From assembly GCA_028817435.1 (NCBI GenBank), contig JAPPPQ010000017.1:1-64000 (forward strand): DNA of 64,000 nucleotides, in the 5' to 3' direction. Below the pieces are notes generated by a model. That model ran no database searches. It was given only the letters and a program-made list of their open reading frames with translations, and was not told the origin of the DNA. This document shows positions 1 through 64,000 of the stretch, piece by piece. Each line of letters begins with the position of its first letter. Position 1 is the stretch's first letter. This stretch comes from Deltaproteobacteria bacterium. GTDB lineage: Bacteria; Myxococcota_A; UBA9160; UBA6930. The translations under genes and the position numbers were made by a program.

Positions 1-561
1 GCGGCCCGCGCCGCCGCGGCGGCCTCCGCCCCCGCCGGGGCGGGCGGCGCTGGCGCGGTGGCGGGCGGCTCCTCGGCTGCGTCGGCCGGCGCGCCCGCGG
101 CAGCAGGCGAGGTGCAGGCGGAGCGGAAGCAGGCGCCGGTAGCGATTGACGCGGAGCAGCTGGAGTGGCTCGGCATGGAGGGCGGGGCGCGGGAGGTGCG
201 CTTCCACGGCGGCGTGCGGGTTTCGCAGGGCGATTTGCGGCTGAATGCCGAGGAGGTGTGGGCGCGCTATCCGGCGGCGGGGGGCGCGCCCAGCGCCCTG
301 GAAGCCTGCGGCGATGTCCGCGTCCGCCAGGGGCCGCGCAGCGCGCGCTGCGCCTGCGTGGGTTTTGAGCGCGCCGCGGGGCGCGTCGTTTGCAGCGGCG
401 CGCCGGCAGAGCTGGCGCAGCGCTGCGAGCGGGTGCGCGGGCGCAGCATCGCCTTTTTGACGGGCAGCGGGCGCTTCTTCGTCGAAGGCGCAGCCCGCGT
501 CCGCCGCCGCCCTGGCTGCGAGTCCACGGGCGCGCTCCCCGGCGCGGGGGCGGCGCGGTGA
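1..561 (+). CDS. lptA: LptA-like LPS transport protein, N-terminus outside window
   Basis: OstA/LptA-type periplasmic protein, expected to bridge LPS between LptC and LptD. The frame is open to the window edge, so the GTG at 58 in the ORF track is probably internal. After an Ala/Gly/Pro-rich stretch, the motif VAIDAEQLEW and a beta-rich run (VRFHGGVRVSQGDLRLNAEEVW) match the OstA fold. It ends at a TGA overlapping the GTG of lptB, the usual lptA-lptB arrangement. The family call rests on the fold pattern plus the neighbour. Confidence 0.75.
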   Translation, partial: AARAAAAASAPAGAGGAGAVAGGSSAASAGAPAAAGEVQAERKQAPVAIDAEQLEWLGMEGGAREVRFHGGVRVSQGDLRLNAEEVWARYPAAGGAPSALEACGDVRVRQGPRSARCACVGFERAAGRVVCSGAPAELAQRCERVRGRSIAFLTGSGRFFVEGAARVRRRPGCESTGALPGAGAAR

Positions 562-1289
562 GCGCGCTGCGCGTATCCACCCGGGGGCTGTGCATGCGCT
601 ACGGCGACCGGCAGGTGGTGGACGGCCTGGATCTGGATTTCGGGCCGGGCGAGGTGGTGGGGCTGCTCGGCCCCAACGGGGCGGGCAAGACCACCACCTT
701 CAACCTGGTGGTGGGCGCGCAGCGGCCCAGCGCGGGCGATGTGTTTCTGGGCGAGCGCGCCATTACCCACTTGCCGATGTTCCGGCGGGCGCGGCTCGGC
801 ATCGTCTATCTGCCGCAGGAAGCCTCGATCTTCCGCAAGCTCTCGGTGGCCGACAATGTGAACGCCATTCTCGAAACGCTGGAATCCTCGCCGCAGCGCC
901 GCCGCGCGCGCACCGCCGAACTGCTGGACGAGCTGGGCATTGCGGGCCGCGCCCGGCAGCGCGCAGAGCTGCTCTCGGGGGGCGAGCGGCGGCGCGTGGA
1001 GATTGCCAGGGCGCTGGCGCTGAACCCCGCGTTTCTGCTGCTCGACGAGCCCTTCACCGGCATTGATCCGCTGGCGGTGCGCGACATTCAGAAATTGATG
1101 GAGCAGTTGCGCGCCCGGGGCATTGGCATTGTGATTACCGAGCACAAGGTGCAGGAGACCCTGTCCGTCTGCGACCGCGCCTACATTTTGCGCCACGGCC
1201 GCATGATTCGCCATGGCACGCCGGAAGAAATCGCCGCAGACCCGCGCATCCGCGAGGTGTATCTGGGCGAGGACTTCCGGCTCGGCTGA
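558..1289 (+). CDS. lptB: LPS export ABC transporter ATPase LptB
   Basis: Cytoplasmic ATPase that powers extraction and transport of LPS with LptFG and the LptCAD bridge. The 243-residue protein has Walker A GPNGAGKTT (38-46), Q-loop YLPQ, signature LSGGE (139-143), Walker B LLLDEP (160-165) and H-loop ITEH. I chose the GTG at 558, which forms a GTGA overlap with the lptA stop. The longer ORF back to 390 is only read-through of the lptA region. The rpoN ATG follows after 4 bases, as in the gammaproteobacterial cluster. Confidence 0.96.
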   Translation: MSALRVSTRGLCMRYGDRQVVDGLDLDFGPGEVVGLLGPNGAGKTTTFNLVVGAQRPSAGDVFLGERAITHLPMFRRARLGIVYLPQEASIFRKLSVADNVNAILETLESSPQRRRARTAELLDELGIAGRARQRAELLSGGERRRVEIARALALNPAFLLLDEPFTGIDPLAVRDIQKLMEQLRARGIGIVITEHKVQETLSVCDRAYILRHGRMIRHGTPEEIAADPRIREVYLGEDFRLG

Positions 1290-1293
1290 GCCC

Positions 1294-2724
1294 ATGGCCG
1301 TCGAACTGAAGCAGCAGCTGCGGCTTTCGCAGCAGCTGGTCATGACGCCGCAACTGCAGCAGGCCATCAAGCTGCTGCAGCTCTCGCGCCTGGAAATGCT
1401 CGCCGCGGTGCAGCACGAGCTCGAGCAGAATCCGCTGCTGGAAGAGGCCCCGGATTTCGAGGACGCGCCCGGCGAGGCGGAGAGCGCGGCGGGGGATGGC
1501 TCCTCGGAGATGCGCGACGGCGAGGCCGAGGCCGCGGAGTTCGCCGGCCTCGACTGGCGCGATACCTGGGATGCGCCCCCCGCCGGAAGCTCCGTGGTGC
1601 GCGATGCCGGCGCGGGCGAGCGCTCCGAAGCGCCGCAGCCGGCCCGGCGCGAGACGCTGCAGGAGCACCTGCACTGGCAGCTCCGCTTCGCCGCCGGAAC
1701 CCCCGAGCTGCGGCTGGCCGCCGCCTGCATCGTCGGCAATCTGGACGGGGATGGCTATCTGCGCACGCCGCTCGTGGAAATCGCCGCGCAGTGCGGCGCT
1801 GCGCCGGAGCAAATGGAGGCGGCGCTGCGCTGCGTGCAGGGGCTGGATCCCCCCGGCGTGGCCGCCCGCGATTTGCGCGAGTGCCTGCTGCTGCAGCTCG
1901 GCGCGGGCGCGGGTGCGAGGGCGAATCTGGCGCGCTGCATTGTGGCGCGGCATTTGGACGAGCTGCAGCGCCGCGACCTGCGCAGCATTGAGCGGCAGAC
2001 CGGCGCAGCCCCCGAGGCGGTGGCGGAAGCGGCGCGGTTCATTGCGGGGCTGGAGCCGCGGCCCGCCCGGGGCTTCGGCGGCGATGAGCCGATTTACATT
2101 GTCCCGGATGTCAGCGTGCACCGCATCGGCGGCGAATTTCATGTGACGCTGGAAGCGGACGGGCTGCCGCGGCTGCGGGTGAGCCGCCTCTACCGCGATC
2201 TGCTCTCGGGCGCGCAGGCGGCGGAGCGCGAGACCCGCGATTATGTGCAGGAGAAAATGCGCGCCGCGCTGTGGCTGATCCGCTCCATTCACCAGCGCCA
2301 GCGCACCATCTACCGGGTCATGGAGAGCATTGTGCGCCACCAGCGCGCCTTCTTCGAGCAGGGTCCCGCGCAACTGCGCCCGCTGAAGCTGCGCGATGTG
2401 GCCGAGGATATCGGCATGCACGAATCCACGGTGAGCCGCGTGACCACCAGCAAGTATGCGAGCACCCCCCAGGGCATCTTCGAGCTCAAATACTTCTTCA
2501 ACTCGCGCATCAACCGGGTGGACGGCGAGGCCATTGCCAGCGAGGGCGTCAAGGAGCACATTCGCCGCATCATCACCGGCGAGGACGCGCGCCGCCCGCT
2601 CTCGGACCAGCGCATCGCAGAGGCGCTGCGCTCTCAGAACATCGCCATTGCGCGCCGCACGGTGACCAAATACCGGGAGGCGATGAAGATTCTCTCCTCG
2701 ACGCGGCGCCGCCGGGTGGGGTAG
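1294..2724 (+). CDS. rpoN: RNA polymerase sigma-54 factor
   Basis: Sigma-54, which directs polymerase to -24/-12 promoters that need AAA+ activators. The 476-residue protein begins [15 protein letters not shown] with a Gln/Leu-rich region I ([14 protein letters not shown]), then an acidic region II, a core-binding domain, an HTH ([13 protein letters not shown]) and the C-terminal RpoN box [12 protein letters not shown]. The start at 1294 was chosen because region I begins there; the ORF-track start at 1213 lies inside lptB. No hpf gene separates it from ptsN, unlike the common order. Confidence 0.97.
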
Positions 2725-2745
2725 GGTTTGCGCTGGCCAGACGCC

Positions 2746-3207
2746 ATGAAGATTGTGGACATTCTCGTGCGGGAAGCCGTGGTGCTCGATCTCGAGTCCC
2801 GGGACAAGCGCGGCGCGCTGGGGGAGCTCTGCGCCGCGCTGGCCGCCGCCGAGCCCGGCCTCGAAAGCGCCCCCCTGCTGGAGGTTCTCCAGGCCCGGGA
2901 GGCCCTGCAGAGCACCGGAATCGGCGAGGGGGTGGCCATTCCCCACGGCAAGCTGCCGGGCCTGCCGCGCCTGCTGGCCTCTTTTGCCCGCAGCCGCGCG
3001 GGGGTGGATTTCGAGTCCATAGACGGCGCGCCCACTCACCTGTTCTTCCTGCTGGTGGTGCCCGAGCACGCCGGCGGCGCGCACCTGAAGGCGCTGGCGC
3101 GCATCTCGCGCTTCTTCCGGGACGAAGCCTTCCGCAAGGCTCTGCTGGAAGCCGGCAGCCGGGCGGAGATTGTCGCCGCCATCGAGCAGGAGGACGCCCG
3201 CTTTTGA
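2746..3207 (+). CDS. ptsN: PTS-Ntr EIIA component PtsN
   Basis: EIIA-Ntr, the terminal phosphoacceptor of the regulatory nitrogen PTS. In other Proteobacteria it is linked to potassium and nitrogen homeostasis. The 153-residue protein has the fructose/mannitol-type EIIA fold with the phosphoacceptor motif GVAIPHGKL (His in IPHGK). The ATG at 2746 fits the family N-terminus (MKIVDIL); the track start at 2728 is a TTG. It lies 21 bases after rpoN and 39 bases before the EIIA-Man-like gene, so probably in the same operon. Confidence 0.94.
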
Positions 3208-3246
3208 GCCGCCCCCACGGGCGAAGCGGGCGGCAAAGGGGAGAGC

Positions 3247-3684
3247 ATGGGGTCCGGGGAGGGCGCAGCGCCGCAGGCGGGGGTGGTGATTGTCTCTCAC
3301 CACCGCATTGGCGAGGAAATGCTGCGGGCGCTGCACGCCATTGTGCCGCAGGCCCCGCGCTTTCTGGCGGTGGCGGTGGATCCGCAGCAGCGGGGCGCTT
3401 CCGGGCTGCGCGGCAGCATTGCCGCCGCCCTGGACGAGGCGGAGACCGGCGGCGGCGTGCTGGTGCTCACCGATATGTTCGGCGGCACCCCCGCCAACAT
3501 CGGCCTGTCTTTTCTGGGCGAGCGCCGGGTGGAGGTGGTGACCGGCTTCAACCTGCCCATGCTGGTCAAGCTGGCCACGCTGGAAGAGCCGCTGCCGCTT
3601 GCAGAGCTGGCGCGCTTTATCCGGGATTACGGGCAGCGCAACATCTCGGTGGCCAGCGAGCTTTTGCCGGAAGAGCACGGGTGA
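3247..3684 (+). CDS. PTS EIIA-Man-family protein
   Basis: The 145-residue EIIA of the mannose family has the phospho-histidine strand [14 protein letters not shown] near the N-terminus and the hallmark [14 protein letters not shown]. It is preceded by GGGGAGAG. No membrane EIIB/C/D genes are nearby, so it is probably a regulatory EIIA rather than a sugar-uptake component. In many Proteobacteria this gene sits after hprK-rapZ and before HPr-ptsI. Here hprK, rapZ and ptsI are absent from the locus. It overlaps the HPr GTG by 4 bases. Confidence 0.88.
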
Positions 3685-4046
3685 GCGCGGCAGGCTGGAT
3701 CCATGACTGCTTCACGGTGGCGGCCGAGCTGGGCCTGCACGCCCGGCCCGCCGGAGAATTCGCGGCGCTGGCCCGGAGCTTCGATGCGGAGATCCAGGTG
3801 TCGAAGGGCGGCGAGTGGGTGAACGGGCGCGAGGTGCTGGAGCTGCTCTCTCTGGCCGCCGCCCAGGGCGCGCGGCTGCGGCTGCGCGCCAGGGGGCCCG
3901 AGGCCGGGCGCGCCGTGGCCGCCCTGGGCGCACTGCTGGAACGCCCCCCACCCGGGGCGGATTGCCCCAGGCGGGGCCTTCTCCTACTCTCCCGCCCGCC
4001 ACCACCCCCGGCGCATTTTCCATCCCTCCCCCGGAGCAGCAATTTC
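3681..4046 (+). CDS. HPr/NPr-like phosphocarrier domain, open into metK
   Basis: HPr-fold phosphocarrier with active-site motif [13 protein letters not shown] (His about residue 20) and [14 protein letters not shown]. The position aligned with regulatory Ser46 of Gram-positive HPr is Glu, which fits the missing HPr kinase. HPr homology ends near residue 88. The frame then runs without a stop through a Pro-rich tract ([13 protein letters not shown]) into metK; the end given here is only the base before the metK ATG. There is no stop triplet in any forward frame across the spacer. It is either a natural HPr-MetK fusion or a gene that lost its stop. Confidence 0.75.
3942..3977 (+). promoter_or_regulatory. 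Alternative GC hairpins ahead of metK
   Basis: Four short complementary segments lie between the HPr domain and metK: CGCCCC (3942), GGGGCG (3954), GCCCC (3964) and GGGGC (3973). Segments 1:2 and 3:4 can pair together, or 2:3 can pair instead, an attenuator-like topology. No U-run follows, so intrinsic termination is unlikely. It matches no SAM or SAH riboswitch consensus I know. A regulatory role is inference only. Confidence 0.3.
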
Positions 4047-5255
4047 ATGGCCACTTCCCTGTTCACCTCCGAGTCGGTCTCCATGGGCCACCCGGACAAG
4101 CTCTGCGACCAGATCAGCGACGCGGTGCTGGATGCGGTGCTGGATTTGAAGCTGGATTCGGCGCTTCCCGTGGCGGAGCGCCGCGTGGCCTGCGAGGCGC
4201 TGACCACCACAGGACTCGTGGTGCTGGCTGGCGAGGTGCGCGCCACCGGGCAGCGCACCGAGGTGGCCGTGAACTACGCGCCGCTGGTGCGCGAGGTGGT
4301 GAGGGAGATTGGCTACACGGATTCGAAGATTGGCTTCGACGCCGGCACCTGCGCGGTAATGGTGGCCATTGGCGAGCAGAGCGCGGATATCGCCCTGGGG
4401 GTGGATGCGGGCGACGGCAAAGAGCAGGGCGCAGGCGACCAGGGGATGATGTTTGGCTTTGCCTGCGACGAGACCGAGGCGCTGATGCCCGCGCCCATTT
4501 GGCACGCGCACGAGCTCATGCGGGAACACCGCAGGTATTTCGAGAGCCGCGAGATTCGCTACCTGCGGCCCGATGCGAAATCGCAGGTTACTTTTGGATA
4601 CGATGGGGAGGGCAGGCCGCAGCGAGTCGACGCCGTGGTGCTCTCGACGCAGCACGATGCGGATATTCCCCACTCCGAAATCGAGAAGGATGTGAAGGAG
4701 AAGATCATTTTGCCCGTGCTCAGCAACTGGGTGGATGAGCGCACCGAATACCACATCAACCCGACGGGAAATTTCGTGACCGGCGGGCCAAAGGGCGATG
4801 CGGGACTCACCGGGCGCAAGATCATTGTGGATACCTACGGCGGCATGGGGCGGCACGGCGGCGGCGCGTTCAGCGGCAAGGATCCCTCGAAGGTGGACCG
4901 CAGCGCGGCCTATGCCGCGCGCTGGGTGGCGAAGAATCTGGTGGCGGCGGGGCTGGCGCGGCGCTGCGAGGTGCAGATTGCCTATGCCATCGGCGTGGCC
5001 GAGCCGGTGTCGGTGCGGGTGGACAGCTTCGGCACCTCGCAGCACGGCGATGCCAGGCTGGCAAAGGTGGTGCGCGATTGCTTTGATCTCAGGCCGCGCG
5101 CAATCATTGAAGAGCTGGGCCTGTTGCGGCGCGAGCACCATGGCGCCAAGTGGCGCTATCGCGACACGGCCTGCTACGGACACTTTGGCCGCAAGGGCTT
5201 TCCCTGGGAAGACACCGGGAAGGCCGGCGAGCTCCGCCGCCGGGCGGAGCGTTGA
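4047..5255 (+). CDS. metK: S-adenosylmethionine synthetase
   Basis: Makes SAM from methionine and ATP in the cytoplasm. The 402 residues have a full family pattern: [21 protein letters not shown] at the N-terminus, the substrate-loop region [12 protein letters not shown], the phosphate-binding loop [22 protein letters not shown], and C-terminal FGRKGFPWE. The ATG at 4047 has GGAG about 11 bases upstream and matches the family start. The same frame is open back through HPr, so a longer fusion product from GTG 3681 (524 residues) is possible. yajC follows after 10 bases. Confidence 0.96.
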
Positions 5256-5265
5256 GGAGGCGCGC

Positions 5266-5586
5266 GTGATCTTTCTGCAATCGCAGGGCGGCGGCATCAG
5301 CTTCTTTTTGCCGCTCATCGTTCTGGGCCTGCTCTTCTACTTCCTGCTGATTCGCCCGCAGCAGCGCGAGCAGAAGCAGCGGCGGCAAATGCAGGATTCG
5401 CTCTCCCGGGGCGACCGCGTGGTCACCGCGGGCGGCATTCACGGCAGCGTTGCCGGGGTGGAAGAGCATGTGGTGACCCTGGAAGTGGCGAACCTGCGCG
5501 GCGAGCGGGTGCGCATCAAGGTGGACCGGCAGCGCGTTGAGCGGCGCTTCGAGAGCGCGGAGCAAAGCGGGACGGAGAGCTCGTGA
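5266..5586 (+). CDS. yajC: Sec translocase accessory subunit YajC
   Basis: Small single-pass membrane protein of the SecDF-YajC complex that assists protein export. The 106 residues have one TM helix (FFLPLIVLGLLFYFLLI) followed by the signature RPQQREQKQRRQM and a soluble domain with VTAGGIHGSV. The GTG start at 5266 is preceded by GAGGAGG. Its TGA overlaps the secD GTG by 4 bases, giving the conserved yajC-secD-secF operon. Confidence 0.95.
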   Translation: MIFLQSQGGGISFFLPLIVLGLLFYFLLIRPQQREQKQRRQMQDSLSRGDRVVTAGGIHGSVAGVEEHVVTLEVANLRGERVRIKVDRQRVERRFESAEQSGTESS

Positions 5587-7187
5587 GGCGCAGCGTGCGG
5601 GCGGCCCTGGTGGCCGCCCTGATGCTCCTGCTCGGCTGGTTCGCCGCTGGAAACTTCGCCTCGAAGGAAATCCGCGCCGATTCCCTGTGGCTGCCCGAGA
5701 GCGCGCTGCGCCTGGGGTTGGATCTGCGCGGCGGCGTCCATGTGGTGCTCGGCCCGAAGCTCGAAGAGGCGGCGGGGCACGAGTTGCGGCAACTGAAGAG
5801 CGCCCTGTCGGAGCGCTTCGAGGACCGGGAGCTGGGCGGCGTTGAGCTGACCGTGGAGCCCGGCGTGTTGCGCCTCACCCCCGCCGCCGCCGATGTGGAA
5901 AAGCTGCGCGAGGAGCTGGACAACCGCCGGACGCTGGACCCGCAGGCGGTGGATGTGTCGGAGCGGGACGGCGTTTTCCTGCTCACCCTCACCCCCGAGC
6001 AGGAAGAGCTGGTGCGCGACCGCGCCATGCAGCAGGTGCTCGAGGTGCTGCGGCGGCGCATAGACGACCCGCAGACGGGGATTCCCGAATCGGTGGTGAC
6101 GCGGCAGGGCGCGGACCGCGTGCTGGTGCAGATTCCCGATGTGGACCGCGTGCCCACAGATTTGATCGAATCCACCGGGCGTCTGGAATTCAAGATTGTG
6201 CGCTCCTCTGCCGGCAACGAGGAATTGCTGCGCGCGCAGTTTCCCGACGGCATCGAGCCCGGCCTGGAGATCGTCTTTGAATACGACCGCGCCTTCGAGG
6301 ACAGCGATGAGGAGCGGCGCGTGCTGAACGCTTATCTGGTGCCGGCAGAGCCGGACATCACCGGCGATTATCTCGAAAACGCCGCCTCCGGACTCAACAC
6401 GCTGCGCAACGAGTGGTTTGTGAGCTTCACCTGGTCTTCCGAGGGCGCGGCGATTTTCACCGAGCTCACCGAGAAGCACCTGAACGAGGCGCTGGCGATT
6501 ATTCTCGACGGCGAGGTTTACAGCGCGCCGGTGATTCGCAGCCGCATTGGCCGCCAGGGCGAAATTACGGGCAACTTCACCTCGCAGCAGGCCTCCGACC
6601 TCGCCGTGATTCTGCGCGCGGGTTCGCTGCCCATCGGCATTCAGATCGAAGAAGAGCGCACCATCGGCCCCGCCCTGGGGCAGGATTCCATTGAGCGCGG
6701 GCTGCGCGCCTCGCTGGCCGGGTTGATGCTCGTCATGCTCTTCGTCATGGGCTACTACCGGCTCTCGGGCAGCTACGCCTCGCTGGCGCTGCTCTGCAAC
6801 CTGGTGCTGGTGCTGGGGCTCATGTCGCTCTTCGAGGGAACGCTCACTTTGCCCGGCATTGCCGGCCTGGTGCTGACGGTGGGCATGGCGGTGGATGCCA
6901 ATGTGATTATTTTCGAGCGCATCCGCGAAGAATTGCGCGAAGGGCGCGGCCCCCGCGCCGCCATTGCGGCGGGCTTTCAGAAGGCGCGCTGGACCATCCT
7001 CGACGCCAACATCACCACGCTCATTACCGCCGTGATTCTCTTCCAGTTCGGCACCGGACCCATCAAGGGCTTTGCGGTGACCCTTTCGGTGGGCATTCTC
7101 GCCAGCGTCTTTGCGGCGCTGGTAATTACGCGGCTCTTCTACTCCTTCTGGCCGGGCGATTCCGAAGCCGCCCGGCTTTCCATCTGA
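5583..7187 (+). CDS. secD: Protein translocase subunit SecD
   Basis: Inner-membrane RND-family subunit that uses the proton gradient to pull secreted proteins into the periplasm. The 534 residues have an N-terminal TM, the conserved SALRLGLDLRGGVHVVLG, a large periplasmic domain, and a C-terminal TM bundle with GMAVDANVIIFERIREELR. It is shorter than the E. coli protein (about 615) but within the family range. It starts at GTG 5583 inside the end of yajC; secF begins 7 bases after its stop. Confidence 0.96.
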   Translation: MRRSVRAALVAALMLLLGWFAAGNFASKEIRADSLWLPESALRLGLDLRGGVHVVLGPKLEEAAGHELRQLKSALSERFEDRELGGVELTVEPGVLRLTPAAADVEKLREELDNRRTLDPQAVDVSERDGVFLLTLTPEQEELVRDRAMQQVLEVLRRRIDDPQTGIPESVVTRQGADRVLVQIPDVDRVPTDLIESTGRLEFKIVRSSAGNEELLRAQFPDGIEPGLEIVFEYDRAFEDSDEERRVLNAYLVPAEPDITGDYLENAASGLNTLRNEWFVSFTWSSEGAAIFTELTEKHLNEALAIILDGEVYSAPVIRSRIGRQGEITGNFTSQQASDLAVILRAGSLPIGIQIEEERTIGPALGQDSIERGLRASLAGLMLVMLFVMGYYRLSGSYASLALLCNLVLVLGLMSLFEGTLTLPGIAGLVLTVGMAVDANVIIFERIREELREGRGPRAAIAAGFQKARWTILDANITTLITAVILFQFGTGPIKGFAVTLSVGILASVFAALVITRLFYSFWPGDSEAARLSI

Positions 7188-7194
7188 GCCGCCC

Positions 7195-8193
7195 ATGCCT
7201 TTTCAGATCATCCCGCCGGGCACCCGCTTCGATTTCATCGGCAAGTGGCGCTTTGCGCTGGCGGCCTCGCTGCTGGTGGTGCTGCTGGGCGTGGTGGGGG
7301 CGGCCACCCAGGGTGTCCGCTGGGGGCTGGATTTCGCCGGCGGCGCAGAGGCCCACCTGCGCTTCACCGAGTCGGATTCCAGCGAGGGCGCCATTCGCGA
7401 GGTGCTGGGCGGGCTGGACCTGGAGAGCCCCAGCGTGGTGCGCTACGGCGAGGGCGCGCGGGAGTTTTTGATCAAGTTCCGCGGCGAGCGCGCCCGGGCC
7501 GCCGAGGGCGAAGCCGGCGCGGAGGCCGCCTCCGGCGCTGGCGAGGCCGCCGCGGTGGTGAGCGCCGAAACCGACCGGGTGCTGGCCCTGCAGCGCGCCC
7601 TCTCCGAGCAAATCGGTCCGCTGGAGGTGATTCGCACCGAGTATGTCGGCCCCCGGGTGGGCGCAGAGCTGCGCGAGGATGGCCTGAACGCCATTCTGCT
7701 GGCCTGCCTGCTGATCCTGATCTATATCGCCTTCCGCTTTTCCATGCGCTTCGCGCCCGGCGCGGTCATTGCGCTGGTGCACGATGTGCTCATCACCTGC
7801 TCGCTGTGGCTGCTGCTCGGCCTGGAATTCGATCTGCGCGTGCTGGCGGCGCTGCTCGCCATCATCGGATACAGCCTGAACGATACGATCATCGTCTATG
7901 ACCGCATCCGCGAAAATCTGGAAATGCGCACCGGCGCGGAGTTGCCCGAGGTGCTGAACCGCAGCGTCAACCAGACGCTGGCGCGCACCGTGCTCACCTC
8001 CATTACCACGCTGCTGGCGCTGCTGTCGCTGCTGCTGCTCGGCGGAGAGGTGGTGCGGCCCTTCGCCCTGGCCATGGCCATGGGCGTGGTGGTGGGCACC
8101 TACTCCTCCGTCTATATCGCCGCGCCGACGCTGATGTGGCTGGAGAGCCGCTTCCGCGCGCGCGCGGGAAGCGGGATGCCCGCCGGAGCCTGA
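7195..8193 (+). CDS. secF: Protein translocase subunit SecF
   Basis: Partner of SecD in the export motor. The 332 residues have TM1 near the N-terminus (FALAASLLVVLLGVVG), the family strand GLDFAGGAEAHLRF, and the conserved TM4-5 segment IIGYSLNDTIIVYDRIREN. An Ala/Glu-rich insertion (residues about 100-125) sits in the periplasmic loop. It is the last gene of the yajC-secD-secF operon and is convergent with the bactofilin gene; a short GC hairpin at 8201-8212 lies in the 33-base gap. Confidence 0.96.
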   Translation: MPFQIIPPGTRFDFIGKWRFALAASLLVVLLGVVGAATQGVRWGLDFAGGAEAHLRFTESDSSEGAIREVLGGLDLESPSVVRYGEGAREFLIKFRGERARAAEGEAGAEAASGAGEAAAVVSAETDRVLALQRALSEQIGPLEVIRTEYVGPRVGAELREDGLNAILLACLLILIYIAFRFSMRFAPGAVIALVHDVLITCSLWLLLGLEFDLRVLAALLAIIGYSLNDTIIVYDRIRENLEMRTGAELPEVLNRSVNQTLARTVLTSITTLLALLSLLLLGGEVVRPFALAMAMGVVVGTYSSVYIAAPTLMWLESRFRARAGSGMPAGA

Positions 8194-8226
8194 GGCCCCA
8201 GCGGGCTCCCGCCATTTCCCCCGGGA

Positions 8227-8781
8227 TCAGTTGCCGGGCTTGCCGCCCTTGCCGGGGCCGCCGGGGCCGGGAGGCCCACCGGGGCGCGGCGGGCCGCCGG
8301 GTGCTGCCGCCGCCTGCTTGCCCATGGTGATGGGGCCATTCAGCATGGCGCCCTCTTGCACCACCAGGCGCGGCGTCTTGATCTCGCCGTCCACGACGCC
8401 CGAGGCCTGCACCTCGATGCGCTCGGTGGCGCTGAGGTTGCCGTTGATGTGGCCGATCACCACCACCGACTTGGCGTGCACCTCTGCCTGCACATCGCCG
8501 CCTGCGCCGATGGTGAGCTCGTTGTTCGTCAAATCGACGCGGCCCTCCACCTTGCCTTCGACCAGCAGGTCCTCGTCGCCGGTCAGATCGCCCTTGAAAC
8601 TGATGGACTTCCCGAGATTGGCCATTGCTTCTCCATTGCGCGATACGGGCCGGGCAACGGGGCGCGGCTTTTCGCCCCCCCGCAGCCGCACGGAATCGCC
8701 CAGCGCCTTGCCGAGGCGCGCGCCGGGCGCGCTCCCCACGCCGGGCTTGTCCTCCCGCTCGCTCTTGCCAAAGATTGCCAA
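8227..8781 (-). CDS. Bactofilin
   Basis: Polymer-forming cytoskeletal protein of the bactofilin (DUF583) family, which makes membrane-associated filaments for cell shape or polar organisation. The 184 residues have a charged N-terminal tail, a right-handed beta-helix core (KGDLTGDEDLLVEGKVEGRVDL, VVIGHINGNLSATERIEV, GVVDGEIKTPRLVV) and a disordered Pro/Gly tail (PGGPPRPGGPPGPGG), as is typical. The start ATG at 8781 begins MAIFGKSE. It lies downstream of the TolC-like gene on the same strand, 42 bases away. Confidence 0.88.
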   Translation of the reverse strand: MAIFGKSEREDKPGVGSAPGARLGKALGDSVRLRGGEKPRPVARPVSRNGEAMANLGKSISFKGDLTGDEDLLVEGKVEGRVDLTNNELTIGAGGDVQAEVHAKSVVVIGHINGNLSATERIEVQASGVVDGEIKTPRLVVQEGAMLNGPITMGKQAAAAPGGPPRPGGPPGPGGPGKGGKPGN

Positions 8782-8823
8782 GTTTGTTCCTCCCGCCCCC
8801 TGCGGAAAAGACTGCGCGAATTG

Positions 8824-10566
8824 TTAGCGAAGCGGAAGCGCTTCTTCCACTACTACGCCCCGATCCCGGAGAATTGTTCCCTGCGCCCGGTCCAGGGCCG
8901 AAACCGAATCGTGGTAGGTCTGCAGGGCGCCGGTGTGCTGGCGCTCGGCATCCACCAGCACTTCTTCCCGCTCCAGCACGGCAAAGGGGGTGGATTCTCC
9001 CAGTTCCAGGCGCACCTGCTCGGCCCGCAACTGCTCGCGGGCCGCGGCCACGCGCCGGTCCGCCGCCTCAATGCCTTCCAGGGCCGAGCGCAGGCCGCGC
9101 ACCGCGCCGCGCACTTCCAGCACGATGGATTGCGAGAGCCGCGCCGCCCGCGCCCGCGCCTGCAGCAGTTCGGCCCGGCGCTTGTGCTGCCGCGCCCGGG
9201 CCGCGCTGTTGCCCAGCGGCAGCGAAAACACCACCCCCCCCGACCAGCGCCCGGCCCCGGCAGCGCTGAAGAAGTTGTCGTGGGTGTCTGAGTAATCGCG
9301 GGGAAAGGCCGGCGGCGGCGGCGGGTCCGGGCAGCCGCCGGTCATCTGGTCGAAGAAGCTGTTGGGATCGCAGGGAATCTCTGCGCCGCCCAGCCCCTGG
9401 AAGCCGTAGCTGCCCACCACATCGAGCTGCGGCAGGCGCTGGTTGCGCGCCGAGCGCAGCAGCAGCGCCTGCTGGGCGATGCGGTTGCGCGAAATCGCCA
9501 GCTCCGGGCGCAGCTCGAATGCCTTGGCCGCGGCGGCCTTTTCATCCGCCTGCAGGTTGCGGACCTGGCTCGGGTCGTCTTCGGCAATCACCTGAAGCCG
9601 CGCGCCGGGCCGCAGCCGCGCGCCCAGCACCAGGTTGATCAGCCGGTCCTGCGCGCCCTCGTGATTGTTCCCGGCGCGGATGAGCCGGAATTCGCGGTCC
9701 GCCATGCCGGCCTCGGCCTCCACCACCGCCACCCTGGAGACCAGCCCCACCTCATACTGCGCCTCGCTGCGCTCCAGCAGGGCGCGGGCGGTTTCCAGGC
9801 TCTTTTGCGCCACGGCCAGATCTTTGGCGCGGGCCGCCAGGTTCCAGTAGGCGGTCTCGATGGCGCGCACCGTATCCATCAGCTGCTGGCGAAACTGCTC
9901 GAAGGCGATGCCCTGGCCGATGCCCGTGCTGCGCACCTGCACCCACTCGTCGCCCCACAAAAAGCCCCGCAGCAGCGGCAGCGTCCCCTCGAAGTTGAGG
10001 TTCGTGGTGTATTGGGGCTGATAGTCCTGGAACGGCTGGGTGCTCTGCAGGCTGCGCCCGGTGTAGCGGAGGTTGTAGCGCCAGCCCAGCACCGGCACCA
10101 CGCCGGCCAGCCCCGCGTTGCCGTCCTGGGTGCGGTCCAACTGAAAGTTGCCCGCGCCGCCCTGCAGCGGGGAAGAGGCGGGCGTTTCGGTGCTGGCGTA
10201 GGTGAAGCCGCTGCTCAGCACCGGCTCGTGGCGCGCCCAGGCCATGCGGTGATCGTAATCGGCAATGGCCGGGCCGTGGCGGACGATGGCCACATCGAGG
10301 TTGTTCTCCATGCCCCGGCGAATGGCGTCGGCGAGGCTGAGCCGCATTACCTGCGGCTCCCCGTCCGCCGCTTGCGCGGGCTGCGCCGCTTCCACGGGTT
10401 GCGCCTCCGCCGCTTGCTCCGCCGCTTGCGCGGGGGCGGGGGCCGGGTCTGCGGGGGCGGGCGCTTCGGCGGCTGCGCCATTTGTCGGTGCCGTTTCCTG
10501 GGCCGGGGACGGAAGGGCGATGGCGAGGCAGGTGGCCAGCAGCAGGGCAGGTGTGAGTGCGCGCAT
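8824..10566 (-). CDS. TolC-family outer-membrane efflux/secretion channel
   Basis: Outer-membrane channel of the OEP/TolC family for efflux pumps or type I secretion. The real start is the ATG at 10566 (MRALTPALLLATCLAIALPSPAQ, a clear signal peptide) with a GAGGAG ribosome site, giving 580 residues; the track ORF to 11772 is antisense to ispD/ispF. A long Ala/Pro/Glu linker (residues 25-65) precedes the first repeat. Helical segments such as AIETAYWNLAARAKDLAVAQ recur in both halves. No inner-membrane pump genes lie alongside, so the partner is unknown. Confidence 0.85.
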   Translation of the reverse strand: MRALTPALLLATCLAIALPSPAQETAPTNGAAAEAPAPADPAPAPAQAAEQAAEAQPVEAAQPAQAADGEPQVMRLSLADAIRRGMENNLDVAIVRHGPAIADYDHRMAWARHEPVLSSGFTYASTETPASSPLQGGAGNFQLDRTQDGNAGLAGVVPVLGWRYNLRYTGRSLQSTQPFQDYQPQYTTNLNFEGTLPLLRGFLWGDEWVQVRSTGIGQGIAFEQFRQQLMDTVRAIETAYWNLAARAKDLAVAQKSLETARALLERSEAQYEVGLVSRVAVVEAEAGMADREFRLIRAGNNHEGAQDRLINLVLGARLRPGARLQVIAEDDPSQVRNLQADEKAAAAKAFELRPELAISRNRIAQQALLLRSARNQRLPQLDVVGSYGFQGLGGAEIPCDPNSFFDQMTGGCPDPPPPPAFPRDYSDTHDNFFSAAGAGRWSGGVVFSLPLGNSAARARQHKRRAELLQARARAARLSQSIVLEVRGAVRGLRSALEGIEAADRRVAAAREQLRAEQVRLELGESTPFAVLEREEVLVDAERQHTGALQTYHDSVSALDRAQGTILRDRGVVVEEALPLR

Positions 10567-10626
10567 GAAATCTCCTCGTGGCGAGCGTGCGAACTTAGCA
10601 ATACCACCGCGCGGGGTGGCATAGGC

Positions 10627-10632
10627 TATGCT
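10627..10632 (+). promoter_or_regulatory. Candidate -10 box of ispD, leaderless geometry
   Basis: TATGCT ends 7 bases before the ATG at 10640, where transcription would be expected to begin. This supports 10640 rather than 10628 as the ispD start and suggests a leaderless mRNA. No good -35 is visible. The same TAnnCT spacing recurs before uvrB and the AlkA-like gene. Confidence 0.4.
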
Positions 10633-10639
10633 GGCCGCC

Positions 10640-11389
10640 ATGAGCGTGGCGGCGCTGGTCCTCGGGGCGGGGCGGGGCGAGCGCTTCCGGGCGAGCCGCG
10701 GCGAGGCGGCGTGCGCGCCCGCCAAAGTCTTCGCGCCCCTGGCCGGGCGGAGCATTCTGGCGCGCTCCATCGCAGCGCTCTGCGCCGTCAGTGAGATTGA
10801 GTGGGTGCAGCCGGTGCTGCCCGCGGCGGCGCTGGAAGGCTGGGAATCGCTGCGCCGCGAGCTGGAAGCGCTGGCCGCGCAAGCCGGGGCCGCCCAGGTG
10901 GCGCAAGTGGCGCCGCCGGTGGCGGGAGGCCCCCGCCGCCGGGATTCGCTCTGCGCCGGACTCGCCGCCCTGCCGCCGCAGGCGAGCCATGTTGCGGTGC
11001 ACGACGCCGCGCGCCCCATGCTCTGCGCGGCAGATGCCGCGCGGGTGGTGCGGGCGGCGCTGGCAGAGGGCGCGGCGCTGCTCGCCGCGCCGGTGGCGGA
11101 TACCATCCACCAGGTGCGCGGCGCGCGGGTAACCGGCACGCCGCCGCGGGAAGAGTGCTGGGCGGCGCAGACGCCGCAGGTCTTCCGCCGCGATTGGCTC
11201 GCCGAAGCCCTCGCCTTTGCCGAAGGCGAAGCAGGCGCGGATTGCGCCGATACAGATGAGGCGTCGCTGGTGGCCCGGCTGGGCCGTCCGGTGCGCGTCG
11301 TGGCCGGCGCGGCGGAGAATCGCAAAATCACCACAGCGGCAGATCTGCTCGCCGCCGAGGCGTGGCTGCGCGCCGGGGGGGCGGCATGA
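10640..11389 (+). CDS. ispD: 2-C-methyl-D-erythritol 4-phosphate cytidylyltransferase
   Basis: Third enzyme of the MEP isoprenoid pathway; it couples MEP to CTP. The protein (249 residues from 10640; 253 from 10628) opens with the nucleotide-binding motif VLGAGRGERF, then a Lys-containing segment (PAKVFAPLAGRSIL), VHDAARPM and a C-terminal region with DTDEASLVARLG. The N-terminal loop is a few residues longer than in E. coli. The start at 10640 was chosen on homology and the -10 position. Its stop overlaps the ispF ATG (ATGA), as is usual for this pair. Confidence 0.92.
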   Translation: MSVAALVLGAGRGERFRASRGEAACAPAKVFAPLAGRSILARSIAALCAVSEIEWVQPVLPAAALEGWESLRRELEALAAQAGAAQVAQVAPPVAGGPRRRDSLCAGLAALPPQASHVAVHDAARPMLCAADAARVVRAALAEGAALLAAPVADTIHQVRGARVTGTPPREECWAAQTPQVFRRDWLAEALAFAEGEAGADCADTDEASLVARLGRPVRVVAGAAENRKITTAADLLAAEAWLRAGGAA

Positions 11390-11883
11390 GCGAAGCCGTG
11401 CGCGTGGGGCAGGGCTTCGATGTGCACCGGCTCGCGCCGGGCCGCCCGCTGTGGCTGGGCGGAATTGAGATTCCCCACGAGCGCGGCCTGCTCGGCCACT
11501 CCGATGGCGATGTGCTGTTGCACGCCGTGGCCGATGCGCTGCTCGGCGCGCTGGGCGAAGGCGACCTGGGTCGGCACTTTCCCTCCTCCGATCCCGCCCT
11601 GGCGGGCCGCGCGAGTTCCGGTTTGTTGCGCCAGGTGGCGCAGCGCATGCGCGGCTGCGGCTTCCGCGTGGCGAATCTCGACGCCAGCATTATTGCCGAA
11701 GAGCCGCGGCTCGCGCCCTGGCAGGGCAAAATGCGCGACTCGCTGGCCGCGCTGCTCTCGGCCCCGCCCCACGCCGTCAACCTGAAGCTCAAGAGCGCGG
11801 ATGGACTCGGCGCCATTGGGCGCGGCGAGGGCATTGCCGCCCAGGCCGTGGTGTTGCTGGCGCGCGCGGGGGAAGCGCCGTGA
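11386..11883 (+). CDS. ispF: 2-C-methyl-D-erythritol 2,4-cyclodiphosphate synthase
   Basis: MEP-pathway enzyme that cyclises CDP-ME 2-phosphate and releases CMP. The 165 residues have metal-ligand motifs GFDVHRL and GHSDGDVLLHAVADALLGA, then EGDLGRHFP and C-terminal IGRGEGIAAQAVVLL. The usual TTT/TTNE stretch before GLG reads KSADGLG, a mild deviation at a phosphate-contact loop. It overlaps ispD by 4 bases upstream and cysS (GTGA) downstream, so the three genes are probably translationally coupled. Confidence 0.94.
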   Translation: MSEAVRVGQGFDVHRLAPGRPLWLGGIEIPHERGLLGHSDGDVLLHAVADALLGALGEGDLGRHFPSSDPALAGRASSGLLRQVAQRMRGCGFRVANLDASIIAEEPRLAPWQGKMRDSLAALLSAPPHAVNLKLKSADGLGAIGRGEGIAAQAVVLLARAGEAP

Positions 11884-13322
11884 GCGCGCTGCAGCTCTTC
11901 AACTCGCGCAGCCGCCGCAAGCAGCGCTTCGCCCCCCTGGAGCCGGGCCACGCGCGGGTGTATAGCTGCGGGCCGACGGTGTATTCGCCCCAGCACATCG
12001 GCAATTTGCGCTCCTGTGTTTTTGCGGATTTGCTGAAGCGCGCGCTGCTGGCCGAAGGGCTGCGCGTGACTCATGTGATCAACATTACCGATGTGGGGCA
12101 CCTGAGCGACGACGCCGACGCCGGCGATGACAAGATGGAGCGCGCCGCGCGGGAGAGCGGGCGGCGCGCCTCGGAGATCGCCGCCGAATTCAGCGCGCAG
12201 TGGAACCGCGACCGGCGCGCGCTCAACTGCCTGGAACCCGAGGTGTTGTGCCGGGCTACCGAGCACATTTCCGAGCAGATTGAGATGATCCGCCGCATTG
12301 AGGCGCAAGGCGCTTGCTACCGCATTGCCGATGGAATTTACTTCGACATTGCGAGCTTTCCGCGCTACGCCGAACTGGCGCGGCTTCCGCTGGAAGCGCA
12401 GCGCGGCAGCGCGCGTATGCAAGAGGCGGTGCCCGGCAAGCGCCACCCTGCAGATTTCGCGCTGTGGAAATTCGCCCAGCCCGGCGTGCAGCGGCAGCAG
12501 GAATGGGACTCGGACTGGGGGCGCGGCTTTCCCGGCTGGCACATCGAGTGCTCGGCAATGAGCACCCGCTATCTGGGCGAGCAATTCGATATTCACACCG
12601 GCGGCGTGGAGCACCTGCCGGTGCATCACAGCAACGAGCTCGCCCAGAGCGAAACGGCGCTGGGCGTTCACCCCTGGGTGCAGTTCTGGATGCACCACGA
12701 CTGGATTGTCTTCGGCGGCGAAAAGCTCTCGAAATCCCGGGGCGGCGCGCCGCTGCTGCAAGATTTGCAGCGCGCGGGGGTGCCGCCGCTGGCCTACCGC
12801 TACTTTTTGTTGCAGGCGCACTACCGCAAGCAGCAGCACTGGGGGCCGGAGGCCATTGAAGCGGCGGCGCGGGGTTATCGGCGGTTGCTGGCGCAGAGTC
12901 AGCCGCTGCGCGCCGCGCGGGGCGAGGCCGCTGCCGCCGCCGAGGCCCGGCTGGCGCCCTGGCGCGAGGACTTTCGCGCCGCCGTGCGCGACGATTTGAA
13001 CGCGCCCCGCGCCCTCGCCCTGGCGGCCCGGGCCGCCAGGGAGGAATCCCTCAGCGCGGCGGAGCGCTGCGCGCTGCTGGAAGAGTTCGACCGCTGGCTG
13101 GGACTCGATTTGCTGGCCGCGCCCGCTGCGCCCACCGAGCCCGCCGCGCTGGATGCGGGCGCGGCCGCAGAGGCCGCGCAGATTGAGGCGCAGCTGGCCG
13201 AGCGCGAGGCCGCGCGCAAGCGCCGCGACTTTGCCGCCGCCGACCGCATCCGGGACGAGCTGGCCGCCGGGGGCATTGTCATTGAGGACACGCCGGCAGG
13301 CCCCGTCTGGCGCCGCCGCTGA
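11880..13322 (+). CDS. cysS: Cysteinyl-tRNA synthetase
   Basis: Class I synthetase that charges tRNA-Cys. The 480 residues keep the zinc ligands (Cys in SCGPTVY, Cys in WHIECSAM, and HHSNE) and the KMSKS loop as KLSKS. The HIGH motif reads HIGN, and the active-site helix [18 protein letters not shown] departs from the common GGxDLxFPHHENE, so this is a divergent CysRS lineage. The C-terminal DALR-like helices are Ala/Glu-rich. It starts at GTG 11880 within the ispF stop. Confidence 0.94.
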
Positions 13323-13343
13323 GCGCCCGCCGCCGCGCGCCGC

Positions 13344-13349
13344 TACCCT
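13344..13349 (+). promoter_or_regulatory. Candidate -10 box of uvrB, leaderless geometry
   Basis: TACCCT is followed by 7 bases and then the uvrB GTG at 13357, the same spacing as at ispD. No Shine-Dalgarno sequence precedes the GTG, which fits a leaderless transcript. A -35 is not evident. Confidence 0.35.
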
Positions 13350-13356
13350 GCGCCCC

Positions 13357-15357
13357 GTGGAGCGCTTTCAACTGCAGAGCGAGCACCAGCCCTGCGGCGA
13401 CCAGCCCCGGGCCATTGCCGAGCTGGTGCAGGGCGTGCGCACCGGCGCATCTCACCAGACGCTGCTCGGCGTCACCGGCAGCGGCAAATCCTTCACCATG
13501 GCCTGCGTCATCGAGGCGCTGAACCGCCCGGCGCTGGTCATGGCGCCCAACAAGACTCTCGCCGCGCAGCTCTACGGCGAATTCAAATCGCTGTTTCCAG
13601 AGAACGCCGTCGAGTATTTCGTCTCCTATTACGATTACTATCAGCCCGAGGCATACATTCCCTCTTCCGATACCTACATTGAGAAGGATTCCTCGGTCAA
13701 CGACGAGATAGACAAGCTGCGGCACTCCGCCACCCATGCGCTGATGTCGCGCCGCGATGTGCTGGTGGTGGCCAGCGTCTCCTGCATTTACGGGCTGGGT
13801 TCGCCCGCCAGCTACGGCGAGCACCGCGCCTTTTTGCAGGTGGGCGATTCGCTGGACCGCGACGACCTGTTGCGCCGCCTGGTGTCCATGCTCTACGCCC
13901 GAAACGATACCGATTTTCAGCGCGGTTCTTTTCGCGTGCGCGGCGATGTGGTGGAGGTGATTCCGCAATACGAGAGCGAAAAGGCGCTGCGCATCGAGTT
14001 CTTCGGCGACGAGATCGAAGCCCTCGCCGAAATTGATCCGTTGCGCGGCAAGGTGCTGGCGCGCCCCCGGCGCGCGATGATCTACCCGGCCAGTCACTAT
14101 GTGGCCGGCGAAGACCGCATTGCCCGGGCCTGCCAGGGCGTGCGCGCAGAACTGGCCGAGCGCCTCGCCGCGCTGCGCAACGAGAGCAAGCTGCTCGAGG
14201 CGCAGCGCCTGGAACAGCGGACGCTCTACGACCTGGAGAGTCTGGAAGAGATGGGCTTTTGCCATGGCGTGGAGAATTACTCGCGCTGGCTCGACGGCCG
14301 CGGGCCGGGCGAAACGCCCTACACGCTCTACGATTATTTCCCCGACGATATTCTCGTCTTCCTCGACGAGAGCCATGTGAGCGTGCCGCAAATTGGCGGC
14401 ATGTTCCGCGGCGACCGGGCGCGCAAGGAGACGCTGGTGGAATTCGGCTTCCGGCTGCCCTCGGCCCTGGACAACCGCCCGTTGCGCTTTGAAGAATGGG
14501 AGCAGCGCGCCCGGCAGCGCATTTATGTTTCCGCCACGCCGGGAGATTACGAAATGCAGCGCTGCGGCGGCGCGGTGGTGGAGCAGATTATCCGGCCCAC
14601 CGGGCTGGTGGATCCGCAGGTTTCCATGCGTCCCGCCAGCGGGCAGGTGGACGATCTGCTCGCAGAAATTCGCGCCCGCGTCGCCGCTTCCGAGCGCGTG
14701 CTGGTCACGACCCTTACCAAGCGCATGGCCGAAGAGCTCACCGATTACTACGCCGAGCAGGGCGTGCGGGTGCGCTACCTGCACAGCGACATTCAGACCA
14801 TTGAGCGCAGCGAAATCATCCGCGAATTGCGCGAGGGGCAATTCGATGTGCTGGTGGGCATCAACCTGTTGCGCGAAGGGCTCGACATTCCCGAGGTTTC
14901 GCTGGTGGCGATTCTCGACGCCGACAAGGAGGGCTTTCTGCGCTCCACGCGCTCGTTGATTCAGACCATCGGCCGCGCGGCGCGCAATGTGAACGGCGCG
15001 GTGCTGCTCTACGCCGATACCGAGACGCGCTCGATCCGCGAGACCATGGCCGAGACCGAGCGCCGCCGCGCCGTGCAGCTTCGCTACAACAAAGAGCACG
15101 GCATTACGCCGCAGACGGTGCGCAAGAAGATCTCGAGCCTGCGCGATTCCATTTGGGAGGCGGACTATGTGACCGTCGAAAAGCGCGGGGAGGACGAGCG
15201 CGCCGCGCCGCAGGTGCCCGCCCACGAGATTCCCGCGCTGGTCGAGACATTGCGCCGCGAAATGCGCGAAGCGGCCGCCAAGCTCGAATACGAGCGCGCG
15301 GCGGAGCTGCGCGACCGCATCCGCGCCCTCGACCAGGAGCGCCTGCGGGCTGTCTGA
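13357..15357 (+). CDS. uvrB: Excinuclease ABC subunit B
   Basis: Damage-verification helicase of nucleotide excision repair. The 666 residues include Walker A GVTGSGKS, the beta-hairpin region [28 protein letters not shown], Walker B FLDESH, helicase motifs V/VI ([25 protein letters not shown]) and a C-terminal UVR motif ([15 protein letters not shown]). The GTG at 13357 gives the standard N-terminus; the track ORF start at 13153 lies in cysS. uvrC follows after 1 base. Confidence 0.97.
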
Positions 15358-15358
15358 G

Positions 15359-17233
15359 GTGGAATCCGCACTGGCCGAGCGCCTCGCCTCGCTGCCGGCG
15401 CGGCCCGGCGTCTATTTGATGAAAAACGCCCGCGGCAAGGTGCTGTATGTGGGCAAGGCGCAGAGCCTGCGCAGCCGGGTGCGCTCTTACTTCGGCGCGG
15501 GCGGCGGCGGAAACTTCCGCGCGCCCCGGCTGTTGCGCGAAGTGGCGGAGGTGTCGGTGCTGGTGACGCCCAGCGTGAAAGAGGCGCTGCTGCTGGAAAA
15601 CGAACTGATCAAGCAGCACAAGCCGGGCTTCAATGTCCGGCTGCGCGACGATAAGCAATACCTGGGCCTGCGCCTCGATCTGCGCGAAGACTGGCCGCGG
15701 CTGCGCACGGTGCGGCGCTTCAAGAACGACGGCGCGCTCTATTTCGGCCCCTACACCTCCAGCGCGGCGCTGAAGCACTCGCTTTCGAATTTGCGCAAGC
15801 TGTTTCCGCTGCGAAGCTGCAGCGACGGCGTGTTCCGCGATTACGCCCGGCGCGGGCGTCCCTGCATTGAATACGAAATGAAGCGCTGCCCGGGTCCCTG
15901 TTGCGGGCTGGCCGGCGAGTCGCAGTATGCAGAATTGCTGCGCGGCACCGAACTTTTTTTGCGCGGGCGCTCCCGCGAACTGCTGCACTCGCTGCAGCAG
16001 CGCATGAGCGCCGCCGCCGCGGCGGAGCGCTTCGAAGAGGCCGCGCAGTTGCGCGACCGCATTGCCGGGGTGGAGCAGACCATCGAGCAGCAGCAGATCA
16101 TCGGCGCGCCACATTTGGACCGCGATGTCTTTGCGCTGGCGCGCCGCGCGGGCGAGGTGCAGCTGCAGATTTTGCATATCCGCGAAGGCCGCGTAATCGG
16201 CGCAGCCGCCCACAGCTTTTCCGGAGTCGAAGTGGGCGACGCCGCGGTGCTGGCCTCTTTTCTCGGCCAGTTTTACGCGGGCGCGGGGCGGCAGGCGCCG
16301 GCAGAGGTGCTGGTTTCGCTGGCGCTGGACGATGACGGCGCGCTGGCGGCGCTGCTGGGCGAGCGGGCCGGGCGCGCAATTGCGGTGCGCGTGCCCCGGC
16401 GCGGCGCGCCGCGCCGCCTGTTGGAAATGGCGGTGAACAACGCCGAGCTGGCGCTGTCGCAGCGCATCGAAGCGCGGCAGAGTCTGGAATCCGCCATTGC
16501 CGAACTGCGCGAGCGCTTGCGCCTTTCGCGCCCGCCCCGGCGCATCGAGTGTTACGATGTCTCGAACCTGCAGGGAACGCTGGCGGTGGCGAGCCGCGTC
16601 GCCTTCGAGGACGGCCGCCCCCACAAAAACGGCTACCGCCGCTACCGCATTCGCCAGGCCGCCGCCGGTGACGATCTCGCCTGTTTGCGCGAGGTGCTGG
16701 AGCGCAGGCTGGCGCGGCGGGAGAGCGAGCCGTTGCCCGACCTGTTGGTGGTGGATGGCGGGCGCGGCCAGCTCGGCGTGGCCTCTGCGCTGCTCGGCGA
16801 TTTGGGGATTGCGCTGGACCACATTGGACTCGCCAAAGAGCGCGAGGGCGCGGGGCCGGCCGCCCGGGTGAAGCGCTCGGGCGGACTCAAGGCCGAGCGC
16901 ATCTTTTTGCCGGGCCGCAAGAATCCCGTGCTGTTGCCGCCGAGTTCCCGGGGCATGCTGTTGCTGCAGCGCGTGCGCGACGAGGCCCACCGCTTCGCCA
17001 TTGAGTTTCAGCGCGCGCTGCGCAACAAGGCGGGCCTCACTTCCATTCTCGACGAGATTCCCGGCATCGGCCCGCAAAAGCGCCGCGCGCTGTTGCGCGC
17101 ACTGGGCTCTCTGCGCCGGGTGCGCGAGGCCCATGCCGCCGAGCTTTCGCAGATTGCCGGCCTTTCGGAGCGCGACGCCCACGCCATCCACAGCTTCTTC
17201 CGCGCACTGGACGAGCCCGCCCCCGAAAGCTGA
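15359..17233 (+). CDS. uvrC: Excinuclease ABC subunit C
   Basis: Dual-incision nuclease of nucleotide excision repair, partner of UvrB. The 624 residues have an N-terminal GIY-YIG domain (PGVYLMKNARGKVLYVGKAQSLRSRV), a UVR motif (ERFEEAAQLRDRI), an RNase H-like nuclease core (IECYDVSNLQGTLAVASRVAFEDG, LLVVDGGRGQLGVA) and a C-terminal tandem HhH (IPGIGPQKRRALLRALGSL). The GTG at 15359 almost abuts the uvrB TGA. uvrB and uvrC being adjacent suggests co-expression. Confidence 0.97.
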   Translation: MESALAERLASLPARPGVYLMKNARGKVLYVGKAQSLRSRVRSYFGAGGGGNFRAPRLLREVAEVSVLVTPSVKEALLLENELIKQHKPGFNVRLRDDKQYLGLRLDLREDWPRLRTVRRFKNDGALYFGPYTSSAALKHSLSNLRKLFPLRSCSDGVFRDYARRGRPCIEYEMKRCPGPCCGLAGESQYAELLRGTELFLRGRSRELLHSLQQRMSAAAAAERFEEAAQLRDRIAGVEQTIEQQQIIGAPHLDRDVFALARRAGEVQLQILHIREGRVIGAAAHSFSGVEVGDAAVLASFLGQFYAGAGRQAPAEVLVSLALDDDGALAALLGERAGRAIAVRVPRRGAPRRLLEMAVNNAELALSQRIEARQSLESAIAELRERLRLSRPPRRIECYDVSNLQGTLAVASRVAFEDGRPHKNGYRRYRIRQAAAGDDLACLREVLERRLARRESEPLPDLLVVDGGRGQLGVASALLGDLGIALDHIGLAKEREGAGPAARVKRSGGLKAERIFLPGRKNPVLLPPSSRGMLLLQRVRDEAHRFAIEFQRALRNKAGLTSILDEIPGIGPQKRRALLRALGSLRRVREAHAAELSQIAGLSERDAHAIHSFFRALDEPAPES

Positions 17234-17265
17234 CCCGCGGAAGTTGCGGCGGCGCGCGGTGGGGC

Positions 17266-20190
17266 GTGTTGCAGTTGGGCGCGGCGCGCGCAATCGGGCG
17301 CGTGCAGTCGCGCGTGCGGTGGTGGGGCGCGCGGGCGGGGCGCGGTAAACTGGGGGCTGCTTTCGCCAACTCCGGTCCCGCGGAGTGGGTTCTGCGTTTC
17401 TGGTTGCCGTTGCTGGTGCTCGCACTGGCGCTGGGGATTTTTGCCGCCGATGCGCTGGCCCTTGCGCCCGGCGCGGCGCTCGCGCCCGCTGTGGCCGGCG
17501 GGGCGCTGGCGGCCTGCGCGCTGCGGCGGCCGCGCCTGCGCTTTGCCGCCGCGCTGTGCATTGCCTGGGCCGCCGGCGCATTGTCGCTCTCGCTGCGCTT
17601 TGCCGCCGCAACGCCCGTCCCCGCCGCGCCCACAACCGCCGTGGTAGAGGCGCGCATTGCAGAGCGCACGCGCCTGCCCGGCGGCCACCAGCGCCTGTTG
17701 CTGCGCGAGCTGCGCGAAGTCGAGCCGCGCACCGCGCCCACCCCCGGCGCGCAGCCCGGGCCTGCAGGCGAGTCGCCCCCCGGCGGCCCGCGTTCGGCCG
17801 CCGCGCCCCCGTTCCGGCTGCCGCGCGCCGTCCACCTCTACGCGCCCGGCCCGCCGGAGGCAGACGGCGCGGCAAAGGCAGCCGGCGCGGTGGAAAGCAG
17901 CGGCCCGCCGGGCGCTGGCGAGCCGCCGGAGATTGAGAGCGCGGCGCAGATTGAGAGCGTGACGGAAATTGGCGCGGTGCCGCTTGGTTCGCGGGTGCGG
18001 GCGGCGCTGGTGATGCAGGCCGCGCCGGGGCTGCGCAATCCCGGCGGGCGCGATGCGCGGCGGGCGCTGGCCCGGCGCGGCATTGGCGCGCGCGCCCGTC
18101 TCAAACATCCCCGCCTGTTCGCCGTGGTGGCGCCGCCGCGCTGCCCCCCATGTGCGGCGCTTGCGGCGCGGCGGCAGGCCGCGGCGCAGCGGCTGGAGGC
18201 CGAGGGCAGGGGAGGCGCGCTGCTCGCGGCGCTCTCGCTGGGCGCGCGCAGCGGCCTGCCGCAGCCGTTGCAAGACGCCGCCGGGCGCACGGGGCTGGCC
18301 CATCTGTTGGCCGTTTCGGGGCTGCACCTGGCGCTGGTGGCCGGAGCCGCCTTCGCCCCGGCGCGCCTGGTGCTGGCTTTTGCGCCGGGGGTGCGCCGCG
18401 ATGCCCGGCGGCTGGCGCTGCTGGCCGCGCTGGCGGCCGGCCTGGTCTACGGCTGGCTGGCGGGTTTCGGCGTGCCCATGCGCCGGGCCTTGGTCTTTCT
18501 CGCCGCCTGGGGAGCGGCCAGCGCCGCGCGCCGCCCCATCGGCAATCTCTCGCGGCTGGCCTGGGGGGCGTGCGCCGTGCTGGTGTGGGATCCCGCCGCG
18601 CTCTTTTCCCCCGGCGCGCAGCTCTCTTTCGCCGCCGCCGCCGGCCTTATGCTGGGCCGCGGCCCCGCAAACTCCACCGCCGCCGCAGATTCCGCGCCGC
18701 GCGGGGCTGCGGAAGGCGCGCCGCGCGGCATGGCGTGGTTGCGGGGCTGGGCCGCATTGGCGCTGGATGCCTGGCCGCGCAGCCGGGCCGGGCCGGCTGG
18801 CGCCATGCTGCTTCGCACTTCGGCGGGGGCGGTAGCCGCGACAGCGCCGCTGGCCGCGCACCACTTCGGCGGCGCTTCTCCCATCGGCTGGCTGGCAAAC
18901 CTGCTGGCCGTTCCCCTTACCGCGCTGGTGCTGTTGCCGCTGGCGCTCTGCGCGGCCGCGCTGGCGTTGCTTGCGCCCAACAGCGCGGCGGCGGCGTGGC
19001 TGCTTCCGGCGGCGGCGCAGGTGGGAGAGCTGGCCGCCGCCGCCGTGCAGTCCTGGGCCCGGCACGCGCCCGCCGCATCGGCCGCCGCCCCTGCGCCCTG
19101 GCTCTTCTTCGCCGCCGCACTGCTGGCGCTGCCCACGCTGCGCGCGCGGCGCACGCTGTGGCGGCTTTTTGGCGCGCTGGCCATTTGCCTCGCCGTTGCG
19201 CTGGGGCCATCGGCGCCGCTGCATCCGCCCCCGCCCCGGGTGGTGTTTTTAGATGTGGGGCACGGCGACGCCGTGCTGGTGCAGGGCCGCCGCGCCGCCG
19301 TGCTGGTAGATGCGGGCGCGGCCTGGCCGCACGGGCCGGATTACGGCGCATTCAGCGTGTTGCCCGCGCTGCGCGCGCTGGGCGTCCGCCGCCTGGATTT
19401 GGCGGTGCTGAGCCACGGAGATTTGGACCACCGCGGCGGGCTGCCCAGTGTGCTGCGCGGCGTTCCCACCGCGCTGCTGTGGTTGCCGCCGGGCGGGCGC
19501 GGCGATCCCGCCCTGGCCGAACTGCGCGCCGCCGCCCGCGCCCACGGCACGCAAATTGCCGAGCGAGGCCTGGGCGCACCCCCGCAACAGGTGGGCGATT
19601 TGCTGCTGCGCCCGCTGTGGCCGCCTCGCGGCGTCGCCGCGCCCGTCAACGAGCGCTCGCTGGTGCTCGAAGTTTCGCTGACGAGCGGTGGGCGGCGATT
19701 GCTGCTGACCGGCGACATCGGCGCGCGCAGCGAGCGCACCCTGCTCGCACATCACACCGCGCCCGGCGCGCGCGATAACCCCGGCGCGCCAGTTGCGCCC
19801 GGTGCGCCCGGCGTGCGCGGTGTGCGCGGCGTGCGCGGCGAAGTGCTGAAGCTGGCGCACCACGGCAGCCGCACATCCAGCCACGCCAAATTTCTCGACG
19901 CCGTAGCGCCGCGCCTCGCCATCGTCTCCGCCCCCCTGCGCGGGCGCTTCGGTATGCCCCACCCCGAGGTAACCAGCGGCCTTTCCGCGCGCCGCATCCC
20001 CTGGCTGTGGACCGGCCGCGACGGCGCAGTGCTGATCCCCCTGGAAGGCCCACTGTGCGCCCGCCGCTTCGCCACCCCTCCCCCCCACACAAAACACAGC
20101 CCCACAACCATCCCCACTTGTGAAGCGCTTGGGGGGCCGCCACCTCCCCGCGCAGCCCCGGTTTCCCGGCAGCCAACGGCACGCGAATGA
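17266..20190 (+). CDS. comEC: DNA internalization protein ComEC/Rec2
   Basis: Inner-membrane channel and nuclease-like protein for uptake of transforming DNA. It has up to 974 residues: an N-terminal TM pair (WLPLLVLALALGIFAADALALAPG), an OB-like region, the Competence domain (HLLAVSGLHLALVAG and about 8 TMs), and a C-terminal metallo-beta-lactamase domain (VVFLDVGHGDAVLVQ, LSHGDLDHRGG, LKLAHHGSRTSS). The start is uncertain. The track GTG at 17266 precedes a TAAACT -10-like box at 17348 (in GGTAAACTGG), so translation may begin further in. An Ala/Pro/Gly linker (residues 155-235) is unusually long. Confidence 0.9.
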   Translation: MLQLGAARAIGRVQSRVRWWGARAGRGKLGAAFANSGPAEWVLRFWLPLLVLALALGIFAADALALAPGAALAPAVAGGALAACALRRPRLRFAAALCIAWAAGALSLSLRFAAATPVPAAPTTAVVEARIAERTRLPGGHQRLLLRELREVEPRTAPTPGAQPGPAGESPPGGPRSAAAPPFRLPRAVHLYAPGPPEADGAAKAAGAVESSGPPGAGEPPEIESAAQIESVTEIGAVPLGSRVRAALVMQAAPGLRNPGGRDARRALARRGIGARARLKHPRLFAVVAPPRCPPCAALAARRQAAAQRLEAEGRGGALLAALSLGARSGLPQPLQDAAGRTGLAHLLAVSGLHLALVAGAAFAPARLVLAFAPGVRRDARRLALLAALAAGLVYGWLAGFGVPMRRALVFLAAWGAASAARRPIGNLSRLAWGACAVLVWDPAALFSPGAQLSFAAAAGLMLGRGPANSTAAADSAPRGAAEGAPRGMAWLRGWAALALDAWPRSRAGPAGAMLLRTSAGAVAATAPLAAHHFGGASPIGWLANLLAVPLTALVLLPLALCAAALALLAPNSAAAAWLLPAAAQVGELAAAAVQSWARHAPAASAAAPAPWLFFAAALLALPTLRARRTLWRLFGALAICLAVALGPSAPLHPPPPRVVFLDVGHGDAVLVQGRRAAVLVDAGAAWPHGPDYGAFSVLPALRALGVRRLDLAVLSHGDLDHRGGLPSVLRGVPTALLWLPPGGRGDPALAELRAAARAHGTQIAERGLGAPPQQVGDLLLRPLWPPRGVAAPVNERSLVLEVSLTSGGRRLLLTGDIGARSERTLLAHHTAPGARDNPGAPVAPGAPGVRGVRGVRGEVLKLAHHGSRTSSHAKFLDAVAPRLAIVSAPLRGRFGMPHPEVTSGLSARRIPWLWTGRDGAVLIPLEGPLCARRFATPPPHTKHSPTTIPTCEALGGPPPPRAAPVSRQPTARE

Positions 20191-20255
20191 CTCAAGCGCT
20201 CACCGGGGATTTTACCACACCCGCCGCAGCGCCTGTCAACACCGCGCGCCTGGGC

Positions 20256-21059
20256 TTAGCGGCCTTGCCAGCGGGGGGTGCGCTTTTCCAGGAAGGCGCG
20301 TTGGGCCTCGCGGGCGTCTTCGCTGCGGCGCAGCGGGCGGCCGATTTCTTCCTGGCGTTGGTAGGCATCGGCCAGGCGCATACCGATAATTTCGCGCAGG
20401 CCGCGGCGGGTTTCGCGCACGGCCAGGGGCGCGTTGTCTGCAATGCGCTGTGCAGTTGCCAGGGCGGTATCCAGCAGCGCGCCGGGTTCTACCAAACGAT
20501 TCACCAAGCCAATGTCGCGGGCGCGTTCGGCGTCTATGGGCTGCGCGGTCAGCAGCAGCTCGAAGGCGTGCACCCAGCCGATTTGCTGCAACAGCAACAC
20601 GCTGGCATTGCCGGTGGGGTAGAGGCCCAGCGCCACTTCTTCCAGCGCAAAGGTGGCGCCCGGCGCGGCAAAGCGAATCTCCGAAGCCAGCATCAGATCC
20701 AGCCCACCCGCGCGGGCGTGTCCGTTGATGGCGCAGATCAGTGGCGTCCGCAAATCGAAGCCCGCCAACAGCGCCGTTTCCACACTGCGCAGCCCCTCGA
20801 AGTCGCGGGCATCAATGCGCTCGCCCCGCGCAAGGCGCTGCGAAACCGGAATAGTGCTCGCCATATCCATGCCACCGCAAAACACCCGCGCGCCCGCCCC
20901 CGTCAACACCGCGCAGCGCAGCGCATCGTCGTCTGCAATCTCGCGCCATGCGTGCGCCAAATCGCAGAGCATTTGCGGATTCAGGCTGTTCGCCTTCTCG
21001 GGCCGGTCCAGCGTAACCAGCGCCACCCCCGGCTGCGGACGGTCCAGGCGAATGGACAT
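20256..21059 (-). CDS. Enoyl-CoA hydratase/isomerase family protein
   Basis: Crotonase-fold enzyme of 267 residues acting on acyl-CoA thioesters. The oxyanion-hole segments are VFCGGMDMAST and INGHARAGGLDLMLASEIRF, with EVALGLYPTG following. The first catalytic Glu position of hydratases appears as Asp (GGLDL), so the exact reaction (hydratase, isomerase or other) is open. It ends with RRSEDAREAQRAFLEKRTPRWQGR, the usual C-terminal helix pair. The ATG at 21059 begins MSIRLDRP. It lies downstream of a TauE/SafE permease on the same strand, 19 bases apart. Confidence 0.85.
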   Translation of the reverse strand: MSIRLDRPQPGVALVTLDRPEKANSLNPQMLCDLAHAWREIADDDALRCAVLTGAGARVFCGGMDMASTIPVSQRLARGERIDARDFEGLRSVETALLAGFDLRTPLICAINGHARAGGLDLMLASEIRFAAPGATFALEEVALGLYPTGNASVLLLQQIGWVHAFELLLTAQPIDAERARDIGLVNRLVEPGALLDTALATAQRIADNAPLAVRETRRGLREIIGMRLADAYQRQEEIGRPLRRSEDAREAQRAFLEKRTPRWQGR

Positions 21060-21078
21060 GGCGCGAGTGTAGGCCCTT

Positions 21079-21816
21079 TCAGTAGAGGCCGAGCATTCGG
21101 CCGGCCAGGGCCAGGGTGGCGAGGGCGAGGAGGGTGCGGAGGGTGCGCTCGCTGGCGCGGATGGCCAGGCGGGGGCCGATGGCGCCGCCGAGGGCGAAGC
21201 CGATGGTCAGCACGGCGGCTTCGGGCCAGGAAATTTGTCCGGCGAACAAAAAGATGGGCAGCACGAGCAGGGTGAAGCAGAAGTTGAGCGCCACTTTGAT
21301 GGCGTTGGATTGCAGCAGGCTCGCGCCGCTCCAATGCAAGAAGTGCACAATCAGCAAGCCGGTGCCGGCCTGCAGCGCGCCGCCGTAAATGCCCATGGTG
21401 AACAGGCACAGGCTGCGGAGCCAGCCGGGCATTTTGCGGCGCGCGCCTTTTGCGGCGGGCGGGGGGCGCAGGGTGGGGATGAGCAGCAGCAGCATGGCAG
21501 CGCCGAACAACTGCTCGAAGGCGTGGTCGGGAATGCGCGAAATGACGGCTGCGCCGAGCAGCGCGCCGGAAGCCAGGGGCAGCAGCAGGGGCAGGGCGGG
21601 GCGCAGGCTCGGCACGCCTTCGCGCCCGAAGCCCCAGGTGGCTACCAGGTTTTGCACCATGACGCCGACGCGGTTGGTGCCGTTGGCAAGGCCGCCGGGC
21701 AGTCCGGCCAGGTGCAGCAGCGGCACGGTGAGCAGCGAGCCGCCGCCCGCCAGCGTGTTCACAACGCCCGCGGCGAATCCACCGCCGATCAAAAGCAGCA
21801 CGACGCCGAGTTCCAA
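21079..21816 (-). CDS. TauE/SafE-family sulfite/organosulfonate exporter
   Basis: Polytopic inner-membrane permease of the TauE/SafE (DUF81) family, linked elsewhere to export of sulfite or organosulfur acids. The 245 residues have about eight hydrophobic helices in two halves, each with the family Gly-rich signature (GGGFAAGVVNTLAGGGSLLTVP; GIYGGALQAGTGLLI). It starts at a TTG (21816) preceded by GGGGAGGGG. Substrate cannot be read from the sequence. Confidence 0.85.
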   Translation of the reverse strand: MELGVVLLLIGGGFAAGVVNTLAGGGSLLTVPLLHLAGLPGGLANGTNRVGVMVQNLVATWGFGREGVPSLRPALPLLLPLASGALLGAAVISRIPDHAFEQLFGAAMLLLLIPTLRPPPAAKGARRKMPGWLRSLCLFTMGIYGGALQAGTGLLIVHFLHWSGASLLQSNAIKVALNFCFTLLVLPIFLFAGQISWPEAAVLTIGFALGGAIGPRLAIRASERTLRTLLALATLALAGRMLGLY

Positions 21817-21979
21817 TCACCCCTCCCCCCGCGCCGCGCGGGCGGGGCGGAGATTACCGGAGTTGCGGCGCGGAGACGCGGCGCAAAGACGCGGGCGCGC
21901 AAAACAGGCGGCGCGCGGCGGCGCGGAAATGCGGCGCGCAGAGTTGCGGCGGCGCTGCGCTGCGCGTTTGGAGTGCGGG

Positions 21980-21985
21980 TAGAAT
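21980..21985 (+). promoter_or_regulatory. Candidate -10 box for the S9 peptidase gene
   Basis: TAGAAT lies 23 bases before the GTG at 22009, with GGAAGGAGG between them at the right spacing for translation. The rest of the 190-base divergent gap (21817-22008) is GC-rich with imperfect GTTGCGGCG/GACGCGG repeats and no gene that I can support. Confidence 0.4.
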
Positions 21986-22008
21986 GCCGCGGGAAGGAGG
22001 GCGCGGGC

Positions 22009-23973
22009 GTGAGGCGCATTGCGGCGCATGGGTCGTGGAAGTCGCCGCTTTCGGCGGCGCGGGTGGCTGCGGGGCAGGGGCGAATTTCGCAGCCGCGCTG
22101 GTGGCGCGGCGCGCTCTACTGGCTGGAAGGGCTGCCCGCGCAGTCCGGGCGGCAGACGCTGATGCGCTGGCAGCCGGGCGCGGGCTGCCAGGAGTTGACG
22201 CCGCGCCCCGCTCATGTGCGGGCGGGGGTGCACGAGTATGGCGGCGGCGATTACGGCTTTGCGGGCGATTCGCTGGTCTATGTGGACGAGGCGAAGCCGG
22301 GCATTCAGCGCTTGGGCGAAGCGCCGGTGCCGGGCGCGCTGGCCCATGCGCGCTATGCGGATTTCGCCGCCTCTCCCAATGGCCGCTGGCTGCTGGCCGT
22401 AGAAGAGCGCCCCGCCACTGGCAACGGCGGCGGCAACGGCGGCGGCAACGGCGCGGCCGAGCCGCGCAATTGCCTGGTGGCTTTTGACCTGCAGCGCGGG
22501 CGGCGCCTGGTGGTGTTTGCAGATTGCGATTTCGCCTCGTCGCCGGTCTTTGCGCCGGACGGCCGCCGCGCGGCGTTTTTGGCCTGGCGCCATCCGCAAA
22601 TGCCCTGGGAGGGCAGCACGCTGCTGTGCTGCAGCTGGGGCGATGCGGGGCCGCAGTCGCCGCCGCAGCGCGTGGCGGGCGGGCCTGCAGAGTCGGTGTT
22701 TCAGCCGAGCTTTGCGCCAGGGGGCGCGCTCACTTTTGTTTCGGATCGCAGCGGCTGGTGGAATTTGTGGCAGCAGCGGGGCGCAAATGCAGTGCCGCTG
22801 TGTCCGCGCGCGGCAGAGTTCGGCGCGCCGCAGTGGGCGCTGGGCCTTTCCACCTACGGCTTTGCCGCCGATGGCGAGATTCTCTGTGCGGTGAGCGAGG
22901 GCTGCAACGCGCGGCTCATGCGGCTGCGCACGCAAACGGGCGCGCTGGAAGCTCTCGGCCTGCCCTACACCCAGATCAATTGGCTGCGCGTGGCGGAGGG
23001 CCATGCAGTTTTTATCGGCGCAGGCCCGGCGCAGTTGCCGACCCTTTGCGTGCTGGATGGCGGCGGGCGCTGCCGGGAGGTGCCCCGGCAAGCGCCGCCG
23101 CAATTCGATGCTGCGCTGATCTCCCGGCCCGAGGCCGTGGAGTTTCCCTCGCAGGGGCACAGCGCCCACGGCTTTTTGTATCGCCCGCGCAATCCTAATT
23201 TCGAGTCAGAGCCGGCGCAGCGCCCGCCGCTGCTCGTCAAGTGTCACGGCGGGCCCACCGGCGCGGCGCTTCCGGCGCTGGATTGGTCCGTGCAGTTCTG
23301 GACCAGCCGCGGCTTTGCGCTGCTCGATGTCAACTACGCCGGCAGCGCCGGATACGGCCGCGCCTACCGCGAATTGCTGCGCGGGCGCTGGGGCGAGCTG
23401 GATGTGGCGGACGCCTGCGCCGCCGCGCAGTTTGCGGTGCAAGAAGGGTTGGCGAATGCGGCGCAATTGGCGGTGCGCGGCGGCAGCGCCGGCGGCTACA
23501 CGGCGCTCTGCGCTCTGGCGTTTCGAGATGTGTTTCGCGCCGGGGCCAGCTACTACGGCATTGGCGATCTGGAAGCGCTGGCGCGCAGCACCCACAAATT
23601 CGAATCGCGCTACATGGAGGGCCTCATCGGCCCCTGGCCCGCGCAGCAACATCTCTACCGCGCGCGCTCGCCGCTGCACCACGCCGGGCAAATCACCCGC
23701 CCCGTCATTTTGTTCCAGGGAGGGCGGGACAAAATTGTGCCCCCCGCCCAGGCCGAGAGCATGGCGCGGGCGCTGGCGCAGCGCGGCGTGCCCCACGCCC
23801 GCGTCACCTTCGCCTCCGAGGGCCACGGCTTTCGGCAGGCGCGCAACATTCGCCGGGCGCTGGCCGCCGAGCTGTGGTTCTACGGGCGGGTGTTCGGCTT
23901 TGCCGCAAAGGGCGGGCCGCTCTGGCCGCCGCGGCTGCGCTGCGCCGGGGCGCTCAGCCGCGCTTTTCCATGA
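22009..23973 (+). CDS. S9-family serine peptidase (prolyl oligopeptidase/DPP-like)
   Basis: Alpha/beta-hydrolase peptidase with an N-terminal beta-propeller. The 654 residues open with HGSWKSPLSAARVAAGQGRISQPRW, typical of acylaminoacyl-peptidase-like S9C proteins. The catalytic domain has the nucleophile GGSAGGYTA, Asp in GGRDKIVPP and His in EGHGFR. A Gly/Asn tract (NGGGNGGGNG) interrupts one propeller blade. The GTG at 22009 has a strong GGAAGGAGG site; the track ORF start at 21235 is read-through antisense to the permease. No signal peptide, so cytoplasmic. It overlaps the convergent methyltransferase by 20 bases. Confidence 0.92.
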   Translation: MRRIAAHGSWKSPLSAARVAAGQGRISQPRWWRGALYWLEGLPAQSGRQTLMRWQPGAGCQELTPRPAHVRAGVHEYGGGDYGFAGDSLVYVDEAKPGIQRLGEAPVPGALAHARYADFAASPNGRWLLAVEERPATGNGGGNGGGNGAAEPRNCLVAFDLQRGRRLVVFADCDFASSPVFAPDGRRAAFLAWRHPQMPWEGSTLLCCSWGDAGPQSPPQRVAGGPAESVFQPSFAPGGALTFVSDRSGWWNLWQQRGANAVPLCPRAAEFGAPQWALGLSTYGFAADGEILCAVSEGCNARLMRLRTQTGALEALGLPYTQINWLRVAEGHAVFIGAGPAQLPTLCVLDGGGRCREVPRQAPPQFDAALISRPEAVEFPSQGHSAHGFLYRPRNPNFESEPAQRPPLLVKCHGGPTGAALPALDWSVQFWTSRGFALLDVNYAGSAGYGRAYRELLRGRWGELDVADACAAAQFAVQEGLANAAQLAVRGGSAGGYTALCALAFRDVFRAGASYYGIGDLEALARSTHKFESRYMEGLIGPWPAQQHLYRARSPLHHAGQITRPVILFQGGRDKIVPPAQAESMARALAQRGVPHARVTFASEGHGFRQARNIRRALAAELWFYGRVFGFAAKGGPLWPPRLRCAGALSRAFP

Positions 23974-24604
23974 GCACCACGCGGTGGGCGTGCAGCAGCG
24001 GCAGCATGGGCCGATCCTGCACAATGTGGCAGCCGCAGGCTTCAAAGGCGGTGCGAAACTCGCCGCGCGGAATCATCGGCAGCGAGCGGCGCTGATTGCG
24101 CAGCCGCAACACGCGCTTGTGCAGGGCGTGCAGGGCGTTGGTTTCGTAGTAAGAGACCACCAGCCAGCGCCGCGCCACCCGCGAAAGCTCGCGCACAATG
24201 TGGCCGCGCTGGTCGGGGTCATCCACATGGTGAAAGAAGCGGAAATTGAACACCAGATCCTGCGAGGCATCGCCAAAGGGCAGGGGTTCAAAAATATTCA
24301 TGCGGCGAATGCGCAGCGGCGTGCCCTCGCCGGGCTCGGCCTCGCGCAGCGCGCGCAGCGATTCCTCATCCACATCGCAGCACTGCAGCTCTTCCTGGGC
24401 CGCGGCGCGCAGCAGCGGGGTGAAGCGCCCCACGCCGCATGGAATGTCCAGAACGCGGGCGGGGGCGGGCTGCATCATTTGCAAATAGCCGCGCACGCAG
24501 GCCCGCTCCCGCAAATGCAGCAGGTGCTGCAGCCGCTTGTAGCGGCGGCGCATATAGGAGGTGCGGCTCAGCGCCTGGTCCACGGGGCGATTGTGCGTCC
24601 ACAA
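23954..24604 (-). CDS. Class I SAM-dependent methyltransferase
   Basis: The 216-residue protein has a Rossmann methyltransferase core: motif I VLDIPCGVGRFTPLL, acidic strand CCDVDEESL, then PFGDASQDLVFNFRFFHHVDD and VARRWLVVSYYE. The substrate is unknown; the basic N-terminus (MRRRYKRLQHLLHLRERACVRGYL) gives no clue. The start is a TTG at 24604 with GGAG 6 bases upstream; an in-frame ATG about 17 codons in is an alternative. It is divergent from the AlkA-like gene by 31 bases and convergent with the peptidase. Confidence 0.82.
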   Translation of the reverse strand: MWTHNRPVDQALSRTSYMRRRYKRLQHLLHLRERACVRGYLQMMQPAPARVLDIPCGVGRFTPLLRAAAQEELQCCDVDEESLRALREAEPGEGTPLRIRRMNIFEPLPFGDASQDLVFNFRFFHHVDDPDQRGHIVRELSRVARRWLVVSYYETNALHALHKRVLRLRNQRRSLPMIPRGEFRTAFEACGCHIVQDRPMLPLLHAHRVVLMEKRG

Positions 24605-24623
24605 TTGCTCCGGCGCAAGCGGC

Positions 24624-24629
24624 TAGGCT
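24624..24629 (+). promoter_or_regulatory. Candidate -10 box of the AlkA-like gene
   Basis: TAGGCT is followed by 6 bases and then the GTG at 24636, with no Shine-Dalgarno sequence. This is the third case in the window of a TAnnCT box placed so that transcription would start at the initiation codon. Confidence 0.35.
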
Positions 24630-24635
24630 GCGCCC

Positions 24636-25271
24636 GTGGCGGCCCGCCCCCGCATTGATGCTGCACTGCTGGCCCGCGCGCGCCGCGCGCTGCCGCGCCG
24701 GGATGCCCGGCTGGGCGCGCTCATGCGCGCGGTGGGGCCATGCGGCCTGCGCCGCCGGGGCGATCCCTACCGCTACCTGGTGCGCTCCATCCTCTATCAG
24801 CAATTGGCCGGGGCGGCGGCGCGGGCCATCGAAGGCCGCCTGCACGCCCGCTTCGGCGGAAGCCTGCCGCCCCCCGCCGCGCTGGCCCGCGCGCCGCTCC
24901 CCACCCTGCGCGCCGCGGGACTCTCCCGGGCCAAGTCGCTGGCGGTGCGCGGCGCGGCCCGCGCCTTTGCCGATGGCACCCTGCGCGCCCGGCGCTTTCC
25001 CCATCTGGATGACTGCGCCGTGGTGGCCGCGCTCACTCAATTGCGCGGCGTGGGCGAATGGACGGCGCATATGCTGCTGATGTTCTCGCTGGGGCGGCCC
25101 GATGTGCTGCCCGTGGGCGATTACGGCGTCCGCAAGGGCGCGCGCCGCCTCTACGGGCTGGCCGAACTTCCCGCGCCCAAAGAGCTGGAGGCGCTGGCCG
25201 AGCCCTGGCGGCCCTACCGCAGCATCGCCACCTGGTATTTGTGGCGCGCCGCCGAGGTGCTTCCGCCGTGA
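24636..25271 (+). CDS. DNA-3-methyladenine glycosylase II (AlkA-like)
   Basis: Base-excision repair glycosylase that removes alkylated purines. The 211-residue HhH-GPD protein has YLVRSILYQQLAGAAARAIEGRL at the N-terminal helices, the helix-hairpin-helix LTQLRGVGEWTAHMLLMF, and the catalytic Asp in VLPVGDYGVRKG. It lacks the N-terminal beta domain of E. coli AlkA, as do many short homologues. It overlaps the MFS gene by 4 bases (GTGA). Confidence 0.88.
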   Translation: MAARPRIDAALLARARRALPRRDARLGALMRAVGPCGLRRRGDPYRYLVRSILYQQLAGAAARAIEGRLHARFGGSLPPPAALARAPLPTLRAAGLSRAKSLAVRGAARAFADGTLRARRFPHLDDCAVVAALTQLRGVGEWTAHMLLMFSLGRPDVLPVGDYGVRKGARRLYGLAELPAPKELEALAEPWRPYRSIATWYLWRAAEVLPP

Positions 25272-26527
25272 GCGCGGGCGGGGCAGGGGGGCGTGAAAAC
25301 TGGCGGGCGGGCTTCGCCCTGCTGGCAGAGCCCAACTTCCGGCGGCTCTTTGCGGCGCGCTTTATTTCCGCCTTCGGCACGGCCATGACGCCGGTGGCGC
25401 TGCCCTTTGCGGTGCTGGATTTGACGGGCCGGGCGGGCGACATCGGCTGGGTGCTGGGGGCGGCGGCGGTTTCGCAGCTGGCGGTGCAGCTCTTCGCCGG
25501 CGCGCTGGCCGACCGGGGCTCCAGGCAGCGGCTCATGGTGCGCGCCGAGGGGCTGGCCGCCTGCGCCCAATTGGCCAGCGCCGCGCTGCTGCTGCTGGGC
25601 CTCGCCACGGTGCCGCTGCTCACGGCCCTTTACGCCCTGACCGGCATTGCCTACGCGCTCATTTGGCCCTCGCTCATTGGGCTGGTGCCGCTGGTGGCGC
25701 CGCCGCAAAAGCTGCAGGCGGCCAACGCGCTGCTTTCCGCTGCTCACAGCCTGGCCATGGGGCTTGGCATGGCGGCGGGCGGCGGGCTGGCCGCCGTGCT
25801 GGGGGCGGGCTGGGCCATTGCCCTGGATGGCGCCACCTTTGCCGCAAGCGGCCTGCTGGTGCTGGGGCTGCGCACCTCTCCCCAGCCCAAAACCGCGTCG
25901 AGCAGCCTGTGGCGCGATTTGCAGAGCGGCTGGCGCGAGTTCACCTCGCACCGCTGGCTGTGGACCATCGTGGCGCAATTTTCGCTGGTGGTGATGGCCT
26001 GGGAGGGCACCTTCGGCGTGGTCGGCCCCTATGTGGCGAAGCACAGTCTGGGCGGGGCGCACATTTGGGGGCTCATCAGCGGCTGCCTCGGCGCGGGCTG
26101 GCTGCTGGGCGGGCTGATCGCCATGCGGCTGCGCTTCCGCCGCCCGCTGCTGGTGGGCACCCTCGGCATTTTCGTCAGCGCGCTGCTGCCGCTCTCGCTC
26201 ATTGTGCCGCTGCCCCCGCCGTGGATTGCCGCCAGCGCCTTTGCCGCCGGCGTGGGGGGCGAGTGCTTCGGCGTGGTCTGGAACACCGCCATTCACACCC
26301 ACATTGCCCCGGAGGCCATTTCGCGGGTGGTCTCTTACGATGTTCTCGGCTCCATCGCGCTCATGCCTGTGGGCGCCATCGTGGCCGGGCAGCTGGTGGA
26401 TCAGGCCGGGCCGCCCGCCGCGCTGTGGCTGGCGGCGCTGCTGATTTTGCTCCCCACGGCGGCGGTGCTCGCCGTTCCCGAAGTCCGCCGCCTGCGCTCC
26501 GCCGCCCCACCGGGGGGGCCTGGGTAG
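25268..26527 (+). CDS. MFS transporter
   Basis: Major-facilitator permease of 419 residues with about 12 predicted helices. After TM1 (FRRLFAARFISAFGTAMTPVALPFAV) the TM2-3 loop reads GALADRGSRQRLM, the MFS signature loop. The sequence resembles the EntS/tetracycline-type MFS_3 group, so export of a drug, siderophore or metabolite is likely; the substrate is unknown. The GTG at 25268 overlaps the glycosylase stop. The track start at 25058 lies in that gene. Confidence 0.88.
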   Translation: MSAGGAGGRENWRAGFALLAEPNFRRLFAARFISAFGTAMTPVALPFAVLDLTGRAGDIGWVLGAAAVSQLAVQLFAGALADRGSRQRLMVRAEGLAACAQLASAALLLLGLATVPLLTALYALTGIAYALIWPSLIGLVPLVAPPQKLQAANALLSAAHSLAMGLGMAAGGGLAAVLGAGWAIALDGATFAASGLLVLGLRTSPQPKTASSSLWRDLQSGWREFTSHRWLWTIVAQFSLVVMAWEGTFGVVGPYVAKHSLGGAHIWGLISGCLGAGWLLGGLIAMRLRFRRPLLVGTLGIFVSALLPLSLIVPLPPPWIAASAFAAGVGGECFGVVWNTAIHTHIAPEAISRVVSYDVLGSIALMPVGAIVAGQLVDQAGPPAALWLAALLILLPTAAVLAVPEVRRLRSAAPPGGPG

Positions 26528-26561
26528 CGCCGCCGCCCCGCCCCGGTATGCTGGCGCGCCC

Positions 26562-26636
26562 GTCCCCATCGTCTAGAGGTTAGGACTCCGCCCTTTCAAG
26601 GCGGCAACGCGGGTTCGATTCCCGCTGGGGACGCCA
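26562..26636 (+). tRNA. tRNA-Glu(TTC)
   Basis: A full cloverleaf can be drawn. The acceptor GTCCCCA pairs with TGGGGAC, the anticodon arm CCGCC-CTTTCAA-GGCGG carries anticodon TTC, the T-arm is GCGGGTTCGATTCCCGC, and CCA is encoded. A TATGCT -10-like box sits 9 bases upstream (26547-26552). The 3' CCA ends 2 bases before the stop codon of the convergent crotonase gene, so any terminator lies inside that gene's antisense strand. Confidence 0.98.
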
Positions 26637-26638
26637 GC

Positions 26639-27514
26639 CTAGTCTCCGCGCCCGCGCGCCTCCGCCTGGCCCGCGCGCTTTTTCGCAAAGCCGGGGCCCA
26701 GCCCGGCCGGATCCACGCGCATGCCGTGCAGCTCCTGGTTGTTGGCATGGCCAAGCTGCTGCAGCGACATTGCCGCCTGCAGCGCATTCCAAAAGCCCAT
26801 CGCGTCCTGGGCCTGGTTCACCGACATTTTGGCGAGCTTCAGCCCCATGGGCGGCTTGGCGGCAATTTTGCGGGCCAGCGCCAGCGCGGCCTCCTGCAGC
26901 TCCGCGCCGGGCACCACGCGATTCACCATGCCCAGGGCGCGGGCCTCTTCCGCGCCGAGCCAGTCGCCGGTGAAGAGCAGCTCTTTGGCCTTCCGCACCC
27001 CCAGCTCCCATGGGTGGCCGAAATACTCCACCCCGTTCACCCCGAAGGCCACCACCGGATCGCAAAAGCTGGCGTCCTCGGCGGCAATAATGAGATCGGC
27101 CACCCACATCAGCATGAGCCCCCCGGCAATCACCTTGCCCTGCACCGCGGCCACCAGGGGCTTGGGCAGGTTGCGCCAGCGCCAGCACATCCCCAGGTAA
27201 ATCTCCTGCTCGCCGGCCATATGGCCCTCTGCGCCGGGGCGTCCGGTGGCGCCGCCCCAGGGCGTTCGGGGCGGAAACGCCTCCCAGCCCTCGCGGTCGC
27301 GCAAATCGTGGCCGGCGGAAAAGTGCGGCCCGTCCCCCGCCAGCACAATGCAGTTGATGTCATCGTCCCGGCAGGCGCGGTCGAAGGCCGAATCCAGCTC
27401 GTAGGTCATGCGCTTGTCCTGGGCGTTGCGCTGGGCCTCCCGCGCCATGACCACCCGGGCCACGCCGGGGGCGGGGGTTTCGTAGCGAATGCGGTGGTAA
27501 GCTGTAGCGTCCAT
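26639..27514 (-). CDS. Enoyl-CoA hydratase/isomerase family protein
   Basis: Crotonase-fold enzyme of 291 residues with oxyanion motifs HFSAGHDLRDR and QGKVIAGGLMLMWVADLIIAAEDASF. The active-site loop continues PVVAFGVNGVEYFGHPWELG. The first catalytic Glu is replaced (GGLML), so simple hydratase activity is doubtful. The ATG at 27514 (MDATAYHRIRYETP) follows GGAGGGAGG; the track ORF to 27763 overextends. It is divergent from the TonB receptor, and a lipid- or aromatic-CoA catabolic role is inferred from the neighbours. Confidence 0.85.
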   Translation of the reverse strand: MDATAYHRIRYETPAPGVARVVMAREAQRNAQDKRMTYELDSAFDRACRDDDINCIVLAGDGPHFSAGHDLRDREGWEAFPPRTPWGGATGRPGAEGHMAGEQEIYLGMCWRWRNLPKPLVAAVQGKVIAGGLMLMWVADLIIAAEDASFCDPVVAFGVNGVEYFGHPWELGVRKAKELLFTGDWLGAEEARALGMVNRVVPGAELQEAALALARKIAAKPPMGLKLAKMSVNQAQDAMGFWNALQAAMSLQQLGHANNQELHGMRVDPAGLGPGFAKKRAGQAEARGRGD

Positions 27515-27585
27515 TGGGCCTCCCTCCCCAGGTTGGGGCGGGGGCCGAGTTTCGGCGAGGCGGCCCCGCGGCGCCACTGCAAAAT

Positions 27586-27603
27586 CCCCCCGGGGGAGAA
27601 ATG
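27586..27603 (-). repeat. 18-bp element CATTTyTCCCCCGGGGGG, copy 1
   Basis: Read on the minus strand this is CATTTCTCCCCCGGGGGG. It matches 17 of 18 bases at 36717-36734, where the G run is expanded to 14. Both copies lie upstream of genes (here the crotonase and TonB receptor). The function is unknown; it may be a palindromic regulatory or repetitive element. Confidence 0.45.
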
Positions 27604-27615
27604 GCATTTTTGGGG

Positions 27616-27644
27616 TTGCGGGCGGGCAACCACTCGCCGATAAT
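27616..27644 (+). promoter_or_regulatory. Promoter of the TonB-dependent receptor gene
   Basis: TTGCGG (27616-27621), a 17-base spacer and GATAAT (27639-27644) form a good sigma-70 promoter. It would give a leader of about 60 bases before the receptor ATG at 27712. It is the best-formed -35/-10 pair seen in the window. Confidence 0.6.
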
Positions 27645-27685
27645 GGGCCGCGCCGGTGGATTGGCCGCTTGGCGAAACTTCCCAT

Positions 27686-27700
27686 CTCTCGAAGCGAGAG
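27686..27700 (+). promoter_or_regulatory. Leader hairpin covering the receptor ribosome site
   Basis: CTCTCG-AAG-CGAGAG forms a perfect 6-bp stem with a 3-base loop directly before GAG. Its 3' arm is the upstream half of the Shine-Dalgarno sequence (CGAGAGGAG), 11-12 bases before the ATG. Folding would limit ribosome access, so translational control is plausible; the effector is unknown. Confidence 0.45.
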
Positions 27701-27711
27701 GAGTTCCAAAG

Positions 27712-30522
27712 ATGTCGAAGAAGGCTGCACGGTGCCCGGAGCGGCTCCGCCACTGGCTCGCACCGCTTCTCACCCTGGCGCTCTGCGCCGCGTTGCCGGG
27801 CGCTGCCTGGGCGCAGGCGGAAGAGGATTCGCCGGCCGGTATCGAAGAGATCATCGTCACCGCCACCAAGCGCGAGCAATCCATTCAGGATGTGCCCATT
27901 GCGGTCAGCGCCTTTGCCGCCGAAGACCTGCAGGCGCGGGGCATTTCCGAGCTGGAAGACCTGCAGCAGATCTCCCCGTCCATTTCGGTCTACAGCTCCA
28001 ACAGCTCCAGCAACGGCGGCACCCTGCGCATTCGCGGCATGGGCACCACCGGCAACAACCCGGGCCTCGAATCCGCGGTGGGTTCTTTTGTGGATGGCGT
28101 CTATCGCAGCCGTTCGGGGCAGGTCTACTCCGACTTCGTGGACCTGGAGCGCATCGAAATTCTGCGCGGCCCGCAGGGCACCTTGTTCGGCAAGAACACC
28201 TCGGCGGGCGCGGTGCAGCTCATTACCAAGCAGCCCGAGTTCGAGCAGGGCGGCAGCTTCGCCGCCGAGTTCGGCAACTACGACCACTTCAAGGTGCACG
28301 GCGGCGTCACCGGCCCCATTAGCGACGATCTCGCCTTCCGCTTCTCCGGCGCGTGGTTCAACCGCGAAGGCTATTACGAGAATGTGGAAAGCGGCGACGC
28401 CTACGACAACCGCGACCGCTACTCCATGCGCGGCCAGCTGCTGTGGAAGCCCAGCGAGAATGCAGAATTCCGCATCATCGGCGATTTCAACAAGAAGGAC
28501 GAGAGCTGCTGCCCCGCGGCCTTCCACGCCCTCGGCCCTTCGGCGGGCATTGTCCGCCTGCTCGGCGGCTACACGCCGGGCCAGGTGGGCTCCATTGCCG
28601 CGCATTCCCGCACCACCAGCCTGCCCACCCCCTACAGCGGCGCAGCGCCTCCCTACTCCGGAAGCAACCCCGTTCTCGCGCCCTATGCCCCCGGCGTCAT
28701 TAACCTGATGAATCCCCAGGTCTCGCACTTCGAGGCGCAGTCGCGGAAGGTGTCGCTGAACTACGAACCCGTGGAAGATGTGGAGGACTACGGATTGCAG
28801 GTGGAGGCCAATTGGGAGGTGCGGGGCGCAACCGTCACCTCCATTACCGCCTACCGCGAATTCGACGCCTTCCGCTCCCAGGATATTGACTTCACCAACG
28901 CGAGGATTCTGCGGCCCCAGAACGGCAACGACAACTTCGAGACGCTGAGCCAGGAATTGCGGGTAACCGGCACCACCGGCCCCATGGACTGGCTGGTGGG
29001 CGTCTATGGCTACTACGAAGACATCTCGACCAGTGAAGAGATTCGCTTCGACGCCGATGCCGGCCGCTTCTTCGCCTACGCCTTCGGGTATTCGCCCGAT
29101 GACAACACCGTGCTGGTTGCCGGTCCGCCGCAGTTCACGAGTGCCCAGCTTTTCGGCGCGCTCTCCAGCCTGTTGCCGGACGGCGGGGGCTACGGGGCGG
29201 TTTGGGGGCAGGAGACGACGGGCTTCGCCCTCTTCACCAACAATGTCTATCACGCCAGCGATCAGCTCGATGTGACCGTCGGCCTGCGCTACTCCAGCGA
29301 GACCAAGGACGCCTTCGGCAGCATCAACGGCGGCCGCCCCGGCCAGGTGGTGAACGAGGCCTGGTGCAACAACATCCCTGGGGCTTTTCTCTCCGTGCGC
29401 ATTGTGGTCAGCTCGCTCTGCGACAATGCGAGCTGGGCGAACTCCGAATCGGAGACCGAGTGGACGGGGACGCTCAGCGCTTCCTATTCCATTACCGACG
29501 ACCTGAACAGCTACCTGAGCTACTCGCGCGGCTACAAGGCGGGCGGCTACAACCTCGACCAGGAATCCTACGACTCGGTAATTTGCTGGGCCTACGGCGC
29601 GCCCTTCAATGCGCTCACCCGCGCCAGGACGCAGGATCCGGCGTTTCTGCTCGCGCTGGCTGCGGCGGGGCAAACGCCGCCCGTCCTCACCCCCTCTTCG
29701 GGCGGCAGCCGCTTCGAGGTGGTGGACAACGACGGCAACCCGGCGACCAACCCCTGCGAAGGCAAGTCGAACGGCGAAGAGGCCTTCCAGGTGGACAACA
29801 CCCGCTTCGATCCCGAATTCGCCGATTCGCTGGAGGCCGGGCTCAAGGGCACCTACCTGGGCGGCGCGCTCACCATCAACTCGGCGCTCTTCTGGACCCA
29901 GTATGAAGACTTCCAGCTCAACACCTTCAACGGCCTCGGCTTCGTCATCTCCAATGTGAGCGAGGTGGATTCCTGGGGCGTGGAGGTGGAGGCATTCTGG
30001 AACATCATGGAGGGCCTGTTCGCCACCTTCGGCGTCACCTACGCCGACACCACCTACGGCGACGATGCCCGGGACGGCCAGGGACGGCCGCTCACGAACC
30101 TGCTCGACGCGCCCACCGGCGGCAATGTGGACCAGCGCGTCAGCGCCCAGGGCAAGCGCATTACCCACGCCCCGGCCTGGCAGGGCAGCGCCTCTATTTA
30201 CTACGAGGCGCCGGTAACGCGCACCGGCTGGCTGGGCTTCTTCAGCGGCAACCTCAGCTACCGGGGCCGCCACAACACCGGCTCCAACCTGCACCCCATC
30301 AAGGTGGAGAACTCCTACGCCCTGCTGAACGCGCAGGCGGGGTTGCGCTCTCCGGATGGCTTGTGGGAAGCGGTGTTGTGGGGCAACAACCTGCGCAACA
30401 AGTTCGTGAACACCCTCATCTTCGATTCGGTGTTCCAGAGCGGCTCTTTCCACACCTTCGTCAATCAGCCGCGCATGTGGGGCGTCACCATCCGCTACCG
30501 CTTCGGCGCAGACGCTCTGTAA
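27712..30522 (+). CDS. TonB-dependent outer-membrane receptor
   Basis: Ligand-gated outer-membrane transporter of 936 residues. The signal peptide ends AALPGAAWAQ, followed by the TonB-box region IEEIIVTATKREQSIQDVPIAVSAF, the plug domain (LRIRGMGTTG, VDGVYRSRSGQ, LERIEILRGPQGTLFGKNTSAGAV) and a 22-strand-type barrel ending in a C-terminal TBDR strand (MWGVTIRYRFGADAL). The pattern is that of receptors for organic ligands rather than classic siderophores. Several Cys lie in predicted outer loops (ESCCPA, EAWCNN, SSLCDN, NPCEGK). The start ATG at 27712 has GAGAGGAG. It abuts the convergent SDR gene with no gap. Confidence 0.93.
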   Translation: MSKKAARCPERLRHWLAPLLTLALCAALPGAAWAQAEEDSPAGIEEIIVTATKREQSIQDVPIAVSAFAAEDLQARGISELEDLQQISPSISVYSSNSSSNGGTLRIRGMGTTGNNPGLESAVGSFVDGVYRSRSGQVYSDFVDLERIEILRGPQGTLFGKNTSAGAVQLITKQPEFEQGGSFAAEFGNYDHFKVHGGVTGPISDDLAFRFSGAWFNREGYYENVESGDAYDNRDRYSMRGQLLWKPSENAEFRIIGDFNKKDESCCPAAFHALGPSAGIVRLLGGYTPGQVGSIAAHSRTTSLPTPYSGAAPPYSGSNPVLAPYAPGVINLMNPQVSHFEAQSRKVSLNYEPVEDVEDYGLQVEANWEVRGATVTSITAYREFDAFRSQDIDFTNARILRPQNGNDNFETLSQELRVTGTTGPMDWLVGVYGYYEDISTSEEIRFDADAGRFFAYAFGYSPDDNTVLVAGPPQFTSAQLFGALSSLLPDGGGYGAVWGQETTGFALFTNNVYHASDQLDVTVGLRYSSETKDAFGSINGGRPGQVVNEAWCNNIPGAFLSVRIVVSSLCDNASWANSESETEWTGTLSASYSITDDLNSYLSYSRGYKAGGYNLDQESYDSVICWAYGAPFNALTRARTQDPAFLLALAAAGQTPPVLTPSSGGSRFEVVDNDGNPATNPCEGKSNGEEAFQVDNTRFDPEFADSLEAGLKGTYLGGALTINSALFWTQYEDFQLNTFNGLGFVISNVSEVDSWGVEVEAFWNIMEGLFATFGVTYADTTYGDDARDGQGRPLTNLLDAPTGGNVDQRVSAQGKRITHAPAWQGSASIYYEAPVTRTGWLGFFSGNLSYRGRHNTGSNLHPIKVENSYALLNAQAGLRSPDGLWEAVLWGNNLRNKFVNTLIFDSVFQSGSFHTFVNQPRMWGVTIRYRFGADAL

Positions 30523-31272
30523 TCAGGTGACCGAATAGCCGCCGTCCACATTCCAGGTCTGCCCGGTAACAAAGCGCGCCGCCGGGCTGGCCAGAAACAG
30601 GGCGGTGGGGGCCACATCGGCGGGGCTTCCCCAGCGCCCCATGGGCACGCGTTGCAGGTAGAGCGCCGAAAGCTCCGGCGCTTCCTTCATGGCGCGGGTC
30701 ATATTGGTCTCGATGAGCCCCGGCGCCACGGCGTTGATGCGAATGCCGTCGGCCGCCCAGGCCGCCCCCAAGTTCTTCGTCATTTGCACCGTGGCCGCCT
30801 TGGCCGCGCCATAGCCCGGCACCGGCGGCACGGCCATGTAAGAAGACATCGAGGCCAAATTCACAATGGCCGCGCCCCCCGGCCAGTCGCTGGCCAGCAG
30901 CGGCCCGCGGCAGGCCAGGCACATGCGAAAAGTCCCCGTCAGGTTGATGGCGATGCTGCGCTCGAAAATTTCCAGCTGCCATTCGCTGGGTTCGGCGGGA
31001 AAGCTCGCGCCGGCGTTGTTCACCAGCACATCCAGTTCGGGCATAGCCGCGGCTACGGACTCGGCCTGCCCCGGAACCGCCAGCTCGAGCTGCAGATACC
31101 GGAACGCGCCCAGATTGTGGGAATACGCTGCCGCCGCCGCCTTGCGCCCGGTAATGGTCACCTGCGCGCCGGCCGCGGCCAGCGCCGAGGCAATGCCCAG
31201 CCCAATGCCGTTGGCCCCGCCCGTAACCAGCGCGCGGCAGCCCGAGAAATCGAAGCGGGGTTCGCGCGCCAT
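30523..31272 (-). CDS. SDR-family NAD(P)-dependent oxidoreductase
   Basis: Classical short-chain dehydrogenase of 249 residues. It has the cofactor motif [12 protein letters not shown], the catalytic Ser in [10 protein letters not shown], Tyr-Lys in YGAAK, and the C-terminal [15 protein letters not shown]. The substrate is probably an alcohol or hydroxyacyl intermediate of the surrounding catabolic cluster, which is inference. The ATG at 31272 begins [11 protein letters not shown]; the track start at 31314 is 14 codons upstream. It is divergent from the haloalkane dehalogenase gene. Confidence 0.92.
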
Positions 31273-31325
31273 GCGGTCAAGGTAGGCTACCCTGCCGCCC
31301 CACGCCGAAGCCAAAGGAGGGCGAA

Positions 31326-32207
31326 ATGATCTCTGCCGAAGAGCGCTATGCCAAGCGCAGCATTTCCGTCAAGGGCCTTGCCATGGCCTGTGTGGACGAG
31401 GGCGCGGGCGCGCCGATTGTGTTTTTGCACGGCAATCCCACCTCGTCTTACCTGTGGCGCAACATCATTCCGCACCTGGCGGGGCAGGGGCGCTGCATCG
31501 CGCCCGATCTGCTGGGCATGGGCGATTCCCAAAAGCTCCCCCAGAGCGGCCCCGAAAGCTACACCTTCGCCCAGCACCGGGAATACCTCGACCTGCTGCT
31601 GGACGAATTGCAGCTCGGCTCCGAAGTCACGCTGGTGGTGCACGATTGGGGTTCGGCGCTGGGCTTCGACTGGGCCAATCGCCACCGGGAGCGGGTGAAG
31701 GGCATCGCCTACATGGAGGCGCTGGTGGCGCCGGTTACCTGGGCGCAGTGGCCCAAGCCCATGCGCCAGTTGTTTCAGGCGTTCCGCTCTCCGGCCGGAG
31801 AAAAGCTGGTGCTGGAGCAGAACATCTTTGTAGAGCAGGTGCTGCCCCAATCGGTGCTGCGCGGTTTGGGCGAGGCCGAAATGGCGGTGTATCGCCGCCC
31901 CTTTGCCGAAGCCGGCGAAAGCCGCCGCCCCACGCTCACCTGGCCCCGGCAAATTCCCATTGAGGGCGAGCCCGCAGAGGTGGTGCGCATTGTCAGCGAT
32001 TACAGCGCATGGCTTTCGCAGAGCCCGCTGCCCAAGCTGTTTGTCAACGCCAAGCCCGGCGCAATTTTGCGCGGCGAGCTGCGCGAACTTTGCCGAAGCT
32101 GGCCCAACACCACCGAGGTAACGGTGCCGGGCACGCACTTCATCCAGGAAGATTCCCCCGAAGAAATCGGGCGCGCCATTTCCGAATGGCTGCGCGAAAT
32201 CGGCTGA
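31326..32207 (+). CDS. Haloalkane dehalogenase (HLD-II, LinB/DhaA-like)
   Basis: Alpha/beta-hydrolase of 293 residues that hydrolyses carbon-halogen bonds to an alcohol plus halide. The whole catalytic set is present in the LinB/DhaA register. Halide-binding Asn37 is in HGNPTSS, nucleophile Asp107 and halide-binding Trp108 are in VVHDWGS, the Glu131 acid is in YMEALV, and the His271 base is in GTHFIQED. No signal peptide, so cytoplasmic. The ATG at 31326 is preceded by AAAGGAGGG. A TAGGCT box at 31283 may be its -10. The Asn/Trp halide pair argues against a generic esterase. Confidence 0.92.
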
Positions 32208-32232
32208 GGCGGCTTTTGGCCCGGCAGCCGGC

Positions 32233-33774
32233 TCAGACAATGCGGCTGTCGTGCTTGCCCCAGTAGCGGTCTTTCAGCAGGCGCTTGTAGAGCTTGCCGT
32301 TGGGGTGGCGCGGCAGTTCCGCGTCGAAGTCCACGGCGCGCGGGCATTTGAGATGCGAAATGCGCGCCTTGCAATACTCAATCAGTTCCTGCGCCAGTTC
32401 CGGCCCGGCGGCAGACATATCCAGCGGCTGCACCACCGCCCGCACCTCTTCGCCGAATTCCTCGTTGGGCACGCCAATTACCGCCACATCCACCACCTGC
32501 GGGTGGCCGATCAGGCAGTTCTCGGTCTCCTGCGGGTAAATGTTCACGCCGCCGGAGATGATCATGAACGCCTTGCGGTCGGTCAGGTAGAGCCAGCCTT
32601 CCTCGTCCAGGTAGCCAATATCGCCCAGCGTGGTCCAGCCCTGGGGGCTTCTCGATTCCGCGGTCTTTTGCGCATCCTTGTGATACGAGTATTCGGTGGC
32701 GCTTTCGAAGTAAATGCCCCCCACCTGGCCCGGCGGCAGTTCCCGCATTTCGTCGTCCAGAATGTGCAGCTTGCCGGTCAGCGGGCGGCCCACCGAGCCT
32801 TTGTGCTGCAGCCAATCCTCCGAGTTGATCAGGACGAAGCCGTTGCCCTCGGTGCCCGCGTAATACTCGTGCAAAATTGGCCCCCACCACTCGATCATCT
32901 GCTCCTTCACCGAAATAGGGCAGGGCGCGGCGGCGTGAATGGCGTAGCGCAGGCTGGAGGTATCGTGGCGCGCGCGGTCTGCCTCCGGCAGCTTCAGCAT
33001 GCGCACGAACATGGTGGGCACCCATTGGCTGTGGGTAATGCGGTGCTGTTCAATCAGGCGCAGCGATTCCAGCGCATCGAAGTGCTCCATAATCACCAGC
33101 GTCGCGCCGAAGCGCAAAAAGCTCATGGTGAAGTTCAGCGGCGCGGCGTGGTAAAGCGGCGCGGGCGACAAATACACCGCGTCTTCGTTCACGCCGTAGA
33201 GTCCCTGCGCGCCCAGGGTGAGCATGGGCGGGCTGCCCGCGGGCTTTTGCGGCAGCGGATGCAGCACGCCCTTGGGGCGGCCGGTGGTGCCCGAAGAGTA
33301 GAGCATGGGCGCGCCCTCCCATTCTTCGGCCAGCGGCGCGGCGGGTTCGGCGGCGCTGGCCTGTTCCCAGCTTTCGCAGCCGGGGGCCGCGCCATTCACC
33401 GAAAAGCGCGCCACCAGGCCGGGGCAGCGCCCCACCAGCCCCTCGGCCAGCGCTGCCATGTGCTGCGAGGTAATGAACACCCGAGCGTCGCAGTCATTCA
33501 CGATGTATTCCACTTCGGGGGCGGAGAGCCGCGTGCTGATGGCCGTGTAGTAGAGCCCCGAGCGCTGCGCCGCCCAGCAGATTGCGTGAAAGTGCAGGTT
33601 GTTCTCCATGCACAGCGCAATGTGATCGCCGGGCCGCAGGCCCAGCCGGTGCAGCAGCTGCGCGCCCTGGTTGGAGCGGTCGTTCAGCTGGCCGTGGGTC
33701 ATCACCTCGCCGCTCTGCCCCATGACGCAGGCGGCCTTGTTGGGGAACTTCTCGGCGGTGGTGGCGGGATACAT
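32233..33774 (-). CDS. AMP-dependent acyl-CoA synthetase/ligase
   Basis: ANL-superfamily ligase of 513 residues that activates a carboxylic acid to its CoA thioester with ATP. The phosphate loop is MLYSSGTTGRPKGV, followed by YYAGTEGNG, the hinge-region TLGDIGYLDEEGWLYLTDR and a C-terminal Lys motif PNGKLYKRLL. The chain-length class is not readable. The start ATG at 33774 (MYPATTAEKFP) follows GGAGGAG; the track ORF to 33942 overextends into the divergent CoA-transferase promoter. It fits with the CoA-transferase and crotonases as acid activation and degradation. Confidence 0.93.
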   Translation of the reverse strand: MYPATTAEKFPNKAACVMGQSGEVMTHGQLNDRSNQGAQLLHRLGLRPGDHIALCMENNLHFHAICWAAQRSGLYYTAISTRLSAPEVEYIVNDCDARVFITSQHMAALAEGLVGRCPGLVARFSVNGAAPGCESWEQASAAEPAAPLAEEWEGAPMLYSSGTTGRPKGVLHPLPQKPAGSPPMLTLGAQGLYGVNEDAVYLSPAPLYHAAPLNFTMSFLRFGATLVIMEHFDALESLRLIEQHRITHSQWVPTMFVRMLKLPEADRARHDTSSLRYAIHAAAPCPISVKEQMIEWWGPILHEYYAGTEGNGFVLINSEDWLQHKGSVGRPLTGKLHILDDEMRELPPGQVGGIYFESATEYSYHKDAQKTAESRSPQGWTTLGDIGYLDEEGWLYLTDRKAFMIISGGVNIYPQETENCLIGHPQVVDVAVIGVPNEEFGEEVRAVVQPLDMSAAGPELAQELIEYCKARISHLKCPRAVDFDAELPRHPNGKLYKRLLKDRYWGKHDSRIV

Positions 33775-33838
33775 GGCGCTCCTCCGTTGTGGAAGCTTGC
33801 GGCATGGTAGCATGGGCGGCGGGGGAAAGGAGCGCCCA

Positions 33839-35023
33839 ATGCCGGGACCGCTGGCCGGGATTCGCGTGGTGGATGTTTCCGCCATTCTCTCAGGCCCCAT
33901 TTGCACCATGATGCTCGCCGACCAGGGCGCAGAGGTCACCAAGGTGGAGCCGCTGCAAATCGGCGATCTGGTGCGCGCGGGGGGCTATCGCCGGGGCGGC
34001 TTGAACGCGCTCTTTGTCAACGCCAACCGGGGCAAGCGCTCGCTGGCGCTGGATCTCTCCCGGCCCAGGGGGCGGGAGGTGTTGTTGCGGCTGCTGGAAG
34101 GCGCGGATGTCTTCGTGCAGAACTGGCGGCCGGGGGCGGCAGAGCGGCTGGGCCTGGGCGAAGAGCAGGTGCGGGCCGTCAGCCCCCGGATTATTTACTG
34201 CGCCATCAGCGGTTACGGCCAGAGCGGCCCTTACAGCAAGCGCCGCGTTTACGATCCCATCATCCAGGGAATCACCGGCCATGTGGCGGTGCAGAAGAAT
34301 CCCGATGTGCCCATTCCCGACCTGGTGCGCACCGTGGTCAGCGACAAATCTTCGGCCTGGACGGCCGCGCAGGCCATTACCGCCGCGCTTTTTGCGCGAG
34401 AGCGGGGCGCGGGCGGCCAGCGCATAGAGGTGCCCATGCTGGACGCCTCGCTGGCCTTCTTTTGGCCCGACGGCATGATGGCGCACACCATGATGGACGA
34501 GTGCGAAATTACCGGCCCCACCCTTTACCAGTTGTATCGCCTCTGGGAAACCGCCGACGGCCATCTCATTTATTTCGCCGGCTCCGACGCCGAAAACCAC
34601 GGCTTGTTCCGCGCCCTGAACCGCCCCGAGCTTTGCGAAGACCCGCGCTTTGCCACCATGGATGCCCGCAGCCGCAACAACGCCGCCCTGGGCGAATTGC
34701 TCATGCAGGAGATTCGCAAATGGCCCACCCGGGAACTGCTGGAGCGCATGGTGGCCGAGCAGGTGCCGGCCGGCGCGGCGCTTTCCATTGAAGAAATGCT
34801 GGAAGACCCGCAGCTTCGCCACAACGAAGCCGTCTTTGAGTGGGAGCACCCCCAGGCCGGCCGCTTTCGCCAGGCGCGCCCCGCCGCGCGCTTTTCCAAA
34901 ACGCCGCAAAAGCCCGGCCGAATGCCCCCCCTGCACGGCGAGCACACCGGCGAGTTGCTAGCCGAGCTGGGCTACGACGCCGAAGCCCAACGCGCCCTGC
35001 GCGCCGAAGGCGTAATCGCCTGA
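33839..35023 (+). CDS. CaiB/BaiF family III CoA-transferase
   Basis: Moves CoA between a donor thioester and an organic acid. The 394 residues have PLAGIRVVDVSAILSGPICTMMLADQGAEVTKVEP at the N-terminus, VNANRGKRSLALDL, the catalytic Asp in VYDPIIQGITG, and the C-terminal HEGHT-like segment LHGEHTGELLAELG. The ATG at 33839 has AAAGGAG; a TAGCAT box lies upstream at 33807. It is divergent from the acyl-CoA synthetase by 64 bases. The actual CoA donor and acceptor are unknown. Confidence 0.92.
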   Translation: MPGPLAGIRVVDVSAILSGPICTMMLADQGAEVTKVEPLQIGDLVRAGGYRRGGLNALFVNANRGKRSLALDLSRPRGREVLLRLLEGADVFVQNWRPGAAERLGLGEEQVRAVSPRIIYCAISGYGQSGPYSKRRVYDPIIQGITGHVAVQKNPDVPIPDLVRTVVSDKSSAWTAAQAITAALFARERGAGGQRIEVPMLDASLAFFWPDGMMAHTMMDECEITGPTLYQLYRLWETADGHLIYFAGSDAENHGLFRALNRPELCEDPRFATMDARSRNNAALGELLMQEIRKWPTRELLERMVAEQVPAGAALSIEEMLEDPQLRHNEAVFEWEHPQAGRFRQARPAARFSKTPQKPGRMPPLHGEHTGELLAELGYDAEAQRALRAEGVIA

Positions 35024-35064
35024 CCCGCCCGCCGCCGCGCCCGCTACGCCCGCCGCCCGCCGGG

Positions 35065-36258
35065 CTACCCGCCCGCCGAGCCTGCCGCGCAGCTTGGCGG
35101 CATTTCTCCCGCCACCTCGCGCATATCGCCCAGCGCGGCGCGAAGCAGCCCGCCCAGGCTTCCAAGCTGCGAAAAATCGCGGCGCTCAAAGCGCTCAACA
35201 GGCCCGCTGCGCCGCCCTTCGGCATCGAAGTCGGCGCGCACTCCCCAAATTCCGTGTTGCGGCGGGCCGCGCAATCCGCCGTAGCGCAAATCTTCCAGCG
35301 CAACGCGCACGCCGCCCCCCGGCAGCGCCGTGCGGGTGTGGCTTACCTCGCCCAGCGCAAACCAGTGAAACAGCGCGCCCTGCCACGAAGCGCGCAGCTT
35401 TTGCAGCGCCGGGCTTTCGGGCGGCTCCCGGAACCAGCGCCCCGCGGGACACCCCGGCCGCAGCGGCGTATGCCAGCCCACATACACGCGCCCCTCTTGC
35501 CGGGCCACCGCGCGCCGCAACAGCGGCTGCAGCAGCGAGGGATACACCCGCACCCCGCCCCCCGCACCCAGCGCCGCGCCCCCCGCGCCCCCTGCGCCCC
35601 CTGCGCCCGCCTCGCCCGCCGCACTCAGCGCCTCGCCCCCGCCCAGCGCCGCGCGCACATCTGCCCGCGCATACGCATTCAGCCCCACGCCGCCCAGCAG
35701 ATAGGCCGTGCTCAGCACCAGCCCCGCCGCCGCCGCCCGCGCACCCAGCCGCGCCCGCCGCGCACCCAGCCCCAGTCCGGCGGCCCGCCCCCCGGCCCGC
35801 CGCGCTCTCAGCGCCAGCGGCAGCAGCATGGGCAGCGCCAGCAGCAGCGTGTAGATGGGATCCACAATCCCAATACTGTGCAGCGCAAAGCGGTGCCGCC
35901 AAAACGGCGCAAAAAGCTGCGTGCCGTAGGGCGTAAACACATCCAGCAGCGGATGAGTCACCAGCGCCAGCACGCAGAGCCGCTGCCAGCTGCGCAGCAA
36001 TTCCGGCGCATGGGGGGTGCGCCAGCGCCACAGCGCCCAGCCCAGTGGCGGCCCCACCGCCCAGCCGAACCACAGCGCGTGGCTGCTGCCCCGGTGATAC
36101 AGCATTTCGCCATAGCCCCCCCGCAGCGGCGCAAGCAGAATATCCAGATCGGGCGGCACTCCCACCAGGGCGCCCCACAGCAGCGCCCGCCGCCCCAGCC
36201 GCCCCGCGCAAACCCGCCCCACGGCGGCCCCCAGCAAACCCTGCGTAATCGGCTCCAC
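35065..36258 (-). CDS. Membrane-bound metal-dependent hydrolase (YdjM/DUF457-like)
   Basis: Polytopic protein of 397 residues. It opens MEPITQGLLGAAVG and carries PPDLDILLAPL, HRGSSHALW and LALVTHPLLDVFTPYGTQLFAPF, the Asp/His motifs of the YdjM-type family, with four or more TM helices. The C-terminal half is a soluble region. An Ala/Gly run (GEAGAGGAGGAGGAALGAGGG) separates the two halves. The biological substrate of this family is not established. It is on its own on the minus strand; the 110 bases upstream hold no other gene. Confidence 0.78.
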   Translation of the reverse strand: MEPITQGLLGAAVGRVCAGRLGRRALLWGALVGVPPDLDILLAPLRGGYGEMLYHRGSSHALWFGWAVGPPLGWALWRWRTPHAPELLRSWQRLCVLALVTHPLLDVFTPYGTQLFAPFWRHRFALHSIGIVDPIYTLLLALPMLLPLALRARRAGGRAAGLGLGARRARLGARAAAAGLVLSTAYLLGGVGLNAYARADVRAALGGGEALSAAGEAGAGGAGGAGGAALGAGGGVRVYPSLLQPLLRRAVARQEGRVYVGWHTPLRPGCPAGRWFREPPESPALQKLRASWQGALFHWFALGEVSHTRTALPGGGVRVALEDLRYGGLRGPPQHGIWGVRADFDAEGRRSGPVERFERRDFSQLGSLGGLLRAALGDMREVAGEMPPSCAAGSAGG

Positions 36259-36369
36259 CTCACCCCCCGCGCCCCGCGCCCTGCCGTGCGCCCCCCAGTA
36301 TCGCCCACCCCACCCCCGCCGCCCCCCGCACAGCGCCGCATTTTGCTACGAACCGTGCGAGGAGGGCCC

Positions 36370-36444
36370 ATGCCCGAGCCCGTCATCGCGCTAATTGCGT
36401 TCTTCATTGCCCTGCTGAACCAAATCGCAGAGTGGAAGAAGTAG
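36370..36444 (+). CDS. Putative 24-residue single-pass membrane peptide
   Basis: A short ORF starting MPEPVIALIAFFIALLNQI and ending QIAEWKK. It has a strong GAGGAGGG ribosome site 4-5 bases before the ATG and an intrinsic terminator starting 6 bases after its TAG. One hydrophobic helix with a Lys/Trp C-terminus fits a small inner-membrane peptide. It is too short for homology. The combination of ribosome site, TM helix and terminator is the evidence; it is not in the ORF track under this start. Confidence 0.5.
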   Translation: MPEPVIALIAFFIALLNQIAEWKK

Positions 36445-36450
36445 AGCCGC

Positions 36451-36482
36451 CGCCTCCCCCAGGGGGCGCGCCGCATTTTTTT
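36451..36482 (+). terminator. Rho-independent terminator after the 24-aa ORF
   Basis: CGCCTCC-CCCA-GGGGGCG forms a 7-bp stem with one G-U pair, followed by GCGCCGCA and seven T. The hairpin-to-T spacing is slightly long. It separates the small ORF from the adhesin locus. Confidence 0.6.
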
Positions 36483-36518
36483 GCGTTTTTGTGTGGCGCG
36501 GGGGCGGCGCGGCCTGTG

Positions 36519-36524
36519 TATAAT
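36519..36524 (+). promoter_or_regulatory. Perfect TATAAT -10 box upstream of the adhesin locus
   Basis: TATAAT within CTGTGTATAATGGCG is the only perfect -10 that I noticed in the window. A -35 at ideal spacing is not obvious (TTGTGT is 24 bases upstream). Transcription would begin near 36531, giving a leader of about 170-220 bases that contains a GCCCGC/GCGGGC hairpin (36579-36597). Confidence 0.45.
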
Positions 36525-36542
36525 GGCGGGCGAGGGGGCGCA

Positions 36543-36707
36543 GTGAGCGAGGCGCAGAAACCGGCGGGGAGGCGCCAGGCCCGCAAGCAAAGCGGGCAAA
36601 GGGCGGACCCAAACCTCGGGGGTAAGAACATGGATGTGACGCCGCGGGCGCGCAGGTTTTGGAGCCAGGCCAGCTACGCTAGCCGGGTGGGGCAGGGGCA
36701 GGCATGA
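36543..36707 (+). CDS. Possible 54-residue leader ORF overlapping the adhesin start
   Basis: A GTG ORF with GAGGGGG about 8 bases upstream encodes a basic, hydrophilic peptide (VSEAQKPAGRRQARKQSGQR...VGQGQA). Its TGA overlaps the upstream adhesin ATG at 36704 as ATGA, the usual sign of translational coupling in this genome. No homology or domain is recognised. It could equally be the untranslated leader of the adhesin mRNA. Confidence 0.3.
   Translation: MSEAQKPAGRRQARKQSGQRADPNLGGKNMDVTPRARRFWSQASYASRVGQGQA
36675..36680 (+). promoter_or_regulatory. Second candidate -10 box for the adhesin gene
   Basis: TACGCT in GCTACGCTAGCC matches the TAnnCT boxes seen before other genes here. Transcription from it would start near 36688, 16 bases before ATG 36704 and about 60 before ATG 36749, leaving the poly-G tract within the transcript. 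Confidence 0.3.
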
Positions 36708-39700
36708 ACACTTTGGCATTTTTCCCCCGGGGGGGGGGGGGGTTGGATATGAAGGCATTGACAGTTGTGGCGGGGCTGGTGGCGGGGCTGTGGCTGGCGC
36801 CGGGGGCTTGGGGGCAGGAGTTCTCGCTGGGGGCGCGGCAGATCGGCCAGCATCAGGCGATTATCGGCAACAGTGCCGGCGAAGGCAGCACGGTGAGCCT
36901 CACGGTGAATTTGTCGGCGGCGGTGAGCAACGAAACCCGCGTGCAATACACCATCACTCATGTGACTCTCGTCGAAGTCACCTTCCCTGTCGACGGCACC
37001 TCCGACGCCGATTTCGACACCCCCGTGACCGGCGTCATTACCTTCCCGGCGAATTCCACCACGCAGACTTTCCAGGTGCGCCACGCCGTGGACGCCGATG
37101 GGGAGGCGAACGAATACTATCTCTTCACCCTCAGCGCGCCTTCCGGCGGCACCGGCAGCCCCACCGCGCCCACCGTCGCCACCTGCCCGGCCGACACGGC
37201 CGACGACAGGAACGATTACATAGACAGGAATTTCCGCAATCTCAGTTTTCAAGCCAGCGGTTGCCAACTCTCCAGTATATCTGGAAACAGCGCCGTCAAC
37301 CGCACCACCACCGTCACCATCAGCGGCGCAACCAGCGTGGCAGAAGGCGAAACCCAGACCTACACCCTCACCGCAAACCCCGCGCCGCTTGCGCCCAGCA
37401 TCAATGTGGCGTTGCAGCTGCGCTTCAACCAAACCGCATCGGGTAGCGATTATGAAATCCGCGACAGCGATGGCAACGCCATTGCCGAGCAGACTTCCGG
37501 CGGCATCCGGTATTACACCATTAGTCTCCCGCGCGCTTCCGCCACGGTGAGCTTCCAGGTCGCCTTTCTCCGGGATACCGATGCAGACCCGGACGAGACG
37601 CTCATCTTCCAGCAGGGCGCGCGCGGCTCCAGCGAAATCGCCGCGCTGTCGCCCGCCAACTTCACCATCACCATTGCAGATGGCTCGCCCTCCGATAATC
37701 CGCAGGTGAGCATCAGCGGCCCCGCAAGCGCCGTCAGCGAGGGCGGCAACGCCGAATTCACCATCAGCATAGATCGCCCCATCAGCGGCAATGTCACGGT
37801 GGCCTATGCGGTCAGCGGGGCGGGGGTGCGCCCGGCCCAGGCCGAAGACCTCGGCACCGGCGGCAGCACCTTCGCCAGTGGCGATATTACCCTCAGCGCC
37901 GGCGACAGCCCCTCCCATACCCTTACCATTGCCATTTACGATGACGCGCTGGCCGAGCCCGCCCCCGAAACCTTCCGCGTAACCATCAGCAACCCGCGCG
38001 GGCAAAACGCCGAAATCATCGCGCCGCAGTATGGCGATTCCATGATAGATGTGGATATTTCGCCCAGCGAGGTGCCCTCCGTCACCAGGGAATTCAGCCT
38101 CAGCGCCGCGTCGGCCATGGTTACGGAGGGCGAAGCCGCCACCTACACGGTCACCATATCCGGCCCCGCGCCCACGCAGACCCTCACCCTTACCTGGGAT
38201 GTCACCGGCGATGGCGGCCCCTTCACCTCCAACCCCGCCAGCCTCAGTTTCGCCGCGGCAGATGGCGCAAACGCCAGCAAAACTTTCACCGTCACCGGCA
38301 GCGAAGACACCCTGAGCGACCCGGAGCGCTTCTTCTCGGTGGCGCTGAACGATCCCACCGGGGGCGATGCCGCCCATGCAGATTTCGCCGGGGCCAACAG
38401 CGTGCAGCGCACGCGGCTGGACGATGACGATCAGCTGCGCGCGCATTTCACCGCGGCCACCACCAGCGGCAGCGAAGGGGGCAATATGCCCTTTGCGGTG
38501 CGCCTCTCTGCCGTGGGCACCGCCACCGGCTCTTCCGATGATATTACCCTTACCTTCGCCGCCACCGGCGGCAGCGCCTCGCTGGCGGACGATGTCATGG
38601 TGCCCGATCCCGCCAGCATCACCATCTCCGCCGCCAACAGTCTTTCGGCCCTCACCGGCACCTTCAATGTCCCCATTGACGACGATAATCTCAACGAGGG
38701 CGGGGAGCTCTTCACCCTGCGCATTACCGGTGTCAGCGGCGCAAACGCCGTGCTGCAGGCTTCTTCCAGCCAGTATCCCACCACCGCCACCGCCACCATC
38801 GGGGCCAGCGATCCCGCCACCGTCAGCGGCTTCAGCGGGCCGGCCGACACCGATGTGTTCGAAGGCGATGCCGTGAGCTTCACCATTGAGCTTTCGGGCG
38901 GGCGCCTCACCGCCAATGCCACCCTGTCCTACACCATAGACGGCCAGGTGGATGCGGCGGATTACGCGGATTCCGGCAACGGCAGCTTCACCATTACCGC
39001 CGCAAACGCGGCTGCGGCCCGCCGCGCCACCGATCCGCGGCCCCTCCTGTTGACGCTGCGGCTGGTGGACGACGGCAACAGGAACGAGCCGCCGGAGACC
39101 CTGCGCGTCACCCTCAACAGCGTCGCGGGGCGGGGCGGCAGCATCAGCATTGGCGGAACCGTCGCGCCCGTGCAGGTCACCATCTCCGAAGATGTGCCGA
39201 GGCCCACCCTGCGCGTGTTCGATCCCGATCCCAACGCCCTTCCCGAGACCGGCTACCACTCCTTCCACATTCCGGTCACGCTGGAAAACCCGCGGCCGGG
39301 GGTGACCACCACGGTGGATTGGGCATCCCCGCCAAATGACCCTGGGGACGCTGGAATGGATTTCCTGGAACACTCCGGCACGGTCACCTTCGCCCCCGGC
39401 GAACGGCGCAAAATCATCACCGTGAGGGTGAATGCCATTGATGGCGGCGGCCAATTCCGCGGCGAGGGCGGGACGGAGAATTTCACCCTGACCATCAGCA
39501 ATCCGCAGCCCGCCAGCGGCCGGGACCGCGCCATCATTGACCCCAGCCAGAACAGCGCCAGTTTCTCCCTCTTCGGGAATGCGGACGGCGTTTCCTATGA
39601 CCATGACTTCTCCATGGCTTTTTCCTCGACGCAGATCAGCGAGGGCGGCTCTGCCCGGGTGGATTTGACCATTACCAGGTCCGCCCCCAGCCTTCCCAGC

Positions 39701-42700
39701 CCCTCAATAGATGCCCTGGTCAAGCTGTGCATCGTCCATACTCCCTCGCGGCCGCAGGTTACGAGTCATTACAATCTCGGCACCCTGGTCAGCGCCGCCG
39801 ACATTCGCGTGACCGGCGCGCATGTCCACGATGTGCGCAGCGGAACCTGCAGCCGATCAGCGGCGAGCGTCACATCGCCGGGAAGTTTTCCCAGCACCGA
39901 GGTGAGGGTGCTGGTGCCGCGGAACTCTGCGCCGACCACCCGCTCCTTCACCGTGCACGCGGTTGCCGATTCCGCCGACGAGGGGGCGGAGAGCATCTGG
40001 ATCATCCACCCGGTAGTTGGCGATGGAATCAATCTGAATACCTTCACTCACCAGGTCCTGGTTAGCGGGCGGCCGGACAGTGGGAGATCGATAGGTTCGA
40101 GGGGCTGGAATCAGTTGCTTGCCCGGCAAGATTCCCCCTTGCTGGTCGTCGCCACCATCGGCGCCAATGGCGCCGCCACCCGCAACATTTCGCTCAGCGG
40201 CCCCGCCACCGCCACAGAGGCCAGCGGCGCGCTGCAATACAGCGTCTCGCTCAGCGGCAGCGGCGGCGGCTTCGGCACGGCGCGCAGCGTCAACTGGCAG
40301 GCGGTGGGCAGCGGCAACTATCCGGCGGAAGCGGGGGATTTCAGCAGCACGGCGCTCTCGGGCAGCTTCACTTTCCCCGCCGCCACCACCGCGGCGCAAA
40401 GCTTCTCGCTGCCGGCCCTGGTGAACGATCTGGTGAGCGAACCGGCGGAGCAGATCACCGTGAGCATCTCTCTTGCGGGTTCCGACCTCAACGCCGAAGC
40501 CGCGCAAATCATGACCAACTCCGTCACCACCACCGTGGCCGATAACGACGCCATTGTCCTTACCCTGGCCAATGCCCCGCGGGTGCAAGAGGGCGGCATT
40601 GCGCAATTCAATGTGGGCGTGAGCGGCGGCACCCGCCCCGGCGTGCTGCGGGTGCGCTGGCAGGTGCAGGATGGAAGCACCAATTCGGTGGCGGAGGCGG
40701 ATTTCCGCTCCGGGCGGCACACCCTCTACCCCAGCGGCTTCATTGATCTTGCGGCCGATGCGAGCAGCGGCGTGATTTCCGTCCCCACCTTCAACGACAA
40801 CGACGAAGAGCAGGTGGAAAACTTCCGCCTGGCCATTACCGCCGGGCCGCCCGAAGATTCCGGCGGCGCACCGGCCTGGCCGCCGGGAAGCGTCACCCTG
40901 CCCAGCCCGGCCAGCGGCAGCATTGCTTCCAGCGATTTGACGGTGACTGTCACCCTGGCCCCCGCCACCGATGTAACCGAGGGCGCGGCGGGCGGCGCGG
41001 TGTTTGAGCTGCGCACCGACAACCTGCTGGATTCCGATCTGGTGGTTACCTACACCCTCTCCGGCACCGCAGACCGGGGCGCGGAATACACCCGCAGCGG
41101 CCTTGCGCCCAGCGATTCTGCCAGCCAAACCTACAGCGTCACCCGTGCCGCCGGAGATTCGGCCGCCACCCGCATTGTCTTTGCGCTGCCGCAAGATACC
41201 CTGAACGAGCCCGGCGAAACCATCATTTTGACCCTGACCAACGCCGATATTCCCGGCGCGCAGCAGAGTGCCAGGCTGGGGGCCGCTGCCGACAGGACGC
41301 GCACCGTGACCATTCTGGACGATGATCCCATTTCGGTGCGCATTACCGGCAACGCCGCCGATGTGGCAGAGAGCCTTTCGGCCCGCTTCACCGTGGAAGT
41401 AACCGGGGGCGGCGCTTACACCGGCGCGGTCACGGTGCCGTGGGCGGTGGAAGCCACCGCGGCCAGCGACGATACCGACGCCGTGGCCGCAGACTTCGAC
41501 CAGGACGGCAACAGCGTGGCCGATACCGCCTACCCCAGCGGCACCCTCTCGGTGCCCGCCCGTGGCAGCGCCGTGCTCAGCATTCCCATTTTCGCCGATG
41601 CGGACGCCACCGAGCCGGGGGAGAAGTTCGCCGTGCGCCTTTACGGCAGCGGCCGCCCCAGCGGCACCGCGGCCAGCGGGGGCGGCGGCGGCGTAATTTC
41701 GGCCGACAACCCCACGCCGCTGCCCACGGCCACCATTCTCTCCGCCACCGATGCGGTGCGCGTGGCGGTGAACCTCACCGGCCCCGCCGAGATTGCCGAG
41801 GGCGCGGCGGGCGCCTACCAGGTGACCCTCCGCGGCATCACCACCCCCGTGGCGGATATTGTGGTGAGCGTAACCGTGGCGGCCGACAGCGATGCCGACA
41901 GCGTAGACGCCAGCGGCGCGGATTTTTCGGGCAGCGCCTTTCCCACCATCAGCAACCTGACCTTCACCTCCAGCAACTGGCAAACCGCGCAGAGCTTCAC
42001 GGTGACCAGCGTGCAAGACACCAGCTCTGAAGCCGCAGAGGTGTTTCGGGTCTCCATCGCCGCCACGGGCAACGGCGCAAACGGGCTGAGCTTGGGCACC
42101 ACCAGTCTGAGCACGCGCATTGCCGATGACGATCCCCTCACCATCAGCATTGGCGACGGCAGCGCCGAAGAGGGCGAACCCGGCGATCTGCCCATTGCCA
42201 TTAGCGGCGGCACCCCCGCCGCGCCGCTGCAGGTGTTCTTCGCCGTGGTGGCGGGGGGCACGGCGGAAGCGGCGGAATATGTGCTGCCCCAGAGCCCCGC
42301 GCAGGTGGTGGCGGCCGCTGCCAGCAGCGGCGCGCTGCGCATTGCCACGGTGGAAGACACTGCAAACGAGGGCAGCGAGACCCTGCTGCTGCGCCTGACC
42401 GGCGTCCGCAGCCCCGGTGGCGGCGTGGTGACCCTGGGCGGCGAGGTGGCGACCGCGCCGGAGCGCAACGCCACCCTGACCATCACCGACGACGACCCCA
42501 TTTTGGCGGGCCTGAGCGCGGTGGCAGCCAATCTGGCGGAAGATGCCGGCACCGCGGACTTCCGCATTGAATTGAGCGGCGGCACCCGCAGCGCGCCGCT
42601 CACCCTGGATTGGGCGGCCAGCGGCGATGCGGTTTTTGGCGAGGATTGGAGCGGCGCTGCCAGCAGCGGCAGCCTGAGCATTGCCCCGGAGGCCAGCAGC

Positions 42701-45700
42701 GCCACTTTGGCCCTGACCCTTACCGATGACAGCGTGGAAGAGAGCGACGAGAACCTGATCATCACCCTTTCCAATCCGGTGGGTGCGGCGGGGGTGGTTT
42801 CTTTCTCTCCCGCCACGGCGCGGGTGCGCATTCTGGCCAGCGATATTGTGCTGGGCCCCAGCGTCCGCATTGAAGCGCCCTCTTGCCCCATCGGCGGCTG
42901 CGCGGCGGGCCAGACGGTCCGCTTCCCGGTTACGCTGCGCAACCCGCCGCCGGTGGATGTAACGGTGAACTGGCGCGTGCACCTGGACGGCAACCCCTCC
43001 ACTCCGGATGTGGACATCCACAGCCTCGCCCCAGGCGACCTATACCGATCGGACTTCACCTTCAACCGAGTCGGAATCCCCAGAGACCCGAATGCGCCGC
43101 CCTATCCGGATGAGCCCTCCAGGGCCGATGGCTACTACTACGGCAGCATTGTGTTCCGCGCCGCCCAGCGGGAGCAGCGGAAGTTCGTCGGCATTGATCT
43201 GCGATATGACGACAGCCGCCGCGACGCCCGTGAGGAATTCTATCAGGTGCGCATTACCGCCACCCCGGACAGCGGCGCAAATGCCGTCCGGGTGACCACG
43301 GACCGCGCCACTTCCAGCATTGCCCGATCCCCGGCTACCCTTCTGTTTGAGCAATGGAGTCTCTTGATTGCCTTCGACCGCACCTCGGTGAGCGAGGGCG
43401 GACAGTTGGTGGCGACGGTCTATGCCCAGCGCTCATCCGTCACCCCCTCCGAGTTCCAGAATCCCAGCGCCCCGACCGTTGTGCAGTTCTGCATCGCCCG
43501 CAATTCTCCCTCCCATACCTCCTGGGGCATCCTTCGGGATGGCAAGGCCGCGGGCGGGGCGGGCGATTTCCGCGTGTTGCCGGGTCCAGGGGTCCTCCGG
43601 ATTCAGGAGCATGTCCCGCACCCCGAAATCAGAGTTGCCAGAACGGCCTTGCGCTGCACCCTCGTGGATGTGCAGCTCCCCGCGTTGGCGGGCGTAGCCA
43701 ACGGCGTGCCGGTTACCATTGAAATTATCGCCGACGGCCGGCAGGAGCCGGAAGAGCTCCTGTGGATCGCGCCGTTTGGGAAGGCGGCGGATCATCCGAC
43801 AGCCAGCGCCGGCCCTAGCTATACGGCTGGCGTCAGCGAGCTCCTCTCCCCCGGTCTCTTTTCGGAGGCCATCATCGCTGCGCACAAGCAGCAGAGCCTG
43901 GTCTCCATTGCCGCCAGCCCGGCCAACACCCGCACCCTGAGTCTCACCGGCTCTGCCAGCGGCAGCGAGGGCGGCGCGGCGCTTTCTTACCAGGTGACGC
44001 CCGATATGGCCTTCACGAGCGCTGCCACCGCCACCTGGACCGTGGTGGGCCGCGGCGCAGACCCGGCTTCGGACGCGGACTTCACCGCCGTGAGCGGCGC
44101 CATTACCTTCCCCGCCAGCAGCACCGCCGCGCAGAGCTTTTCTGTCTCGCCCAATGACGATATGCTGAACGAACCCGGCGAGTTGTTCACCGTGCGCGTG
44201 GATATGGACGACCCCACCGCAGATAGCGGCACTTCGCCGGGCACTGTGGACGGCACGCTCAGCGACAACGACGCCGTGCTGCTGCGCATTCGGGGGGTGC
44301 GCCGCGCGCCGGAGGGCGGCGCTGCGGTGTTTCCCATTGAGCTGAGCGGTGGAGAGCGCGGCGGCGCACTGCTGGTGAACTGGCAGGTAAGCGGCAGCGG
44401 CGCGCCCGCAGCCACGGCGGCAGATTTTGCGGGCGGCGTGTTTCCCGCGGGCATTTTGCGGCTGCCCGCCGGGGTTGCCAGCGTGCCGCTGAACATTCCC
44501 ATCGCCGCCGATTCGGTGGCCGACGATCTGGAGGAATTCACCGTCACCCTCACCAGCCCCGACACGCCCGGCGGCGATGATTCGGAAGCCTGGTCCACCG
44601 GCACCATTACGCTGCAGACCGCCAGCGCCACGGCGGCCATTGGCCCGTATCTCAGCATTGTCCGCGAATTCGAGGTGGCGGTGGACACTGCGACCCTTGC
44701 CGAAGGCGGCACGGCGACCTTCACCGTGACTTTGCGCGGCGATGCGCCGGAGAGCGGCGCGCCCGCCACCGTGGACTGGGCGCTGACGGGCACGGCCGGC
44801 GCGGCGGATCTGACCTCTCCCGCCACGCGCAGCGGCACTCTGAGCTTCACCGCGCTGGGCACGGACACGGTGGTTGCGGTGACCGCCGCGGACACGCTGA
44901 ACGAAGCGTCGGAGACGCTGATTTTCACCTTGCGCAATCCCGCCGACGGGGCGAATTCTGCCGGGCTGGTTCCCGGCCTGGAAAGCGCCACGGCCACCAT
45001 TACCGACGACGCTGCGGACGCCATTACTTTGTCGGTGGCGCTGGCCTCCGGCCAGACCGACCGCGATGCCGACCGGGCGGGGCACCAGGCGGATGAAGGC
45101 GACAGCGTTTCGTTCACCGTGACTTTGGCCGGGGGCGATCTATCGGGGGCGGCGGAGATACCCTTCAGCGTAAGCGGCGTGGCGGCTGGAGATTTTGACA
45201 TCAGCCAGCCCACCGGGGTGGGGGCGGCGGAGACCGGCGCCACGCTGCGCGTGGGCAGCGGCAACAGCGGCACCATTACGCTGGCCATCAGCGCGGACAA
45301 TTTGAACGAGGCGCGGGAAGAGTTGACTCTGTCGCTGGGCGCAAGTCCCACGGCCCCCGGCGCAATTAGCGTGAGTTCGGCGCAGGGCGCGGGTTCGGCG
45401 GGGGCGGAGATTCGCGCCAGCAATCCGGTGGCGCTGCAGATCAGCACGGCGCAAAGCTCGCTGCTGGAGGGGACGGAGGCCGTGTTTTCCGTGACGCTTT
45501 CGGGCGCAAGCGCGGGTTCGGCGGCGGCGGTGACGGTGCCCTACACGGTGAGCGGCGATGTGTCGGCGATGGATTTGAGTCTGACTTCGCTGACGGGGAA
45601 CAGCTTGACGATTCCGGCCAACACCGGGGTGGGCGAGCTTCGCATCGGCATTGTGCAGGACGGCACTGCGGAAGTGGCGGAGGATTTGGTGGTGACTTTG

Positions 45701-48700
45701 GGCGCATCGCCCACCGTCGGCACAGGCGGCGGCGCGGTGTCGCGCAGCAGCGAAACCGCAGAGCAGAGCGCGACGCTTCCCATTCCGGCAAATGCGGCGA
45801 CGGTGCGCGATTTTGCGGTGTCTGTGGACTTTGCCACCCGCAGCGAGGGGCAGACGGCCGTATTCAGCGTTGCCCTGACCGGCACCGCGCCGGACAGCGG
45901 CTCTCCCGCCACGGTGAATTGGGCATTGAGCGGCGTGGAGGCCGCGGATTACAGCGCGCCGGCTTCCAGCAGCGGCACGCTGAGCTTCACCGCCCTTGGC
46001 ACGCAAATGGTCACCGTGGTGATCACCGCGGACAATTTGAACGAGGCCGCGGAGACCATGGTGTTGACTTTGAGCGGTTCGAGCGGCGGCGGCAGCGGCG
46101 GCACGGGGATAAGCACCGCGCAGGCCAGCACGGAGATTGCGGCCAGCAATGCGGCCAGCTACCGCATTGTTGCGGTTTCTCCCACTCAGACCACCCGCAG
46201 CGAAACCACCGAGGTGTTGCGGGCGCGGGTGGAGCTGAGCGCGCCTTCGGAGGGTGCGGTTTCCATTCCCTTCACCATTGGCGGCACTGCGACGCGGGGT
46301 TCTTCGGCGGATTACACCACCGTGCTGCTTTCCAATGCCGGGCTGTTCAGCGCGGATTTTGCGGCGGGGGAATCTACTTTTGATGTGGTGGTGAATTTGC
46401 GGGAAGACAACCTGAACGAGCCGGACGAGACCATCGTGCTTACGCCGCTGGCCGAAGATCACGCGAGTTTCAGCAAGGGCGCTGCGAGCGGCGCAATTAC
46501 CCGGGCCGCCACCCATGCGTTGACCTGGACCGTGGACGATGACGACGATTTGGTGCTGAGCATTCGCGCCGGCACTTCTCCGGTGAACGAGGGCGGCACT
46601 GCGGAATTTGCGGTGGTGGCCACCGGCGCAGCGCTGCCCTCGGGCCTGACCGCGGTGCTTTCTTTCACGCTGAGCGGCACGGGCATTACGGCGGAAGATT
46701 TGAGCGATTATTCGGCGCTTTCGGGCACTTTGGACATTACGCAGGCGGGGTTGGCCGCCACGCCCGCGGGGCAGGTGGCGCTGGATATTGCCATTGCCCA
46801 GGATACTGCGCCGGAGAGCGCAGAGCGCCTGCGCGTGACCTTGACTTCGGCGCGCGTAATGAACGGCGGGGCGGCCAGCGCATCCGGCAGCGCCGAGATT
46901 GAAATTGCCGAGAGCGACGCCTTGACTTTGGCCATTGCGCGCACCGACAGCGATGCCTTCACCGAAGGCGGCGCGGGCGCGCTTGGCACCGCGGTGTTTA
47001 CGGTGACGGCGACCGGAGGCACGCCCACGGAGGCCGTGGTGGTGGGCTTCGAGGTCGGCGGGACGGGGGTTACCAGCGGGGATTACGCGCTGGTTTCGAC
47101 GGCGAATCCGCTGCGCTTCACGGGCACGAGCGCCACCATTACGCTGATGGCGCGTGCGGATACGCTGAACGAGGCGGCGGAGACCGTGACGGTGACGCTG
47201 GTGAATCCCGGCGGCGGAGGAGGCGGCCTGACGCCTTCTTTGGGCACGGCGGCGGCGAATGCGGAGATCCCGCAGAACGAGCCTGCGCAGGTGAGCATTG
47301 CGCGTTCCAGTGCGGCGATGGTGATGGAGGGGAGTCCGGCGACTTTCCGGGTTTCGATCAATCCTCCCAGCGCGGCGGCGGTGACTTTGAGCTGGACGGC
47401 CAGCGTGGCGGCGCAGACCAACACGGGGACCGGAGACCGCGCGCCCAATGCGGACGGCGCTGGTCACGAGTTCAGCAGCGCCGGTGGGGTCATGCGCACC
47501 AGCGGCGGCGTGGCGGCGAGCGGCATGGTGGAAATTCCCGCGGGCAGCCGCAGCGCGGATTTCAATTTGACGCCCGCGCAAGATGGCCGGGAAGAAGGCG
47601 CAGAGACGATTCGCGTGGTGCTGGGCTCCACCCCGCAGGTGGGTTCGGGAGGCGGCGCGGTGACTTCGGGCGGCACGGCGGAAGTAACGGTGCCGGAGAA
47701 CGCGGCCTCGGTGCGGGATTTTGCGGTTTCGCGGGTGGGCGGGGCCTCTGCCAACGAGGGCGCGGCGGTGGTGTTCCGCGTGGCGCTGACCGGCGAGGCC
47801 CACACCACCACCGCCACGGTGGATTGGGCGGTGAGCGGAGATGTGACCTTCGGGGATTGGTCCAGCACTACGGCGAGGCAGTTGAGTTATCCCGTCGGCA
47901 CCACCAGCCAGGAGATTCGCATTTCGCTGAGCGCGGACAATTTGAATGAGGCTGCGGAGACTTTGACCGTGACATTGAGCATGGCCGCGGGCGGTGGCGG
48001 GGGCGGCACCGGCATTGAGACGGAAACCGCCTCGGTGGAGATTGCGGCGAGCGATCCCATTACCTACGCGATTGGCGCGGATGTGAGCCGGGCGGAAGGC
48101 GACAGCGGCAGCGTGGCGGTGAATTTTGCGGTGACTCTGAGCGGCGCGAGCGCGGGGAGCGCGGGGGGCGCGGTGCGGGTGCCGTTTTCGGCTGCAGCGG
48201 AGAGCACCGCCACCGGTGGAGTGGATTACACCCTTTCCACCAGTCCGCTGAGCTTTCCTGCGGCCAACGGCACCTTGCAGATTACGGTGATGATTACCGG
48301 GGATCTGCTGAGCGAGGCTGCGGAGACGCTGGTTCTTGCGCTGGGCGCGGCCGAAACAGGCATGGGAGCCGGGGCGGTTTCGCCGGGCCGCGCCCGCGCG
48401 ACGCTGACCATTACGGACGACGATGAGTTGAGCATTCGCATCGCGCGGCGCAGCGGCGAGAGCGGCGACATTGACGAGAGCGGGGGTGTGGCGCGCTTCA
48501 CGGTGACCGTGACGGGCGGCACGCCGACGGCGGATATCCGCGCGCCCTTTGCCGTGGGAGGCGCGGTTTCGGCGGGGGATTACGACATCACCATGCCTTC
48601 GGGCATTGCGGCGGATGCAGAGGGCGGCACGCTGGTTCTGGCCGCGCCCGCGCTGAGCGGGGAGATTGTGGTATCCGCCAGCGAGGATGATTTTTTGGAG

Positions 48701-51700
48701 GCTCGGGAGGCGTTTTCGCTGCAGCTGGGGGCGGTTTCGGGCGGCGGCGGGGGGCTGGCGATTGAGCAGGGGCAGGGCAGCGCGGGCGCAGCGATTACGG
48801 ACAACGAATCGGTATCGGTGGCGCTTTCGCGGGTGGGCAGCGGCAACATTACAGAGGGCGGCGCGGGGGCGCGGCTGCGGCTGACCTTGAGCGGCGGGCG
48901 GCTCAGCGCCGCGGCGCGCATACCCTACACGCTGAGCGGCGTGGAGGCGGCGGACATTTCCGGCGGCGCAGCGGCCGGCCTCAGCGGCCTTTCGGGGGCG
49001 GTGACCATTGCGGCCAGCGACAGCACCGGCCGCACCACCACGGCGGAGTTCGTGCTGAGCGCGGTGGCGGACAACTTGAACGAGGCCGGCGAAACGCTGC
49101 AGGTGGTGCTGGGCGCGCCCTCCACTCAGGGCCAGATAGCCGCGGCGGCCGATCCCGGCGACCGCGCCTCGGTTGCGATCTCGGCTTCGGATCCGCTGAC
49201 GGTTTCGCTTGCTGCCCCCGCCACCGATCCGGTGCGCGAAACGGGGCAGGCGGTGTTCGGGGTGTCTTTGGCCGGCGCATCGCAGGGTTCAGAGGGCGGG
49301 CTGATTTTGTCTTTCGATGTGCAGGTTTCGAATCAGCAGGGTCCGGCCAACACGGCGGAGAATCCCGATGTGGCGGTGATTGGTCCGGACGGCCGGGACG
49401 GCGCGAACACCGGGGCTTCGGGCCGGGTATCGGCGATGATTTCGATTCCCGCAGGGGCCACCACCGCGGAGATTCGCCTGCGCGCGCGCTTTGACAATCT
49501 CGACGAGGGCGCCACGCCGGAAACGCTGCAGGTGAGCTTGACCGGGGTGGCGGCGGATGCGGACAACCCCGGCGCGGGGGCGGCGAGTGTTTCGGGCACG
49601 GCGGGCAGTGCATCGGTGGGGCTCGAGAATGTGAACGCCGCGCGCACTTTGGTGGTCACCGCGCCGCAGCGCGTGATGGAAGGGCAGAGCGTCACCTTCA
49701 GCGTGGGGCTGGAAGGCGCGCCGCCGGAGCCGGACATGGCCTTCGATGTGAGCTGGACGCTGGTGCCCGCGGGCGCCACGCCGCCCACTGCATCTGCGGG
49801 CGGGCTGGCGCGGAATCACGGCGTGGCGCATCCGGACGATCCCGACTTCCGCCATGCGCTGAGCGGCACGGTGAACTTCCCGGCGGGCATGCTCGCGCCG
49901 CAGACGGTGACGGTGCAAACTCTGCAAGATCCGCTGAACGAGGGGGATGAGGCGCTGAGTTTGCGCATTACGCCGCCTTCCACAGACGCCGGGGGCCGCC
50001 CGGCGGGCTTCCCGGGCACTGCGCCGGCCACGCAGGTGAGCGTGCAAGAGGCGCAATCGCTGATTCCCGCCAACGATCCCATCGTGCTGAGCCTGGTGCG
50101 CTCTGCGGACGATCCCGACACTCTTTCCAATCAGGACGGCTTCGGCTTCGGCGTGGACTTCGGCTGCGCCGACGGCACTTCGGTGGCGGCGGGCGACTGC
50201 GAGGCGGTGGTGCCGACCACGGCGGTGACCATTCCCTACACCTACATGGTGGGCAGTCAGCGCTTCCCGGGCGAACTGATGGTTGCGGCGGGGGATACGG
50301 CCGCGCAGGTGAACGCGGCGGCGGCGTCCCGCGACAGCACGGCGATTGCGCCCCCGCCTGCGGCGGTTGCGGCGATACAGGCGGTGACGGGGACGCAGGA
50401 TATTTCGCTGGCATTGGGCGCGCCGTCGGCGGCCACGCCCAGCGGCGCGCCTTCGGCGGGGCAGCCCCAGCCGCAGGCGGGTCTTCGCAGCGGCCAGACT
50501 GCGGCGGAAATGCGCACTGCGCCGGTGCGGGTGGAAAAGCGGCTGGGCGAATTCAGCGTGGCGCTGGATGTGAAGCGCGCCGAAGCGCCGGAAGGCACCA
50601 CTTTGGAACTGACCGCCACCCTGCGCGGCACCGGCACGCTGACGGGGAACCTGGAAATTCCCTGGGCAACTACTTTGGCCGCGCCGGGTTATGTGCCGGG
50701 GGGCGCGGTGGCGCAGCCGGAAGATTTGACGGGGCCGCGCATGGGGCGGCTGAGCTTTGCCTCCGGCGCGGGCGGCGGCGCGACCCAGCGCATTGCCATT
50801 GAAATTGCCACCGATGATTTGGAGGAAATTGGCGGCGAATATTTCCTGGTGACGCTCGGCACCCCCAGCGGCCCGGATGTTTCGCGGCTGGCGCTGGATA
50901 CCACCTCCACCGGCGTTTTGATCCCCGCGCTGCGGGCCACACTGAGTGTGTCTCATGCCACGGCGGCAGAGGGAGAAGATGCGGTGTTTGCGCTGTCGCT
51001 GGATGACTTCCGCGGCGGCGACGCCACCACCCGGCCCGTGGAGGTGCGCTATCGGCTGACGGACGGCAGCGCCACCCGGGGCGCGGCGGCGGGCGAGGCA
51101 GACGCCGATTATGTATCGCCGCAACCGGCGGGCATGGTGACTTTGCCGACGGGAGTAGCCAGCGGGGAGATTCGCATACCGCTGCTGCTGGACGGCGAGC
51201 TGGAGCCCCGGGAGACCTTCACCCTCACATTGACTTCGGCCACCGGCGGCGGGGGCAACATCATCTTCCCGGAAATGGCGGATGAACTGAGCGCGACGGG
51301 GACGATTACCGACGATGCGGATCAGGCGCGGCGGCGCGCCAAGCGCGTGGGGACCTTGGTGGGGGTGCTGAACCGCTCGACGGCGGGGCTGGCGACCGAT
51401 GCCATCGGCGCGCGTCTGGAGCGCGGCTTGGGGGATGGCCCGCAATCGGCGCAGCTCAGCCTGGCCAACCGCAATTTGCTGGGCCGGCGCGAAGCGAACC
51501 GCGCGGGGGCAGATTTGGGCCTGGCGCTCTACGGCGCGCCGGGCCTGGGCGGGGCAGAGGCGGGTCTGCCGGGCGCAAGCGGCCGCGGCGCGGGCGGCCG
51601 CGGTGCCGCGGGCGCGGGGGCGGGGGCCTTTGGCGGACTCGGCGCGGGGCTGGCCGGCGGCGCAAACATGGGACGGCGCACCGAACTGCCGAGCCTGGCC

Positions 51701-52999
51701 GAAACCCTGCGCGGCAGCCGCTTCAGCTTCCGCGCCTCCTGGGCCGATGTGCAGGAACTGGCCGAAGGCGTCGAAATTTGGGGCAGCGGCGGCAGCAGCA
51801 CCCTCAAAGGCGCGCCCCTGCAAGACGGCGTGCGGCTCTCTTACGAGGGCGACAACCTCGCCTTCTTCGTCGGCGCAGACCGCCCGCTGCGAAACAACCT
51901 GCTGGCCGGCGTGGCCCTGGGCTGGGCCTCGGGCGAACTGGACTTCACCGACCGCACCGAAAACGGCCGCTTCGAGCTGCGCGGCAGTCTGCAGAACAAC
52001 AGCCTGGGCCTTTACCCCTATGTGGGCTGGTGGCTCGCGCCGAATGTGAACACCTGGCTGGTGCTGGGCGTTGGCAGCGGCAGCGTGGATATGGAAGAGC
52101 GCGAAGCCGCCGTGGCGGGCGGCGCCGCGGTGCAGCGCACCCTGCCGGGCGATCTGGATTCGAGTATGTGGATGTTTGCCGCGGGCCTGACCGGCCGCGT
52201 GCAGCTGGCTACCCATACCGAACTGAAGCTGGTCTTCGAGTTGTCGCGGGTGCGAAGCACGGTGGCCGCGGGCCGCTTTACCGACGGCGCAGAATTGCCC
52301 CGGGTGCGCGCGCGCAGTTTGCGCGCCGCGGGCGAGGCCCAGGTGGGCCACCGCTTTGCGCTCCCCGGCGGGCTGGGCCTGCGCCCCTTTGTGAGCACGC
52401 GCTGGCGCTTGGATGCCGGCGCTGCCGTGGAGCAGGACACCGCCGGCTCTCACGGAATGCGCAGCATGGATGTGGGCGGCGGCGCAGAGGCCGACTGGCC
52501 CGCATACGGCCTTGCACTGCAGCTGCGCGGCGCAAAGCAACTGAGCGACACCGGCCACGAAGAGCAGCACCTTGCCGTGGATTTGAGCTACGACCTCGGC
52601 GGAGACGGCGTGGGCCTGGCCCTCTCCCTGAACAGCGCCCTCTCCGGCCAAACCGCCGCCACCACCAACGGCGGCCTGTTCGCCCACGAATCCGGCGCGG
52701 GCTTCGGCGGCGCAAACCTGGGCGGCGCGGGCCTGGGCAGCACAGACATCGGCAGCGCATCCACCCGCGGCCTGGGCGGCGAAATCGCCTACGGTATGCC
52801 CCTGCGCGCCTTCGGCGCAGAGGCGCTGCTGACCCCCTACGCCACCTTCGATTGGTCCGGCGCCACCCGCCGCTACGAAACCGGACTGCGCCTGCTGCGC
52901 GGCCGCCACTTCAACCTCGGCCTCGGCCTCAAGCTCGACCTCGAAGCCACCACCCCCACAAACGCCGAGCTCCTCTTCTCCGGCCAACTCAACTTCTAG
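36704..52999 (+). CDS. Giant Calx-beta-repeat autotransporter adhesin
   Basis: A protein of 5,431 residues (5,416 if started at ATG 36749). The signal peptide is MKALTVVAGLVAGLWLAPGAWGQ, optionally preceded by MNTLAFFPRGGGGLD. About 36 repeats of 100-130 residues follow. Each has the Calx-beta pattern: xEGxxAxFxVxLSG, a V-x-W or V-P-F strand, xxDY, D-x-L-N-E-xxE-T-x-x-x-T-L, and an xITDDD-like end. A helical linker (RRRAKRVGTLVGVLNRSTAG) and a Gly/Ala-rich tract lead to a C-terminal beta-barrel of about 400 residues. It ends LLFSGQLNF, the terminal Phe expected for BAM insertion. This is type Va secretion of a calcium-binding-type adhesin; no ligand is known. Repeats 8 and 17 are atypical. 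Confidence 0.9.
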   Translation: MNTLAFFPRGGGGLDMKALTVVAGLVAGLWLAPGAWGQEFSLGARQIGQHQAIIGNSAGEGSTVSLTVNLSAAVSNETRVQYTITHVTLVEVTFPVDGTSDADFDTPVTGVITFPANSTTQTFQVRHAVDADGEANEYYLFTLSAPSGGTGSPTAPTVATCPADTADDRNDYIDRNFRNLSFQASGCQLSSISGNSAVNRTTTVTISGATSVAEGETQTYTLTANPAPLAPSINVALQLRFNQTASGSDYEIRDSDGNAIAEQTSGGIRYYTISLPRASATVSFQVAFLRDTDADPDETLIFQQGARGSSEIAALSPANFTITIADGSPSDNPQVSISGPASAVSEGGNAEFTISIDRPISGNVTVAYAVSGAGVRPAQAEDLGTGGSTFASGDITLSAGDSPSHTLTIAIYDDALAEPAPETFRVTISNPRGQNAEIIAPQYGDSMIDVDISPSEVPSVTREFSLSAASAMVTEGEAATYTVTISGPAPTQTLTLTWDVTGDGGPFTSNPASLSFAAADGANASKTFTVTGSEDTLSDPERFFSVALNDPTGGDAAHADFAGANSVQRTRLDDDDQLRAHFTAATTSGSEGGNMPFAVRLSAVGTATGSSDDITLTFAATGGSASLADDVMVPDPASITISAANSLSALTGTFNVPIDDDNLNEGGELFTLRITGVSGANAVLQASSSQYPTTATATIGASDPATVSGFSGPADTDVFEGDAVSFTIELSGGRLTANATLSYTIDGQVDAADYADSGNGSFTITAANAAAARRATDPRPLLLTLRLVDDGNRNEPPETLRVTLNSVAGRGGSISIGGTVAPVQVTISEDVPRPTLRVFDPDPNALPETGYHSFHIPVTLENPRPGVTTTVDWASPPNDPGDAGMDFLEHSGTVTFAPGERRKIITVRVNAIDGGGQFRGEGGTENFTLTISNPQPASGRDRAIIDPSQNSASFSLFGNADGVSYDHDFSMAFSSTQISEGGSARVDLTITRSAPSLPSPSIDALVKLCIVHTPSRPQVTSHYNLGTLVSAADIRVTGAHVHDVRSGTCSRSAASVTSPGSFPSTEVRVLVPRNSAPTTRSFTVHAVADSADEGAESIWIIHPVVGDGINLNTFTHQVLVSGRPDSGRSIGSRGWNQLLARQDSPLLVVATIGANGAATRNISLSGPATATEASGALQYSVSLSGSGGGFGTARSVNWQAVGSGNYPAEAGDFSSTALSGSFTFPAATTAAQSFSLPALVNDLVSEPAEQITVSISLAGSDLNAEAAQIMTNSVTTTVADNDAIVLTLANAPRVQEGGIAQFNVGVSGGTRPGVLRVRWQVQDGSTNSVAEADFRSGRHTLYPSGFIDLAADASSGVISVPTFNDNDEEQVENFRLAITAGPPEDSGGAPAWPPGSVTLPSPASGSIASSDLTVTVTLAPATDVTEGAAGGAVFELRTDNLLDSDLVVTYTLSGTADRGAEYTRSGLAPSDSASQTYSVTRAAGDSAATRIVFALPQDTLNEPGETIILTLTNADIPGAQQSARLGAAADRTRTVTILDDDPISVRITGNAADVAESLSARFTVEVTGGGAYTGAVTVPWAVEATAASDDTDAVAADFDQDGNSVADTAYPSGTLSVPARGSAVLSIPIFADADATEPGEKFAVRLYGSGRPSGTAASGGGGGVISADNPTPLPTATILSATDAVRVAVNLTGPAEIAEGAAGAYQVTLRGITTPVADIVVSVTVAADSDADSVDASGADFSGSAFPTISNLTFTSSNWQTAQSFTVTSVQDTSSEAAEVFRVSIAATGNGANGLSLGTTSLSTRIADDDPLTISIGDGSAEEGEPGDLPIAISGGTPAAPLQVFFAVVAGGTAEAAEYVLPQSPAQVVAAAASSGALRIATVEDTANEGSETLLLRLTGVRSPGGGVVTLGGEVATAPERNATLTITDDDPILAGLSAVAANLAEDAGTADFRIELSGGTRSAPLTLDWAASGDAVFGEDWSGAASSGSLSIAPEASSATLALTLTDDSVEESDENLIITLSNPVGAAGVVSFSPATARVRILASDIVLGPSVRIEAPSCPIGGCAAGQTVRFPVTLRNPPPVDVTVNWRVHLDGNPSTPDVDIHSLAPGDLYRSDFTFNRVGIPRDPNAPPYPDEPSRADGYYYGSIVFRAAQREQRKFVGIDLRYDDSRRDAREEFYQVRITATPDSGANAVRVTTDRATSSIARSPATLLFEQWSLLIAFDRTSVSEGGQLVATVYAQRSSVTPSEFQNPSAPTVVQFCIARNSPSHTSWGILRDGKAAGGAGDFRVLPGPGVLRIQEHVPHPEIRVARTALRCTLVDVQLPALAGVANGVPVTIEIIADGRQEPEELLWIAPFGKAADHPTASAGPSYTAGVSELLSPGLFSEAIIAAHKQQSLVSIAASPANTRTLSLTGSASGSEGGAALSYQVTPDMAFTSAATATWTVVGRGADPASDADFTAVSGAITFPASSTAAQSFSVSPNDDMLNEPGELFTVRVDMDDPTADSGTSPGTVDGTLSDNDAVLLRIRGVRRAPEGGAAVFPIELSGGERGGALLVNWQVSGSGAPAATAADFAGGVFPAGILRLPAGVASVPLNIPIAADSVADDLEEFTVTLTSPDTPGGDDSEAWSTGTITLQTASATAAIGPYLSIVREFEVAVDTATLAEGGTATFTVTLRGDAPESGAPATVDWALTGTAGAADLTSPATRSGTLSFTALGTDTVVAVTAADTLNEASETLIFTLRNPADGANSAGLVPGLESATATITDDAADAITLSVALASGQTDRDADRAGHQADEGDSVSFTVTLAGGDLSGAAEIPFSVSGVAAGDFDISQPTGVGAAETGATLRVGSGNSGTITLAISADNLNEAREELTLSLGASPTAPGAISVSSAQGAGSAGAEIRASNPVALQISTAQSSLLEGTEAVFSVTLSGASAGSAAAVTVPYTVSGDVSAMDLSLTSLTGNSLTIPANTGVGELRIGIVQDGTAEVAEDLVVTLGASPTVGTGGGAVSRSSETAEQSATLPIPANAATVRDFAVSVDFATRSEGQTAVFSVALTGTAPDSGSPATVNWALSGVEAADYSAPASSSGTLSFTALGTQMVTVVITADNLNEAAETMVLTLSGSSGGGSGGTGISTAQASTEIAASNAASYRIVAVSPTQTTRSETTEVLRARVELSAPSEGAVSIPFTIGGTATRGSSADYTTVLLSNAGLFSADFAAGESTFDVVVNLREDNLNEPDETIVLTPLAEDHASFSKGAASGAITRAATHALTWTVDDDDDLVLSIRAGTSPVNEGGTAEFAVVATGAALPSGLTAVLSFTLSGTGITAEDLSDYSALSGTLDITQAGLAATPAGQVALDIAIAQDTAPESAERLRVTLTSARVMNGGAASASGSAEIEIAESDALTLAIARTDSDAFTEGGAGALGTAVFTVTATGGTPTEAVVVGFEVGGTGVTSGDYALVSTANPLRFTGTSATITLMARADTLNEAAETVTVTLVNPGGGGGGLTPSLGTAAANAEIPQNEPAQVSIARSSAAMVMEGSPATFRVSINPPSAAAVTLSWTASVAAQTNTGTGDRAPNADGAGHEFSSAGGVMRTSGGVAASGMVEIPAGSRSADFNLTPAQDGREEGAETIRVVLGSTPQVGSGGGAVTSGGTAEVTVPENAASVRDFAVSRVGGASANEGAAVVFRVALTGEAHTTTATVDWAVSGDVTFGDWSSTTARQLSYPVGTTSQEIRISLSADNLNEAAETLTVTLSMAAGGGGGGTGIETETASVEIAASDPITYAIGADVSRAEGDSGSVAVNFAVTLSGASAGSAGGAVRVPFSAAAESTATGGVDYTLSTSPLSFPAANGTLQITVMITGDLLSEAAETLVLALGAAETGMGAGAVSPGRARATLTITDDDELSIRIARRSGESGDIDESGGVARFTVTVTGGTPTADIRAPFAVGGAVSAGDYDITMPSGIAADAEGGTLVLAAPALSGEIVVSASEDDFLEAREAFSLQLGAVSGGGGGLAIEQGQGSAGAAITDNESVSVALSRVGSGNITEGGAGARLRLTLSGGRLSAAARIPYTLSGVEAADISGGAAAGLSGLSGAVTIAASDSTGRTTTAEFVLSAVADNLNEAGETLQVVLGAPSTQGQIAAAADPGDRASVAISASDPLTVSLAAPATDPVRETGQAVFGVSLAGASQGSEGGLILSFDVQVSNQQGPANTAENPDVAVIGPDGRDGANTGASGRVSAMISIPAGATTAEIRLRARFDNLDEGATPETLQVSLTGVAADADNPGAGAASVSGTAGSASVGLENVNAARTLVVTAPQRVMEGQSVTFSVGLEGAPPEPDMAFDVSWTLVPAGATPPTASAGGLARNHGVAHPDDPDFRHALSGTVNFPAGMLAPQTVTVQTLQDPLNEGDEALSLRITPPSTDAGGRPAGFPGTAPATQVSVQEAQSLIPANDPIVLSLVRSADDPDTLSNQDGFGFGVDFGCADGTSVAAGDCEAVVPTTAVTIPYTYMVGSQRFPGELMVAAGDTAAQVNAAAASRDSTAIAPPPAAVAAIQAVTGTQDISLALGAPSAATPSGAPSAGQPQPQAGLRSGQTAAEMRTAPVRVEKRLGEFSVALDVKRAEAPEGTTLELTATLRGTGTLTGNLEIPWATTLAAPGYVPGGAVAQPEDLTGPRMGRLSFASGAGGGATQRIAIEIATDDLEEIGGEYFLVTLGTPSGPDVSRLALDTTSTGVLIPALRATLSVSHATAAEGEDAVFALSLDDFRGGDATTRPVEVRYRLTDGSATRGAAAGEADADYVSPQPAGMVTLPTGVASGEIRIPLLLDGELEPRETFTLTLTSATGGGGNIIFPEMADELSATGTITDDADQARRRAKRVGTLVGVLNRSTAGLATDAIGARLERGLGDGPQSAQLSLANRNLLGRREANRAGADLGLALYGAPGLGGAEAGLPGASGRGAGGRGAAGAGAGAFGGLGAGLAGGANMGRRTELPSLAETLRGSRFSFRASWADVQELAEGVEIWGSGGSSTLKGAPLQDGVRLSYEGDNLAFFVGADRPLRNNLLAGVALGWASGELDFTDRTENGRFELRGSLQNNSLGLYPYVGWWLAPNVNTWLVLGVGSGSVDMEEREAAVAGGAAVQRTLPGDLDSSMWMFAAGLTGRVQLATHTELKLVFELSRVRSTVAAGRFTDGAELPRVRARSLRAAGEAQVGHRFALPGGLGLRPFVSTRWRLDAGAAVEQDTAGSHGMRSMDVGGGAEADWPAYGLALQLRGAKQLSDTGHEEQHLAVDLSYDLGGDGVGLALSLNSALSGQTAATTNGGLFAHESGAGFGGANLGGAGLGSTDIGSASTRGLGGEIAYGMPLRAFGAEALLTPYATFDWSGATRRYETGLRLLRGRHFNLGLGLKLDLEATTPTNAELLFSGQLNF
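36717..36734 (+). repeat. 18-bp element CATTTyTCCCCCGGGGGG, copy 2
   Basis: CATTTTTCCCCCGGGGGG; the G run continues to 14. One mismatch to the minus-strand copy at 27586-27603. It lies between the two possible start codons of the giant autotransporter. Confidence 0.45.
36729..36742 (+). repeat. 14-G homopolymer at the adhesin 5' end
   Basis: Fourteen consecutive G preceded by five C. It lies 22 bases after the ATG at 36704 and 6 bases before the in-frame ATG at 36749. At this length slipped-strand mispairing is expected. If translation starts at 36704, gain or loss of one G breaks the frame. If it starts at 36749, the tract acts as a Shine-Dalgarno-like G run of variable length. Confidence 0.85.
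36850..51330 (+). repeat. Tandem Calx-beta repeat region (~36 degenerate units)
   Basis: Unit boundaries read by eye end in variants of TITDDD, IAASD or IADND, and the next unit begins with a short strand plus EGG/EGD. Units diverge in sequence, apart from a longer-range duplication of units 7-10 as units 16-19 (39197-40936 and 42845-44650). The count is approximate because several units lack a clean boundary. Confidence 0.75.
51766..52996 (+). other. Autotransporter beta-barrel domain of the giant adhesin
   Basis: From GVEIWGSGGSSTLKG to GQLNF the protein shows alternating amphipathic strands with aromatic girdles (LGLYPYVGWWLAPNVNTWLVLGVGSG, LRPFVSTRWRLDAG, LTPYATFDWSGATRRYETGLRL). This is the pattern of an autotransporter translocator domain, longer than the usual 260-300 residues. 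A Gly/Ala-rich segment (51540-51675) precedes it. Confidence 0.82.
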
Positions 53000-53001
53000 C
53001 C

Positions 53002-53895
53002 ATGCGCTGCGGCAAACTCTTCGCTCTGTTCGCGCTGCTCTGCGCCGGGCTTCCGGCGGCGGCGGCGGCGCAGGGCGAAGTCCAGATTTCGGTGCAGAAA
53101 GTCGCCGATGGGCTGCATATGCTGGTGGGGCGGGGCGGCAACATCGCCATTTCCACCGGCGCGGATGGGCCGCTGATCGTGGACGATCAATTCGCGCCGC
53201 TTGCGCCGAAAATCGAGGCGGCCGTGCGCGAGATTCAGGATGCGCCGCTGCGCTTTGTGCTGAACACCCACTGGCACGGCGACCACACCGGCGGCAACGA
53301 GATTTTCGGCGGCAAGGGGGCGCTGATTGCCGCCCACCACAATGTGCGCGCGCGGCTCAGCGCAAAGCAGTTTTCAAGCGTGTTCGAGCGCGAAACGCCG
53401 GCCGCGCCCGACGCCGCGCTGCCTGTGCTGACCTTCGAGGACGGCATGACGCTGCATTGGAATGGCGAGGAAATTGAAGTGCAGCACGCGGCCCGCGCCC
53501 ACACCGACGGCGATTCCATCGTCTGGTTCCGCCGCGCCAATGCAGTGCATCTGGGCGATCTCTACTTCAATGGCCTGTGGCCCTTCATTGATGTGGACAG
53601 CGGCGGCAGCCTGGATGGCACCATTGCGGCGCTGGGCGAGGCCCTCACCCGTCTGAACCGCCGCAGCAAGGTGATACCCGGCCACGGCCCGCTTTCCAAC
53701 CGCCGCGAGCTGCGCGCCTACCACAAAATGCTGATGGAGCTGCGCGCCCGGGTGAAGCGCGCCATTGCCGAAGGCGCGGATGCCGAAGCGCTTTCGCGCA
53801 GCGGCGTGGCGGACGATCTGGAAGAGCGCTGGGGCGGCGGCTTTTTGGATACCGCCACTTTCCTGCGCATTCTGCACGCCGATCTCTCGCGCTGA
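53002..53895 (+). CDS. Secreted metallo-beta-lactamase-fold hydrolase
   Basis: The 297 residues have a signal peptide (KLFALFALLCAGLPAAAAAQ) and an MBL core with zinc motif HWHGDH, then ARAHTDGDS, LGDLYFNG and PGHGPLS. The Asp after HWHG and the context resemble periplasmic MBL hydrolases of the SoxH/QuiP type rather than a proven beta-lactamase. The ATG at 53002 lies 2 bases after the adhesin stop, so co-transcription is likely; the functional link is unclear. It is convergent with prs. Confidence 0.86.
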   Translation: MRCGKLFALFALLCAGLPAAAAAQGEVQISVQKVADGLHMLVGRGGNIAISTGADGPLIVDDQFAPLAPKIEAAVREIQDAPLRFVLNTHWHGDHTGGNEIFGGKGALIAAHHNVRARLSAKQFSSVFERETPAAPDAALPVLTFEDGMTLHWNGEEIEVQHAARAHTDGDSIVWFRRANAVHLGDLYFNGLWPFIDVDSGGSLDGTIAALGEALTRLNRRSKVIPGHGPLSNRRELRAYHKMLMELRARVKRAIAEGADAEALSRSGVADDLEERWGGGFLDTATFLRILHADLSR

Positions 53896-53920
53896 GCGAA
53901 GTTGCGTGCGCTGAACGCGG

Positions 53921-54865
53921 CTAGCGAAACAGCCGCGAGACGCTGGAGCCGGTGTGAATGGCCTTCACGGCTTCGGCAAAGAGCTTGGCCACCGATTCCA
54001 CATGGATTTTCTCAATGCGCTTTTCTGAGGGCAGGGGCAGCGTGTCGGTGACCACCAGCGAGCGCAGCGGCGAGGACTCGATCTTTTCGACCGCCTTGCC
54101 GGAAAGCACGGGATGGACGCAGGCCGCCTGCACCTCGCGCGCGCCCCGGTCCAGCACAAAGCGCGTGGCTTCCATCAGCGTGCCGCCGCTGGCAATCTCG
54201 TCATCCACAATCAGTGCAATGCGGCCCTCCACATCGCCGATCAGGTTGGTGGCGCGGGCGTTTTCGTCGTCGCCATCGCGGCGCTTGTCCACCACGGCAA
54301 TGGGCAGGTTCAGGCGGTTTGCGTAAGCGCCAATTTCCTTGCTCTCGCCCACATCGCTGGCCACCAGCACATGGTTTGAGAGGTCGCGGTGGGCCTGCAG
54401 GTAATCGCAGAGAATCGGCGCGGCCTGCAGCTGATCTGCCGGAATGCGGAAGAAGCCCTGCACCTGCGGCGAGTGCAGATCCATGGTGAGCACGCGGTCG
54501 GCGCCGGCGGTTTCCAGCAGATCGGCCATGAGCCGCGCGGTAATGGAAATGCGCGGGCGATCCTTCTTGTCCGAACGCGCGTAGGGAAAGTAGGGCACCA
54601 CCGCGGTGATGCGCCGGGCCGAGGCGTGGCGCAGGGCGTCCACGGTCATCAGCAGCTCGACGATGCCCTCGGAGACCGGCGGGCAGGAGGGCTGCACCAC
54701 GAAGACATCGGCCTCGCGCACATTCTCGTCTATCTGCACCAGCAGATTCTCGTTGGAAAAGCGCACCGTGGTGGAAGGGCAGAGCTCGACGCCGAGGTGG
54801 CCGCAAATGGCCTTCGCCAGCGCCGGGTGCGCAGAGCCGCTGATGATCTTGATCTCGCCGCCCAT
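53921..54865 (-). CDS. prs: Ribose-phosphate pyrophosphokinase
   Basis: Makes PRPP from ribose 5-phosphate and ATP for nucleotide, histidine and tryptophan synthesis. The 314 residues match class I Prs throughout: SGSAHPALAKAI at the N-terminus, the FSNENLLVQI flexible loop, TMDLHSPQVQGFF, and the PRPP loop IVDDEIASGGTLMEA. The ATG at 54865 has GGGGAGGAAG upstream. It lies 36 bases after glnS on the same strand, so it is probably the last gene of a DUF2325-glnS-prs operon. Confidence 0.97.
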   Translation of the reverse strand: MGGEIKIISGSAHPALAKAICGHLGVELCPSTTVRFSNENLLVQIDENVREADVFVVQPSCPPVSEGIVELLMTVDALRHASARRITAVVPYFPYARSDKKDRPRISITARLMADLLETAGADRVLTMDLHSPQVQGFFRIPADQLQAAPILCDYLQAHRDLSNHVLVASDVGESKEIGAYANRLNLPIAVVDKRRDGDDENARATNLIGDVEGRIALIVDDEIASGGTLMEATRFVLDRGAREVQAACVHPVLSGKAVEKIESSPLRSLVVTDTLPLPSEKRIEKIHVESVAKLFAEAVKAIHTGSSVSRLFR

Positions 54866-54901
54866 GGCTTCCTCCCCAGGGGCCGCCCCCCCGGCCCAAT
54901 G

Positions 54902-56590
54902 CTAGCGCGGGCGCGGCGCTTGGCGGGCGGCAATTTTCGCCCAGGTGTCGCGCAGGGTGACGGTGCGCACCAGCACCAGCGCGCCGGGCCTGCTGTCGGC
55001 GTCCACGCAAAAATAGCCGAGGCGCTCGAGCTGCAGGCGCTCTCCGGGGCGGGCCTGCGCCAGTTCGGGCTCCATCCAGCAGCGCGGCAGCACGCGCAGC
55101 GAATCTTCCGCCAGGCTCGCGCTCAGGTCTGGCGCCTTCAGCGGCTCTGCGTCGCGGAACAGCGGGCCGGTAAGGCGCACTTCGGCGGGAATGGCGTGGC
55201 GCGCCGAAACCCAGTGCAATGCGCCGCGCACCTTGCGGCCATCAGCGGCTTGGCCGCCGCGGCTCTGGGGATCGTAGCGGCAGCGCACCAGCGCAATTTC
55301 GCCATCTGCGCCGCGCTCAAAGCCCGTGCATGTCACCAGATAGGCCGAGCGCAGCCGCACCTCGCGCCCCGGCGCCATGCGGAAGAACTTCCGGGGCGGC
55401 TCTTCCATGAAATCGCCGCGCTCAATCCAGAGTTCCCGGCCAAAGGGCGCGTTGCGCAGCCCCGCCGCCTCGTCTTCGGGATTGTTCTGCAGCGCGACTT
55501 CTTCGGTGGCGTCTTCGGGGTAATTTTCAATGACCAGGCGCAGCGGATTCAGCACGCCCATGCGGCGCGGCGCGCAGAGGTTCAATTCGCCGCGGATCTC
55601 GTGCTCCAGGCGGGCGAGCTCGATGGTGTTGTCGCGGCGGGTGGCGCCCACCCCCGCGCAAAAGCGGCGAATTGCGCCGGGCGTGTAGCCGCGGCGGCGC
55701 AGCCCGGCCAGGGTGGGCATGCGCGGATCGTCCCAGCCCCGCACGCGCTGTTCTTCCACCAAGCGCCGCAGCCAGCGCTTTTGCATCACCGTGTGGCTGA
55801 GGTTGAGGCGCGAAAATTCAATCTGCCTGGGACGCGGTTCGGGCAGCTCGAGATTTTCCAAAATCCACTCGTAGAGCGGGCGGTGGCCGGCGAACTCTGC
55901 CGAGCACAGCGAGTGGGTAATGCCCTCGATGGCGTCGCTCAGGCAGTGCGCGAAATCGTAGAGCGGGTAAATGGGCCACTGCTTGCCGGTGCGGTGGTGG
56001 GATTCGTTCAGAATGCGGTAGAAGACCGGGTCGCGCAGCGTCAACACCGCCGAGGCCATGTCAATTTTGCCGCGCAGCACCCGCGCGCCCGGCTCAAATT
56101 CTCCCGCGCGCATGCGCTGAAAGAGGTCGAGGTTCTCTTCGGCGCTGCGCCCGCGGTAGGGACTCTCTTCGCCGGGTTCGGTCAGTCCGCCGCGCCGCGC
56201 CTCAATTTCCGCCGGGGTGAGATCGCAGACAAATGCGTGGCCGCGCCGGATCAATTCGCAGGCCCACTGGTAGAGCTGCTCGAAGTAATCGGATGCAAAG
56301 TAGCGCCGCCCGCCCCAGTCAAAGCCCAGCCAGCGCAGATCCTCTTCCTGCGCCTTCACAAACTCGGCGCTCTCCGAAACCGGGTTGGTATCGTCAAAGC
56401 GCAGATTGCAGCGCCCGCCGGTCTCTTCGGCAATGCCGAAGTTCAGGCAAATGGCCTTGGCGTGGCCGATGTGCAAATAGCCGTTGGGTTCGGGGGGCCA
56501 GCGCGTGACCACCTGCCGGTGCTTTCCCGAAGCGAGGTCCGCCTGCACAATCTGGCGGATGAAATCGAGCGGCGCCGTCGCCTCGGCCAC
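54902..56590 (-). CDS. glnS: Glutaminyl-tRNA synthetase
   Basis: Class I synthetase that charges tRNA-Gln directly. The 562 residues begin VAEATAPLDFIRQIV, then PPEPNGYLHIGHAKAICLNFG (HIGH), the GlnRS-specific FDDTNP, and EFSRLNLSHTVMQKRWL, where the KMSKS loop reads VMQKR in place of the usual VMSKR. The anticodon-binding beta-barrels follow. The GTG at 56590 shares one base with the stop of the upstream gene (TAGTG). The track ORF to 56842 overextends into that gene. GlnRS presence supports a gamma/beta origin. Confidence 0.95.
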   Translation of the reverse strand: MAEATAPLDFIRQIVQADLASGKHRQVVTRWPPEPNGYLHIGHAKAICLNFGIAEETGGRCNLRFDDTNPVSESAEFVKAQEEDLRWLGFDWGGRRYFASDYFEQLYQWACELIRRGHAFVCDLTPAEIEARRGGLTEPGEESPYRGRSAEENLDLFQRMRAGEFEPGARVLRGKIDMASAVLTLRDPVFYRILNESHHRTGKQWPIYPLYDFAHCLSDAIEGITHSLCSAEFAGHRPLYEWILENLELPEPRPRQIEFSRLNLSHTVMQKRWLRRLVEEQRVRGWDDPRMPTLAGLRRRGYTPGAIRRFCAGVGATRRDNTIELARLEHEIRGELNLCAPRRMGVLNPLRLVIENYPEDATEEVALQNNPEDEAAGLRNAPFGRELWIERGDFMEEPPRKFFRMAPGREVRLRSAYLVTCTGFERGADGEIALVRCRYDPQSRGGQAADGRKVRGALHWVSARHAIPAEVRLTGPLFRDAEPLKAPDLSASLAEDSLRVLPRCWMEPELAQARPGERLQLERLGYFCVDADSRPGALVLVRTVTLRDTWAKIAARQAPRPR

Positions 56591-58815
56591 TACGCCCCCG
56601 AGCCGGCCTTCGTGCGCCGGGCCACCTGCGCGGCCTTGAGAATCGCCTGGCGCAGCGAGTTGTGGCCGTGGCCGGGGCAGGGGATCCAGGGCTTCTCGTA
56701 GGTGCCGGCCAGCTTGCGCACCGACTGCCCGAGGCCGGTGCGCACAAACTGCATCAAAATCACGGCGTCGGCGCGGTGAATGCGGTTGCTGAGCTCGTCC
56801 TTGATGCGCCCCCAGTTGCTGTTCCAGTTGGTGAAGTGCCACTCGATGGCGATGTTCTGCTCCGCCATCTCCTTGTCGAGCTTGGCCCGGTAGTTCTCCT
56901 GCTTCTCGTTGCCGCCGACGAACATCAGCGAAACCGGCGTGTGGTCCTCCTCTTCCTCCTCATCGCCGCGCTTGTCCCGGAACTCCTTTTGCAGGCGGTT
57001 TTCCAGGGCGTCCAGCGCTTCCTTGGCCTGGCCCTCGGGGTTCAGCTCGCGCATGGTCTCCATGGTGCTGAGAGCTTCGGTAATGCGCTTTTTGGACATA
57101 TAGCTCTGCGCCAGCTCGAAGCAGCCGGCCATGGCCTTTTCGGGGTTGCCGGATTCCCGGTGCAGCCGCACCAGCGCCTCCTGCTGCTCGAAGATATCCC
57201 AGCCGGTGCGCCAGTCGCCCTGCTTTTCCTCCAGCAGCGCGATGAAGTCCCCGCTCTTCTTCTCGGATTGCGCCAAAATCTCCAGGGCGTCGAGGGCGCT
57301 GGTCGCCATTTCGCGGTCGGGCTTGCTCGCCCGGCTGCTGCCGCTCAGCAACAGCCGCCAGGCATTCCAGCGCTCGTCGGCATTGAGCTTCTTCGCCACT
57401 TCGGGGCTCTCGAGCAGCTTGGCGAGTTCGCTGCGCAGTTCCTGCGATTGCGCGGCGAGGTTTTCGTCGAGCGCGCCCAGCACCTGAATGCCGTGCAGCT
57501 TCAGCACCAGCGGCGCGAGTTCCGCCGCGCTGCGGGGATCGTTCTCGCTGGCCAGATTCATCGCTTCCAATTCCAGTTCCGTGGGAAGCCGCACGCCGCC
57601 CCGCAGCCCTTCGCTCAATTGCTCAACGGCGCGCCGGGCTGTCTTGCCCTTCTTGCCGGTGCGCAATTCCAAAAAGGCCAGGTAAAAGCGCGCGCGATCC
57701 AAAAGCCCGCTGCGCTCCCACACCGGCGGGCCGCCGCCCTTTGCTTGCCCGCTCTGCTGCATGGAGCCGACGGCCCGCTGCAGCTGTTCAATGGCGACGG
57801 GATTCTCCGTTTCGGCCGGTGCGGAAAGAGCGGGGAAGGCCAGCAGCACCAGCGCCAGCGGCGAGGCGTTTTCGCCCTGGGCGGCTTCTTGCAGATCGTC
57901 CATGGCCTCGGGAAGCTTCTTCTGGTGCTCGTGCTTGAGCGGGAACACCATGTCGTCCTGGTAATGCTGAATGCCAATTTTGCACAGCGCGCGCTGGGCC
58001 AGCAGTTCCTGCCGATCTGCAGCGCCGCCGCCGTTTTGCAGCAGGCCATCCAGCCGGGCCTGCGCTTTGCCAAACTTGCCCTCCATGCGCAGGCAAATGG
58101 CGTAGATGCGCTCAATGCGCCGGGCCAGCGCCGGCAGTTCGCCGTTTGCGGATGCGCTGCCGGTCGCCCTGTCGAGTTTCTCCCAGACGGCTTCGAGCAG
58201 GCCCTCGATCTTCCCGAAATCGTCCTTGTTGGCATTCAGCATGGCGGGGTGCGCCCAATCGTGGACCACGGTTGCGAAGTGCAGGTCGCCGGGCTTCGCG
58301 TGGCTTTCAATCCAGCTTCGGGCGTTCTTCAGATCGCCGGCCTGGAGCAGGGGGGCGATCAGTTGCGGGAACAAAATCGCGGATGCCTCTGAGTTTCCTT
58401 CCAGCAGGACGCCCCGGTCATTTCCGCTCAGACTCTTCAGCAATGCCGGCTTCTCGGCGTCCGCTTTGGTTTCCAGATATCCGCACAGATACCATCTGCG
58501 TTCTTCGGGCTCTCCGCCGTCTGGCTCCCGCAGCGGCGTGCCCGACAGGGCGTCCAGGTAGCCCCGGTGAAAGTGCCCCTTCGCCTGCGCGCCGCCCAGC
58601 TGGATGACCTGGCCGACCAGCGCCTCCAGGTTCTCCCGGGGCAGCGCGCCGGGCGCGTTGCGGAGCGAGCTCACCAGCGCGTGCTGAATGGCGCGGTCGA
58701 GAATGCTGAATTCCGCAGATATCTCGCTGAGGTCGCGGGGTAGAATATTCTTGGCTTCGTCTTTCCTGGCTGCGTTTGCCTTGGCTTTGTTCTTCGCCGA
58801 TTTGTTTTTCGCCAT
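56590..58815 (-). CDS. Uncharacterised helical-repeat protein with DUF2325-like C-terminus
   Basis: A 741-residue cytoplasmic protein with no recognised enzyme motif. The N-terminus is Lys-rich (MAKNKSAKNKAKANAARKDEAKN). Residues about 50-620 are Ala/Leu-rich helical pairs resembling degenerate TPR repeats, and an acidic run (KRGDEEEEEDHT) follows. The C-terminal ~110 residues (VSLMFVGGNEKQENY, HFTNWN, RADAVILMQF, KPWIPCPGHGHNSLRQAI) look like the DUF2325 Rossmann-like fold. It is translationally coupled to glnS by TAGTG. Its base composition is slightly less GC-biased than its neighbours. The function is unknown. Confidence 0.7.
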   Translation of the reverse strand: MAKNKSAKNKAKANAARKDEAKNILPRDLSEISAEFSILDRAIQHALVSSLRNAPGALPRENLEALVGQVIQLGGAQAKGHFHRGYLDALSGTPLREPDGGEPEERRWYLCGYLETKADAEKPALLKSLSGNDRGVLLEGNSEASAILFPQLIAPLLQAGDLKNARSWIESHAKPGDLHFATVVHDWAHPAMLNANKDDFGKIEGLLEAVWEKLDRATGSASANGELPALARRIERIYAICLRMEGKFGKAQARLDGLLQNGGGAADRQELLAQRALCKIGIQHYQDDMVFPLKHEHQKKLPEAMDDLQEAAQGENASPLALVLLAFPALSAPAETENPVAIEQLQRAVGSMQQSGQAKGGGPPVWERSGLLDRARFYLAFLELRTGKKGKTARRAVEQLSEGLRGGVRLPTELELEAMNLASENDPRSAAELAPLVLKLHGIQVLGALDENLAAQSQELRSELAKLLESPEVAKKLNADERWNAWRLLLSGSSRASKPDREMATSALDALEILAQSEKKSGDFIALLEEKQGDWRTGWDIFEQQEALVRLHRESGNPEKAMAGCFELAQSYMSKKRITEALSTMETMRELNPEGQAKEALDALENRLQKEFRDKRGDEEEEEDHTPVSLMFVGGNEKQENYRAKLDKEMAEQNIAIEWHFTNWNSNWGRIKDELSNRIHRADAVILMQFVRTGLGQSVRKLAGTYEKPWIPCPGHGHNSLRQAILKAAQVARRTKAGSGA

Positions 58816-58984
58816 GAGGGGCCTCCTTCTCTTTGGGGCCGGGGCCTGCCCGCCCTTTGCGGAAGTGTAGCGCGCCGCCCGCGCCGCCCCCAGTGTGGCA
58901 CAGCGCCGCCCCCCCGGTCAAGGGCCGCCACGGGGCCGCTACACTGGCAGGGGGAATCGGGGGAAAATTGCCTTGTCACGAGCC

Positions 58985-60970
58985 ATGCGCGCGCTGGCCT
59001 GCGCCGCCCTGTGGGGGGCGCTTTCCTGCGGGGCGGGGCCGCCCGCGCCGGGGGGGCCGGTGGCGCGCTGGCCCGATTACGGCGGCGGCAAGCAGGGCCT
59101 CTCGTTCTCGCCGCTCACGCAGATTACGCCGCAGAATGTGGCCCGGCTCCGGCCCGCCTGGATTTTCCGCCATGGCGATGTGGCGGACGGCAGCGGCGCA
59201 GAGAGCCGCACCTCTTTTCAGGCGCGCCCCATCGTCCCGGACGATACGCTCTACTTTTGCACCGGCTTCGACCATGTGGTGGCGCTGGATCCCGAGAGCG
59301 GCGCGCAGCGCTGGCGCTTCGATCCCAAACTGCGCACGCGCAAACTGGGCGGCCCCTATCCGCTGGTGTGCCGGGGTGTCGCCTGGTGGCGGGATGCGCG
59401 GCGCGGTGGCGGCGTTTGCGCAGAGCGCATTTTCATCGGCACGAAAGATTCGGAACTGATCGCTCTGGACGCCGAAACCGGCGCGCCCTGTGCAGATTTT
59501 GGCGTGGCGGGCCGCGTTGCATTGCGCGAGGGCCTGGGGGAAGCGCCTGCCTGGGAATACTATGTCACCTCGCCGCCCCTGGTCATTGGCGATGTGGTGG
59601 TGGTTGGCGCGCTGGTGCAGGACAACCTGCGCGTGGATGCGCCGGGCGGCGTGGTGCGCGCCTACGATGCGCGCAGCGGCGCGCTGCGCTGGGCGTGGGA
59701 TCCCGTGCCGCCCGGTTGGCGCGAGCGCGAGCGCCAGCGGGTGCAACAGCCCGGCGCGCAGCGCTTTGCTTCGGGCACGCCGAATGTGTGGTCCATTCTC
59801 TCGGGAGACCCCGCGCGCGGGCTGGTCTTTGCGCCCACCGGCAATCCCTCGCCGGATCTCTTCAACGCCGTCCGCCGCGGCCTGGATTACTACGGCAGTT
59901 CGGTGGTGGCGCTTTCTGCCCGCACCGGGCAGGTAGCCTGGCGTTTTCAGACGGTGCACCGGGATGTCTGGGATTACGATGTGCCCGCGCAGCCGGTGCT
60001 GTTTCAAATTCCCGGCGTGGGGGGCGGGCGGCCCGGCGTGGCGCAAATTACCAAGATGGGTTTTTTGTTTCTGCTCGACCGCGAGAGCGGCGCGCCGCTC
60101 TATCCGGTGGAAGAGCGGCCGGTGCCGCAATCCGGCGCGCCCGGCGAGTTGCTTTCGCCCACGCAGCCCTTTCCCACGCACCCCGCGCCGCTGTTGCCGC
60201 TTTCGCTGCAGCCGGAGCAGGCATTCGGCTTCACGCCGCTGGACCGCGCCGATTGCCGCAGCAAGCTCGCCGCCTTCCGCAACGAGGGAATTTTCACGCC
60301 GCCGAGTCTGGGCGGCTCCATTGTTTATCCGGGCAACGCGGGGGGGCCGAACTGGGGGGGCATTTCTGTGGATCCGCAGCGCGGCACGGCCTTCGTCAAT
60401 ATGATGCGCGCGCCGGCTGTCGCCACCCTGGTGCCGCGCGCCGAGGCCGGAAAGCTGGACTTCGAATCCGCCGCCTATCCCGAAGAGCTCTACCCCATGC
60501 GCGGCGCGCCCTATGCCGTGCGCCGCACTCCGCTGCTGTCGAATTTTGGCGCGCCCTGCGTGCCGCCGCCCTGGGGCACTCTCAGCGCGGTGGATTTGAA
60601 AAGCGGCCGCAAGCGCTGGGAGGTGACGCTGGGCACCACCCGGGATCAAGCGCCCTGGCCGCTGTGGTTTAACAACGGCGCGCCCAACCTGGGCGGCACG
60701 TTGGCGACGGCCAGCGGCCTGGTCTTCATCGGCGCCACCACCGATCAATTCTTCCGCGCCTTCGACGCCGAAAGCGGCGCAGAACTCTGGCGCCAGCGCA
60801 TTCCCTACACCGCCAACGCCACCCCCATCAGCTACCGCCTGCGCCCGGACTCGCGCCAGTTCGTAGTCATCGCCGCCGGCGGCCACGGCTGGTCCGCCCC
60901 CGGCGACACCCTGATCGCCTACGCTCTCCCTGAACGCCGCCCGGCCGTCAGACCAATTCCGGGTCGGTGA
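58985..60970 (+). CDS. PQQ-dependent dehydrogenase (quinoprotein, 8-bladed propeller)
   Basis: Exported quinoprotein of 661 residues. The N-terminus MRALACAALWGALSCGAG is a signal peptide with a possible but non-canonical lipobox Cys. Propeller motifs recur as VVALDPESGAQRWRFDP, LIALDAETGAP, VVALSARTGQVAWRFQTVHRDVWDYDVPAQPVL and FFRAFDAESGAELWRQRIP. The HRDVWDYD motif is typical of membrane-type quinoprotein dehydrogenases. Pairs of Cys suggest disulfides. The alcohol or sugar substrate is unknown. A TTG at 58973 is an alternative start; TACACT at 58940 may be the -10. It overlaps the convergent Rieske/ThDP gene by 23 bases. Confidence 0.85.
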   Translation: MRALACAALWGALSCGAGPPAPGGPVARWPDYGGGKQGLSFSPLTQITPQNVARLRPAWIFRHGDVADGSGAESRTSFQARPIVPDDTLYFCTGFDHVVALDPESGAQRWRFDPKLRTRKLGGPYPLVCRGVAWWRDARRGGGVCAERIFIGTKDSELIALDAETGAPCADFGVAGRVALREGLGEAPAWEYYVTSPPLVIGDVVVVGALVQDNLRVDAPGGVVRAYDARSGALRWAWDPVPPGWRERERQRVQQPGAQRFASGTPNVWSILSGDPARGLVFAPTGNPSPDLFNAVRRGLDYYGSSVVALSARTGQVAWRFQTVHRDVWDYDVPAQPVLFQIPGVGGGRPGVAQITKMGFLFLLDRESGAPLYPVEERPVPQSGAPGELLSPTQPFPTHPAPLLPLSLQPEQAFGFTPLDRADCRSKLAAFRNEGIFTPPSLGGSIVYPGNAGGPNWGGISVDPQRGTAFVNMMRAPAVATLVPRAEAGKLDFESAAYPEELYPMRGAPYAVRRTPLLSNFGAPCVPPPWGTLSAVDLKSGRKRWEVTLGTTRDQAPWPLWFNNGAPNLGGTLATASGLVFIGATTDQFFRAFDAESGAELWRQRIPYTANATPISYRLRPDSRQFVVIAAGGHGWSAPGDTLIAYALPERRPAVRPIPGR

Positions 60971-62897
60971 TGATTTCTACCAGGGCGGGGCCGTTGTGGG
61001 AGAGGGCGCGGGCGTAGGCGGAGTCGAGTTCGGCGGGGGTGTGGACGCGGATGCCGAGTGCGCCGCAGAGTTCGGCGTAGCGGGAGAAATCGGGGTTGTG
61101 CAAAGCGGTTTGCCACACTTCCCATGCGCCGGCGCGCTGCTCTTTGCTGATTTTGCCGAGTTCGCCGTTGTTCAGCAGCACATGGGTGATGTCCATGCCG
61201 TATTGAACGGCGGTGGTGAGTTCGCCGAGATATTGGCCGAAGCCGCCGTCGCCGGAGATGCAGATGACTTTGCGGCCCCGGAAGCGCGGATCGTCCTCTT
61301 GCGTGGCGGCCCATGCGCCCAGCGCCGCGGGGTAGCCGAAGCCGATGGAGCCGAGATAGCCCGACATGAGCACCGACTGCCGGCTGCACTCGAAATAGCG
61401 GCCGAAGGAGTAGGTGTTGTTGCCCACATCCACGCACAAAATGGCGTCTTCGGGAGCCGCGCGGGTGAGCGCGGCGAAGATTGAGGCGGAATCCACGCCG
61501 CGCCCGCGGCCTTCGCGCAGCCGCCGCTGCTTTTCTCCGCGCCACAACTTCCAGCGCGCTGCAATTTCGGGGGCCTGATCCACGGCCTGGCGCCCGCCCA
61601 GCCCTTCGCGCAACAGCTTCACGGTGACGCCGATTTCGCCCCAGACGGGCACCTCGACGGCGTGGACCTTGCCGAGCATCATCGGGTCGTAATCCACCTG
61701 CACCACCGGCTTTTTGCTGGTGATGCCGGTGTGATTGCTGAAGCTCGCGCCCAGCACGAGCAGCAGGTCGGATTCGTTCATGAACCAGGAGGCGATGGGC
61801 GTGCCGCTTCTGCCGAGCACGCCGCAGCCCAGCGGGTGGCGGTCGGATATCAGCCCCTTGCCCTTGAAGGTGGTGAGCACCGGGCAGCGCAGCGTTTCGG
61901 CCAGCGCGGTAATGGCATCCATGTGAAAGCGCGCGCCGTGGCCGACGATGATGGCGGGGCGGCGCGCGGCGCGCAGTTTGGCGAGGGCGGCCGCAAGAGA
62001 CTCGGCGGGGGGCGCGATTTCCCGGGGCGTAATGCGCCCCGCCGGGCCGCCGGTTTTTGCGCCGCCCGGCAGCGTCTGCACTTCGTCGGGAAAGATCAGG
62101 TGCGAGACGCCGCGATTCAAAATCGCGCTTTTGCAGGCCAGGTTCACCAGTTCGGCGTGGCGGCTGCTGTGCAGCATGGGCTGGCTCCACTGGGCGACCT
62201 GGCCGAAGGCCGCCGACAGATCAATCTCCTGAAATGCGCCGGGGCCGAGCACCTGCGTATCCACCTGGCCGGTCAGGGCAATGACCGGCGCGCGGTCCAC
62301 ATTCGCATCCCACAGGCCGGTGAGCAGGTTGGTGGCGCCGGGGCCGGCGATGGAAAGGCAGGCGGCGGGGCGGCCGGTGAGCTTGCCGTAGGCCGAGCAG
62401 GCAAAAGCGGCCGCGCCTTCGTGGCGGACGCCGTAGTAGTGCAATTCGCCGGCCTCGCAGCGCCGCCGCAGCGCATCGGCCAGCCCCAAATTCGAATGGC
62501 CGACCATGCCGAAGACCTGGCGCAGCTCCCAGGCCACCAGGGTCTCCGCCACGGCGTCGGAAACCGTGCGCGCGTGGGGCGCGGGATCCTCGATGCACAC
62601 ATAAATGCCGTCGGCGCGCTCTTCCACTTCGTAGGTGGCGACGCCGTCGTCGTAGCCGCCGGGGGGCTTGCCGCTCAGCGGATCGAAATCCCAGCCATGC
62701 CAGGGGCAGCGCAGCAGGCCGTTTTCGATGGAGCCTTCGCCGAGCGGGCCGCCTTGGTGGGGGCAGCGGTTGTCGAGCGCCGCAAACCGGCCGCGAAAGT
62801 GAGTCATGCAGACCGTGGCGAGTCCGCAGGTGACCGCGCGCACCCGCCCCTCGGCCAACTCGCCCGGCTCCAGGGCTTTGAACCAGCGCCGCGCCAC
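60948..62897 (-). CDS. Rieske [2Fe-2S] domain fused to a ThDP-dependent enzyme
   Basis: A 649-residue fusion. Residues 1-105 are a Rieske ferredoxin domain with both ligand pairs (CPHQGG and CPWHGWDF) and GKPPGGYDDGVATYEVEE. Residues about 110-649 form a full thiamine-diphosphate enzyme of the acetolactate synthase/pyruvate oxidase class: catalytic Glu in RHEGAAAFACSAYGK, SIAGPGATNLLTGLWDA, VLTTFKGKGLI, and the ThDP/Mg motif GDGGFGQY...LLNNGELG. It could be an oxidative 2-keto-acid decarboxylase feeding electrons through the iron-sulfur centre; this is inference. It starts at GTG 62897, 6 bases after the upstream gene's stop. Confidence 0.88.
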   Translation of the reverse strand: MARRWFKALEPGELAEGRVRAVTCGLATVCMTHFRGRFAALDNRCPHQGGPLGEGSIENGLLRCPWHGWDFDPLSGKPPGGYDDGVATYEVEERADGIYVCIEDPAPHARTVSDAVAETLVAWELRQVFGMVGHSNLGLADALRRRCEAGELHYYGVRHEGAAAFACSAYGKLTGRPAACLSIAGPGATNLLTGLWDANVDRAPVIALTGQVDTQVLGPGAFQEIDLSAAFGQVAQWSQPMLHSSRHAELVNLACKSAILNRGVSHLIFPDEVQTLPGGAKTGGPAGRITPREIAPPAESLAAALAKLRAARRPAIIVGHGARFHMDAITALAETLRCPVLTTFKGKGLISDRHPLGCGVLGRSGTPIASWFMNESDLLLVLGASFSNHTGITSKKPVVQVDYDPMMLGKVHAVEVPVWGEIGVTVKLLREGLGGRQAVDQAPEIAARWKLWRGEKQRRLREGRGRGVDSASIFAALTRAAPEDAILCVDVGNNTYSFGRYFECSRQSVLMSGYLGSIGFGYPAALGAWAATQEDDPRFRGRKVICISGDGGFGQYLGELTTAVQYGMDITHVLLNNGELGKISKEQRAGAWEVWQTALHNPDFSRYAELCGALGIRVHTPAELDSAYARALSHNGPALVEIITDPELV

Positions 62898-62903
62898 GCA
62901 GTC

Positions 62904-63746
62904 CTACGGCGCGGAGCTTTGCAGCGCCGCGCGGTTGGCCGCAATGGCGGAATCGAAAAAGCGCGCCAGCAGCGCCTGCTGCGCCCGCGCACTGCCCGCC
63001 GCCACCAGCTCGGCGGCCCGCAGCTGCGCGCCGCGCCAGCCCTCGCTGCGCCACTCTCCGGCGGGGAGCGGCTGCGCCGGGGCAAAGCTTTGCTCGGGCC
63101 AGTGATTCACATAGACATAGGGCTCGGGCAGGTGCACATCGCCGGGAGAAAGGCCCAGGCCGATGGTCTGGGTGGCAGCGCCCGCCGCGCCGCCCAACTC
63201 CAGCAGCGTGGCAATATCGAAATGATGGGGCCAGCACAGCACCGGCGTCGCCTCCGGCCGGCTCGCCTCCAGTTCGGAGAGCGCCAGGGCGAAGTTGGCA
63301 AACCAGCGGCCCAGCTCGGCCAGCGCGCCGTTGGCCGCCGTGAAGCGCCCGCCTTCGGCGATGGGGTGGGGGGGCATTTCGTAATCGGGCCGCCGCAGCG
63401 CGCCGCCGGGGCCGCCGTGCCGGGAGAATGCCTGCGCGGCCCAATCGCAGGCCCCGGCCAGGGTGAGCCCGGCCAGCGGCTGCGCGGCGCGAATCTCGCC
63501 CGCGCCGTCGAGCAGCAGCAGCGACAGATCGCCGAAGCGCAGCGCCAGCCGGCCCACGCCTTGCAGCGCAAAGCCCGCCAGCGCCCCGTGCTCCGCCAGC
63601 CAGACGGCGGCGGTGTGGCTGGTGTCGGGCCGGTGGGGCAGGTGGGTTTCCCCCGCCGCCGCCAGCACCTGGGTGGCCCAGTGCAATTCTTCCCGGGCCG
63701 GAATGAGAGCCGTGGGCGCTACCGCGCCGAGCCGTTGCCATGCCAT
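62904..63746 (-). CDS. Conserved-looking hypothetical protein
   Basis: I do not recognise the family. The 280 residues start at ATG 63746 (MAWQRLGAVAPTALIPARE); the track start at 63926 gives an implausible Pro/Cys-rich extension. Patterns that look conserved are LPHRPDTSHTAAVW, DYEMPPHPIAEGGRF, VLCWPHHFDIATLLELGG, LGLSPGDVHLPEPYVYVNHWPE and a C-terminal Ala-rich helix. The His- and Pro-rich motifs suggest a small soluble enzyme or binding protein. It lies immediately upstream of the Rieske/ThDP fusion on the same strand, so co-expression is likely. Confidence 0.65.
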   Translation of the reverse strand: MAWQRLGAVAPTALIPAREELHWATQVLAAAGETHLPHRPDTSHTAAVWLAEHGALAGFALQGVGRLALRFGDLSLLLLDGAGEIRAAQPLAGLTLAGACDWAAQAFSRHGGPGGALRRPDYEMPPHPIAEGGRFTAANGALAELGRWFANFALALSELEASRPEATPVLCWPHHFDIATLLELGGAAGAATQTIGLGLSPGDVHLPEPYVYVNHWPEQSFAPAQPLPAGEWRSEGWRGAQLRAAELVAAGSARAQQALLARFFDSAIAANRAALQSSAP

Positions 63747-63804
63747 TGCAGTCTCCACTTTCCGCCCCCCGCCGAGCATACACCGGGCGGCCGCCGGGGG
63801 GAAT

Positions 63805-64000
63805 CTAGCCGGGCGCTTCGGCCAGCACGCTGGCCATGGGGCGCAGCAGCACGGGGAACCAGCGGGGCTCGGCGTGGGGGGCCTGGGCGGGGGACTTTTC
63901 CACGGGCAGCGGCAGCACCCGGCCATCCCGGCGGTAGGCGGCGATGTTGCCGGGAATGGCGGCCAGCGCGCCCGAATTCAGCAGCGCCAGCACTGCGGCG
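63805..64000 (-). CDS. Partial C-terminus, possibly of a LysR-type regulator
   Basis: The frame is open to the window edge and ends at TAG 63807-63805. The visible part (LALLNSGALAAIPGNIAAYRRDGRVLPLPVEKS, then RWFPVLLRPMASVLAEAPG) resembles the end of a LysR effector domain, where a Gly-rich IPxxI strand is followed by RDGRVLPLPV. Only about 65 residues are visible, so this is tentative. Confidence 0.4.
   Translation of the reverse strand, partial: AAVLALLNSGALAAIPGNIAAYRRDGRVLPLPVEKSPAQAPHAEPRWFPVLLRPMASVLAEAPG

Follow-up and report, generated by a model that had tools for sequence, protein, structure and literature searches.

Does the run of 14 G at the 5' end of a very large surface-protein gene act as a switch of that gene? 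The homopolymer occupies positions 36729 to 36742 of the forward strand in the 64,000-nt stretch of DNA that we analyzed (the window), exactly the place and length given in the preliminary description. On its 5' side it adjoins a C5 arm (36724 to 36728, forward strand), and TTTTTCCCCC stands directly 5' of the run. Markov run-length models of order 1 to 5 lead one to expect only 0.001–0.004 runs of 14 or more in the window, where no other run of G or of C is longer than 8. This longer-than-chance homopolymer lies inside a reading frame, near its 5' end and before the signal peptide.

The reading frame concerned (36704 to 52999, forward strand) encodes 5431 amino acids from the ATG at 36704, with Calx-beta repeats. 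Its C-terminal stretch, encoded by positions 51737 to 52996 of the forward strand, matches the autotransporter β-domain above the cut-off (PF03797, E 2.3e-11), which bears out the earlier designation of the product as a giant autotransporter; in paralogues the E-value for this Pfam domain goes down to 3e-14. The C-terminus of the giant can be aligned with seven paralogues from the same genome at 41–49% identity, and no homologue of its N-terminal 500 residues was recognizable at E 0.001 in other genomes of the order. The N-terminal translation, MNTLAFFPRGGGGLDMKALTVVAGLVAGLWLAPGAWGQ-EF..., consists of a short leader, four glycines encoded by the tract and then a signal peptide, as judged by eye. 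Together with the repeat passenger and the C-terminal Pfam β-domain, this signal peptide gives the layout of a classical (type Va) autotransporter, and the giant Calx-beta protein is accordingly a predicted autotransporter.

What a change in tract length does to the gene depends on the start codon. Two ATG codons flank the tract, at 36704 and 36749, and as had been claimed they are in the same frame at 14 G, 45 nt apart. The first is the proposed start and opens the leader MNTLAFFP-R (36704 to 36728, forward strand) behind a weak Shine-Dalgarno sequence, gggtggggcaggggcaggc. The second opens a signal-peptide-like region (36749 to 36817, forward strand; MKALTVVAGLVAGLWLAPGAWGQ) and is a possible independent start. 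When we computed the tract states, leader and signal peptide shared one frame at 11, 14 and 17 G. With 13 or 16 G, reading from ATG 36704 meets a TGA overlapping ATG 36749 (ATGA), and with 12 or 15 G about 246 codons are read in the wrong frame. Provided that ATG 36704 is the start, a one-base change puts the giant gene out of frame.

We favor ATG 36704 because MNTLAFFP-RGGGG matches the leader layout of other tract genes. In several of the giants and receptors with tracts an ATG is followed by roughly 9–14 codons, the tract and the signal peptide, and the leaders often end in F-S/T-P, as in MVQLAAQREIFS-PPPPP, MKLSCTSPAEFS-PAPPPP and MRVHSLVNFFT-PPPP. In most tract genes the start codon comes before the tract and is itself preceded by a Shine-Dalgarno site. 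Against ATG 36704 stand its weak Shine-Dalgarno sequence and the complete signal peptide that opens at ATG 36749. Further upstream, a possible open reading frame of 25 codons (36630 to 36707, forward strand) ends in a TGA overlapping ATG 36704 (ATGA), and it could couple translation to that start. The search of the leader for a known RNA or riboswitch yielded nothing beyond a match below threshold on the opposite strand.

If ATG 36749 were used independently, the tract would tune expression and not switch it. The tract would then lie in the 5' untranslated region and serve as a pseudo Shine-Dalgarno sequence or as a hairpin arm, its length setting the rate of initiation in the manner of a rheostat. 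The distance from the G-run to this ATG is 6 nt, and in a predicted RNA hairpin UUUUUCCCCC is paired with the run, but the stability of the hairpin does not exceed that of shuffled sequences. In another giant (C5:10332) the tract stands outside the open reading frame, upstream of it and with stops between, and therefore both designs, tract inside and tract outside the frame, may exist. Several tract genes, on the other hand, have no ATG at all between tract and signal peptide and a clear Shine-Dalgarno sequence and ATG upstream of the tract. On balance we regard tuning from ATG 36749 as rather unlikely.

The switch reading of ATG 36704 gains from the remainder of the genome (2.8 Mb, 92% complete, 67 contigs). 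The preliminary description stated that no similar tract was seen elsewhere in the window; this is correct for the window but misleading for the genome, which holds about 35–40 G/C runs of at least 12, far more than most relatives, with a modal length of 13–14. A whole-genome search gave 40 such runs, and 74 matches for runs of at least 9. Within the stretches that we fetched from this genome, run lengths dip to a minimum at 12 and climb again at 13–14, and because of this minimum and second mode we consider the long runs a separate population. The pattern CCC, one non-G base and G12 (CCCHG12) has 22 matches in this genome and none in the reversed order; 79 further genomes of the order have 0–3 matches each. 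A few tracts that border an N gap or the end of a contig (contigs C13, C39, C47 and C55) look like sequencing artefacts, and we therefore count about 30 credible loci. These tracts sit mainly at the 5' ends of genes, and their placement is not random but coincides with signal peptides.

Phase-variable genes usually encode surface proteins or act in surface modification or DNA methylation. Behind 12 of the tracts, Pfam identifies Plug and/or TonB-dependent barrel domains of outer-membrane receptors. Calx-beta giants follow the tracts in the window, on C2, C13 and C61, at C41:218873, and at C55:5095 and C55:44356; two divergent open reading frames on C5 are, by sequence, further giants, so that about eight are found besides the window gene. 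Other tracts belong to an inverse-autotransporter-like open reading frame and to a bamD-like gene, just upstream of its likely start. Three genes have products of another kind. An N6_N4 DNA methyltransferase fused to an Mrr-like domain (contig C50, tract 36383; L066:3516-4997) contains an in-frame G14 just after its DPPF motif, a low-GC Type ISP/IIG restriction-methylation gene (contig C53, tract 7983; L069:4984-6917) is split at G14 and open at 15 G, and a carbamoyltransferase gene (contig C24, tract 32767; L051:4968-6174) has a frameshift exactly at C14 and is open at 13. Other giant Calx-beta-type open reading frames (C11, C30, C45, C47, C55; L209-L211, L216, L063), open for up to about 7000 residues, have no long G/C tract where their 5' ends were read, so that not all giants carry the switch.

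For each coding locus the frame was determined with one base fewer, as assembled and with one base more. Eleven of the 12 receptors are in frame with their upstream ATG, which in most cases has a purine-rich Shine-Dalgarno sequence before it (aaaggaggc and gaggaggaaa are examples); the twelfth (C59) would be in frame with one additional G. With arbitrary tract lengths, at least 11 in-frame receptors out of 12 would occur with a binomial probability of about 5e-5, and we conclude that the assembled lengths carry a biological signal. In the non-receptor classes ON and OFF frames are mixed. The window gene and the giant at C5:9110 are in frame, C2, C55:5095 and C61 need one base fewer and C41:218873 one base more; the N6_N4 methyltransferase gene is open as assembled, one base must be added in the Type ISP gene and one removed in the carbamoyltransferase gene. 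The genes that are off frame are one base off exactly at the tract, and such a minority of frameshifts is what a switch predicts.

The many 5'-end tracts of one length class in surface genes, in ON as well as OFF frames, support the proposal that G14 is phase-variable, and we think it probable, with some room for doubt, that it is a contingency switch of the giant autotransporter. ON/OFF control of the window gene is likely on this reading of the frames. Slipped-strand mispairing at replication would add or remove a G. At 14 G, the assembled state, and equally at 11 or 17 G, a ribosome starting at ATG 36704 would read across the tract in the frame of the signal peptide and make the giant. At 13 or 16 G the ribosome would stop at the TGA overlapping ATG 36749, and at 12 or 15 G it would translate the out-of-frame codons, either of which should leave the gene OFF or much reduced. 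With some 30 loci of the same kind, mostly outer-membrane receptors and giant autotransporters but also the DNA methyltransferases and the carbamoyltransferase, clone-mates would come to differ in their surface make-up. Loss of mismatch repair as a cause was rejected, as mutS and mutL (MutS, MutL) are present; their presence counts against slippage yet does not exclude it.

The tracts have a second regularity, which bears on whether they are genuine. C4-6 arms recur at most tracts of the genome, and regardless of gene orientation the arm precedes the G-run when the G strand is read 5' to 3', usually with a T before the arm and a T after the run. In pure CnGm tracts the sum of C and G is 19 in 12 of 14 cases and 20 in the other two, which is steadier than independent arms would give (permutation p 0.0006; one C11G12 tract was left out of the test). 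No pairing covariation beyond composition was detected between the tract flanks. The arm and the near-constant total of 19–20 may partly have a technical cause. In hpuA, changes of the C-to-G boundary at constant effective length are documented (PMC3786947); they account for drift within a gene, not for the same total across unrelated genes. Tentatively, and against our own expectation, the tracts might be standardized slippage units, with a fixed C4-6 arm 5' of G13-16, bounded by T, with a C+G length of about 19–20 and a movable C/G boundary, placed in unrelated genes in both orientations. The C arm could fold on the G-run and thereby control how often slippage occurs or how long a tract can grow. 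If true, such a unit would be a defined hypermutable element and not a plain homopolymer.

Could sequencing or assembly, for example through dark-cycle poly-G, have produced the tract itself or its precise length and C/G boundary? The constancy of the CnGm sums and the junk poly-G on the four contigs named above, at contig ends and an N gap of this same assembly, point in that direction. Arbitrary runs would not be expected to leave 11 of 12 receptor genes in frame or to prefer signal peptides; moreover, the flanks are conserved between paralogous giants, and a separate assembly, described below, has tracts in the same gene classes. We judge an artefact very unlikely. As a separate observation, junk poly-G/poly-C at contig ends and at the scaffold gap (L072:5027-5174; L042:3232-3256; L061:1-31) is of the typical two-colour sequencing kind, and the assembly tends to break at poly-G/poly-C tracts.

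A switch at transcription, in which the tract alters promoter spacing, is hardly credible: several tracts of the genome are intergenic (for example C22:330366, C9:93870 and C40:4644, the last before the bamD-like gene), but the sole -10-like site here, TATAAT at 36519 to 36524 of the forward strand, lies about 200 nt upstream of the tract with no good -35, a consensus scan of 36200 to 37000 found no full σ70-like promoter, and the idea was dropped for want of a promoter at the tract.

Translational switching of the kind proposed for G14 can be compared with known systems. In Neisseria meningitidis, hmbR and hpuA undergo poly-G phase variation, HmbR being TonB-dependent (PMC3786947). As in these genes, poly-G lies here inside the reading frames of outer-membrane receptors, where the frame would decide between ON and OFF, and a further likeness is that the effective length of the hpuA tract is preserved by C-to-G changes at its 5' edge (PMC3786947). 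Unlike hmbR and hpuA, at least 12 receptors per genome are involved here, the tract is located at the signal peptide and has a C4-6 arm, and switching is a prediction from sequence. In Campylobacter the autotransporter gene capD has poly-G within its coding sequence and capC has it upstream (PMC7168839), and both positions seem to occur here as well; the passengers, however, are Calx-beta giants of thousands of residues, and the tracts measure 13–19 compared to about 9. Neisseria genomes contain on average 15–19 poly-G tracts with a modal length of 9–10 (PMC5953494). Their phasome resembles the present set as a genome-wide, repeat-controlled collection that includes surface proteins and restriction-modification genes, but here the tracts are about twice as many and longer. 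By analogy, the set looks like a translational phase-variation repertoire of the Neisseria or Campylobacter kind; poly-G control of HmbR, HpuA and capD would be the same kind of switch, and the difference from Neisseria one of degree.

We found no earlier report of a poly-G switch repertoire in this lineage, and the papers of the library searched contained nothing on phase variation by homopolymers in Calx-beta autotransporters, sponge symbionts or metagenome-assembled genomes. Our analysis suggests that poly-G switches form a large repertoire here: most would act on nutrient receptors or giant autotransporters, and two lie in DNA methyltransferase genes. If true, clonal cells would differ in many surface proteins at once, and surface genes that appear frameshifted at such tracts in metagenome assemblies would not necessarily be pseudogenes. 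The N6_N4 methyltransferase on C50 is a candidate phase-variable enzyme that could switch many genes.

How far the tracts extend beyond this genome was followed in two ways. Among 78 homologues of one tract-bearing receptor from other bacteria (47–57% identical), none has a tract at the equivalent place, the only run of at least 7 near it being one G8, 118 nt upstream. The tract habit is nevertheless not confined to one assembly, because a relative from another genus of the same family (G005, 2.2 Mb) carries a smaller set in similar gene classes. Of its tracts (L091, L094, L095, L096, L097), those of C13-C15 are found in a TonB-dependent receptor gene and an S8 protease gene, both out of frame, in an LRR/PKD autotransporter gene whose leader has a similar form (M...FT-PPPP), and in the upstream region of a gene that resembles LRR autotransporters; a G15 tract lies in frame in an FkbM methyltransferase gene.
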